Notes under the pieces: generated by a model
What the model was told of the DNA's origin: nothing
Databases searched by the model: none
What the model saw: the letters and a program-made list of their open reading frames with translations, nothing else
Virus record (IMG/VR): IMGVR_UViG_3300030117_004116
Span: 1-38,282 of that record
Direction: 5' to 3' (one strand)
Source: a virus
Length of the DNA stretch: 38,282 nucleotides
Position numbers and translations under genes: made by a program
In this document: positions 1 through 38,282 of the stretch, one piece after another
Position numbering within the stretch: the stretch's first letter is position 1
How the letters are laid out: each line of letters starts with the position of its first letter

Positions 1-489
1 GTACACTAAGAATACAGCAAATGCTGCTGATACTGGAGCAGAGTATGCTACGCAGATCCAAGGTCTCATACCTAATCTGTATGATAGTTCCCACTGTCTG
101 CCCATATAAGCAGAAATTCCAATTAGGAAGTGGAAAATTACAAGTTGGTAAGGACCACCATTATATAACCATTCGTCTACTGTTGCTGCTTCCCAAATTG
201 GGTAGAAGTGCAGACCTATAGCGTTTGAAGATGGAACTACAGCACCAGAGATGATGTTGTTACCATACATGAAAGAACCCGCTACTGGTTCTCTAATTCC
301 GTCTATATCGACAGGAGGTGCAGCAATAAAAGCTACAATAAAACATGCTGCTGCGGCGAGCAAACATGGAATCATGAGTACACCGAACCATCCAACGTAA
401 ATTCTGTTTTCGGTTGATGTCACCCACTCGCAGAACTCAGGCCAGCCTTTTAATAGACCACCTTGTCTGCTCCTTGAAAGAGTTGTCAT
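1..489 (-). CDS. psbA: Photosystem II D1 protein, N-terminal part (runs off the window)
   Basis: The ORF starts at 489 and stays open to the left edge, giving 163 residues. D1 is the PSII reaction-centre subunit that binds the primary electron donor, pheophytin and the Mn cluster. Landmark stretches are visible: [17 protein letters not shown] (first membrane helix), [35 protein letters not shown] and [17 protein letters not shown]. The N-terminus ([11 protein letters not shown]) resembles Prochlorococcus D1. Aligned with host D1, the GRQWELSY segment puts Gln at the position equivalent to 130, and the last residue in the window is the tyrosine of FLVY, equivalent to the redox-active Tyr161. 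Phage psbA keeps PSII repaired during infection. No obvious Shine-Dalgarno precedes the ATG. The leader is about 150 nt with a late promoter. Whether an intron or homing endonuclease follows cannot be seen. Confidence 0.97.
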
Positions 490-536
490 GAGGACGATTT
501 AATAGTAGGGCTCAAAGGGTAGAGCGAAACTATATT

Positions 537-560
537 TCCACCAATCCCTTCACTGGTGGA
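537..560 (-). other. Stem-loop in the psbA 5' leader
   Basis: TCCACCA and TGGTGGA form a perfect 7-bp stem around a 10-nt loop, about 50-70 nt upstream of the psbA start codon. It has no T-run, so it is not a terminator. With the hairpin at 616-633 it makes the leader highly structured. Confidence 0.5.
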
Positions 561-610
561 TATGAAAGACGTAATTTATCCTCCCATAGGTCTTGGTTAG
601 CGGGAGCATG

Positions 611-633
611 AAAAAGGTGAGGATTTCCTCACC
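611..633 (-). terminator. Hairpin plus T-run between the glycine-rich gene and psbA
   Basis: On the minus strand GGTGAGGA-AA-TCCTCACC (perfect 8-bp stem, 616-633) is followed by TTTTT (611-615), the form of a Rho-independent terminator for the virion gene ending at 680. It also lies only about 9 nt downstream of the TATAAATA box at 643-650, so it would sit at the very 5' end of a psbA late transcript. It may act as terminator, 5' stabilising hairpin, or both. Confidence 0.75.
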
Positions 634-642
634 CATTTGATT

Positions 643-650
643 TATTTATA
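643..650 (-). promoter_or_regulatory. T4-type late promoter for psbA
   Basis: The minus strand reads TATAAATA, the exact T4 late promoter consensus, 30 nt downstream of the stop of the virion gene and about 155 nt upstream of psbA. No other gene lies between, so psbA is the likely target. Confidence 0.65.
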
Positions 651-679
651 TTAACACAACTTTACAATTCTGTCAACCC

Positions 680-1639
680 TTATACTGGGTATCTAATAAT
701 TACGATTCCACTACCACCTTTACCACCATAGTATCCAGCTGCTGAAAGACCACTTGTAGAGTGGGTTACACCTCCACCACCAGATCCACTATTTGCTACA
801 CCATCTAAAGTTCCAGTTGAACCTGAGTTGTTTGTATCACCACCTATACCATTCTTTCTGCCTGCAGCATTGAAAATAGAGTTTTCATTACCACCAGCAC
901 CACCAGCAGCATAGAATGTAGCAGTACCACTTATTGAATATTCTAACCCATCTCCACCACGACCACCTAGTTGATTACCTCTTTGATCACCAGCTTCACC
1001 AGCAGTACCAGCACCACCGCCGCCACCTCCAGCATTATCAGCACCAGCACCACCATTATTACCCTGCTTAGCGTTTCCTACATTACCACCTAAGTTACCA
1101 CCACCGATGCCACCAGCTGTGTTTTCCATTGCAGCACCACCACCAGATCCACCATTAGCACCATCATAATTACCACCATTACCAGTACCACCTCTACCAC
1201 CACCTGTTACAGATTCGTTAAAACTAGGCCCATTAATTTGACTACTACTACCACTTGCTGCAACTTGGTTAACTGCTGGAGATCCATTACCTCCAGCACC
1301 AACTGTAACTACATAAGTTCCAGCACCCCATGATTGATTTCCGCCATTCGGAGTTGTTCTATTAGTGGGAGTTTCAGTGCCATAGTAAGCAAGACCTCCA
1401 GCACCTCCTCCACCAGAGTTGTCACCTCCTCCACCACCGCCACCAGCGACCATGAGAAGTTGCAGACCTGTAACTGCTCTACTGAGAACAAAGTTAGTAT
1501 TACCAGTTGAAGTAAATGTATGTACACGATAAAGCACTCCACCAGATGTGACCTGAGTTTCAGTGCCGCCTTCTCCAGCAGGACCGATAATTGCTCTGGC
1601 TGTTAATGAAGTAGTTGTAGAAATAATATTAAGTGCCAT
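680..1639 (-). CDS. Glycine-rich tail adhesin-like protein
   Basis: 319 aa. An N-terminal non-repetitive part of about 50 residues is followed by a very long glycine-rich body with many runs of GGGG and GGAGG, Asn-rich loops and few charged residues. It ends in GSGIVIIRYPV, a closing motif I associate with phage and environmental glycine-rich domains (Gly_rich_2-like). Such polyglycine sandwich domains form receptor-binding tips of tail fibres, for example T4-like gp38 adhesins, so a host-recognition role at the fibre tip is inferred. It is the last gene of the structural block before psbA. It starts 5 nt after the stop of the preceding fibre-like gene and has no promoter of its own. The exact receptor cannot be read. 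Confidence 0.75.
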   Translation of the reverse strand: MALNIISTTTSLTARAIIGPAGEGGTETQVTSGGVLYRVHTFTSTGNTNFVLSRAVTGLQLLMVAGGGGGGGDNSGGGGAGGLAYYGTETPTNRTTPNGGNQSWGAGTYVVTVGAGGNGSPAVNQVAASGSSSQINGPSFNESVTGGGRGGTGNGGNYDGANGGSGGGAAMENTAGGIGGGNLGGNVGNAKQGNNGGAGADNAGGGGGGAGTAGEAGDQRGNQLGGRGGDGLEYSISGTATFYAAGGAGGNENSIFNAAGRKNGIGGDTNNSGSTGTLDGVANSGSGGGGVTHSTSGLSAAGYYGGKGGSGIVIIRYPV

Positions 1640-1643
1640 ATTA

Positions 1644-2429
1644 TTATGAACCCATTCCCATTGCGAAATTACAAAATGCCATCCATCCAGCTGTATCAGG
1701 TCTTCTCAATACTGTAAGAGTGTGAATATCTTCATCACCATTTGTAGACATGTTTGTAGGAGCAGTACTACCAGCCCATCGAATTGGTACATCAGATGCA
1801 GAGCCACCATTAATCGTAATATCTTTAGGTCTACAAGTTTTACTACTAGCAGGATTTATAAAGAATGTAAATGTATATGCTTTACCTAATGTAGTAGGAA
1901 GGTTTGTTAATGCAAGAGTAAAATTACCAGTTTCGTTTGCACTTATAAAGAAAACATTCTCAGTATCAGAAGCATAGTTATAAGTAATCGTGAAATCAGA
2001 TGCTGATGCATTAGAAACAGCTTTAACTGGTTCTTGAGTATGTTGAACAGTAAATCCTGGCGTTGGTGTCCAGTTTAAACTTGTACTATCCCATAAAAAT
2101 GTTTTATCTGTAGCTCCTTTCAGAGTAATACCGCCACCAGCTGCTGTGGTATCTGACGGTGAAGAAACTGAACCTAGCTCAATGTTTTTATCATCCACGC
2201 TAAGTGTTGTGGAATTGATGGTAGTCGTAGTACCATTCACAGTCAAATCGCCACAAGTAACAGCACCAGTTGTAGAGAATGTACCTCCACCACTTACTGT
2301 TAGAGAACCAGTAACAGTAACGTTTCCTCCAACTGTTTGGTTTCCAGCAACAGCAAAAGTTTCTCCAGAAGGAACATTAACTGTAGTAGCAGTTCGACCT
2401 TTTATATTGTCTACTCTAAGTGTTGACAT
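1644..2429 (-). CDS. Virion fibre-like structural protein
   Basis: 261 aa. The N-terminus STLRVDNIKGRTATTVNVPSG is a style common in cyanophage fibre proteins. It is followed by short beta-repeats rich in Thr, Val and Gly (GNVTVTGSLTVSGGGTFSTTGAV..., GDLTVNGTTTTINSTTLSVDD) that resemble a trimeric beta-helix or spiral stalk, then a more globular C-terminal half from about residue 120. It is likely a tail fibre or decoration component, though homology cannot be tested here. It has its own late box (TATAAATA, 2448-2455) 19 nt upstream of the ATG. The next gene downstream is the glycine-rich adhesin, so the pair may form stalk and tip. Confidence 0.65.
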   Translation of the reverse strand: MSTLRVDNIKGRTATTVNVPSGETFAVAGNQTVGGNVTVTGSLTVSGGGTFSTTGAVTCGDLTVNGTTTTINSTTLSVDDKNIELGSVSSPSDTTAAGGGITLKGATDKTFLWDSTSLNWTPTPGFTVQHTQEPVKAVSNASASDFTITYNYASDTENVFFISANETGNFTLALTNLPTTLGKAYTFTFFINPASSKTCRPKDITINGGSASDVPIRWAGSTAPTNMSTNGDEDIHTLTVLRRPDTAGWMAFCNFAMGMGS

Positions 2430-2447
2430 AATACTTTGTTTTTCTTT

Positions 2448-2455
2448 TATTTATA
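2448..2455 (-). promoter_or_regulatory. Late promoter (TATAAATA)
   Basis: Exact TATAAATA on the minus strand, 19 nt upstream of the start at 2429 and overlapping the stop of the preceding 64-aa gene. Confidence 0.7.
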
Positions 2456-2645
2456 GATCTTTGACAATGAAGACACAACCGTCATCAACGTCAACTTGAA
2501 CACCATTTTCGATGTCCACTGTAAGATCTGAGACAGACCTTACAACTCCAACTTTATATGGAAGTGATATACTCACATTTGAAGCAATTGCTTGTTTCTG
2601 AACATTCTTAAATGCATTATCAATGTAGTCTACAGGATAAGTCAT
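2451..2645 (-). CDS. Small protein sharing a duplicated C-terminal domain with its neighbour
   Basis: 64 aa, unrecognised by name. Residues about 20-64 (VSISLPYKVGVV... then TVDIENGVQVDVDDGCVFI) align closely with the last 45 residues of the upstream 215-aa protein (ISIASPYNTGVI... then TVDIENGKQVDVDGDCILI). This points to a tandem duplication. Its start overlaps the stop of that gene as TAATG, so translation is probably coupled. A virion role is likely from the neighbours. Confidence 0.7.
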   Translation of the reverse strand: MTYPVDYIDNAFKNVQKQAIASNVSISLPYKVGVVRSVSDLTVDIENGVQVDVDDGCVFIVKDL

Positions 2646-3292
2646 TATATATCAGCAATAATTAAAATACAATCACCATCTACATCCACCTGTTTACCAT
2701 TTTCAATATCAACAGTAACATTTGGATCTGTATAGATCACACCAGTGTTATATGGAGATGCAATACTGATATTTGAATTTATCACATTTTGATATGCAAA
2801 AACTGTTTTAGAATATACCTTAGAGGCACCGCCTCCACCAGCACTATCCCATTCAGTTCCATTATAAACCCGAAGTTCATCCTCAGTAGTATTATAGTAA
2901 ATGTCTCCTTCATTTACATCTACTGTTGGATTACTTGATTCTGTGATATCAATTGATCTACGTTTGACCTGATCATTTGCTACATTTCTCCATGAAGCAC
3001 CATGAATTGCTCTAATTTCACAACCAAGACCAACTTGAGGAGCAGTGGTAAAAGTTATTGTTGGAGTTGCAGCAGTATTATTAATAGTATAATCTGTTTT
3101 TGGTTTCTGTATGATACCACCAAGAATAACTAATATTTGTTCTTCACTAAAAGCTCGATAAACAGCACCACCATCTGTAAGATTAAAAGTAGTAGTACTT
3201 GTATTAAAACCGCTACTTATATCATCAATGACTCTGACATCAGTATCATTGTAACCTCTAGTTGGAGATAGTTGTCTTCCGTGTAATCCCAT
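2645..3292 (-). CDS. Virion structural protein with C-terminal duplicated domain
   Basis: 215 aa. It has an N-terminal beta-rich region (NTSTTTFNLTDGGAVYRAFS, then QILVILGGIIQKPKTDYTIN), a middle segment reading EGDIYYNTTEDELRVYNGTEWD (the phage fibre 'what was submitted is what is shown' type of motif seen in Mtd-like N-domains), and a C-terminal 45-residue unit repeated in the next small gene. The pattern GGIIQKP.TDYTI..TP.ITFTTAP is common in cyanophage and T7-like fibre proteins. It is likely a fibre or baseplate-attached protein. It begins 2 nt after the stop of the 110-aa gene. Confidence 0.65.
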   Translation of the reverse strand: MGLHGRQLSPTRGYNDTDVRVIDDISSGFNTSTTTFNLTDGGAVYRAFSEEQILVILGGIIQKPKTDYTINNTAATPTITFTTAPQVGLGCEIRAIHGASWRNVANDQVKRRSIDITESSNPTVDVNEGDIYYNTTEDELRVYNGTEWDSAGGGGASKVYSKTVFAYQNVINSNISIASPYNTGVIYTDPNVTVDIENGKQVDVDGDCILIIADI

Positions 3293-3293
3293 T

Positions 3294-3626
3294 TTAGGTC
3301 TGCTCCAGTACAGATATTAACGAATCTACACTATTAGCGGTATCAGATAAAACTTGAATTTTATCTCCTGTTTCCATCACTAACTTACTACCAGCGATAA
3401 ATTCGTAGGATGCACCACTTGGAATCGGCATATTCCGAATCAAATAGATGTCATCTGCTCCACCAGCAGCTTTATCAAATTTTATATCTATAGTGATTTG
3501 ATTTCCTGTTGTATTTGAAACGTTAATACCAATACAAACTGTAGTAGTTGATCCAGGCACTGTATAAGCGTCTGTAAGTGTAGTTGAGATATTTGCTTTT
3601 GTATAACTTTTGAAGGTATTTGCCAT
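3294..3626 (-). CDS. Small virion-associated protein
   Basis: 110 aa, beta-rich, without signal peptide or membrane helix. The segment IGINVSNTTGNQITIDIKFD followed by IYLIRNMPIPSGASYEFI, KLVMETGDKIQVLSD and an acidic C-terminus looks like a compact beta-sandwich capping or decoration protein. Homologues of this type are common in cyanomyovirus tail-fibre clusters, from memory. Function is not assigned. It is packed 4 nt after the 75-aa gene and 1 nt before the 215-aa gene, so it belongs to the same late operon. Confidence 0.6.
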   Translation of the reverse strand: MANTFKSYTKANISTTLTDAYTVPGSTTTVCIGINVSNTTGNQITIDIKFDKAAGGADDIYLIRNMPIPSGASYEFIAGSKLVMETGDKIQVLSDTANSVDSLISVLEQT

Positions 3627-3630
3627 TTAT

Positions 3631-3858
3631 CTATCCCAATGCGATTGCCATAACGATTGCATCATCAACAGTTGCACCACCAGCAAGAGTATTAGCAACC
3701 TCAACGATAGCGTCATTTCCTGGCGTACCTCCACCCGATTCATCTCTCATATAGATTTTTTTATCAGCGGTGTTTACAGCAAGTTCACCCCTTTCTAAAT
3801 CACTAAGAGAGGGAGCACCTGTAGAAAATTTTCTTTTTGGTTTAATCGTTGTTGCCAT
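3631..3858 (-). CDS. Mtd-N-like small fibre protein
   Basis: 75 aa. The N-terminal half (FSTGAPSLSDLERGELAVNT followed by ADKKIYMRDESGG) follows the pattern 'L..GELA.N..D.K.Y..D..G', known from N-terminal domains of major tropism determinant and other trimeric phage fibres. This suggests a fibre attachment or trimerisation unit. Its C-terminus is alanine- and valine-rich. A late-type box (GATAAATA, 3877-3884) stands 19 nt upstream. Confidence 0.6.
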   Translation of the reverse strand: MATTIKPKRKFSTGAPSLSDLERGELAVNTADKKIYMRDESGGGTPGNDAIVEVANTLAGGATVDDAIVMAIALG

Positions 3859-3876
3859 AATGCAATTCTTTTTTAC

Positions 3877-3884
3877 TATTTATC
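3877..3884 (-). promoter_or_regulatory. Late promoter variant (GATAAATA)
   Basis: GATAAATA on the minus strand, spaced like the exact late boxes (19 nt to the start at 3858), overlapping the stop of the 1010-aa gene. Confidence 0.5.
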
Positions 3885-6800
3885 AAGCAACCTTGAATAA
3901 GTATTCACCGACCATCTTTCCGATGGTTCGACCAAACTGTATTCTAAAGTCAGGGTTTGTGGTTCCAAGATCTTCTCCAAAAATACGAATTGTATCCCAT
4001 TTCCTATCATTATCAAATACATTTTGATTAACACCATTAGTAGTATCATAATATGCATAGATATTACCAGTTGGAACTCCAGATGGAGCTCCAGTAACAG
4101 GACCACTAGTAAATGGGCCTACTTGGAAGAAAACACCACCACCAGTTTCTTTTGCTAATGTTGTATGATCCCAACGATGTCCTAGTGAAGGAGCAGGTCC
4201 AGTTTGATAAGAAGCACTTCTTCTACCAATCCAAACATCTTGATTAGTTACATCACCATTTAATGCTGCACTTAAAGTTATAGAAACAGTTGACGATGTA
4301 GTTGGAGCGCTAGCACCATTACTAGGAGTACCAATTGAAGTAATATACACATCCCAAGGTATATCTGGTTTCATAGTCAATACCTGATTACCAACATCAT
4401 CAGCAGTTGCAGTTCTTTGACCATTCCATACTTGACTTTTATGTAAAACTCCATATGTATTAGTCGAAGAATCATAATCCTCAGCAGGATTAATTGCATT
4501 GATAGCATTACTCCAATCAACACTTGTTGCAACACCATAAGTGTTTGAAATTGTAACTGTATTACTTCCAGCAGTACCATTCATTATGAACCGATATGAA
4601 TTTGTTTCTGGCACACAACCAGTTTGAGGAATACCAGCTTTAAGTACACCTAAATTCTGTGGGTCATTGTTTCGAGTTACAAAATTAACATCTCTAACAA
4701 GATATGCTCTTTCTCTTCGTAAGATCATGTTATCAAGATTTGAGTTGTAATTGTATAATGTATCATCAGCATGTGTTTGAGATGTAATTGAAGATACTTC
4801 AAGAATACAATCTGTATGTGCATCAGTAACAGTAATTGTTGCAGTTTTATTTGTTCCGTCAACAACTTCAAGAATATCACCAACATTATAGTCACGACCA
4901 GATGCTGCAGCACCACTGCTGGTGTTGATTGAAGCTGCTGTAATTGCACCAGAACCATCAACAGCTGTAATATCAACTTTTAATCCTAATCCAGCAGAAA
5001 TATCACTCTTATTATTCGTTCCAATATCATTCTTAACAGAATATCCAGATCCAGCATCAGTAATACTAAATGCTAAAACCTTTCCTCTTCTATTCGCATC
5101 TGTATCTGGGTGTGCAAGAATAATTTGGTCTCCTACATTGTAAATTGAACCAGCAGCATTAACTGTTGCTCCAGTTACAGCACCAGCAGTACCAATATTA
5201 CCAGATACTAAATTAACAGTTAATCCAGTACCTTCACCTTTATTATTGAATCCAGATTTTCTAGAAGCAGGAATTTGTGGATCATCTTCAGCAAAAAATG
5301 TTGCTAAACCAGCAGTAGCTGCATATCCCTTACCACCTTGAACAATAGTTAAACCTGTAACAGGCCCATATTCATTTAACATTACAATTCTGTTAAAGTC
5401 TTTTGTGTATATTCCACTGAATATTGTTGTACTTGCACTTTTATAATTAATATCATTAGTTCTAGTAACTTTTAAAATCATTTCATCTTTTAAACCACTA
5501 AAAGTAGTAGTTCCTGATGCAGGGGCATTTGGTGTAAGAGTGTCACCAACTCTAAAACCATAGCCAGGAAATACAACCTTACGAATCGTTAATGTCTTAT
5601 TACCAGTAGTACCAAATGCAAAATCAACTTTTACATCACATCTAATTTGAGCTCTAGTTCTTGCTTGAATTGCAGCACTATCTGAACTATTTGCAGTTTT
5701 TAAATCAAATTTAACACCTCGATACCATCCAGTAGGAATCAAATTAATTTTATTTTGACCAGCTGTTGTAAATGAATCTACAACTAGATCTTGAACATAA
5801 TCTCGAATTGGAATAAATCCTCTTGCATCAGCAGCAGGCACTCCGTTTGTGCCAGGATCACCCCAAGTACCTAGACTATTTTTACCAGCAGAGTTATTTG
5901 TTACAGTACCATTATAATCGGGTGCTTGTTTATAATGTGGTAAAATAGCTACAGTATAATTTAATGTATATCCACCAATATTAGCAATATATACTCCATC
6001 CTTGTCAAGTAAAGTCTTTTTAGCTTGATCCAACCATGTACCCATAGGTGTGTCGTGCTCATTTGTATTTGCAACAAATACTAATTTTGCAGAAGCTCTT
6101 GGTTTATAATCATCACAAACCGTAACACCAGCGTTTGTGGTACAGTTAATAGCTTTATTAATTGTTTTTTCTATAGTATTAAAAGCATCCTCAGAGTTTG
6201 CATCAGTACTACCAAAAGCATCACCAGAATTTTTTTTATATTCTCCAGTAGGGCCTGCTCTTTTTGCCCAAAAATATTTTAATCTTAAATCACCAGAAAC
6301 ATAAAATCGATAAGGATTTGAGATAACAATTACCTCTGCAACAGTACCCAAACTAACACTACTGGTAGTACCCTTAGTAATAGTATCTCCAACTTCTATA
6401 TCAGGAAGAACACTTGCACCTTGATTGCTTGTACCTTGAAAAGCTATTTCATTGTAAGTTATACTAGGATCATTATCATCTGTTCTGGTATCCCATGAAT
6501 ATATAATAAAATCTCCAGCATTTCCAACTACCGAACCACCTCTTCTTATAGTTGCTTCTTGACCTATTGGAAGTTGTGCTGCAGTAAAACTACTAGAAAG
6601 TGTAATACCACTTACTCGTACAAGTGCTAAAGTAGTAATAATCTGTGATTTATATTTAGCAAAAAAAGTTCTTGAGATTCTATTTGCATTGATATCATCT
6701 ATTGTCTCTACATTTTTAACTCCAATTCCATTTGCAACTAAAGCTTTGTTAAAAACATCAATTGTAGCTGGGTCATCTTCCCAATTTAAATAGGAGTTCA

Positions 6801-6915
6801 TACTACCAGAATCATCTGTAGCAAATACAGCATCTACTTTTAGCGGATTACTTCCACCTTGTTGTATTGCGAAAACCTTTTTTGGTTTGGCCCAAAAACC
6901 TATTGCGTTTGTCAT
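3883..6915 (-). CDS. Large virion protein with von Willebrand A-like (MIDAS) domain
   Basis: 1010 aa. Near the N-terminus VDAVFATDDSGSMNSY contains the metal-ion-dependent adhesion signature DxSxS (D34, S36, S38) after a hydrophobic strand, as in von Willebrand A domains. Around residues 275-315 there is a VWA-like core strand plus helix (SAKLVFVANTNEHDTPMG..., then YIANIGG). From about residue 420 on the protein is a long beta-rich shaft with recurring 'GDTI/GDQI/GDIL' turns and 'GSGYS', 'GKGYA' loops like phage fibre repeats. It sits between the 1772-aa fibre gene and the small fibre genes. It is therefore most likely a tail adhesin that uses a divalent metal to bind a surface ligand. VWA assignment is by motif only. 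Confidence 0.65.
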   Translation of the reverse strand: MTNAIGFWAKPKKVFAIQQGGSNPLKVDAVFATDDSGSMNSYLNWEDDPATIDVFNKALVANGIGVKNVETIDDINANRISRTFFAKYKSQIITTLALVRVSGITLSSSFTAAQLPIGQEATIRRGGSVVGNAGDFIIYSWDTRTDDNDPSITYNEIAFQGTSNQGASVLPDIEVGDTITKGTTSSVSLGTVAEVIVISNPYRFYVSGDLRLKYFWAKRAGPTGEYKKNSGDAFGSTDANSEDAFNTIEKTINKAINCTTNAGVTVCDDYKPRASAKLVFVANTNEHDTPMGTWLDQAKKTLLDKDGVYIANIGGYTLNYTVAILPHYKQAPDYNGTVTNNSAGKNSLGTWGDPGTNGVPAADARGFIPIRDYVQDLVVDSFTTAGQNKINLIPTGWYRGVKFDLKTANSSDSAAIQARTRAQIRCDVKVDFAFGTTGNKTLTIRKVVFPGYGFRVGDTLTPNAPASGTTTFSGLKDEMILKVTRTNDINYKSASTTIFSGIYTKDFNRIVMLNEYGPVTGLTIVQGGKGYAATAGLATFFAEDDPQIPASRKSGFNNKGEGTGLTVNLVSGNIGTAGAVTGATVNAAGSIYNVGDQIILAHPDTDANRRGKVLAFSITDAGSGYSVKNDIGTNNKSDISAGLGLKVDITAVDGSGAITAASINTSSGAAASGRDYNVGDILEVVDGTNKTATITVTDAHTDCILEVSSITSQTHADDTLYNYNSNLDNMILRRERAYLVRDVNFVTRNNDPQNLGVLKAGIPQTGCVPETNSYRFIMNGTAGSNTVTISNTYGVATSVDWSNAINAINPAEDYDSSTNTYGVLHKSQVWNGQRTATADDVGNQVLTMKPDIPWDVYITSIGTPSNGASAPTTSSTVSITLSAALNGDVTNQDVWIGRRSASYQTGPAPSLGHRWDHTTLAKETGGGVFFQVGPFTSGPVTGAPSGVPTGNIYAYYDTTNGVNQNVFDNDRKWDTIRIFGEDLGTTNPDFRIQFGRTIGKMVGEYLFKVA

Positions 6916-6933
6916 CGATTAATCCTTCAGTAA

Positions 6934-9900
6934 TTAAGAAACAACGTTAGTTACATAAACTGCCTTACCTTGATTTATATAGTAAGTTATCAAGAAGACA
7001 GTTCCTTTTAAGTATTCTACAGGAGAACCATCTGTATCGTCAATTCCTCTCCAGTTGAGAGAAACAGGGTTCCAAGTACTAGTAGGATAGATACTTCCTA
7101 AGTTTACTACAGATGGATAAGTAACATAAATTTGACCACTTCTACCGTTATATTGTGAAATATTAGAAATACTTCCTAATACTAACTTTGTAACATTATC
7201 AGCAAACCATCTACCATCAGTAAGAGTACCAACAGGTGTAAATGTAAAGTTAGAAGTTTGCTTTAATGTTGCAGCGTCTGTTACTTGACCAGCATTAGAA
7301 GCAGGATCATAAGCAGGGTTATCAGTTGTCAAAGGAATATCATTTAAACTAAGTGGCCATACTTCTGGATTTGTAGTAATAAAGGCGTTTTTAGTTGCCC
7401 AATCATCCAAGTCATGTGGTGAAATGTATCTATCTGCTTGTGCAGTCCAATCAGGATGTGTCTTGCCTAAATCAAACCATTGATTTTGTGCTCTTTGTAC
7501 AAAACCAAAATCTGTCGATGAAGCGTTAGGGAAATTAGAAGTATCATTGAATATAGTGCTTGCAATTTCAATTTTAGACGCAACCTTAAGAGTATTAATA
7601 GTTGCAGTCGTTGCTTCTAAATTTGCAGTCTTAAAGCTGTTCTGTTGTGCTTGTTGTAAAGTCGCAAGAGATTCAGTTAAAGTTGCACTGAATGATGATG
7701 GGTTGAAGGAAGATGCAGAAGAGTTAGATGAAAGAGAACCAACATCAGCGAAGTTGATTAACTTATTGTCAGCAGAAGTCTTGACTTTCGGGAAGTTCAA
7801 GGTAGCAGCCTTGTTACCCTTCGTATCAATCACCTGATTACCAATATAGAAGTCACCGTTTGAGTTAGTACCAGATGATGCAACGAAACCAGCAGCACCT
7901 TCAATCTGTTGAGCATTGACTTGATACTGTAAACTAAGAACTTTAGTTTGGAATCTAGGTAAACCAGTTGAGTAGTTACCAGGCCCGAAACCAACGTATT
8001 CCCAAGTGTGACCAGAGGCACGAAGAATAGATGGTCTGTGTAAGTTTACTGGTATACCAGCAGTTGAACTTGTAGTAATATTACTATCAAGTTCAATAAC
8101 TCTTTGTTGTCCATCTGGAGTACTAAAATCTGGAACATCATTATCAAATTTTGTAACTGCTGGTTTGTTCACACCATAAGTATCGGCTGAACTAGCAGAA
8201 CCTTGATCAGCAGTATAAGGAGCGATCATTGCCGCTTCTGTCATAGTACTATTATTTGGGAAGATACTTGTTAGAACTAACTCGTTAGTTAAGTTAGCAG
8301 AAATAGTACCACCAGCAAGAACTTCATTTAAGAATTTAAGAATTGCTTCTGATGTGATTGAATATTGTGTAATTCTATCATATCCATGAGTTGCAAGATT
8401 ATTATCACGAGGAATGGTATTACCAACATCATCTCTGTATCTAGAAACAGATGGACGAGGATTCCACTTAGGATTATCCAAGTCAATTTCTGGATATAGA
8501 TAGTTGATATTTTGAGAAACGCCAAGTCCTGTTACAGTCGTATCTGAAATAGTGTAACTTGTTCCAGAGGTTGTTTGTTGTCCATAAGTAATAGTGTTTC
8601 CATATGTGCTACCATCTTCTTTAGTATAAACATTACCGTCAAGAACAGTCAATAGATAATAACCATCTCTAGAAGTATGTACATACTCAATGAGAGGTTC
8701 TACATTATAAATGTAGAATGCTCTTGGATAATTGTTATTACTTGTGTAAGTAAATGGATACTTAGCATTTGTATCTCTAAGTTGTATTGTAAATCTTGCT
8801 TCTGGAGCTTTTAGTTCTTGAGATCCAGCAGTGCCTTTTGGCATCTTATAAATGACTCTCCATAAAAACTCACCATTTCCAAATCCCGCTCTGTTGTCTT
8901 GAAGACGTTTAATATAAAGGTTTGAGGTGAAAGTTGCATCAAATTCGTAGTTATCTTGTACTGAAGTTTGATTATCAGCGTTAGTATCTCTTCTCTGTGT
9001 TAATCTTCTTAGAAGTGAAAGAGCAGTTGTTGCTTGAGAAGTTAAAGCAACATCATCTGCAAGAGCACCATATCTAGTACCAATTGAAGAAAATGGAATA
9101 TATCCAAATGGTTTGATGTTTTCAGAAGAGAAACCAACAGATGTAACTGATGTAACTCCATTGACTTGAATAACTACAGGACCTGTACCAGTTCTAACAC
9201 CCAATGCTGTACCAGCACCATCTACAAGTACGAGGTAATCATTATTAGAAAATCCAGTACCAGATTCTAGATCATTACCAGCTGGGTCATACTGAGTAAC
9301 AGAAGTAACTGCTTTAGATGTACCATCAACATTTACTTGTACTTTAATTAGTGATGATCGATTACCTAATGCTGCACCAGTAAGAGGAGTACCAGCAGAA
9401 TTAGAAGGTTTTGCATCTACAATTCCATTTGAAAGACCAGTAGGACCTATATCTCCGTAAGTAACACCATTTAATGCAATATTGTCATATGCAACTGGAA
9501 TACCAGTAGCATTAATAGTTCCATCTGCCCTACCATCATTAACTAAAATACAAACTCTACCTTTATCTACACCATTTACTGTCTGTGAAAATTCCCAACC
9601 GTAGTAAGCACGTTTGTCATTTTTAGTAGTTTTACTGTTTTGAATAGTATCTGGATCTTTATTGTCTCCAAGATTTGATGTATCTCTCGCCCTTAATCTA
9701 GCACCAAATAATTGAGATGTTGCATCATCAGGTGATTTCGGTAAAAATGCATAAACAGCTTCTGGATTGCTATCAGAATAGTTTCTCTTACCAAGGTTAT
9801 AGTCTAAACCACTTATAAGAAGTTCTGCCTTGGTTACGTTACCACTACTATCTGTTTCATAAAATTCTGGAATATCTTCTTCGGCAACTTCCGACTGTCC

Positions 9901-12252
9901 ACCAATTTTAATATAAATTTTCTTAAATGTTGCTTCTAAGTTTGCTGCTCTAGCTGTTTCGTATGCTTGCACAGTATGACCAATATCAATTTCTGTAACA
10001 CTAATAAGTGAATCACTATCAGGATTAATTCCTCTAGGTGGTACAAGTCCAACTATATATCCACCAGCATCTTGAGCAAATGCATTTGGTCTGTGTGATA
10101 CAGCTTTTAATGCACAATTACCAAAGTTAGAGTTTGAGTTAGTGATTGACATATCACCACCTGACTCAGCAAGGAAGTGATCTGCATTACCAACAGCAAA
10201 CACGGATACAACTTGTAAGAATCCATCGTTAGATGCTTTAATATGATAATGTCTCCAATCATCTCTGTATACAGAATCAGGATCAACTCTATATTCTACA
10301 CTATCAGCATTATTTTGAAGAGTTCCTTGTGAAAGGTTTGAACCAACAAATGCTCTGTTATCTTTTTGAAGTGCAATACCAGTATACTGAGCAAGAACCA
10401 TAGATTTGAAACCAGTTGCTCTTGAACCATCAGCATGCAAACCATTCATACCAAATACTGATCTTAGAGAACAGTTAAAGATATATGGTGAAGCAGAACC
10501 GACAGTATCAGATAAACCAGCAGTTGCAACTGAACCAACGATTCTATTTTCTTCGATTCTCTGAATATAGTCTTCAGATGAAGGTGCAACAGCAGGAACA
10601 GTTCTTGTGACACTCGCAAGACTGGTTGGTGTACTAATTGTATTTGTAACAATTGAGAATAAAGTTGTGATTGCAGATCTGACGTTAGCACATGATGCAG
10701 CATCAGTATTAGATCCTGTTGTAGGATCAGCAGTAATTGTTAGATCTTTAACCTGTGTAAGTGATGTCTGACCAGATACTACTGTAACATCTACGTTATT
10801 GATAACTTGTAAAGCGATATTTCTTGCTTCATTAAACGCATATACGGATTCTGTTTCTTCTCCAACCAAGTGTTGTAACGCACCACCATTTACATAGAGG
10901 TTTGCAGCATCATGAACTTTGTTGTTTGAACCATAACCTACGTTATAAGCAACTGCTTCGATAACATCTTCAATATCATCTTCACAATTTGCTCTACCGC
11001 CAGGCACACTAAAACTAGTGAAGTTTGCAAGCATTCTACTTACAGCAACTTCAGCGATAAATCTTTTATTTGCTTCTAACAGTGTTTTTGCATCACCTTG
11101 ACGATTTCCGACTAAAACTACGTCATCAAGAACACTATATTTGTCAATTTTTGTATAATAGTTTGTTAAAGCTGGTGAACTTGCATATTCAAATACAGTT
11201 AATTTATGATGAGAACATGGGAATACATCAGCACCACTATTTGTATAAGTTGCACTTGCAGACTTAAATGGTGCGGTTCTATTACTATCTTTAAATGTAA
11301 GTTGCCAGAAATAACATCCACCAGTTACATTAAACATTGCACCTCTACCAGCTGAAGCATCAACAGGTGAAGGAATATATGTTGGTCTACAAATGGTTTT
11401 TCTTAGATCAAGACCTACAAGTGATGTACCACGAGGAACAATTACACCACCATTTTCGTCATTAAATCTATAGATGTTCTCCATTAGAGTTTCATCTGTA
11501 TATGAAGTCTCTACTAAAACACTTGCATTTGATCCATCTCCAGGCCTGTTATCAATTTCATACTCGCCAGGAAATACAATAATCGTGAAAAACTCGAATA
11601 AATCAGCACCATATTCTCCGTCTTCATCGCCAGGGCCATTTACCCAAGATTGTTTTGCGGCTTCAAGTAACGCTCTTTGTATAGTTTTAAAGGGTTTGTT
11701 TAAGTTTCTACCATTATTTGATAAGGAGTCAGTAGATAAAGTATCATTTGCACTTACATAGATATTTCTAAGACTATTTGTAATATTAATTGAAGAACCT
11801 AGATTACCAGTTGGAAGAACTAGTCCAGAAGCATTTACAGTTAATTTTACAGTACCATTCGAGACAAAATCAATTTCTCCATCACCACTACTGAATATAC
11901 CTGTGTCAGTATCACCATTATAAGCTATAGATGGATTGGAAACACTGCCTTGTGGAACAATGAGTGATTTTCCAGATGCTACTTCTAAGCTGTTGTTTTT
12001 AAATGTGACAATCGTAGATCCGTTAAACTTAAATGGTGCATCTGCGCCTGAAGGAAAATTAAATCCATCAGGACCAATACTTAATACTGTAGTTCCATTT
12101 GATGTAAAATCAGTATAACCAGCGTTACTACTATAAAGTCCAGTATCTTCATCATTCTGCCAAGATATGGAGGGATCTCCTGTAAGACCTCCAGACAAAA
12201 CAATTTCAACTCCCTTCGCTATGCCACGAGTTGTTACTTGAGTTAGAGCCAT
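6934..12252 (-). CDS. Giant tail-fibre-like virion protein
   Basis: 1772 aa, the largest protein in the window. The N-terminus carries at least two copies of a repeat of about 55 residues: DPSISWQNDEDTGLYSS followed by a TDFTSNGTTVLSIG strand, then NPSIAYNGDTDTGIFSS followed by IDFVSNGTVKLTVN. From about residue 165 to 400 there is a segment like a pectate-lyase or beta-helix domain (NKPFKTIQRALLEAA, FTIIVFPGEYEIDN, GVIVPRGTSLVGLDLRKT). Further beta-rich domains follow, and the C-terminal part contains DFGFVQRAQNQWFDLGKTHP. It is probably a long tail fibre or large baseplate-associated fibre. A late box (TATAAATA) lies 45 nt upstream. It is followed after 18 nt by the VWA-like gene. Confidence 0.7.
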   Translation of the reverse strand: MALTQVTTRGIAKGVEIVLSGGLTGDPSISWQNDEDTGLYSSNAGYTDFTSNGTTVLSIGPDGFNFPSGADAPFKFNGSTIVTFKNNSLEVASGKSLIVPQGSVSNPSIAYNGDTDTGIFSSGDGEIDFVSNGTVKLTVNASGLVLPTGNLGSSINITNSLRNIYVSANDTLSTDSLSNNGRNLNKPFKTIQRALLEAAKQSWVNGPGDEDGEYGADLFEFFTIIVFPGEYEIDNRPGDGSNASVLVETSYTDETLMENIYRFNDENGGVIVPRGTSLVGLDLRKTICRPTYIPSPVDASAGRGAMFNVTGGCYFWQLTFKDSNRTAPFKSASATYTNSGADVFPCSHHKLTVFEYASSPALTNYYTKIDKYSVLDDVVLVGNRQGDAKTLLEANKRFIAEVAVSRMLANFTSFSVPGGRANCEDDIEDVIEAVAYNVGYGSNNKVHDAANLYVNGGALQHLVGEETESVYAFNEARNIALQVINNVDVTVVSGQTSLTQVKDLTITADPTTGSNTDAASCANVRSAITTLFSIVTNTISTPTSLASVTRTVPAVAPSSEDYIQRIEENRIVGSVATAGLSDTVGSASPYIFNCSLRSVFGMNGLHADGSRATGFKSMVLAQYTGIALQKDNRAFVGSNLSQGTLQNNADSVEYRVDPDSVYRDDWRHYHIKASNDGFLQVVSVFAVGNADHFLAESGGDMSITNSNSNFGNCALKAVSHRPNAFAQDAGGYIVGLVPPRGINPDSDSLISVTEIDIGHTVQAYETARAANLEATFKKIYIKIGGQSEVAEEDIPEFYETDSSGNVTKAELLISGLDYNLGKRNYSDSNPEAVYAFLPKSPDDATSQLFGARLRARDTSNLGDNKDPDTIQNSKTTKNDKRAYYGWEFSQTVNGVDKGRVCILVNDGRADGTINATGIPVAYDNIALNGVTYGDIGPTGLSNGIVDAKPSNSAGTPLTGAALGNRSSLIKVQVNVDGTSKAVTSVTQYDPAGNDLESGTGFSNNDYLVLVDGAGTALGVRTGTGPVVIQVNGVTSVTSVGFSSENIKPFGYIPFSSIGTRYGALADDVALTSQATTALSLLRRLTQRRDTNADNQTSVQDNYEFDATFTSNLYIKRLQDNRAGFGNGEFLWRVIYKMPKGTAGSQELKAPEARFTIQLRDTNAKYPFTYTSNNNYPRAFYIYNVEPLIEYVHTSRDGYYLLTVLDGNVYTKEDGSTYGNTITYGQQTTSGTSYTISDTTVTGLGVSQNINYLYPEIDLDNPKWNPRPSVSRYRDDVGNTIPRDNNLATHGYDRITQYSITSEAILKFLNEVLAGGTISANLTNELVLTSIFPNNSTMTEAAMIAPYTADQGSASSADTYGVNKPAVTKFDNDVPDFSTPDGQQRVIELDSNITTSSTAGIPVNLHRPSILRASGHTWEYVGFGPGNYSTGLPRFQTKVLSLQYQVNAQQIEGAAGFVASSGTNSNGDFYIGNQVIDTKGNKAATLNFPKVKTSADNKLINFADVGSLSSNSSASSFNPSSFSATLTESLATLQQAQQNSFKTANLEATTATINTLKVASKIEIASTIFNDTSNFPNASSTDFGFVQRAQNQWFDLGKTHPDWTAQADRYISPHDLDDWATKNAFITTNPEVWPLSLNDIPLTTDNPAYDPASNAGQVTDAATLKQTSNFTFTPVGTLTDGRWFADNVTKLVLGSISNISQYNGRSGQIYVTYPSVVNLGSIYPTSTWNPVSLNWRGIDDTDGSPVEYLKGTVFLITYYINQGKAVYVTNVVS

Positions 12253-12296
12253 GTTTGATAAAACCCGTTAAAATTGCGTTATTTCTAATCAAAAAC

Positions 12297-12304
12297 TATT
12301 TATA
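12297..12304 (-). promoter_or_regulatory. Late promoter (TATAAATA)
   Basis: Exact TATAAATA on the minus strand, 45 nt upstream of the giant fibre gene starting at 12252, overlapping the end of the 120-aa gene. Confidence 0.7.
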
Positions 12305-12662
12305 ACGTAGGAGACTCCTTTATTTTTTCATTAGCATTAGCTGCTGCTTCTTGAAAATCCTCATAATCAAATAATTTGAAGGATTTACCTGTTATGTGGT
12401 TATGTACGAAAATACGATTACCCCAAGCAACTGGTGTAAAACTAATACTATAGTATCCCGAATTTATATCATATATTGGAACTGGAGCGCCAGCATCCAA
12501 AGTTTTTTGTTGAATTTCTTTTTGTGTTTCGTTAAATTCTTCGCTTTTTAATTGTTCTTCAACAATCAATTTATTCTGTTCATCTATCCAATCAAGGAAT
12601 TTACTCTCTAAATCAGCATCTAGAGCAAAGGTCATTCCTGTCACATCAGCGGTTTGTGTCAT
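12300..12662 (-). CDS. Conserved-looking protein of unknown function in the fibre block
   Basis: 120 aa, soluble and acidic. The N-terminal half is helical with a likely coiled coil (LDWIDEQNKLIVEEQLKSEE). The C-terminal half reads ISFTPVAWGNRIFVHNHITG and then KSFKLFDYEDFQEA. I do not recognise a family. It is transcribed from its own late box (TATAAATA at 12687-12694, 25 nt upstream), just before the giant fibre gene. A role in virion assembly or as a fibre chaperone is possible but unproven. Confidence 0.6.
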   Translation of the reverse strand: MTQTADVTGMTFALDADLESKFLDWIDEQNKLIVEEQLKSEEFNETQKEIQQKTLDAGAPVPIYDINSGYYSISFTPVAWGNRIFVHNHITGKSFKLFDYEDFQEAAANANEKIKESPTL

Positions 12663-12686
12663 TTCAAAAATAAAGTGAATCTTTGT

Positions 12687-12694
12687 TATTTATA
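12687..12694 (-). promoter_or_regulatory. Late promoter (TATAAATA)
   Basis: Exact TATAAATA on the minus strand, starting 2 nt after the T-run of the terminator at 12696-12723 and 25 nt upstream of the start at 12662. The terminator-promoter pair cleanly separates two transcription units. Confidence 0.75.
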
Positions 12695-12695
12695 G

Positions 12696-12723
12696 AAAAA
12701 GGCTGGGCGTCATTTTGGCCCAG
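12696..12723 (-). terminator. Rho-independent terminator
   Basis: Minus strand CTGGGC, a 9-nt loop, GCCCAG, CC and TTTTT: a GC-rich 6-bp stem and T-run downstream of the 66-aa gene. The other side also carries a run of seven T on the plus strand (12725-12731), so it may work in both directions. Confidence 0.8.
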
Positions 12724-12767
12724 AATTTTTTTCTCGACTTTTTGGTAATCAAAAGCCGAATTTCGCC

Positions 12768-12968
12768 TCAGAATACATACTCAACTTTTTCTGGATGATC
12801 TTCCAGTGTTTCATTAACGAAGTTACACATCTTAGTGAAGTCATCTGAGTCTGCTTCAATCAGTTGTACTAATTCGCCTCCATCACCGTACAAGTTGATA
12901 GTTCTGGATGCAATATCTATTTTAATTTTTACTAGCTGGCAATCAGCTGGAATATCATTGATATTCAT
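12768..12968 (-). CDS. Small protein in its own transcription unit
   Basis: 66 aa from the ATG at 12968 (MNINDIPADCQLVKIKID...). The reading frame is open further upstream into gp5, but that part is not needed and would overlap gp5. The product is acidic, with strands ASRTINLYGDGGELVQLIEA and a C-terminal helix. It is unrecognised. Unlike its neighbours it is framed by a sigma-70-like promoter (12990-13018) and a strong terminator (12696-12723), which suggests expression separate from the late virion genes, perhaps early. Confidence 0.65.
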   Translation of the reverse strand: MNINDIPADCQLVKIKIDIASRTINLYGDGGELVQLIEADSDDFTKMCNFVNETLEDHPEKVEYVF

Positions 12969-12989
12969 AGTTATTCTACTTCTATAATC

Positions 12990-13018
12990 AGAGTAACATA
13001 GAACATAATAGGTGTCAA
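12990..13018 (-). promoter_or_regulatory. Candidate sigma-70 promoter
   Basis: Minus strand TTGACA (13018-13013), 17-nt spacer, TACTCT (12995-12990). The -35 is perfect and the -10 is weak. It lies 22 nt upstream of the ATG at 12968 and overlaps the end of gp5. Confidence 0.5.
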
Positions 13019-13020
13019 GT

Positions 13021-15462
13021 TTATGCCACGAAGTGAGGCCCACCAGCAAAATTACAATTCAGTGCCGCTTCAGTGTTCACTTTGATTGCAGCAACGTTCT
13101 CAACGTTTGCACCACCAGTATTTTTAGCAAATATACCTAAACCATTTCTTATCTTAGCACCTAAATTATTCTCACTTTTTACACCAACTTCTGTTTCTTG
13201 TCCAGCACCCACCAATGTTCTGTTTGTTGCACCAACAGTAGTCTCAGTTTCAGCACCAACTTTCATGTTTGTAGTCTTACCAATAACCAAATGAGTATCA
13301 GTACCAGCTGCAAACTTACCAGTTTGTCCAAGATTAAATTTAAGATCAGATAAACCAGCGAGTCTTAACTTATTCAATAGAATAAATTCATTATGGAATG
13401 TAGAAATGTTATTGATTGATCCAGTTGCAACAGTATTCATTTCTGTACAGAAGTGAGAAACAGTAGGAGCAAACATATCAATCTGTCCTGATCCAGAGAT
13501 ACCAACTTTAGAACCAGCAATCGCTAATCCATTTGCAGCAGATAGTTCTGAGTCATTCTCATAGATTGTTTCATGTTCACCATTGTATGTAACTTTACTT
13601 TCTCTGTTTGCAAAGACATTGTATTGTCCACGAACTTCTAAATGATAGTTACCGCCAACTTTTAAATGATAATCTCCACCTACATCTACGATCTGTGATC
13701 CTTTAATATATACTCTTTCATCTTTAATAGTAACTTCTGTCTTAGTATTACTGTTAGTAATTTTTACATCACCATTATCTTGAATATCAATACCTGATTT
13801 ACTTGGGCCATGTGCAATCACAACTCTAGTAGATCCAGGCGTATCATCTTGAATGAAAACATGACCAGATTCAGATGATTGTACAAACATCTTTGAATAT
13901 TCTGGAGACCATCGGCCTGGAATAGTGCTAGTAATGCTGAGGGAAAACGGACTACAATTATTTGCCGTAATAGGACACGATTCCCAATCAATATTAATAG
14001 GACTATCTGTTTTTCTATTACAACCAATTCCTAATAGATTTAAAATGAAAGCAACAATATTACCAACAGTTGCAAGATCAGATAAATTTGATAAATTTTT
14101 TATATTACCTACTGCTTTAATTAAATTCTGAATTGAATCAACAATGTCTAATATTTGATTTGCAACCTCTACTAACTGAAATATAGAACCAAAGATTTGA
14201 TTGATACAATTCTCTGCAAAATTAAGAAAGTCAATTGCTTTTTGTGCAAGACTATTCAACATCTTATCAACAAATGCTTCAATGAATCCTTCAATACCAC
14301 CCATGATGGCATCAACTAAAGCTGAATCAAATGTACAACCAATCTGTCTAAGAACTTGTAGAATGATTTCGGTTACACCTTTTGCAAATAAAGGGATTGG
14401 ACTAATTGCAGATAAACCAATTAAATTAAGTAACTTTGTTACTTGTTGCATTATAAATGACTTTAGTTTATTAACAATATGCCATATTAAGTTTCTAATC
14501 TTATCAAACGCAGTTTGAATTGTCGATTGAATGTCAATAACTTTATCATTAAATTTACCTACAAGTTCTCTAGGTGAATCAGTTTTTGGAAGATATTTTA
14601 CAGCAGTTCCTTTCTTATGATCTTGATCTTTAGTTTTCTCCATCCCTCTCTTAATGAGAGTCAAACCAAAAGAATTTTTTCCGTTGTAACCAATTACCTC
14701 ACTACCAATCTTAACTTTACCTCTTGGTGGAAATGTAGATGAATTTGATACAGGAATAAATTGTTCCTCGGCATTTAAATCCTTTGTAAGTCTAGGATTA
14801 CTAGAATTTGGATCATATATTGTACCAGTTTTAAATATATTTGCTAAATCATTAATGATTGATGATATCTCTTTTGCAACAGTATTTTTTACACTATCTT
14901 TACCATCTGCAACTAACTTTGTAGTAACATAACCTGATGGATTTGATTCTGATTCTTCAAATGATGAACTAGCAACATGACTATCTACTACACTTGTTTC
15001 AAGATTCTCATCATTAGTTGTAACTGCTGCTAAATTTTGACCAGTCTCACTTGTATCTCCACCTGTATTCGGTTCACTAATATTTGCAGCACCAGGCCTA
15101 TCAAATGAATTTTGAGATTTAGGTTCGATTACTGCTTTGACCTGACTAAACAGAGTACCCATGACTATGGGTTGTTGATCGTCAGGATGATCTAAGAAAA
15201 ATCCCATCACGAAACTGCCAGGCTTTAATTGGTTTGCAGAAACACCAACACCACTTACAGCAGCATTGGTGGATGGTTGCATTACAAGAGCCCAAGGAAG
15301 ATCTGCTGGTTTAGCATCAGGTCTGTGTCTGTTTAAAATGTTAACTTTAACTCTTCCTAGTTTCGCATCTCTATCATCAGCATTTACAACCGTACCTAAC
15401 CACCAAGAAAAATCTTGATGACCTATAAAAGCTGGTGTTTCAATGGTGGGATTAATAGACAT
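13021..15462 (-). CDS. gp5: Baseplate hub / spike protein gp5-like, without lysozyme domain
   Basis: 813 aa. The N-terminal 110 residues are an OB-fold typical of T4 gp5 and VgrG spikes (WWLGTVVNADDRDAKLGRVK..., PWALVMQP, PGSFVMGFFLDHPDDQQPIV, MGTLFSQ). The middle is largely helical (about 310-450), with no lysozyme domain like that of T4 gp5. The C-terminal half is the spike: FIQDDTPGSTRVVIAHGPSK, then beta-prism repeats (GGDYHLKVGGNYHLEVRGQY, TTVGATNRTLVGAGQETEVG). In the virion it would form the central trimeric needle of the baseplate that punctures the outer membrane. It starts 3 nt after the cp12 stop and so appears co-transcribed with it. Confidence 0.88.
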   Translation of the reverse strand: MSINPTIETPAFIGHQDFSWWLGTVVNADDRDAKLGRVKVNILNRHRPDAKPADLPWALVMQPSTNAAVSGVGVSANQLKPGSFVMGFFLDHPDDQQPIVMGTLFSQVKAVIEPKSQNSFDRPGAANISEPNTGGDTSETGQNLAAVTTNDENLETSVVDSHVASSSFEESESNPSGYVTTKLVADGKDSVKNTVAKEISSIINDLANIFKTGTIYDPNSSNPRLTKDLNAEEQFIPVSNSSTFPPRGKVKIGSEVIGYNGKNSFGLTLIKRGMEKTKDQDHKKGTAVKYLPKTDSPRELVGKFNDKVIDIQSTIQTAFDKIRNLIWHIVNKLKSFIMQQVTKLLNLIGLSAISPIPLFAKGVTEIILQVLRQIGCTFDSALVDAIMGGIEGFIEAFVDKMLNSLAQKAIDFLNFAENCINQIFGSIFQLVEVANQILDIVDSIQNLIKAVGNIKNLSNLSDLATVGNIVAFILNLLGIGCNRKTDSPINIDWESCPITANNCSPFSLSITSTIPGRWSPEYSKMFVQSSESGHVFIQDDTPGSTRVVIAHGPSKSGIDIQDNGDVKITNSNTKTEVTIKDERVYIKGSQIVDVGGDYHLKVGGNYHLEVRGQYNVFANRESKVTYNGEHETIYENDSELSAANGLAIAGSKVGISGSGQIDMFAPTVSHFCTEMNTVATGSINNISTFHNEFILLNKLRLAGLSDLKFNLGQTGKFAAGTDTHLVIGKTTNMKVGAETETTVGATNRTLVGAGQETEVGVKSENNLGAKIRNGLGIFAKNTGGANVENVAAIKVNTEAALNCNFAGGPHFVA

Positions 15463-15465
15463 TAC

Positions 15466-15732
15466 TTAATCGTCATAAACTCTACATTCAAATGCATCAG
15501 GATGATTGTCGCAATATATTTCTAAATGCTTGTCCTCATGTCTTGTGTGCCAATCATTTATTTTACCTTCATTTGGCTCTACCACATCATCTTTATGATA
15601 TGTTTCATAATCAGCATGAACTTCTTCTAATTCAGATTTTTTATACTCTAGCATACCATGATTGATATGTTCTTTATCATCTTTAGGGTCAAGATAAACC
15701 TCATGACTTAGATCGTGTTTGATTTCAGGCAT
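15466..15732 (-). CDS. cp12: CP12-like Calvin-cycle inhibitor
   Basis: 88 aa. The C-terminus LEIYCDNHPDAFECRVYDD matches the GAPDH-binding tail of CP12 almost exactly: C74-x8-C83, the Pro and Ala in the loop, and the ECRVYDD ending. CP12 is intrinsically disordered; when its cysteines are oxidised it tethers GAPDH and phosphoribulokinase in an inactive complex, which shuts down the Calvin cycle. Phage CP12 is thought to divert NADPH and carbon to nucleotide synthesis. The N-terminal part is helical, very rich in His, Asp, Glu and Lys, and lacks the second cysteine pair, as in marine picocyanobacterial CP12. Unusually it lies between baseplate genes (gp27-like and gp5), with a late-type box at 15745-15752. 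Confidence 0.82.
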   Translation of the reverse strand: MPEIKHDLSHEVYLDPKDDKEHINHGMLEYKKSELEEVHADYETYHKDDVVEPNEGKINDWHTRHEDKHLEIYCDNHPDAFECRVYDD

Positions 15733-15743
15733 AGTTTTTGCTC

Positions 15744-17072
15744 CTATTTATTACCTAAGTTTACTTGTCTTCTAGTAGATTCACTGTCAGGTAAAGATGT
15801 ACCTCCATATGAATCTCTAGTTAATGTTACTTTGGTATTTAACTTATCTCTATTTAGGGTGTGATGGACAGAGTTAACCAAGTAACGACCACTCATTCGT
15901 TTGTCTTCTTTAACATTGCCATTTTCTACGTTCGGAGATGGTATCGAAACATTGATAATGCTACCAGCACGAAGATCTAAATCGCCTGGAATTGCAATGT
16001 CAAGTTTATTATACTCCATAAAGTAAAATCTGTACAGAGCTTTTTCATACATCTTGTTTTTCTGATCAACCCACTCATCCTCAGTGAGTTCTCCTTTCTC
16101 TTCTAGGTCTTCCCATTTACCAAATGTATTCACAGTTGTAGGTCGATAGACCATTCTTCCAGAACCTAATGCAAAGTTGACAGGTGCATCAGTTCTGTAT
16201 GGTTTAAGATCTCCTAGATGAACACTATCATCCCAGAAATCATCAGCAGTTGTTCTAAAAATTCGATAGGATCTTGTATTGATATCAACATAACAGGCAT
16301 CATGAGCAAAACCTCCAGCTCTTGCATCATTAAAAACATTAAATGCTTTTGGTGATGCATATTTTTTAATTCTACGTTGTGTGTCACTTATTGTAGCATT
16401 TGCCTGTGCATAAGCATACTTAATATTGTTTGCTGGATATGGTGTTTGATTAAACAATGTATCTACAGATTTAAAATTATACTGATCAAAACCTTCCCAG
16501 AATAAGTATCCAACAGAATCTTTATGTGCTGATGCTACTGTTCTTGGTCTGAACCATGCACAAGTGTCAAAGAATCTCCAGTTTGGTACATACATATCAA
16601 ATTTATGAAGAGTCTCATCAAAATTTAATTTCTTTTGTGTAATAATATCTAACTTGTCTGTTATAAATTCATGTGCTTTGACACCATCTAATCTTTCTAC
16701 AATTCTATATGTTTCATTAACTAATGCTTCTCGACTACAACAATGTAAAATGTAGACTTGATTCTTCTCCATCATAGTCCTACCATCTACACTATAGACA
16801 ACAAACTCTAATGTATATGTGGTCTTAGAAGTTGAGACAACCATCTTAATCTTCTCTTGACCCATGATAGGAAGTTTTTCTATCAAGTTCTCACCAATAT
16901 CTTGTATCACTACACTACAATATAAACTTGTAGATAGAACACTTTCTTTGAGATTAACTTCAGCAATCAACTCCTTAATATCTATAGCCGATCCAGCATA
17001 CTCTGAACCTTTTGCCACAGGAGTCAGAGTAATACTCTTTAATTTAAAATCGCCTTCAAATTGTTGTGTCAT
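15744..17072 (-). CDS. Baseplate hub protein, gp27-like
   Basis: 442 aa. The opening (KLKSITLTPVAKG, IDIKELIAEVNLKESVLSTS, LYCSVVIQDIGENLIEKLPI, MGQEKIKMVVS) matches the beginning of T4 gp27 / VgrG tube-like domains: two parallel barrels that form the baseplate hub ring. The later segment LDIAIPGDLDLRAGSIINVS followed by SGRYLVNSVHHTLNRDKLNT is the 'returning' tube domain. It would link the tail tube to the gp5 spike, which is encoded two genes downstream. Length fits (T4 gp27 is about 390 aa). It starts directly after the stop of the 606-aa tape-measure-like gene. The match is by pattern, not by search. Confidence 0.65.
   Translation of the reverse strand: MTQQFEGDFKLKSITLTPVAKGSEYAGSAIDIKELIAEVNLKESVLSTSLYCSVVIQDIGENLIEKLPIMGQEKIKMVVSTSKTTYTLEFVVYSVDGRTMMEKNQVYILHCCSREALVNETYRIVERLDGVKAHEFITDKLDIITQKKLNFDETLHKFDMYVPNWRFFDTCAWFRPRTVASAHKDSVGYLFWEGFDQYNFKSVDTLFNQTPYPANNIKYAYAQANATISDTQRRIKKYASPKAFNVFNDARAGGFAHDACYVDINTRSYRIFRTTADDFWDDSVHLGDLKPYRTDAPVNFALGSGRMVYRPTTVNTFGKWEDLEEKGELTEDEWVDQKNKMYEKALYRFYFMEYNKLDIAIPGDLDLRAGSIINVSIPSPNVENGNVKEDKRMSGRYLVNSVHHTLNRDKLNTKVTLTRDSYGGTSLPDSESTRRQVNLGNK
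15745..15752 (-). promoter_or_regulatory. Late promoter variant (AATAAATA)
   Basis: AATAAATA on the minus strand, 12 nt upstream of the cp12 ATG at 15732, overlapping the stop of the gp27-like gene. It is one base off the exact box. Confidence 0.45.
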
Positions 17073-18893
17073 TTAATTATCTTGTACTGTACTGTTTTCT
17101 AAATTTGATGTCTCACTAGTTATCATAGAATTGATGTTGGTATTATTTTGATAAACATCTCCACCATTTATTATCATAGCAGTTTCACCATTACCATTAC
17201 CAATTTTGTTTTCTAGTATTTGATTTTCACTTCCATTTTTTAAATCATTAGTTCGATCAAAAACTAAATTAGTACCATTAAATTTTGGTGGATCTGAATG
17301 ATGAAATAAAAGTTCATCTCCGTCATAATGTTTTACTGCTGTTGTACCATTAAGACCTCTATTTACATGTAGTCTTAAAATGTTGTATTTAGCAGTTTTA
17401 CTACCCTCTTCTCTCATTTCAGCTTTAATCACTTTCATTAACTCATCTTTAATTGAAACAAAATCTCCTGCTTTAATCTTGTTTATTTGATATCCTCGAA
17501 TATCGAAGTAAGTATCATCTGCTTCTATATGATCATATTCTATCACTATATTTTTTGTTTCAAGTTGTCTTTTCTGGAGTTGCCATTTTCTCATCTCAGT
17601 GGCTACTGCTTCTCTTAAACCCTCTTCATCACCTTCATACTTTTTCGCTAAATCTTTTATGAGTTGTGCTCTTTTCTTTTCATATGCATCTGGAGGTAAA
17701 GCTTTTCTATCTGGATTTGTTAGAAATGCTAGTAATCTAGCACTTAAAAATTCACCGATCAAACCACCGATAAATCCACCAAGAAGTGTTCCGATGCCAG
17801 GAAGAAGCAATGTACCTATACCAGCACCTATCCATTGACCTAAACCAAAACCTAAAGCTTTAACAACTGCTGCATCCCAATCATCACCAAAAGCTCTGTT
17901 GATAGCTATGCTAAGAAAAGGACCTACAAGAGGAACATTTTTAATAGCAGATTTAAAAGGTTTTGCTAAAACTTTCAATACTTTAGAAACTTGTTTACCA
18001 ATTGTTCCTTTGTTATTTTTAGCTAAAAGTAATAATCTTTTTGCAATTGCTGTTATGACATTGTTACCCTTTAAAAAATTAGTTCCCTTTATGGTAATCT
18101 TTTTTAAAATTTGCGAGAGTAATTCTTTTGTTTTAGGAAATTGAAATACTTTGGTAAATTTTAATTTAATTGCACTTATTACTTTTGCAGTTTTTGGAAA
18201 CATAAACCTCAAACCTCTTCCAAGTCCTTGTCTCTGCCACTTTGTAAAAAATATTTTTAATTTTCTAAAATTTCTAGGACCACTTTTAATTAATTTAAAT
18301 GCATCCTTAACTGCCTTTAATGGATTCAATGTATAGTATATTCCAATAGCACCAACTGACATCTGGAAAAATCCTACAAATCTTTCTAGTAAAGTAGAAT
18401 CTTCTTTAACCATTTTGTAAAATCCAGTAAAGAAGTTATCAACAGATCCAGTAACAAACCAATCAATAAATTTAAGAACTGATTTTAAACCTGATACTAT
18501 TCCTTCTAATGTAGATTGATTTGCTGGATTAGCAATCCAATTTAATGCAAGGAAACCTAAAAGATCTCCTATAGCACCAAACAAATTACCTCCTAACTTT
18601 GCAGCACTTTGCTTTATACCACTACCAACTCCACTTAAGAAAGAAGTTTGTTCTTGTTTATCCTCTTCATTTCTTGATTTTTCTTTTCTCTTTTGTCTAT
18701 CAATTAATCTAAAATATTTTGCTTCTAATTTATCTCTTTGTCTTCTCTTTCTCATTAAAAGAAGAGCAGATCTTCTCATCGATCTACCAGCATCTACAGA
18801 TTTTTCTGTAACAGTTTCACCACTCATGAGTGGTTTACTTAGAGCAGAGGATTGATTTCCTTTATAGAGAGTAATAGCAGATGTAATTGCCAT
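17073..18893 (-). CDS. Tape-measure-like tail protein (second of two)
   Basis: 606 aa, lysine-rich. It has an N-terminal coiled-coil stretch (RRSALLLMRKRRQRDKLEAK), then amphipathic and hydrophobic helices, with glycine-rich membrane-like segments at about 340-400 (ALGFGLGQWIGAGIGTLLLP, IGTLLGGFIGGLIGEFLSAR). The segment LFGAIGDLLGFLALNWIANP is the counterpart of FDFLMQFGKVFVGFKLLEWL in the upstream gene, so the two appear to be paralogues. It is probably inside the tail tube and ejected with DNA, acting as tape measure or internal hub protein (the T4 gp29 position). Its start overlaps the upstream stop as TAATG. Confidence 0.6.
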   Translation of the reverse strand: MAITSAITLYKGNQSSALSKPLMSGETVTEKSVDAGRSMRRSALLLMRKRRQRDKLEAKYFRLIDRQKRKEKSRNEEDKQEQTSFLSGVGSGIKQSAAKLGGNLFGAIGDLLGFLALNWIANPANQSTLEGIVSGLKSVLKFIDWFVTGSVDNFFTGFYKMVKEDSTLLERFVGFFQMSVGAIGIYYTLNPLKAVKDAFKLIKSGPRNFRKLKIFFTKWQRQGLGRGLRFMFPKTAKVISAIKLKFTKVFQFPKTKELLSQILKKITIKGTNFLKGNNVITAIAKRLLLLAKNNKGTIGKQVSKVLKVLAKPFKSAIKNVPLVGPFLSIAINRAFGDDWDAAVVKALGFGLGQWIGAGIGTLLLPGIGTLLGGFIGGLIGEFLSARLLAFLTNPDRKALPPDAYEKKRAQLIKDLAKKYEGDEEGLREAVATEMRKWQLQKRQLETKNIVIEYDHIEADDTYFDIRGYQINKIKAGDFVSIKDELMKVIKAEMREEGSKTAKYNILRLHVNRGLNGTTAVKHYDGDELLFHHSDPPKFNGTNLVFDRTNDLKNGSENQILENKIGNGNGETAMIINGGDVYQNNTNINSMITSETSNLENSTVQDN

Positions 18894-20500
18894 TAGTATC
18901 TAACTCCATAAAGACATTGGTTTATTGGTGGTTCACAATTACCTAAAGAATCACTATCAAAAGCAGTCTGTTCTGCATTGGAAGTGAAGTGTGATCCTTG
19001 TTCATGGATAACAACTTTTCCATCACCACCTCCCATTAAAATATTATTACTTACAATTTGAGCAACAGATAGTCTAGTGCCAGTTTCATTTGCCAAACTT
19101 GGAACTACAAGACCTCCCATCTCAAATTTTGGAGCAACTGTAACTTGTGGTTGCGAAGTAATATTTTTAATAAGATTTCCAGAATTAAATGTTGGTGCAA
19201 CGAAACCTCCAGTTTTGTAAGATGGTCTGGGTAGAGAAGGAACACCACCACCTCCTCTAGCAGGAAAAGCACCAAAGTTCATAGAGTCAAGAAAACCTGG
19301 CATAGTTCTTTCAATACCAGCAGTTGCATTTCTGTTTAAAACATACTCTCCGCCTTCAGCTTCAATTGGTACTCCACCGCCACTATGTCTAGGGCCACTT
19401 AAGAGTCCACCCTTCTCCATCTGCTCCGAATTGTTTTGATTACTATCATTATCAGAAAATAATTCTTTATCATCTACCTCAGATTCATCATCTGAGAATC
19501 CAAATAATTGTTTTACTTTAGTAAATACACCTGAGACTACTTGAGTAAAAAGTTCTGGTAAATCATTTGTAAGAAAATTAGTCAAAGGTGAAAAGAAATC
19601 AGATAGTTGTGTTCCTATTTCACTAAACATATTTGGCAAATCTTCTGTAAAAAAGAGATTTATATCTTCAAATAATTTTGGTATACCCTCAGTAAATATT
19701 TTTGTTATACTTTCAAAAGACTCTTGTATTCCTTCTACATCTAACCATTCAAAACTAAAGAACTCTCCAATTTTATTAATAGTATCTTTAACAATTTGTA
19801 CTCCCTCTTTTAATTTATCTACTGTCCAGTTAATTCCAGTACCAATTGCTTTTGCAACTTTACCAACAAACTCAATTACTCCCGAAAAGAAATTAACAAA
19901 GGTTGTAACTTTGACAAGATTTGCTGGATCTGATAACCATTCTAGTAACTTAAATCCTACAAATACTTTTCCAAATTGCATTAAGAAATCAAATATACCA
20001 CCAGCTTTCTTCTTAATACCTTTCATCAAACCACTATCTTTCTTTCTTCTACCTTTTACTTTACCTCTTTCTTGTTTCTTTTCTTCTGCTTCTGCTGCAT
20101 CCGTATCTATTTCTCTTGATGTTCCTAAAATTCTATCATGTAATCGATCAATTGCATTGTTCTCAAGAACCAATAACTTCTCCAGATATTGTGTTACTTT
20201 TGCTAAATGATCTGTTAGTTTTCCAGTTGCACCTCCACTATCTGATTCTCCAGCTGGTAATGCAAGTCTAGCAGCAGTAGGTGTTTTCTTTACTGATTGT
20301 GTACCTAATGTAAATCCTTTAAATCTTGCTTTTCTTTCTTCTGGTGAAAGATATTCACCCTTCTCACCAACTCCCATGACTCTTGCTTGATAGTCAGCAG
20401 AAGTCTTACCAGTCATACCCTTCATGAACTTTTGAAGGCCACCACTTTTATTCCCAATGTTATTCATGGATGATGCTGAATTTAGGAGACCTTTGATCAT
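18893..20500 (-). CDS. Tape-measure-like tail protein (first of two)
   Basis: 535 aa. It has a long helical N-terminal half with coiled coil (about 100-150), a basic linker (KGRRKKDSGLMKGIKKKAGG), hydrophobic helices at about 165-215 and many short amphipathic helices. At about 375-405 is the motif GGLLSGPRHSGGGVPIEAEG followed by GEYVLNR, characteristic of tape-measure C-termini in many tailed phages. The protein would set the tail length or occupy the tube lumen. It lies immediately downstream of gp51/gp26 (start overlaps the gp51 stop by 4 nt), the usual order of tail chaperone followed by tape measure. Confidence 0.7.
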   Translation of the reverse strand: MIKGLLNSASSMNNIGNKSGGLQKFMKGMTGKTSADYQARVMGVGEKGEYLSPEERKARFKGFTLGTQSVKKTPTAARLALPAGESDSGGATGKLTDHLAKVTQYLEKLLVLENNAIDRLHDRILGTSREIDTDAAEAEEKKQERGKVKGRRKKDSGLMKGIKKKAGGIFDFLMQFGKVFVGFKLLEWLSDPANLVKVTTFVNFFSGVIEFVGKVAKAIGTGINWTVDKLKEGVQIVKDTINKIGEFFSFEWLDVEGIQESFESITKIFTEGIPKLFEDINLFFTEDLPNMFSEIGTQLSDFFSPLTNFLTNDLPELFTQVVSGVFTKVKQLFGFSDDESEVDDKELFSDNDSNQNNSEQMEKGGLLSGPRHSGGGVPIEAEGGEYVLNRNATAGIERTMPGFLDSMNFGAFPARGGGGVPSLPRPSYKTGGFVAPTFNSGNLIKNITSQPQVTVAPKFEMGGLVVPSLANETGTRLSVAQIVSNNILMGGGDGKVVIHEQGSHFTSNAEQTAFDSDSLGNCEPPINQCLYGVRY

Positions 20501-20679
20501 TGTGACTGGCGGTTTTTAATTTTTTCGTTTTCCTCTTCTATGTAATCAACAAGTTGTTGTACATAAACTTCTCTTTCCCATGGCAACATATTCTCAAGTG
20601 TTTCAAGACTCCATTTATGGTGTTGAACCATTACAAAATTAGTTCGATAGTAATTCTCTAATGATTCATGGGCCAACAC
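20497..20679 (-). CDS. gp51: gp51-like baseplate hub assembly protein (probably made as frameshift fusion)
   Basis: 60 aa if started at the GTG at 20679, which overlaps the gp26 stop (TAGTG) and has no Shine-Dalgarno. Residues VMVQHHKWSLETLENMLPWE followed by REVYVQQLVDYIEEENEKIK follow the 'W.L..LE.M.PWER..Y...L' pattern of T4-like gp51 and of tail-assembly chaperone T-domains. The frame continues upstream into the end of gp26. A T_TTT_TTC heptamer at 20685-20691 would join the two by a -1 shift, giving a product of about 300 aa. The separate 60-aa protein may not be the main product. Confidence 0.7.
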   Translation of the reverse strand: MLAHESLENYYRTNFVMVQHHKWSLETLENMLPWEREVYVQQLVDYIEEENEKIKNRQSQ

Positions 20680-21398
20680 TAGTCGAAAAAACTTGAGAGA
20701 CCCTCAATTACTACTTCAGATTCAACATTTGTTTTTGGATTAAGAACTTTAATCGTATGACTTAGTTTAGGCATAGTCTCAAAGAAATCTTGTATCTTCT
20801 GAAATTGTTGTGTGTCAAATGTTTCTACAAACTCTAGCATTTCTTTCTTAGAGAAACTCTTTGCTTCTAGAACATCTTCTCCTTCAACAACTTGAGATAT
20901 ACAATCAATTGTCATGTCAAATATGGTATCAACTTTCTGTTGATTCTCACCTGTAATATTATTTTTCACAAACATTTCCATGCTTGGATACTTCATAACA
21001 ATTCCAACTTGATCAGTGAGTTGAATTACTGGATCATGTTTGTCAGACTTTTGAATTTTGACATTTTCAACATTGACAGCAACTTCAACTTCTGTTACTT
21101 CATCATCAGGACATACAACATTCAATTTTATCTCTTCACCTACAGATTTACCTCTGATATTTAGGAAAAGATATTCAATATCAAATACAGCAAGTTTGTC
21201 TACACTAATACCTCTAGTAAGAATACAATTCTTAAGGATTTGTTTGACAGCATTCTGCATTTCCTTCTCATCTTCTGACTCCATAGCGATAAGAAGTATT
21301 TTTTCTTCCTTCACAAGAAAAGGTCTATACTTAACTTTTCTATTGGAAGATGGTAATGTCAACTCATAGGTTGGCGTGTTTAACTTTGGTAATGGCAT
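20679..21398 (-). CDS. gp26: Baseplate hub subunit / tail chaperone gp26-like
   Basis: 239 aa. The sequence (YRPFLVKEEKILLIAMESED, then IEYLFLNIRGKSVGEEIKLN, DQVGIVMKYPSMEMF) is typical of the T4_baseplate family that includes gp26. It is a small, mainly helical assembly factor used during hub formation. The family is placed like the tail-assembly chaperones of other tailed phages: here it lies between a tube-family gene and the tape-measure genes, and its last codons contain a -1 slippery sequence leading into gp51. A late box (TATAAATA, 21423-21430) precedes it by 24 nt. Confidence 0.82.
   Translation of the reverse strand: MPLPKLNTPTYELTLPSSNRKVKYRPFLVKEEKILLIAMESEDEKEMQNAVKQILKNCILTRGISVDKLAVFDIEYLFLNIRGKSVGEEIKLNVVCPDDEVTEVEVAVNVENVKIQKSDKHDPVIQLTDQVGIVMKYPSMEMFVKNNITGENQQKVDTIFDMTIDCISQVVEGEDVLEAKSFSKKEMLEFVETFDTQQFQKIQDFFETMPKLSHTIKVLNPKTNVESEVVIEGLSSFFD
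20685..20691 (-). promoter_or_regulatory. Putative -1 programmed frameshift site (T_TTT_TTC)
   Basis: In gp26 the final codons read AGT TTT TTC GAC TAG. The heptamer T TTT TTC is in the correct zero frame for simultaneous slippage. After the shift the codons CGA CTA GTG TTG GCC lead directly into gp51. A weak pairing GTGTTG (20679-20674) with CAACAC (20625-20620) begins 5 nt after the site, but has a loop of nearly 50 nt. Confidence 0.7.
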
Positions 21399-21422
21399 TA
21401 TAACAATAATATATTATAAAAA

Positions 21423-21430
21423 TATTTATA
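21423..21430 (-). promoter_or_regulatory. Late promoter (TATAAATA)
   Basis: Exact TATAAATA on the minus strand, 24 nt upstream of the gp26 start at 21398, in the short gap after the tube-family gene. Confidence 0.75.
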
Positions 21431-21444
21431 CGAGTTTTTTAAAG

Positions 21445-22224
21445 TTATGCAAAAAGACCCTCTGTTGAGAACGGTTCGAGTGCTGATTCTCCGTCAGCAT
21501 CATCTTTTCTTCGAGTTCCAGTAGGTCTAATTGTCTCATATTCAAACTCAATTGATAGTTGAGTCATAGATGATGACTCATTACCTAGTGGTGTAGCGGA
21601 TATATTTGAAGGAAAAGCATTTATTATTTTAACAGCATGCACTGGAACTGACTTAAAGAAACCAGTTACACCACCGATCTTGTCAGGAATAATTTCCTTC
21701 GTCATCATTCTTTTTGACAATGCATTGAATCTTAGTTTGTTTAAATTCATAAGAGATGAATTAGCTTTTTCATATTTCAGTATAGTAATATCAGAAACAT
21801 AATCATCTTTGTACTTAGTTCTTAAAGTACCATTATCTCTTGCCCATCTAGAATATGGATAGATTGTGTCAGTCCATACATCAAATACTTGTCGAATCAA
21901 TGAACCAGAATCTAACATGAATGTCATGGAAAATGTATTGAATACTGTACCATAGGCATATTTTAACTGAGGTGTATTAGTAATTCGATACTCACTTGTA
22001 GACATATTTACGCCAGGCATCGTAGCTTCATTTGTATATAATTTCATTAGTTCCATCATCTGTCCTAGACCAGCACTACCATCAGCTAATCTAAACTTAC
22101 CTTGAAGCACCTCAAACAATTTACTACTACCACCAACATCTATCTGAACATCATAAAGGTTCGCCATACTGAAACCATAAGTTTGAAACTTAGATTTAAA
22201 TTCATTTAAGTTTGATAGTGTCAT
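21445..22224 (-). CDS. Tail tube-family protein (gp19/gp54-like)
   Basis: 259 aa. The pattern MPGVNMSTSEYRITNTPQLK, AYGTVFNTFSMTFMLDS, VFDVWTDTIYPYSRWARDNG and a late beta strand (MTQLSIEFEYETIRPTG) matches the tail-tube fold of T4 gp19 and the tube initiator gp54. Because gp48 (tube cap) and gp53 lie nearby, and a canonical gp19 would normally be next to the sheath gene gp18, a baseplate tube-initiator (gp54) role is the better guess. It overlaps the preceding 161-aa gene by 4 nt (ATGA). Confidence 0.65.
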   Translation of the reverse strand: MTLSNLNEFKSKFQTYGFSMANLYDVQIDVGGSSKLFEVLQGKFRLADGSAGLGQMMELMKLYTNEATMPGVNMSTSEYRITNTPQLKYAYGTVFNTFSMTFMLDSGSLIRQVFDVWTDTIYPYSRWARDNGTLRTKYKDDYVSDITILKYEKANSSLMNLNKLRFNALSKRMMTKEIIPDKIGGVTGFFKSVPVHAVKIINAFPSNISATPLGNESSSMTQLSIEFEYETIRPTGTRRKDDADGESALEPFSTEGLFA

Positions 22225-22706
22225 TGTTTAGCCCCATTCCAGACAGCAAGTTTACTTAATCCACCAAAATCTTCTACAGGTAAGAAAGAAGCAGTCTTAT
22301 AATCATCACTATTTATCACAAACATCGGTGTTTCTAGTCCTTCCGTCAAATAACTATGAAAAGCCCTCTTATCTATCTTTGGCAGAACTCCACTTTGTAA
22401 TACAGTTGCTGTATATAATCTATCTCTCAAGTTTAGATAATGTAAGTTATATCCTTTAAACTGTAGTCCTCCCTGTGTTACATACACTAAAGGAAATCTA
22501 TCATAAAAATTTAATCTCTCTGCATAAACTGCCCTATACTCAAACAAATAGAGTGAGCCTGGACTTGGTACAAGAGTCTCTTCTAACTCAGCAAGATCAG
22601 CAAACAAATCACTTTGTTTGAAAATTGTTCTCACCGTGTTCCGATACCACTCGTAGGAACGTGGTTCATCTCCTGTTGCTTCTTGAACTAAACTAAAAAC
22701 ACTCAT
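22221..22706 (-). CDS. Conserved tail/head-region protein of unknown function
   Basis: 161 aa. The opening MSVFSLVQEATGDEPRSYEW continues with YRNTVRTIFKQSD, and further on PSPGSLYLFEYRAVYAERLN, FKGYNLHYLNLRDRLYTATV. The phrase 'KGYNLHYL' is familiar from T4-like marine phage proteins, but I cannot name a function. It lies in a tight cluster with gp4 upstream and the tube-family gene downstream, with 4-nt ATGA overlaps on both sides, so the three are translationally coupled. It is probably a structural or assembly factor. Confidence 0.6.
   Translation of the reverse strand: MSVFSLVQEATGDEPRSYEWYRNTVRTIFKQSDLFADLAELEETLVPSPGSLYLFEYRAVYAERLNFYDRFPLVYVTQGGLQFKGYNLHYLNLRDRLYTATVLQSGVLPKIDKRAFHSYLTEGLETPMFVINSDDYKTASFLPVEDFGGLSKLAVWNGAKQ
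22310..22317 (-). promoter_or_regulatory. Possible internal late promoter (GATAAATA)
   Basis: GATAAATA on the minus strand inside the 161-aa gene, 86 nt upstream of the tube-family start. It could be chance in AT-rich DNA. Confidence 0.3.
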
Positions 22707-23140
22707 ACCTTAAGTTCGTCTTCTGTGATAATTTTAAACTGCCATCGTCTATCTAAACAAAATTGATTTGCAGCCTCCCATTTTGCTTGGTTCTTTGCAT
22801 ACTCAGTTACCTCATAGATATATTTTTTTGTTTGTCTCTTTTGTTTTGTTGGCGGTTTTGTTTGTCTTTTTGGTTTCACTTCAATCAAGTATTTTTTGGT
22901 AGTACCATTTGATTCCTTGATATGCATATAAAAATCTGGAAAGTATCTATGTACTCGATTATCTAATGGAGATCTGTATGGAATTACAACCTCTTCACTG
23001 CCCCACTCTAAAATATTAGGATTGGAATCACAATATTTCATGAATTTGAGTTCCCAAGATGATCGAAAAATAATGTTACGATAATCACCTCTGTACTTCC
23101 TAATGTTCCTTGGTGTAAATCTGCCTTTCAAAGTATTCAT
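22703..23140 (-). CDS. gp4: Head completion protein gp4
   Basis: 145 aa, matching T4 gp4 (about 150 aa) along its length: FTPRNIRKYRGDYRNIIFRS, SWELKFMKYCDSNPNILEWG, EEVVIPYRSP and YFPDFYMHI...YLIEVKPKRQTKPP. The D...EVK pair is the core of a PD-(D/E)XK nuclease-like fold. In T4 it acts with gp50 to finish the filled head so that the tail can attach. It is divergent from gp48, and its likely late box (23173-23180) overlaps the gp48 start codon. Confidence 0.92.
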   Translation of the reverse strand: MNTLKGRFTPRNIRKYRGDYRNIIFRSSWELKFMKYCDSNPNILEWGSEEVVIPYRSPLDNRVHRYFPDFYMHIKESNGTTKKYLIEVKPKRQTKPPTKQKRQTKKYIYEVTEYAKNQAKWEAANQFCLDRRWQFKIITEDELKV

Positions 23141-23172
23141 ATATAGCTATAGAGAAATAGCGGTCTTCCTAG

Positions 23173-23180
23173 TATTTATG
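23173..23180 (-). promoter_or_regulatory. Late promoter variant (CATAAATA) for gp4
   Basis: CATAAATA on the minus strand, 32 nt upstream of gp4. Its outermost bases are the ATG of gp48 on the plus strand, so polymerase binding here would overlap the gp48 start. Confidence 0.4.
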
Positions 23181-24203
23181 GCCTCAAAATCATACACTGT
23201 TCCATCGGAACTAAGCAATCTAACGACATTCGATCAAAATAATTCATCTGGTACATACGCATCATATGGACAGTTAAGGTGGCCGTTGGCAGAACAACAT
23301 GACTTTTTACAAATAGATGTAGTAGAATTTCAAAAGACAGGAGATCAACAGTTTACAGTAACACAAAGTAATACAACTGATGGACAAGTTACTGAAGCTT
23401 CTGGTGAAAGTGCTATTGAATTTGATTCAGTTACTACTATTGCAGATGGTACGTTTCTTAGTAATACACAATCAAAAACTAAAGCAAACGTTAAAGAAAG
23501 AGTTTTATTACCCATACCAGCAAATGTAAACTATCAAGACAATCCAAAATATAATGAAGGATCTGGTATAGCAGGTAAAATTCTACCATCATTGGCAAAA
23601 CAAATTGCAAATGACGCTTCAGCATCAAATATTGCATCTACACTTCAAGCAGCTGCATCTGCTGGTTCTCAAGGAATCGTAATGAGTATATTAGATAAAC
23701 TGCCTGGTTTAGGTGGTGGTGCAGCACAGTTTACACAAAATGGTTTTGGTAAAATTTTAAATCCATATGTTGAACAGGTATTTGGTGGAGTTGGAATGAG
23801 AACTTTTAAATTTGATTGGAAGTTAGTTCCAAGAAATGATGCAGAAACGAGAGCAATTAAAAATATTCTTCAAGTTTTAAGAGGAAGATCATTACCAGAT
23901 TATGCTGCTAAACTAGGACTTTCAGCAAATGCTGGCGCTCTTGACTCTGGAAATATTTCTGATCGTTGGTTAACTGTTCCTCATGTGTTTAGATTACATT
24001 GGAAGAATGGAGATAATGGTCAAAGAATTGATTCTCTTCCTAAAATTAAACCATGCGTTATGACAGATGTACAAATTAATTATACTCCAGATAATATATG
24101 GGCAACTTATGAAGGAGCAAATCCAGTTGCTTATGATATGACTCTAGGATTTACTGAGACTGAAATCATTACATCACAAGAAGTACTTGCTCTAGGATAT
24201 TAA
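23178..24203 (+). CDS. gp48: Baseplate tail-tube cap gp48
   Basis: 341 aa, one of two plus-strand genes. I chose the ATG at 23178 (MASKSYTVPSELSNL); an open frame extends to 23103 but overlaps gp4. Features are LRWPLAEQHDFLQIDVVEFQ, a long Ala/Ser-rich helical centre, GMRTFKFDWKLVPRNDAETR with AIKNILQVLRG, and SLPKIKPCVMTDVQINYTPD followed by YDMTLGFTETEII, the tube-like beta domain shared by tail-tube cap proteins. gp48 sits at the top of the baseplate and starts tube polymerisation with gp54. It is followed by gp53 after one base. Confidence 0.85.
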   Translation: MASKSYTVPSELSNLTTFDQNNSSGTYASYGQLRWPLAEQHDFLQIDVVEFQKTGDQQFTVTQSNTTDGQVTEASGESAIEFDSVTTIADGTFLSNTQSKTKANVKERVLLPIPANVNYQDNPKYNEGSGIAGKILPSLAKQIANDASASNIASTLQAAASAGSQGIVMSILDKLPGLGGGAAQFTQNGFGKILNPYVEQVFGGVGMRTFKFDWKLVPRNDAETRAIKNILQVLRGRSLPDYAAKLGLSANAGALDSGNISDRWLTVPHVFRLHWKNGDNGQRIDSLPKIKPCVMTDVQINYTPDNIWATYEGANPVAYDMTLGFTETEIITSQEVLALGY

Positions 24204-24204
24204 A

Positions 24205-24903
24205 ATGTTCTTCGATTCACAACCAAATTTTTTATACCCAGATTTTAAGATTAAAGATAACTATAAGGTATCTAAAAATTTCTTTCGTAGAGTAAGAAAT
24301 AGAGATAACTTTAATAGTATTTTTTCTTCTTCACTTCCATATACTGTTACGCCAGGCGAAACTGTAGAGGAAGTTGCATATAAAAAGTATAATGATTCAA
24401 AATGGTATTGGACAATTTTATTAATGAATAATATTATTGATATCCGTAGAGAATGGCCTCTTTCATCAAATGAATTAGAAGATTATATGAATAGTAAATA
24501 TGGATCTGCAATAGATAATCCTAGACATTGGGAAACAAATAAAGTTACTGATAATACTTTAGGTGTAGTGTTAGAACAAGGTGTAATTGTAGAATACTAT
24601 GAAGGAACTACTGCTCAACAAGCATCAAACTATTATCCATCATGGAATTTTAAATACTTTACTCAATCTGGTGGTAGTCCAAATACTCAAGTAGTAAATA
24701 CTGTTCCTGCTACAACAGGACTAACTAAGATTACAAATAGAGAATGGGAATATCAAGAGAATGAAAAGAAGAGAGAAATTATTTGTCCTAAACAGCAATA
24801 CTTATCTGTATTTGAAGATGAATTAGAATCTCTATTGAAGTATGATACAAAATATAAAATTACTAAAGGTGGTTTAAGAATATCAGAACCATATCAAAGA
24901 TAA
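24205..24903 (+). CDS. gp53: Baseplate wedge protein gp53
   Basis: 232 aa. The N-terminal FFDSQPNFLYPDFKI and the LysM-like segment SLPYTVTPGETVEEVAYKKY, DSKWYWTILLMNNIID followed by EWPLSSNELEDYMNSKYG are characteristic of T4-like gp53. It links wedges to each other and to the central hub during baseplate assembly. The C-terminal third is variable, rich in Tyr, Lys and Glu. The stop is followed after about 25 nt by a bidirectional terminator. Confidence 0.9.
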   Translation: MFFDSQPNFLYPDFKIKDNYKVSKNFFRRVRNRDNFNSIFSSSLPYTVTPGETVEEVAYKKYNDSKWYWTILLMNNIIDIRREWPLSSNELEDYMNSKYGSAIDNPRHWETNKVTDNTLGVVLEQGVIVEYYEGTTAQQASNYYPSWNFKYFTQSGGSPNTQVVNTVPATTGLTKITNREWEYQENEKKREIICPKQQYLSVFEDELESLLKYDTKYKITKGGLRISEPYQR

Positions 24904-24920
24904 ACAAAAACCTTTTAGAC

Positions 24921-24957
24921 AAAAAAATGCCCCGAAAATTTTTTCGAGGCTTTTTTT
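24921..24957. terminator. Bidirectional terminator between gp53 and gp32
   Basis: GCC-C-CGAAAA, two T, TTTTCG-A-GGC forms a stem with one mismatch (24929-24950), with TTTTTTT after it on the plus strand and a run of seven T on the minus strand. It lies between the convergent genes gp53 (+) and gp32 (-). Confidence 0.85.
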
Positions 24958-24977
24958 ATTGAATTTTGAAATTCGTA

Positions 24978-25874
24978 TTACTCTTCTGCGAGTCTTGAGA
25001 AGTATGACATTACATCTTCCTCTTCCTCATCAACACGAGGAGCAGGAGGTTCAACTGTTGCTGAAACAGATGGTATAGGCCCACGACCTTCACTCTCATC
25101 TTCAAGATCTTCATCAGGTATTGGTGATACCTTCTTCTTGGCAGAAAGAACTGTGTTCATTCTCTTCTCAAGTTCTTCATATGTTTTGAAGTTCTTAGCA
25201 TCAGTAAATGCTGTAAGAGAATGTTCTGATTTGTAGATAGCTTCTAATTCAGCATCATCAAAGTCTCCAAGAGTTGATACTTTATCAAACTCAGACTTAT
25301 CATAATTCCAATAACCATCTAACTTACGAATCTTTAACTTAAAGTTAGCACCTTTCCAGAAATCAAATGGATTGATAGGAGTCTCATCAGCAAATGCTGG
25401 TTGCATAGCTTCAACAATCTTATCATGGATTTTCTTTCCATACTTATACAAGAATACTTTACCTTCGTTCTCAGGATGTAAAGGATCTTGAACAACATAT
25501 ATGTTACTGTAATAAGATAACTTACGTTTTTGTTTACGAGCAGTTTCCTTATCACGATCAGATCCAGAGTTCCATAATTGACGATTTAAATCACCAACAG
25601 GATCGGACTTGTTAATAGTTGTTAATGAGTTTTCAATATACCAACCGCCAGGACCTTGGAAAGCATGACTAAACAGTTTTGCCCAAGGAAGATCTTCATC
25701 ATTAGGTGCTGGTAAAAATCTGATTACAGCGTAACCATTACCACTTTTATCCATCTCAGGTTTCCAAAGATTATCATCTTTGGCATTTGATTCGCCAGAT
25801 GAAACCTTTTCTAGTTCCTTAGTTAATTTTTGAAAAGCAGAAGCAGAATCTCGCTTCAGTGCAGAAAAAGACAT
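24978..25874 (-). CDS. gp32: Single-stranded DNA-binding protein gp32
   Basis: 298 aa, T4 gp32-like. The N-terminal basic segment is followed by the ssDNA-binding core (WKPEMDKSGNGYAVIRFLPA, WAKLFSHAFQGPGGWYIEN, KLSYYSNIYVVQDPLHPENE, GKVFLYKYGKKI, NPFDFWKGANFKLKIRKLDG), then an acidic tail ending DVMSYFSRLAEE used for protein contacts. In T4 a zinc finger (His-Cys3) follows the HGF...WYIE motif. Here that region (SLTTINKSDPVGDLNRQLW) has no cysteine, so the zinc site is missing. It coats ssDNA in replication, recombination and repair. A strong sigma-70 promoter lies upstream. Confidence 0.95.
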   Translation of the reverse strand: MSFSALKRDSASAFQKLTKELEKVSSGESNAKDDNLWKPEMDKSGNGYAVIRFLPAPNDEDLPWAKLFSHAFQGPGGWYIENSLTTINKSDPVGDLNRQLWNSGSDRDKETARKQKRKLSYYSNIYVVQDPLHPENEGKVFLYKYGKKIHDKIVEAMQPAFADETPINPFDFWKGANFKLKIRKLDGYWNYDKSEFDKVSTLGDFDDAELEAIYKSEHSLTAFTDAKNFKTYEELEKRMNTVLSAKKKVSPIPDEDLEDESEGRGPIPSVSATVEPPAPRVDEEEEDVMSYFSRLAEE

Positions 25875-25915
25875 GTGTGTTCTCCGTATTTTTTAGTATT
25901 TGGCTTACTTTTTTT

Positions 25916-25944
25916 ATTGTAACATAGTTATTGGTATTTGTCAA
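25916..25944 (-). promoter_or_regulatory. Sigma-70 promoter of gp32
   Basis: TTGACA (25944-25939), 17-nt spacer, TACAAT (25921-25916) on the minus strand, 42 nt upstream of the gp32 ATG. A GGAG ribosome site precedes the start by 8 nt. The -35 overlaps the stop of the DUF1825 gene. Confidence 0.85.
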
Positions 25945-26267
25945 TCATCTAATAACTCTAATGCTCTTTCAACATCTGCCTGCATAGAAACAAAACACTC
26001 ATCGATATCACCGTTAGTATATCCTAATAGTCTTGCAGATTGTTTTAAGTATTGTATAAATTCAAAAGCATCATCGTCCTCAGAATATTTTGCACGAAAG
26101 TATAAAACCTTTTGTAGTTCTATAACTCTACCAACTTTTTCTAAGTATTCTTTTTTTTCTTCATTGTCTAGTGTCATACCTCTAGAAGATAAATCAACCA
26201 GTCTTTGATAGATTTCAAATAACTGTACTGATTCAGCTCTAATGATAGGATTATCAAAAAATGCCAT
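25941..26267 (-). CDS. DUF1825-like protein
   Basis: 108 aa. The N-terminus MAFFDNPIIRAESVQLFEIY closely follows the opening of DUF1825 proteins (MAFFDSEIVQQEAKQLFEDYQ style), a family of short helical cyanobacterial proteins with cyanophage members. The rest is entirely helical and acidic (KKEYLEKVGRVIELQKVLYF, AFEFIQYLKQSARLLGY). Function unknown. The position between helicase loader gp59 and SSB gp32 suggests action on replication or transcription. A possible late-type box (GATAAATA) lies 34 nt upstream. Confidence 0.75.
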   Translation of the reverse strand: MAFFDNPIIRAESVQLFEIYQRLVDLSSRGMTLDNEEKKEYLEKVGRVIELQKVLYFRAKYSEDDDAFEFIQYLKQSARLLGYTNGDIDECFVSMQADVERALELLDD

Positions 26268-26270
26268 GTT

Positions 26271-26855
26271 CTATGCTAATTTTTTTAACAGGATACATTT
26301 ATATTTATCACGATCTATTTGAAGGAATGGTTCGTATTTCACAACCTGTTTTTTTGTATCAGGCCATACTACAGGTTCTATAATTTGTTTATCAAAGTCA
26401 GGAATAAACTTTAAAAGTTTATTTAAAATGACTAATGTTTCCAATGTAATTCTATCTCCATAATATGATTGCAATAAGATAGGATGATTGCCAGATTTAC
26501 ATTCAAATACTTTTTCAAACTTAGAAATATCTAATAGATAATCTATATCATTCTCAAACATAAATGACATACTTTGAATCTTTTTCTTCCAGTCAGTATA
26601 TACTTTAGAACCATGTACTGATATATCGCCAATCCATGTGTTGTTATTGTTTATAAAGTATGATACAAAATATTCTACAACTGTATCATGATCAAACTTT
26701 GCAGCTAATTTCTTAAAAAAATATCTATCTTTTCTTTTATCAAACGCTGATTGAGATGCCCTAGATTTACCATTAAAGGTAAAGTAGTTATACTTATCTT
26801 TAGTGAAATGTAACTTTAATGCTAGGTAAGTTTTGTAGACATCAAAACCTGTCAT
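26271..26855 (-). CDS. gp59: Helicase loader gp59
   Basis: 194 aa, T4 gp59-like (217 aa): VYKTYLALKLHFTKDKYNYF, QSAFDKRKDRYFFKKLAAKF, NNNNTWIGDI and FMFENDIDYL line up with T4 KLYLMIKQH, YQKRRDKYFFQKLSEKY and DAWIGDIS. It loads the gp41 replicative helicase onto gp32-coated ssDNA at forks and D-loops. It starts exactly at the stop of gp33 and lies two genes from gp32, its binding partner. Confidence 0.9.
   Translation of the reverse strand: MTGFDVYKTYLALKLHFTKDKYNYFTFNGKSRASQSAFDKRKDRYFFKKLAAKFDHDTVVEYFVSYFINNNNTWIGDISVHGSKVYTDWKKKIQSMSFMFENDIDYLLDISKFEKVFECKSGNHPILLQSYYGDRITLETLVILNKLLKFIPDFDKQIIEPVVWPDTKKQVVKYEPFLQIDRDKYKCILLKKLA
26302..26309 (-). promoter_or_regulatory. Possible late promoter (GATAAATA)
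   Basis: GATAAATA on the minus strand inside the end of gp59, 34 nt upstream of the DUF1825 gene. Weak evidence because the region is AT-rich. Confidence 0.3.
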
Positions 26856-27127
26856 TACACTTGTGGCAGTTTTGCTCGAGTAGTTCGTTTAATACAATTA
26901 AGTCTTTGTGCATCAGCACGAATTTTTTCCTTGAGTGGTTTGGAAATAAGTTTGTTTACTGTAGTCAGTTCAATGTCATGTTCTTCACAATAACAAATCA
27001 CTGCTTCCATGTAATTCAATTCTCCTTTACAAGCAAGGACGATCTTTTCTATTTCCATTGAAAATTTAGAAGCAGTTAAAAACTTACCATCTAATAAATT
27101 TTCGAGTTCATCCTTTTGTTGTTTCAT
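26855..27127 (-). CDS. gp33: Late-transcription co-activator gp33
   Basis: 90 aa from the ATG at 27127 (MKQQKDELENLLDGKFLTAS); the frame is open further upstream but inside the exonuclease gene. FSMEIEKIVLACKGELNYME, AVICYCEEHDIELTTVNKLI, SKPLKEKIRADAQ matches T4 gp33 (MVEEFGMSYLEATTAFLEEN..., IIEKIQSEA). In T4, gp33 bridges RNA polymerase and the sliding clamp to activate late promoters, which fits the many TATAAATA boxes in this window. It overlaps the exonuclease by 20 nt. Confidence 0.8.
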   Translation of the reverse strand: MKQQKDELENLLDGKFLTASKFSMEIEKIVLACKGELNYMEAVICYCEEHDIELTTVNKLISKPLKEKIRADAQRLNCIKRTTRAKLPQV

Positions 27128-27770
27128 TAAATGCTTTCCAGTCCTTGATGTATTGCATAAGTAATCTAATAAATTTGGACTTGTTGTATTCTTCATAGAC
27201 TTCACATTCTCCATTTTCACATGACATGATAATTACTAGTTTTTTAACAGTTAAGCCTGTTAGTTCATATAACATACAAGCATAAGCAGCTGCTTGTACA
27301 AAGTATCCTTCAATCCATTCTCTAGGTTTTGGTTCTTTTGAAGTCTTGAAGTCTATAATGGATAACTCTCCATTATATTCTGCGATACAATCGACAGTGC
27401 CTGCAACACCTAACTGTAAACTATATAGTGGTTTTTCTAGAGCGTATATATTATCAAGATTATTTAAAAAAGGTTTAGATATTTTAAATAAAAAATCTGA
27501 TAATGGTTGAACTTCTGGAAGTTCCAAATTTTTTAGATAGTATTCAGTAATCGTATGTGTATCAGTGCCACGACTTGCAGCACGTCTAGAAATTTTGTTT
27601 GCTTCTGCTGCACCAACTTTACGGCGCCATTCTGCAATTGACTTTCTAGATTTGTGGGAAGTAATAGATGTTATAGATGGAAGTTTTTGATCTCCAACTT
27701 TATAATATCTTGTACCTTTAACGTTGACTCTTTTCAATGGAGCAACATCTATTTCGCAGTGATTAAACAT
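27108..27770 (-). CDS. RecB-family PD-(D/E)XK exonuclease
   Basis: 220 aa. Core motif GVAGTVDCIAEYNGELSIID followed by FKTSKEP gives the D...D-x-K nuclease signature, and the region WIEGYFVQAAAYACMLYELT is the QxxxY helix of RecB-type nucleases. The N-terminus (VGDQKLPSITSITS, then RRAASRGTDTHTITEYYL) contains the usual upstream motif of phage and Cas4-like exonucleases. It is likely used in DNA degradation or recombination. It starts at the last base of the phoH stop region and is co-transcribed with phoH. Confidence 0.88.
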   Translation of the reverse strand: MFNHCEIDVAPLKRVNVKGTRYYKVGDQKLPSITSITSHKSRKSIAEWRRKVGAAEANKISRRAASRGTDTHTITEYYLKNLELPEVQPLSDFLFKISKPFLNNLDNIYALEKPLYSLQLGVAGTVDCIAEYNGELSIIDFKTSKEPKPREWIEGYFVQAAAYACMLYELTGLTVKKLVIIMSCENGECEVYEEYNKSKFIRLLMQYIKDWKAFNETTKG

Positions 27771-28513
27771 TAAAGTCCAGCATTAATCTTGGCTATAAGA
27801 TAACTTCTGATTAATCCAGAGCGAACGATATCTGGTATACCAAATTCAGTTACACCAAACTCTTCCATGTTTCTTATGATACCAAGGAAATTGTACACGC
27901 CATTCCTTTCATTAGTCTTCACTAAATCAGATTGTAGAGCATCACCGCAGAACATAATTTTAGTATCTTCTCCAACTCTTGTCATTATACTATCTAATTC
28001 ATGAAAATTCAAGTTTTGACATTCATCAACTATAACAATTGATCTATCTAATGTTGTTCCACGAATGAAACTTGTAGACCAAAATGAAATAGTATCTTGT
28101 ACCTTTAAATTGTTATAAAGATTTTCAAATGAATCATCATCTGGCATCTCAAACATATATTGTACCATCTGTTTGTATGGTATCTGATATAAGAATGACT
28201 TATCTTCATGATCGCCAGGCAAGAAACCAATCTCTCTTGTAGCAACAAGAGATCTTACGATATAGATTTTATCGTAAGGAGTATGGTCATCAAATACAGC
28301 TCTAAGTGCAAGGTATAATGCAACAAATGTTTTACCAGTACCAGCAGCACCATAGAGATATAAATTTTTATCGTTTGCCCAATCAGCAAATACTTTATCT
28401 TGAGCTGGAGTCAGAGGTTCAATATCTAAAAGATACTGAGAGTTAATAGGTCTCTTTCTTTTTAATACTTTATCTGGGGTTTCCGCTAAAGATTTCTTCT
28501 TTGTTCTTGCCAT
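27770..28513 (-). CDS. phoH: PhoH-like P-loop ATPase
   Basis: 247 aa. Walker A LYLYGAAGTGKTFVALYLAL at about residue 52-71, Walker B SIVIVDECQNL, and the PhoH core (IYIVRSLVATREIGFLPGD, MIFCGDALQSDL-like KIMFCGDALQSDL). PhoH is found in nearly all cyanomyoviruses. Its role is unresolved (phosphate stress or RNA helicase/nuclease partner). It heads a row with exonuclease, gp33 and gp59. Confidence 0.92.
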   Translation of the reverse strand: MARTKKKSLAETPDKVLKRKRPINSQYLLDIEPLTPAQDKVFADWANDKNLYLYGAAGTGKTFVALYLALRAVFDDHTPYDKIYIVRSLVATREIGFLPGDHEDKSFLYQIPYKQMVQYMFEMPDDDSFENLYNNLKVQDTISFWSTSFIRGTTLDRSIVIVDECQNLNFHELDSIMTRVGEDTKIMFCGDALQSDLVKTNERNGVYNFLGIIRNMEEFGVTEFGIPDIVRSGLIRSYLIAKINAGL

Positions 28514-28515
28514 AA

Positions 28516-28758
28516 TTAGTAAGAATTAGGATCAAATGTGGCGCCTGGATGATGATTTTTAATATTGGTTAAAACATCTTTAAATCCACCATCAACTTTT
28601 GCTTTCCAGTGACCTACCTCGCCACATCCAGCAACTCCAGCTTGCCAATCTCTTTGCCAGTCAGGGTTATCTGAGTACCATTGATTAATATCATGAATAC
28701 TCATTGAGACTTCTTTTTTCTCTCCAGTTTCTTTGTTTACAACAGGATAAATTGCCAT
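28516..28758 (-). CDS. Small conserved-looking protein
   Basis: 80 aa. MAIYPVVNKETGEKKEVSMS, then INQWYSDNPDWQRDWQAGVA and GHWKAKVDGGFKDVLTNIKN ends with HPGATFDPNSY. The Trp/Asp-rich centre is reminiscent of the C-terminal segment of zinc-ribbon regulatory proteins in cyanophages, but the cysteines needed for a ribbon are absent (one Cys). Function unknown. It is two bases from phoH and probably in the same operon. Confidence 0.65.
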   Translation of the reverse strand: MAIYPVVNKETGEKKEVSMSIHDINQWYSDNPDWQRDWQAGVAGCGEVGHWKAKVDGGFKDVLTNIKNHHPGATFDPNSY

Positions 28759-28787
28759 AATTAATGAATCTTTACAAAGTTATTTAG

Positions 28788-29288
28788 TCATAACCAATTC
28801 GGTTTTCTGGATGGGTCACGAAGATAATTAGATGCAGCCCAAGGTTTGCTCGATATATAACGTTTGTAAGCAGTAAAAGTGTCAATGCTTGTGTCATATT
28901 TAAACCTGTCGGGTCCTGCGAACGCAAAAGATTTAGGATCATGATCTTGTGGTGGAAAAATTTTAACAGCGTGTTCTATGGTACGCTGACAACTATGTAT
29001 TTTAGAATATCTATGAGTATATTCATAACATAGTGCAAGACCATGTATGATCAACCATGTCCAATTATCTTGTGCCCAGATGGTACAAGGATGATTGCGA
29101 ATTGCACCTTTAGATGTTTTGTATGGTGTACCATCTAACTTGGGTAAAGAACCGAAGTTATGACCCCATTCTTTAGATGCAACAATAGCAAGCATTTGAC
29201 AAGTCTCAAGAGGCATCTTAACAATATGTTTATCAGGTAAACATTTTGCAGATGCAACTGCACTTGGATCAGTAACAAAAATATTCAT
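28788..29288 (-). CDS. Phage protein of the MNIF...DKHIVKM family (sometimes called pyrimidine-dimer glycosylase)
   Basis: 166 aa. MNIFVTDPSAVASAKCLPDK, HIVKMPLETCQMLAIVASKE, RNHPCTIWAQDNWTWLIIHG, LALCYEYTHRYSKIH form a pattern found in many marine T4-like phages, often labelled pyrimidine dimer DNA glycosylase by remote similarity. The conserved His, Glu and Trp residues would fit an enzyme, but the catalytic N-terminal Thr of T4 DenV is not in place, so I would leave the activity open. It overlaps the pebS gene by 4 nt (ATGA). Confidence 0.5.
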   Translation of the reverse strand: MNIFVTDPSAVASAKCLPDKHIVKMPLETCQMLAIVASKEWGHNFGSLPKLDGTPYKTSKGAIRNHPCTIWAQDNWTWLIIHGLALCYEYTHRYSKIHSCQRTIEHAVKIFPPQDHDPKSFAFAGPDRFKYDTSIDTFTAYKRYISSKPWAASNYLRDPSRKPNWL

Positions 29289-29902
29289 TTGAAATTGAAT
29301 AGGAAATCATTAACAAGACTTTCTGCTTTTTCTTGACCGAACTTACCTTTTAGATATCCACCTACAGGATCGAGTCTAGTCATATAAGCATCAAAGTCTT
29401 TGTACACACTTGTGTCGTTGTGTTTTGGTTTCTCTAATTGTAACATATTTTTGTACTTAGTCAAGTAATGCTTAAATGTAGATACATAAGCATCGACTTC
29501 TTCCATCTTACAATATCTAACAAATATATTTTCTGAAAAATGATTACCCATTTCAAAAAATCTATATTCTTTTTCTGCTTTTGGTAGATCATCAAAAGAA
29601 AGTAAATGATTTTCTACAGGATGTTGGAAATCAAATACTACGATCACTCTCTTCTCATTAAACGCCATCAAATCCATACCAAAACAAGGCAGATTACTGC
29701 CTGTCTTTGGATACAAAATATTATTATAGATACATGAGTTATCAGACCATATCTCAACTTCTCTTGATTTAATGAGATGTTTATTTGTATATGTTTTTGC
29801 TACAAGATGAGTTCCTTTACCTTCCCATGTAGCCCATGTTTCTTTTTCTTTTAATTTGATAGCATTGTTCAATGCATTTTTATATTCTTTCCAAAGATTC
29901 AT
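29285..29902 (-). CDS. pebS: Phycoerythrobilin synthase (ferredoxin-dependent bilin reductase)
   Basis: 205 aa. The sequence YNNILYPKTGSNLPCFGMDL, KRVIVVFDFQHP, YRFFEMGNHFSENIFVRYCK and FDAYMTRLDPVGGYLKGKFG is very close to PebS of phage P-SSM2 as I recall it. The two catalytic aspartates of PebS (D105, D206) correspond to D77 and D178 here. PebS reduces biliverdin in two steps to phycoerythrobilin using ferredoxin, bypassing host PebA/PebB. The N-terminus is about 28 residues shorter than in P-SSM2. The heme oxygenase that supplies biliverdin is not in this window. It would work with the CpeT-like lyase at 37017. Confidence 0.88.
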   Translation of the reverse strand: MNLWKEYKNALNNAIKLKEKETWATWEGKGTHLVAKTYTNKHLIKSREVEIWSDNSCIYNNILYPKTGSNLPCFGMDLMAFNEKRVIVVFDFQHPVENHLLSFDDLPKAEKEYRFFEMGNHFSENIFVRYCKMEEVDAYVSTFKHYLTKYKNMLQLEKPKHNDTSVYKDFDAYMTRLDPVGGYLKGKFGQEKAESLVNDFLFNFK

Positions 29903-29904
29903 AA

Positions 29905-30249
29905 TTAATATTCCAAAGGTCGGTCTTGAGATTTATACATATCGATCATTTCCTGATCGTTATCTGGTCTATCTTCCACTCTCCGATGTTTAACATACTT
30001 TAAATTTTTCCATTGATGTTCATAACATAATAACAAAACATGAATCATTTTGTGAGGATCATTTTTAGCATAGTTACAATATGGTTTAGGTTTTACTCCT
30101 ATTTCGATTGTAATATATCTTGAAGGAGTTCTCCATCCTTTTTTTGGTTCTGAAGGTTCTGCTTTAAAATAAACCCATCCTTCATGTTTCATTCCTAGAT
30201 CCGTAGTCCAGATGACATAATCATCTACTTGTGGGTCATAGTGTTCCAT
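29905..30249 (-). CDS. Conserved-looking protein of unknown function
   Basis: 114 aa. YVIWTTDLGMKHEGWVYFKA, GWRTPSRYITIEIGVKPKPY, HKMIHVLLLCYEHQWKNLKY. Soluble, rich in Trp, Tyr, His and Lys. I do not recognise the family, though the pattern (nucleic-acid-binding-like beta barrel and 'HVLLLCYE...W' helix) suggests a small beta-alpha fold. The start lies inside thyX (25-nt overlap) and the stop is 2 nt before pebS. Confidence 0.6.
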   Translation of the reverse strand: MEHYDPQVDDYVIWTTDLGMKHEGWVYFKAEPSEPKKGWRTPSRYITIEIGVKPKPYCNYAKNDPHKMIHVLLLCYEHQWKNLKYVKHRRVEDRPDNDQEMIDMYKSQDRPLEY

Positions 30250-30878
30250 CCTAAAGCCTCACTTACAATTGGGAACTCTCCTACAAATATACATTGAACT
30301 GCTCTCGCAACATCCATATGTTCTTTCTGTGTACCATGAGCAGAACGTAAGTCTATGTAATGTATCCATGAACGAACACTACCTGTCATGTAAATTCTGG
30401 TTGGTGTAGCAAGTGGTAAGACAAATCTAGCACATTCTTTTGCAATACCAGAAGCAAGAAGTTCATTATAAAGATCCATTGCTTCAACAAAATGTTCAGC
30501 AATTTTATATTGAAGATCTGCTTTCTTGTTCTTCGGTACGTCATCTGTACTATTCTGTCGATTCTTATAGTCCTGATGTCGAAGATCAAACATAGGAATC
30601 TCTTCTGCTAACAAATTAGTGTCAGCATATCTTTGACTAAACTCTTGAAATGTAAAACTACGATGTCGTAATATTTGAGCAGCAAGACCTCTGGTGGTAT
30701 TAATCTCCACCGTCATGTGTGCTTGTTCAAAAACTGACCAGTGACCGTGCTTTATGCAGTAACCTAATAAACCACTGACGTTTGGATTTTCTTGGTTCTT
30801 GGGGTTGCTGACTCTCGCTACATACCCCATCGTTTCTTCTGCCTTTGGAGTCACGCTTACCAGATTCACTTGATTCAT
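30225..30878 (-). CDS. thyX: Flavin-dependent thymidylate synthase
   Basis: 217 aa. The ThyX signature RHRSFTFQEFSQRY (RHR-x7-S) is present at about residues 72-85, with further conserved elements HWSVFEQAHMTVEI, GIAKECARFVLPLATPTRIY and a C-terminal helical segment. ThyX makes dTMP from dUMP with methylene-THF, FAD and NADPH, supplying thymidine for the AT-rich phage genome. The first 152 nt overlap a second open frame (30727-31002). Confidence 0.96.
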   Translation of the reverse strand: MNQVNLVSVTPKAEETMGYVARVSNPKNQENPNVSGLLGYCIKHGHWSVFEQAHMTVEINTTRGLAAQILRHRSFTFQEFSQRYADTNLLAEEIPMFDLRHQDYKNRQNSTDDVPKNKKADLQYKIAEHFVEAMDLYNELLASGIAKECARFVLPLATPTRIYMTGSVRSWIHYIDLRSAHGTQKEHMDVARAVQCIFVGEFPIVSEALGWNTMTHK

Positions 30879-31002
30879 ACTTCTTTAATAGTTTGATTCT
30901 GTTTTGTATAAGTTTAGCATATTGAACGTCCGCTTTGGAATATAAATGAGGACGTTCTTTATAATTTTTTATTAACTTCTTTGCGGCCTTTTTATCTTTC
31001 AT
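30727..31002 (-). CDS. Small basic protein overlapping thyX
   Basis: 91 aa as open frame. The N-terminal half (MKDKKAAKKLIKNYKERPHL, YSKADVQYAKLIQNRI) looks like a genuine short cyanophage protein: basic, helical. The last about 50 residues lie over the start of thyX in another frame and have low-complexity Ser/Arg/Lys composition. An original stop near codon 45 may have been lost, or the overlap is real. It begins in an ATGA overlap with the upstream 88-aa gene. Confidence 0.5.
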   Translation of the reverse strand: MKDKKAAKKLIKNYKERPHLYSKADVQYAKLIQNRIKLLKKYESSESGKRDSKGRRNDGVCSESQQPQEPRKSKRQWFIRLLHKARSLVSF

Positions 31003-31265
31003 TTTCTTTTCTTAGGAGGCGGTGCCTCTTTTTTAGTTTGCCATAAATGAGGAGCAATTCTTCCTTCGGATTGTTTCATCCATTGGAAACCTTTTTTATA
31101 TTTGTCATAGTAATGATCAAATAATTCTACTTGAGTACCAGCAACTGCGAGGTCGTGATGAAGTGTTCCTGTATTATCTTTTTCATAACAAACTAAGTAA
31201 GCGGTATAAGGTAATTTCTTATCTTGTGCTAACTTAGGATCACAATCTTCATGAAGTATTTTCAT
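30999..31265 (-). CDS. Conserved-looking protein of unknown function
   Basis: 88 aa. KILHEDCDPKLAQDKKLPYT, AYLVCYEKDNTGTLHHDLAV, VELFDHYYDKYKKGFQWMKQ, with a basic proline-rich tail (KKEAPPPKKRK). The His-rich centre and 'AYLVCYE' strand are familiar from cyanophage gene sets, but no function is known to me. It overlaps genes on both sides by 4 nt (ATGA), so it is translationally coupled. Confidence 0.6.
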   Translation of the reverse strand: MKILHEDCDPKLAQDKKLPYTAYLVCYEKDNTGTLHHDLAVAGTQVELFDHYYDKYKKGFQWMKQSEGRIAPHLWQTKKEAPPPKKRK

Positions 31266-31714
31266 GATCTATTACCCCACTGTATGTCAGGGTATGCTTC
31301 ATCTACACATGCTTTTGTAATCTTATATTTTTTTTGAAGTTTACGATCCTTAATTAAACAAATTAAAGATGCTTCATCGGCATGTAAACCTTCAAGCATT
31401 TGAACAAACATTCTTTCTCTTGTAGGTCTATTCAAAGTATCATTACCACCTTTTACAAAGTGATATAAATTACGATACTCTTGTAAGAGTCTTGTATGTT
31501 CAGTACCAGCTGGTGCATCATTAGGTGTAAATGGTACTTCACCTTCTGGAACCATACTAATAACACTACTATCGTAGTTCCATATTAAAACTGATGTTAA
31601 AGCATCTGTACGAAGTTGCTTTAATATTTCAATTTTTTTTGATTTTGTTTTTGCATTAGATACTTTCTGTAAGACTTCAGAAAGTAACATTTGGTTTTTG
31701 TCTAAATCGGCCAT
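31262..31714 (-). CDS. Conserved helical phage protein (DUF6433-like)
   Basis: 150 aa, all helical. LSEVLQKVSNAKTKSKKIEI, LKQLRTDALTSVLIWNYDSS, EGEVPFTPNDAPAGTEHTRL, ERMFVQMLEGLHADEASLIC. This matches a family widespread in T4-like marine phages (DUF6433 as I recall), sitting next to RNase H. A role in replication is possible but unproven. It starts one base after the rnh stop. Confidence 0.6.
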   Translation of the reverse strand: MADLDKNQMLLSEVLQKVSNAKTKSKKIEILKQLRTDALTSVLIWNYDSSVISMVPEGEVPFTPNDAPAGTEHTRLLQEYRNLYHFVKGGNDTLNRPTRERMFVQMLEGLHADEASLICLIKDRKLQKKYKITKACVDEAYPDIQWGNRS

Positions 31715-31715
31715 T

Positions 31716-32573
31716 TTAAAAGTCCTCCAAGTTATTCATTAAAGACACCAATTTGTGTTCGACAAAATAGTCAACAGACAACTTTGTTTTATCGTTACTA
31801 TTTAACGATGTAAATTCATTAAGAATTTGAGATCTTAAATCATTTGGAATACATTCCAAATCTATAAGAGTCTTATTCCTTTCATAGTTATCAAGCTTTT
31901 CCTTAGTATTACAGAACACAGATGGATCAGCATAGATCCATTTCTCTAAGTTCTTTTTACTAATAGGTCGTTGCCTTTTATTTGTCACAAATGTATCACC
32001 AGCAGATAAGAAGTTTGGTATTCCATCACTTCTGTCTCCTTTGATAATATGTTCTGCAATATATTCTGTAGGATTAAAATCTGCTACAAAAGTTTTTTGC
32101 AAAGGATTATACTGAGTTACAGTATTAAATTTTTTTAGTTGAATAAAATCTTTATCTCCCGATAAAATAAGAATCTTATCTTGGGGATATGTTTGGTGTA
32201 GATGCTTACATAAAACACTGATAATATCATCTGCTTCAGCACCATCTACCTCCATCACAATATAAGGAAGGTTGTTCCTTATCTCATCACGAATTTTATT
32301 CAAGATTTCAAAGATAGCATTCCAATCATGATTAGATTTCTCTCTATCTTTTTTTCTATTCTGTTTATAGTAGGGAAAATAATCCTTCCTCCAATAGTGT
32401 TTACTATCGTAGCAAAGAATCATATCGCCATAGTCTTCTCTAAATTTTCTATTGTAAGATTTTAGAGAGTTCAATACCATGTGACGAACTAGATTTTCAT
32501 CAAGTTTTTCACCAACTTTTATTTGCATCATCAGATTACTGATCATGCATTGGTTCATATCAACGAGAATCAT
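31716..32573 (-). CDS. rnh: RNase H / 5'-3' exonuclease (T4 Rnh-like)
   Basis: 285 aa. I chose the ATG at 32573 (MILVDMNQCM), which overlaps the stop of the small upstream gene as TAATG. FEN/PIN nuclease signatures are visible: ILVDMNQ at the N-terminus, MILCYDSKHYWRKDYFPYYK, VMEVDGAEADDIISVLC (acidic cluster), ILILSGDKDFIQLKKF (second metal cluster) and GDRSDGIPN (helix-hairpin region). It removes RNA primers from Okazaki fragments together with gp32 and the polymerase. Confidence 0.92.
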   Translation of the reverse strand: MILVDMNQCMISNLMMQIKVGEKLDENLVRHMVLNSLKSYNRKFREDYGDMILCYDSKHYWRKDYFPYYKQNRKKDREKSNHDWNAIFEILNKIRDEIRNNLPYIVMEVDGAEADDIISVLCKHLHQTYPQDKILILSGDKDFIQLKKFNTVTQYNPLQKTFVADFNPTEYIAEHIIKGDRSDGIPNFLSAGDTFVTNKRQRPISKKNLEKWIYADPSVFCNTKEKLDNYERNKTLIDLECIPNDLRSQILNEFTSLNSNDKTKLSVDYFVEHKLVSLMNNLEDF

Positions 32574-32722
32574 TACCAAGTTTTAGCGTGAGTGTTTACA
32601 TCACCTTCAACGTGATTGTGATCTATCTCGTCAATGTGAGCGTGTTCAATATTGAAGTGCTCTAGTGCATTGGCAATTCTTTCTAAGGAATTTGCAATGC
32701 GAGAGAAGTCAATGTCATTCAT
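32573..32722 (-). CDS. 49-aa histidine-rich protein coupled to rnh
   Basis: 49 aa. It starts MNDIDFSRIANSLERIANAL and ends in a His/Asp/Glu-rich tail (EHFNIEHAHIDEIDHNHVEG) with six histidines. The stop codon overlaps the rnh start as TAATG and its own start follows 2 nt after the upstream membrane gene, so it is firmly within the operon. Function unknown. Metal binding by the His cluster is a guess. Confidence 0.65.
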   Translation of the reverse strand: MNDIDFSRIANSLERIANALEHFNIEHAHIDEIDHNHVEGDVNTHAKTW

Positions 32723-32724
32723 AA

Positions 32725-32958
32725 TTACTCTTCTTCGAGTTCCTCTTCCTCTTCTGGTCTATCAAACATTACTGTTAAAAGTTCTGTCCGATCTACAGTA
32801 CCATCCTCATTTAACATCTCAGGATGAGATATAGCTTTTGCATATGCAGCATTATCAATATAAGAATCTACATAGTCTTTAACTATCCAGCTTACAAGTG
32901 CTCCTATAAAAAAAGCTCCTATTGTCAATAGTACAACTATTGTCGTTAAATCAATCAT
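32725..32958 (-). CDS. Small membrane protein with acidic tail
   Basis: 77 aa from the ATG at 32958, which has a GGGG ribosome site; an upstream TTG is less likely. Residues 3-27 (LTTIVVLLTIGAFFIGALVS) form one membrane helix, and the C-terminus is very acidic (RPEEEEELEEE). It is the first gene after the strong sigma-70 promoter at 33009-33037, so it is probably expressed early. Unrecognised family. Confidence 0.7.
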   Translation of the reverse strand: MIDLTTIVVLLTIGAFFIGALVSWIVKDYVDSYIDNAAYAKAISHPEMLNEDGTVDRTELLTVMFDRPEEEEELEEE

Positions 32959-33008
32959 GGCGTACCCCAATCTGTAGTTATTTAGAGAGGAGAAGATATT
33001 TCCTAATC

Positions 33009-33037
33009 AGTATAACATATCAATATGATGATGTCAA
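33009..33037 (-). promoter_or_regulatory. Sigma-70 promoter of the rnh operon
   Basis: TTGACA (33037-33032), 17-nt spacer, TATACT (33014-33009) on the minus strand, about 50 nt upstream of the membrane protein at 32958. The -35 overlaps the stop region of the gene ending at 33034. Confidence 0.85.
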
Positions 33038-33336
33038 TCCTTTCTTTTTATTTCCATGTCATCTAAACCTTTAACTTCAGATGGCGTGGTAGTAATAATA
33101 GTAGTAGGTTTGTCTTCCTTCTCCCATGTTTCTACTATATTTTTTGCTTGTATATCAACATCTCTCATTGTATTTTCTATCTTAATATCTATCCACTTCT
33201 GTTTTAACCATTTTATTACAGCTAATAAGAAAGGTTGAATCGCTGGGTGTTGTTTCCACGCCCACATAGTAGCATGTTGATACCATGCAATGTTACCTTT
33301 ACCAGTTAGAAATGTCTTTTCAAATTTAATTTTCAA
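33034..33336 (-). CDS. Protein of unknown function
   Basis: 100 aa. KIKFEKTFLTGKGNIAWYQH, ATMWAWKQHPAIQPFLLAVI, KWLKQKWIDIKIENTMRDVD. A Trp/aromatic-rich, possibly amphipathic or membrane-touching helix lies at about 24-48, followed by a soluble helix and a Thr-rich tail. No family recognised. It starts 2 nt after the stop of the next upstream gene and shares its operon. Confidence 0.6.
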   Translation of the reverse strand: MKIKFEKTFLTGKGNIAWYQHATMWAWKQHPAIQPFLLAVIKWLKQKWIDIKIENTMRDVDIQAKNIVETWEKEDKPTTIITTTPSEVKGLDDMEIKRKD

Positions 33337-33338
33337 AT

Positions 33339-33641
33339 TTAATCACGTTGCCTCCAATCGTCTGATCGTTTGTCATTATGAAACCAATCCGCTATATCAT
33401 CTGCTCCGCTGAAACCCTTTTTATGTTTCCTTGAATCCGAGTTTCCTATATCCAAGTATTTAAGAAAAGTTGAATCATCATCCGTTGCTAATCTTCTTGC
33501 TGAAGAAATCATACCTCTTGCGGATGTATTTCTTTTGGACAACTTCTCTGCCCATATCATATCATCTAAACTTACTTCTTGATTTGCTGCAATTGCTCTA
33601 CAGATTCCTTCTAAACGAAGGCGATATGCGGTTGATAACAT
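33339..33641 (-). CDS. Conserved-looking small protein
   Basis: 100 aa. MLSTAYRLRLEGICRAIAAN, VSLDDMIWAEKLSKRNTSAR, GMISSARRLATDDDSTFLKY, with a hydrophilic C-terminus ending in RSDDWRQRD. It is helical and resembles proteins found beside glutaredoxin in cyanomyoviruses, without known function. It is 26 nt from the glutaredoxin gene. Confidence 0.65.
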   Translation of the reverse strand: MLSTAYRLRLEGICRAIAANQEVSLDDMIWAEKLSKRNTSARGMISSARRLATDDDSTFLKYLDIGNSDSRKHKKGFSGADDIADWFHNDKRSDDWRQRD

Positions 33642-33667
33642 AGATTAATGTATAGTATTAGTACTAA

Positions 33668-33928
33668 TTATACTTCAACCAATCTCTTATCACGAAGGAA
33701 AGTTATGGTATCCATACATCCACCAAGCGTAATTCTTTTTCCATCTGGATGCTTATCTACTTGTACTTGTGGGAACATTGATCCTTCGCCAAATACTTCA
33801 TAGAACTGATCTTTTGTAAACTCTCTATCTAACTTATATACAACGTATCTTTGATTTGCTATTTCTAATAATTCTATAATCTTGTCGCAATAAGGGCAAC
33901 CATCCTTTGAAAAAACTGTAAAATCCAT
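33668..33928 (-). CDS. grx: Glutaredoxin
   Basis: 86 aa, the size of a class I glutaredoxin. The active site CPYC is at residues 11-14 (FSKDGCPYCDKIIELLE), cis-proline motif GSMFPQVQVD and the GG motif (ITLGGCMDTI). It gives electrons to ribonucleotide reductase or other thiol proteins using glutathione. Late-type box GATAAATA at 33947-33954, 18 nt upstream. Confidence 0.92.
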   Translation of the reverse strand: MDFTVFSKDGCPYCDKIIELLEIANQRYVVYKLDREFTKDQFYEVFGEGSMFPQVQVDKHPDGKRITLGGCMDTITFLRDKRLVEV

Positions 33929-33945
33929 TTACGTCTTATAAAGAA

Positions 33946-34047
33946 TTATTTATCATATGTTAAAGATGTAACGATGATAGCAAGAGTTCCTCCCGCTACC
34001 ACAGTTACAAATAATGAAGGAGTAAAATGATGTAGTACAGTAGTCAT
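33946..34047 (-). CDS. 33-aa single-helix membrane peptide
   Basis: 33 aa: MTTVLHHFTPSLFVTVVAGG then TLAIIVTSLTYDK, one clear membrane helix (about residues 11-28). An exact late box (TATAAATA, 34071-34078) is 23 nt upstream, and the stop overlaps the next late box, which support it as a real gene. The size and form resemble small thylakoid subunits, but I cannot match it to any. Confidence 0.55.
   Translation of the reverse strand: MTTVLHHFTPSLFVTVVAGGTLAIIVTSLTYDK
33947..33954 (-). promoter_or_regulatory. Late promoter variant (GATAAATA) for glutaredoxin
   Basis: GATAAATA on the minus strand, 18 nt upstream of the ATG at 33928. Confidence 0.5.
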
Positions 34048-34070
34048 TCGATTTTTGTTACATTCTGTAA

Positions 34071-34078
34071 TATTTATA
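34071..34078 (-). promoter_or_regulatory. Late promoter (TATAAATA)
   Basis: Exact TATAAATA on the minus strand, immediately after the stop of the cupin-like gene and 23 nt upstream of the 33-aa membrane peptide. Confidence 0.7.
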
Positions 34079-34552
34079 TCATTCCCCTAGTGTATGAATA
34101 ACTGGCTTTTCTTTCATTAGTATTTTATATAACATATGATTCTCTGCACATGATACAGGTGTAAACTCCTCTGATGAATTAAATCCTTTATATCTTTTTG
34201 CTTGATTAATTACAATCGAACCATTCTCTCCTGATATAGATCTATGATAAGTTTTCTTAGGTATGACTAAGGCACCACTCGCACGATTAAGATGCACAAT
34301 ATGATAAGGATACTTCCATGTAAAGTTTACAAGTTCAAAAGTTCTCTCCCCTTGTACAACTCTATTATAATCATCTTGAAACTCATGTATATAAAACTGT
34401 TTAGCACCAACAGCATCGTCTGGTGGTGATATAGCAGGCCCTGTATGCACTACAAGGTCAGATGCATTTGATTCCTCTACGGATATGTCATAAAAAATAA
34501 CATCGGATGTCTCTCTAAAGACTCTATGTTTTTTAAATTCTACGTCACTCAT
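34079..34552 (-). CDS. Cupin-like protein
   Basis: 157 aa, predicted beta-rich. VFRETSDVIFYDISVEESNA, AKQFYIHEFQDDYNRVVQGE, RTFELVNFTWKYPYHIVHLN, SGALVIPKKTYHRSISGENG, SIVINQAKRY follow a jelly-roll arrangement like small cupins ('G.R.F.LV', 'P...YHR.SG..GSIVINQA'). No enzymatic assignment. It starts right after the terminator at 34568-34598. No promoter is obvious, so it may depend on read-through. Confidence 0.55.
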   Translation of the reverse strand: MSDVEFKKHRVFRETSDVIFYDISVEESNASDLVVHTGPAISPPDDAVGAKQFYIHEFQDDYNRVVQGERTFELVNFTWKYPYHIVHLNRASGALVIPKKTYHRSISGENGSIVINQAKRYKGFNSSEEFTPVSCAENHMLYKILMKEKPVIHTLGE

Positions 34553-34567
34553 GTTTAAATCTTAGCA

Positions 34568-34598
34568 TAAAAAAAGACCCCTACTATGTAGAGGTCTT
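34568..34598 (-). terminator. Rho-independent terminator after the barrel-protein gene
   Basis: Minus strand AAGACC-T-CTAC-ATA-GTAG-G-GGTCTT followed by a run of T (34568-34573 onward): long stem with one mismatch and T-run. Confidence 0.85.
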
Positions 34599-34615
34599 GG
34601 GTAGTTCCGATTGTA

Positions 34616-34660
34616 GAGACCGCACGAAGGGTCTCAATCATATTTAGAATGAAATATGAT
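34616..34660 (-). other. Two further stem-loops in the 3' UTR
   Basis: GAGACC (616-621) with GGTCTC (630-635) forms a 6-bp stem, and ATCATATTT (637-645) with AAATATGAT (652-660) forms a perfect 9-bp stem, both between the barrel gene stop (34662) and the terminator. Neither has a T-run. They would make a structured, probably nuclease-resistant 3' end. Confidence 0.6.
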
Positions 34661-34661
34661 T

Positions 34662-35018
34662 TCAGAATGTGAACTTAACACCAGCCTTTGCAGACCAATC
34701 GATATCGTCTTCAGCAGTTACTCCAGAGATTTCTCCGTAGAACTTATCGTAAGATCCACCAAGGTATCCGATTAACTCAACGTCACCGAAGTCATCTGTT
34801 GACTCTGTATGAGTTACAGTTGGGCCACCAGAAACGTACCAACCGATTCCGTTAGGTGTTTCGCCTTCGTATCCTACTACTGCTTCAAGACCACCAGATG
34901 AATATGCACCGTCAGGATATGATCCACTTGCTTCCAAATTAACGTATGGACCAGCAAAGGCTGCACCAGCGAATACGAATGGAGATGCTGCTACTGCAGC
35001 GATTGTTGATTTTAACAT
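34662..35018 (-). CDS. Secreted or outer-membrane barrel-like protein
   Basis: 118 aa. An N-terminal signal peptide (MLKSTIAAVAASPFVFAGAA with cleavage after AFA) is followed by alternating strands typical of a small beta-barrel (GPYVNLEASGSYPDG, LEAVVGYEGETPNGIGWYVS, VELIGYLGGSYDKFYGEISG) and a terminal strand ending in aromatic F (AKAGVKFTF), as in outer-membrane proteins. It would be exported to the host envelope. Proteins of this look are common in cyanophages. Function unknown: envelope change, superinfection exclusion or nutrient uptake are possible. It has a dual promoter, a long structured leader and a structured 3' end, but no clear Shine-Dalgarno. Confidence 0.7.
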   Translation of the reverse strand: MLKSTIAAVAASPFVFAGAAFAGPYVNLEASGSYPDGAYSSGGLEAVVGYEGETPNGIGWYVSGGPTVTHTESTDDFGDVELIGYLGGSYDKFYGEISGVTAEDDIDWSAKAGVKFTF

Positions 35019-35036
35019 AATAGTTTATTGTTTACT

Positions 35037-35072
35037 CGCAAGAAAAAATCCCTCTTGCGGATGATAGCATCC
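35037..35072 (-). other. Stem-loops in the leader of the barrel gene
   Basis: CGCAAGA (35037-35043) with TCTTGCG (35053-35059) and GGATG (35059-35063) with CATCC (35068-35072) form two adjacent hairpins 20-55 nt upstream of the ATG. They may be alternative partners because they share a base, so a switching leader is possible. Confidence 0.45.
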
Positions 35073-35139
35073 CCGACATGGGATACTGTTTGCATACGCA
35101 AAGGGTTACGATCTTTCGAGTCCTTTACATTTAGTTGTA

Positions 35140-35159
35140 AACTGGCACATGTGCCAGTT
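35140..35159. repeat. 20-bp perfect palindrome at the transcription start of the barrel gene
   Basis: AACTGGCACATGTGCCAGTT is perfectly self-complementary over 20 bp. It begins 5 nt after the TATAAATA box, about where the late transcript would start. It may be an operator for a dimeric repressor or a 5'-terminal RNA hairpin. Confidence 0.85.
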
Positions 35160-35164
35160 GATAG

Positions 35165-35172
35165 TATTTATA
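35165..35172 (-). promoter_or_regulatory. Late promoter (TATAAATA) of the barrel gene
   Basis: Exact TATAAATA on the minus strand. It overlaps by three bases the -10 element of a sigma-70 promoter and is followed by the palindrome. Confidence 0.75.
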
Positions 35173-35198
35173 GTATCAGACTTTTACTTTTTTGTCAA
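35170..35198 (-). promoter_or_regulatory. Sigma-70 promoter of the barrel gene
   Basis: TTGACA (35198-35193), 17-nt spacer, TACTAT (35175-35170) on the minus strand, fused with the late box to give TACTATAAATA. The gene could be read both early by host polymerase and late by the modified enzyme. Confidence 0.75.
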
Positions 35199-35408
35199 GT
35201 GTACCAATTCTGCAAGTGGCACTTTCTTATAATAGCGCTCATTTAAATCGAAACAGAACTTATAATTCTCAGTGGTGACGTAGTATCCCACGATATTACT
35301 GCCGTCACAATCCCATCCATAGGACTTTACTTTTTCTTCTACGCCGTCCAAGCGAAAATTTTTAATGCCTTCTAAGTATGAATGATATCTCTCATCTAAG
35401 TTAATCAT
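35184..35408 (-). CDS. Small protein of unknown function
   Basis: 74 aa. MINLDERYHSYLEGIKNFRL, VKSYGWDCDGSNIVGYYVTT, ENYKFCFDLNERYYKKVPLA. Aromatic-rich, soluble, without recognised family. A GAGAGG ribosome site stands before the ATG, and a sigma-70-type promoter (TTACAT-N18-TATAAT, 35430-35459) lies upstream. Likely an early gene. Confidence 0.6.
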   Translation of the reverse strand: MINLDERYHSYLEGIKNFRLDGVEEKVKSYGWDCDGSNIVGYYVTTENYKFCFDLNERYYKKVPLAELVHLTKK

Positions 35409-35429
35409 AGTCCTCTCTTATGTGTTGAA

Positions 35430-35459
35430 ATTATAACATACTATCTATAGAATATGTAA
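35430..35459 (-). promoter_or_regulatory. Candidate sigma-70 promoter
   Basis: Minus strand TTACAT (35459-35454), 18-nt spacer, perfect TATAAT (35435-35430), 22 nt before the ATG at 35408. Confidence 0.6.
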
Positions 35460-35474
35460 TTTCTTAAGATCTAT

Positions 35475-35639
35475 TTAATGTTTAGGTTTAATTTTTATAA
35501 ACGCCCCATCATGTTCATTTGAGTCAATAGAAAATTCTAAGCGTACAGTGTGATCCCAACATAACTCCTCATAAAGAGCATTGAGTCGTTCCATATCTTC
35601 ATAAAGATCATTGATATGCTCATCAAATTCTTCTATCAT
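35475..35639 (-). CDS. 54-aa acidic protein
   Basis: 54 aa: MIEEFDEHINDLYEDMERLN then ALYEELCWDHTVRLEFSIDS, ending FIKIKPKH. An acidic amphipathic helix is followed by a short beta-hairpin-like end. Unrecognised. It is in line after the 25-aa peptide and the consensus promoter at 35772-35800. Codon use and clean frame support it as real. Confidence 0.6.
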   Translation of the reverse strand: MIEEFDEHINDLYEDMERLNALYEELCWDHTVRLEFSIDSNEHDGAFIKIKPKH

Positions 35640-35669
35640 AGTATTAAATTGTTAATTGTATAGGACTAT

Positions 35670-35747
35670 CTAGGCAAATGCAAGACCTGATAGAGCTGGA
35701 TTCAAAGTGTATATTACTAAAACGCAAATAAAAATTGTTTGATACAT
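35670..35747 (-). CDS. 25-aa hydrophobic peptide (possible)
   Basis: MYQTIFICVLVIYTLNPALS then GLAFA: almost entirely hydrophobic, one membrane helix. It begins about 25 nt downstream of a perfect consensus sigma-70 promoter. No ribosome site is obvious, so translation is uncertain. Confidence 0.4.
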   Translation of the reverse strand: MYQTIFICVLVIYTLNPALSGLAFA

Positions 35748-35771
35748 TAGATAGGTAAAATTACTTACTAT

Positions 35772-35800
35772 ATTATATAGGTATAATTACTTTTTGTCAA
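35772..35800 (-). promoter_or_regulatory. Perfect consensus sigma-70 promoter
   Basis: TTGACA (35800-35795), 17-nt spacer, TATAAT (35777-35772) on the minus strand: full match to both hexamers and optimal spacing. It overlaps the end of the 76-aa gene and serves the 25-aa and 54-aa frames. Confidence 0.9.
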
Positions 35801-36017
35801 GATCGTGTATGTTTTCTGATCCACCAACTGCAAAAGGATTATATTTTGATGTAGCGATTCTATACATCTTTTCATGTATAGTAATTTCCTCTTCTTCTTG
35901 AGGTTCAATAGAGCAAGGTGCCGTATCTATTTTTTCTTCTTCTATATTCATAAGATCTAAAGGATTTATTTTATCGTCAAACCAAGGATCATAAGAAAAT
36001 GCTGATGAATATTCCAT
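35787..36017 (-). CDS. Acidic protein of unknown function
   Basis: 76 aa, strongly acidic: PWFDDKINPLDLMNIEEEKI, IEPQEEEEITIHEKMYRIAT, PFAVGGSENIHDLDKK. No membrane segment. It follows the 57-aa membrane protein after 14 nt, at the end of the hli operon. Unrecognised. Confidence 0.6.
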   Translation of the reverse strand: MEYSSAFSYDPWFDDKINPLDLMNIEEEKIDTAPCSIEPQEEEEITIHEKMYRIATSKYNPFAVGGSENIHDLDKK

Positions 36018-36031
36018 AGGTTTTATACTAT

Positions 36032-36205
36032 CTAGGCACCTTGATAAACTGGAGACATTACTCCGCCTTCTGGATCATCGTCATCGTCATCTCCTCTAAT
36101 TGCTCTGAGGAATAGTTCAAGAAATACTAGGGTTCCTACAGGATAGAAACACCATAGTATTGCTTGGAAGGGTGATATATCATTTATTACAGATAGATCT
36201 CCCAT
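36032..36205 (-). CDS. 57-aa membrane protein with poly-Asp segment
   Basis: 57 aa. MGDLSVINDISPFQAILWCF, YPVGTLVFLELFLRAIRG, then a run of six aspartates, PEGG and VMSPVYQGA. One membrane helix (about 13-36) followed by an acidic soluble tail. The style (small, one helix, Asp6) resembles small host thylakoid proteins, but I cannot name it. It starts directly after the stop of the 29-aa peptide (TAA then ATG), as part of the hli operon. Confidence 0.65.
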   Translation of the reverse strand: MGDLSVINDISPFQAILWCFYPVGTLVFLELFLRAIRGDDDDDDPEGGVMSPVYQGA

Positions 36206-36295
36206 TTAAACTAGTACACCTGAGAGTGTACTTAAACTAGCTGCTACCATAAAAATATATGGTACAACTTTAAGAGGTACAGGATTTCTAGTCAT
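36206..36295 (-). CDS. 29-aa hydrophobic peptide in the hli operon
   Basis: MTRNPVPLKVVPYIFMVAAS then LSTLSGVLV: one membrane helix with a short basic N-terminus. Its start overlaps the stop of the first hli gene as TAATG, and its stop abuts the next start, so it is tightly built into the operon. Possibly a photosystem-associated peptide. Confidence 0.55.
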   Translation of the reverse strand: MTRNPVPLKVVPYIFMVAASLSTLSGVLV

Positions 36296-36435
36296 TACAC
36301 ATAGCCTGGAATGAGTTGACCTGTAGTTAAGTAAGCACCGATGCCTGCGATGATGCCAAGCATTGCTAATCTACCATTAAGTTTTTCAGCAACTAACTTT
36401 TCTTGTTCAATAGTTTTGTTTTTATTAGGTGTCAT
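36295..36435 (-). CDS. hli: High-light-inducible protein (46 aa)
   Basis: 46 aa. The chlorophyll-binding helix VAEKLNGRLAMLGIIAGIGA followed by YLTTGQLIPGY is the canonical HLIP motif (E-x-x-N-G-R-x-A-M-x-G). HLIPs bind chlorophyll and carotenoid and protect photosystems against excess light. It overlaps the neighbouring hli stop (TAATG) at its start and the next peptide at its stop. Confidence 0.92.
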   Translation of the reverse strand: MTPNKNKTIEQEKLVAEKLNGRLAMLGIIAGIGAYLTTGQLIPGYV

Positions 36436-36542
36436 TAGAATATGCCTGGAATGATTTGACCTGTTGTTGCATAAGCGCCAACTGCTGCAACGAATCCTAA
36501 CATAGCCATCCAGCCATTAAACTTTTCTGCTTCTGGTGTCAT
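36435..36542 (-). CDS. hli: High-light-inducible protein, minimal (35 aa), with Arg replaced by Trp
   Basis: 35 aa: MTPEAEKFNGWMAMLGFVAA then VGAYATTGQIIPGIF. It is one of the shortest HLIPs, just the helix. In the motif E-x-x-N-G-R the arginine is replaced by tryptophan (NGWMAM). That arginine normally forms the ion pair that ties helices together across a dimer, so the partner or function may differ. It has a strong ribosome site (AAAGGAG) in the 68-nt gap upstream. Confidence 0.88.
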   Translation of the reverse strand: MTPEAEKFNGWMAMLGFVAAVGAYATTGQIIPGIF

Positions 36543-36570
36543 TTGATTTCTCCTTTTTAGATTGAGGGTT

Positions 36571-36592
36571 AAAAGTGACTCGCTATGCGAGT
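36571..36592 (-). terminator. Weak hairpin between two hli genes
   Basis: ACTCGC-ATA-GCGAGT is a perfect 6-bp stem followed by CACTTTT on the minus strand, in the only sizeable gap of the hli cluster. It may attenuate or partly terminate, or mark a processing site. Confidence 0.4.
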
Positions 36593-36610
36593 GGTGTAAA
36601 GACCTTTATT

Positions 36611-36724
36611 TTAAAATAGGCCTGGTGCTATCCATCCGAATAGACCATAATTAATTGTGCCGATCACTAGACCGAGCATTGCTAAGCGTCCATTTACTAA
36701 CTCAGCGTTCTTCCAGTAATCCAT
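36611..36724 (-). CDS. hli: High-light-inducible protein (37 aa)
   Basis: 37 aa: MDYWKNAELVNGRLAMLGLV then IGTINYGLFGWIAPGLF. It keeps E-L-V-N-G-R-L-A-M-L-G of the chlorophyll-binding helix. The C-terminus (LFGWIAPGLF) differs from the TTGQIIPG form of the other three. Its start overlaps the stop of the 65-aa hli as TAATG. Confidence 0.9.
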   Translation of the reverse strand: MDYWKNAELVNGRLAMLGLVIGTINYGLFGWIAPGLF

Positions 36725-36921
36725 TAAAAGATGCCTGGAATGATTTGACCTGTGGTAATGTAAGCACCTAATAGTGCAACGAAACCAACCATTGCCCAAC
36801 GACCATTTACCTTCTCAGCATTCTGAGGGTATCCATCGTAAGACACAGACTCATCTATATAAGGACGAGTTTCAGCAGGGAACATATTTTGGCGTCCGCC
36901 TGATTCTGTTGTCGTAGTCAT
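36724..36921 (-). CDS. hli: High-light-inducible protein (65 aa), first of the cluster
   Basis: 65 aa. A hydrophilic N-terminal extension (about 33 residues, MTTTTESGGRQNMFPAETRP) precedes the HLIP helix NAEKVNGRWAMVGFVALLGA then YITTGQIIPGIF. It has the perfect sigma-70 promoter (36952-36980) about 30 nt upstream, making it the head of a four-hli operon. Confidence 0.92.
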   Translation of the reverse strand: MTTTTESGGRQNMFPAETRPYIDESVSYDGYPQNAEKVNGRWAMVGFVALLGAYITTGQIIPGIF

Positions 36922-36951
36922 AAAACTTGTTTTATTAAGTTATGTTACATA

Positions 36952-36980
36952 ATTATATATAAAAGTTTAAGTTTTGTCAA
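36952..36980 (-). promoter_or_regulatory. Perfect consensus sigma-70 promoter of the hli operon
   Basis: TTGACA (36980-36975), 17-nt spacer, TATAAT (36957-36952) on the minus strand: full match and optimal spacing, 30 nt upstream of the first hli ATG. Host polymerase would transcribe it immediately after infection. Confidence 0.9.
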
Positions 36981-37016
36981 GTTTCTTTACATACGGATAT
37001 CAACACATGAGTAAAA

Positions 37017-37490
37017 TTACTCAATTACTCTATCAAATTTCATATGACCAAACCTACTTCCCCAGATTATATCAGTCTTATCGTTAACATTGAGGCCTAA
37101 ATCTATAATCCAATATGTATCCTTAGTCATACGAATGTCACATAATTGATACGCATATGTACCATTTACATTTACAAGACATCCTTGTCCTGTGCTTTTA
37201 CCATACCAACGATCAATATCATCTTGATAAAACTGTATATCACAATTTTGTTTATACTCTAAATCCCATGTAAAACTTTTAGCGATAAGAAAATTATTTT
37301 GTTGTTCTACTTTAATTTTATATTTCTTATATGGATTGTCCATATCATGAACATATGTCTGAACACAAGAAAAGAACCCCATACCGAGGTTCTTATGTTC
37401 TATTATTATATGTGCAAACTCAGCTGGTCTTGAATAAGCCTGCTTTCTATTATCAAATTTGCCAACAAAGCATTGTGTAAAGTGATTCAT
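37017..37490 (-). CDS. cpeT: CpeT/CpcT-like phycobiliprotein lyase
   Basis: 157 aa. The N-terminal QCFVGKFDNRKQAYSRPAEF, HIIIEHKNLGMGFFSCVQTY and the middle QDDIDRWYGKSTGQGCLVNV, with a lipocalin-like beta-barrel, match cyanophage CpeT. Host CpeT attaches phycoerythrobilin to a cysteine of phycoerythrin beta subunits. It is shorter than host CpeT (about 200 aa), as other phage versions are. It would act with PebS (29285-29902), which makes the bilin. Whether phage CpeT attaches or only carries the bilin is not settled. It starts at the last base of the antitoxin-like gene. Confidence 0.82.
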   Translation of the reverse strand: MNHFTQCFVGKFDNRKQAYSRPAEFAHIIIEHKNLGMGFFSCVQTYVHDMDNPYKKYKIKVEQQNNFLIAKSFTWDLEYKQNCDIQFYQDDIDRWYGKSTGQGCLVNVNGTYAYQLCDIRMTKDTYWIIDLGLNVNDKTDIIWGSRFGHMKFDRVIE

Positions 37491-37687
37491 TAAATATCAG
37501 TATGTGTCATCATGTCCATGTAATCATCGGAAATATTTCCCGCTTCAACATCTTTAAATTGATCTTCATGTACCATGGCAACTAATCTGCCATCAGGTTT
37601 CTCAATTAAAAACATTTCTCCTTTTTCACATCTGTCTAGATATTTTTCTGGATTAGCATCCATATCTGCTTGTTTAATTGTTTCCAT
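37490..37687 (-). CDS. Phd/YefM-like antitoxin
   Basis: 65 aa. METIKQADMDANPEKYLDRC, EKGEMFLIEKPDGRLVAMVH has the pattern of the Phd/YefM antitoxin N-terminal domain (short strand, helix 'NPEKYLDRCEKGE', then strand-turn-strand 'FLIEKPDGRLVAMV'). The C-terminal tail is acidic and would bind a toxin. No RelE, Doc or other toxin is next to it: the upstream gene is a Cys/His-rich unknown protein and the downstream gene is cpeT. It may be an orphan that neutralises a host toxin, or a regulator. Confidence 0.6.
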   Translation of the reverse strand: METIKQADMDANPEKYLDRCEKGEMFLIEKPDGRLVAMVHEDQFKDVEAGNISDDYMDMMTHTDI

Positions 37688-37964
37688 TGGTAGTCGTTTT
37701 CGGGTTTAACATACGGCTGCATAAGTCAATTACTGAATCACGAATTTGCATTAACTCATCATAACATCCTTGGTTATGAGCACAACCTCGAAGATCATGA
37801 TCTGGTTTCATGAGAGATTCTAAGAATAAAGATTTTGCTCTATCCCATTTTATATCATCTGTCTCATGTCCATCAATTGAGTTTTGATCTTTCATATTTA
37901 AAGCAGTGTCATAATACTTATAAGAGCAAAGACTTTCATTTATCTTTTTCTTCTTTACCGTCAA
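37674..37964 (-). CDS. Protein of unknown function, uncertain start
   Basis: Up to 96 aa if started at the TTG at 37964; an ATG at 37895 would give 73 aa. The core reads WDRAKSLFLESLMKPDHDLR, CAHNQGCYDELMQIRDSVID, LCSRMLNPK. It is helical with several cysteines. No ribosome site helps to choose. It overlaps the antitoxin-like gene by 14 nt and, with the TTG start, the 40-aa gene by 29 nt. Unrecognised. Confidence 0.5.
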   Translation of the reverse strand: MTVKKKKINESLCSYKYYDTALNMKDQNSIDGHETDDIKWDRAKSLFLESLMKPDHDLRGCAHNQGCYDELMQIRDSVIDLCSRMLNPKTTTNGNN

Positions 37965-38058
37965 CTTTTAGCACGACTACAGGTGCAATCACTCGATGAA
38001 ACTCACGAAAATATTCCATTCTATCCTTGGCATATTTCCGTGGTTTATCCTTTTTCAT
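37936..38058 (-). CDS. 40-aa basic protein
   Basis: 40 aa: MKKDKPRKYAKDRMEYFREF then HRVIAPVVVLKVDGKEEKDK. A basic helix is followed by a single beta-strand and charged end. The ATG overlaps the stop of the upstream gene by 4 nt (ATGA). Unrecognised. Confidence 0.5.
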   Translation of the reverse strand: MKKDKPRKYAKDRMEYFREFHRVIAPVVVLKVDGKEEKDK

Positions 38059-38189
38059 GATCTTAATTGTTTATCAATAAACTCTCTAAGTTCTCTACAT
38101 TCATCCCATTCCCATACATTAGTATGCTTAGGATTTTTTTTCTCTTGTACGAAAGTTTTTCTTTCTATACGATCTGGATTTAGTTTCAT
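38055..38189 (-). CDS. 44-aa basic protein
   Basis: 44 aa from the ATG at 38189 (MKLNPDRIERKTFVQEKKNP, then KHTNVWEWDECRELREFIDK). A GGAG ribosome site is present; the open frame extends to 38237, but that start is less convincing. A basic N-terminus and acidic C-terminal helix. Unrecognised. Confidence 0.55.
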   Translation of the reverse strand: MKLNPDRIERKTFVQEKKNPKHTNVWEWDECRELREFIDKQLRS

Positions 38190-38272
38190 ACTACTCCTAG
38201 AAAATAAGAGGGAGGTTGGATTCCTGTGTACCAACAAATAACGGGCATTACTACAGTAAGTAAATACGTCAT
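38186..38272 (-). CDS. 28-aa hydrophobic peptide (possible)
   Basis: MTYLLTVVMPVICWYTGIQP then PSYFLGVV: one short membrane segment. Its stop overlaps the following start as ATGA. It lies at the window edge, so the promoter is out of view. Confidence 0.4.
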   Translation of the reverse strand: MTYLLTVVMPVICWYTGIQPPSYFLGVV

Positions 38273-38282
38273 TGCCTGAGAC

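Follow-up and report, generated by a model that had tools for sequence, protein, structure and literature searches.

Genes 26 and 51 of the viral fragment analysed here very probably form a single gene in which a -1 programmed ribosomal frameshift, predicted from sequence, would yield the short and the long tail assembly chaperone (TAC) of a T4-like cyanophage. The fragment is a linear IMG/VR record of 38 kb (IMGVR_UViG_3300030117_004116), and "the window" below is the whole stretch of it that was analysed, positions 1-38,282. In the mechanism that we propose, most ribosomes would stop at the gp26 TAG and release the short chaperone, TAC-N (239 aa). A minority would slip back one base on the heptamer T_TTT_TTC, with tRNA-Phe re-pairing in both the P and the A site and with pairing between an upstream GAGGG word and 16S rRNA helping the slip. 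The slipped ribosomes would then read on through gp51 to make the long chaperone, TAC-NC (300 aa). On the analogy of lambda gpG/gpGT, the tape measure protein would be coated by many short copies and few long ones, which would recruit tube subunits and then leave.

The source phage, a marine T4-like one, is probably a cyanophage, because a PhotoRC-II RNA motif (524-619, minus strand, Rfam 83 bits) lies directly upstream of a partial ORF (1-489, minus strand) which, recognised by eye, we take to be psbA-like (photosystem II D1).

The gp26-gp51 junction and its conservation

The zero-frame product of gp26 (20679..21398, minus strand) is 239 aa long and matches PF12322 (T4_baseplate, E = 2.6e-70) and phrog_150 (baseplate hub, E = 9.4e-78). 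The 3' end of the gene reads ...GAG GGT CTC TCA AGT TTT TTC GAC TAG. It contains the slippery heptamer T_TTT_TTC (20685..20691, minus strand), which has the X_XXY_YYZ form in the zero frame and is separated by one sense codon (GAC) from the TAG stop (20679..20681, minus strand). After a -1 slip the sequence is read as TTT TTT CGA CTA GTG TTG GCC CAT GAA; the -1 frame is open through the heptamer, no stop intervenes before gp51, and the predicted fusion product is 300 aa (238 + RL + 60). Both the in-frame heptamer and the slipped reading CGA CTA GTG TTG GCC had been reported in a preliminary description of this DNA, and both were confirmed.

The gp51 frame (20497..20679, minus strand), which would supply the C-terminal extension of TAC-NC, comprises 60 codons counted from a GTG, plus RL across the junction, and matches phrog_634 (baseplate hub assembly catalyst, E = 2.4e-26). 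It had also been described as lacking an ATG or ribosome site of its own, and this held on inspection: there is no in-frame ATG, the sole candidate start is the GTG, which overlaps the TAG by one base, and the nearest Shine-Dalgarno-like word (GAGGG) is 21 nt from it, which is far for initiation. No second PF12322 gene, as in the T4-like state, was found in the 38 kb linear fragment; the single match rejects a two-PF12322-gene arrangement for this record, which covers only part of the phage and does not prove absence from the whole.

Upstream of gp26 is a tail-tube-like gene (21445..22224, minus strand; PF23849, E = 7.4e-14; phrog_45, E = 3.2e-31) in the position of lambda V. Downstream, with its ATG overlapping the gp51 stop, is a tape-measure-like ORF of 535 aa (18893..20500, minus strand) in the position of lambda H. 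The locus thus fits that of a lambda-type TAC, between tail tube and tape measure genes, with the tape measure assignment drawn from several weak matches to tape measure phrogs (best E = 5.4e-7). The arrangement had been called identical to lambda V-G-T-H, a statement that stands for gene order and not for orthology, given the weakness of the downstream matches. Stronger matches of the 535 aa ORF are to the "endolysin"-labelled phrogs 790 and 1200, which rank above the tape measure phrogs. A second downstream ORF of 606 aa (17073..18893, minus strand), a large tail protein, matches phrog_1200 (E = 8.5e-19) and, weakly, tape measure phrogs. Each of the two ORFs (17073-20500, minus strand) matches pieces of long phrog families that are labelled "endolysin" and, weakly, tape measure; together they may be the counterpart of the single long ORF that follows gp51 in P-SSM4.

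To place the junction among its relatives, protein searches of IMG/VR and of annotated phages were used to assemble 197 non-T4-type gp26 loci, the window among them. Loss of the heptamer or of the overlap in related phages had been named in the preliminary description as evidence against frameshifting; an in-frame T_TTT_TTN was found near the gp26 end in 195 of the 197 loci. Its last codon is TTC in 158 loci, TTT in 36 and TTG in one, and the codon before it is of seven kinds (AGT, GAT, AAT, TCT, GCT, ACT and CAT), every one ending in T. The -1 frame is open in 195/195, leading through the heptamer into the conserved coding sequence of gp51 (phrog_634) and extending at least 52 codons beyond the stop where the contig allows. 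The heptamer is missing from two loci with identical junctions, one in Vibrio phage VP-1 and the other in an IMG/VR record nearly identical to it. Further loci that had appeared heptamer-less in a first pass (L142, L168, L187, L188, L190 and L202) were found to have the heptamer, with the stop 8 codons further on.

This conservation is not due to chance. Given the codon usage of each locus, all 62 protein clusters would have TTT as the first Phe codon, preceded by an NNT codon, with a probability of about 10^-31, a figure to be read with the clusters being not fully independent. Locus counts include related sequences as separate, and p-values based on them therefore overstate independence; counting by cluster is more conservative. 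Among 83 closer relatives aligned by codon, no columns of gp26 other than the two Phe codons had zero synonymous heterogeneity, and a control Phe-Phe pair elsewhere in the same genes formed the heptamer in just 6 of 123 cases, demonstrating selection on the site beyond amino-acid coding.

The two genes of T4 and the chaperone reading

Phage T4 encodes gp26 (208 aa) and gp51 (249 aa) as two divergent genes. T4 gp26 matches PF12322 alone and corresponds to the short form, while T4 gp51 matches the whole of PF12322 and then continues into the gp51 tail, making it a natural fusion. The end of T4 gp26 reads GAG TTC TTT GAG, in which TTC TTT replaces TTT TTC and the heptamer is absent. The fused gp51 and the heptamer-less gp26 of T4 provide independent support for the frameshift reading. 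The predicted fusion combines the PF12322 domain with the gp51 tail, as T4-like TACs do, and a profile comparison with T4-type gp51 gave a probability of 94.3 and E = 1e-7. At the level of sequence, a short form and a long fusion form are available in both systems, which differ in that T4 has two divergent genes without the heptamer whereas the window has one gene with an overlapping -1 frame. In a maximum-likelihood tree, three changes suffice to separate the frameshift loci, short gp26, long gp51 and Ackermannviridae. The tree is compatible with a duplication within the T4 lineage, but does not prove it, because it has some long branches and its root is not fixed.

That the gp26/gp51 pair would work like lambda G/GT is well supported as an analogy. 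The -1 frameshift, predicted here, falls close to where the first frame ends in both loci, would give short and long isoforms in both, and lies between a tube gene and tape-measure-like genes. They differ in the site, here T_TTT_TTC, and in the N-terminal domain, which is much longer here (239 aa); no sequence or significant structural homology was seen. AlphaFold modelled gp26 with confidence (pLDDT 89), and a Foldseek search with the model returned no significant match to known TACs, the HK97 TAC 2OB9 appearing at rank 4 with a non-significant E of 2.2 and probability of 0.38. A fold search with a T4-type gp51 model likewise found no known TAC, and matches in a viral structure library were mainly to T4-like baseplate hub proteins and unnamed proteins. 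The suggestion that gp26 and gp51 are lambda G/GT-type chaperones is accordingly upheld as an analogy, by the conserved heptamer and the T4 fusion; homology to lambda G/GT is not shown.

The frameshift could also be real and its products, gp26 and the fusion, be structural parts of the hub or baseplate rather than transient chaperones, a reading that we consider unlikely. It agrees with the baseplate hub annotation, with genetics that put gp26 in the T4 hub (PMC3004832), and with the annotation of LIMEstone1 gp26 as a confirmed structural protein, unlike lambda gpG. However, T4 gp51 is required for assembly yet absent from the virion, and gp26 and gp51 of T4 are both tabulated as hub assembly chaperones (PMC3004832). 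The gene order beside tube and tape-measure-like genes also favors transient chaperones, as does the identification of T4-like TACs by Vladimirov, Gautam & Davidson (2022), as that work is cited elsewhere (PMC10885494, PMC12846349).

The Shine-Dalgarno-like element and the route into gp51

The Shine-Dalgarno-like word GAGGG (20701..20705, minus strand) is a candidate stimulator of -1 frameshifting and ends 9 nt upstream of the heptamer. Such a word is present in 163 loci and ends 8-10 nt before the heptamer in 151 of them, close to the spacing of 9-14 nt reported for -1 frameshift stimulators of this type (PMC5009743). In 118/136 loci the word's Glu codon is GAG, compared with 854/2903 (29%) of the other Glu codons of the same genes and 18/88 at other Glu-Gly pairs. 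When codons were reshuffled synonymously the effect was more modest than this GAG bias, with the word observed in 141/195 loci against 92.8 expected.

No conserved 3' stimulatory structure was found, RNAalifold predicting no pairs on 18 sequences. The window's own fold has a z of -2.86, but its main stem starts about 20 nt downstream of the heptamer. The arrangement resembles the -1 frameshift of E. coli dnaX in its slippery heptamer and in having, at a similar spacing upstream, a Shine-Dalgarno element, a stimulator in dnaX and a candidate one here (PMC5009743), but dnaX slips on A_AAA_AAG and has a 3' stem-loop. A second likeness is to the TAC locus of Vandenendeviridae/Andersonviridae (Pseudomonas phage Adele, PMC12846349), which also has a conserved poly-T slip near the TAC-N end and an open -1 frame, although its motif is GTTTTT and it belongs to a different phage group.

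A Shine-Dalgarno word near a gene end can also serve translational coupling (PMC5009743), whereby termination at the TAG would be followed by reinitiation at the overlapping GTG, giving a separate 60 aa gp51 and no fusion. The TAGTG overlap in the window would suit such coupling, as would the presence, in 121/195 loci, of a codon that could serve as a start no more than 8 codons from the slip, and the TAATG-type overlaps of some Ackermannviridae relatives. We nevertheless judge it quite improbable. The remaining 74/195 loci have no ATG, GTG or TTG within 8 codons, and independent initiation of full gp51 is therefore unlikely there, while in the window the Shine-Dalgarno-like word is 9 nt from the heptamer but as far as 21 nt from the GTG. 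Neither T_TTT_TTN nor a -1 frame that is open before the stop is required for coupling, yet both are kept in 195/195 loci, and T4 has the fused protein. Transcriptional slippage, in which the run of 6-8 T would add a base to some mRNAs that are then read straight into gp51, is very improbable, since 159/195 runs are of just 6 T against the 9 A or T named for bacteria in a review, the phase is always NNT TTT TTN and never the equally suitable V TTT TTT, and it has no call for a Shine-Dalgarno-like element at 8-10 nt.

Earlier descriptions and the annotation of gp51

TACs of T4-like phages were identified by Vladimirov, Gautam & Davidson (2022; Virology 566:9-15), according to two papers that cite them (PMC10885494, PMC12846349). 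As far as that study is represented there, it proposed a mechanism other than frameshifting, with PRFect (PMC10885494) citing it for the two-gene state, and it is cited in the Adele paper (PMC12846349) for poly-T slippery sites in T4-like TAC-N genes. The reading of gp26/gp51 as a frameshifted T4-like chaperone gene is thus real, well supported and largely already known, a solid new example and not a new phenomenon, and its novelty is limited because the basic claim is already published. Our analysis adds scale, a codon-level test, the Shine-Dalgarno-like element, the case of Aeh1 and the exception seen in Ackermannviridae, though Vladimirov et al. (2022) may already contain any of these.

In 2010, cyanophage gp51 was described as about 20% of normal length, and gp51 as missing only in Aeh1 (PMC3037559). 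Aeromonas phage Aeh1 (locus L219) has an unannotated gp51-like -1 frame after T_TTT_TTC, and unannotated frameshifting would thus account for both the short cyanophage gp51 and the "missing" gp51 of Aeh1. The N-terminus absent from cyanophage gp51, which is about 80% shorter than that of T4, would be gp26, added by the frameshift; the apparent absence of gp51 from some genomes would be explained likewise. Many of the public records examined annotate gp51 as separate, truncated or absent, and a wide correction of annotation would therefore follow in a group of viruses that is abundant in the ocean.

Five Ackermannviridae-type relatives (VP-1, Kuja, K362, LIMEstone1 and KpS110; loci L092 and L215-L218) keep the -1 relation between the two frames and have no T_TTT_TTN. 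Some relatives of this type have TAATG-type overlaps, and at the Kuja locus the heptamer is absent and the overlap offers no obvious start codon. Coupling, or a weaker slip in the P site, may operate in these phages.

We give roughly even chances to a broader account of these observations. In it, a selected Shine-Dalgarno-like 5' stimulator at 8-10 nt would replace a 3' structure, frameshifting would explain the "truncated" gp51 of cyanophages and vibriophages as well as the "missing" gp51 of Aeh1, and the locus would occur in three states: frameshift, two paralogous genes of the T4 type, and the heptamer-less overlap of Ackermannviridae. A natural experiment is offered by related lineages, in which the two proteins would come from a frameshift in some and from two genes in others.

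Elsewhere in the window, the psbA-like ORF is adjoined by a glycine-rich ORF of 319 aa (680-1639, minus strand), and a manA RNA motif (38205-38282, minus strand) is cut by the contig end.
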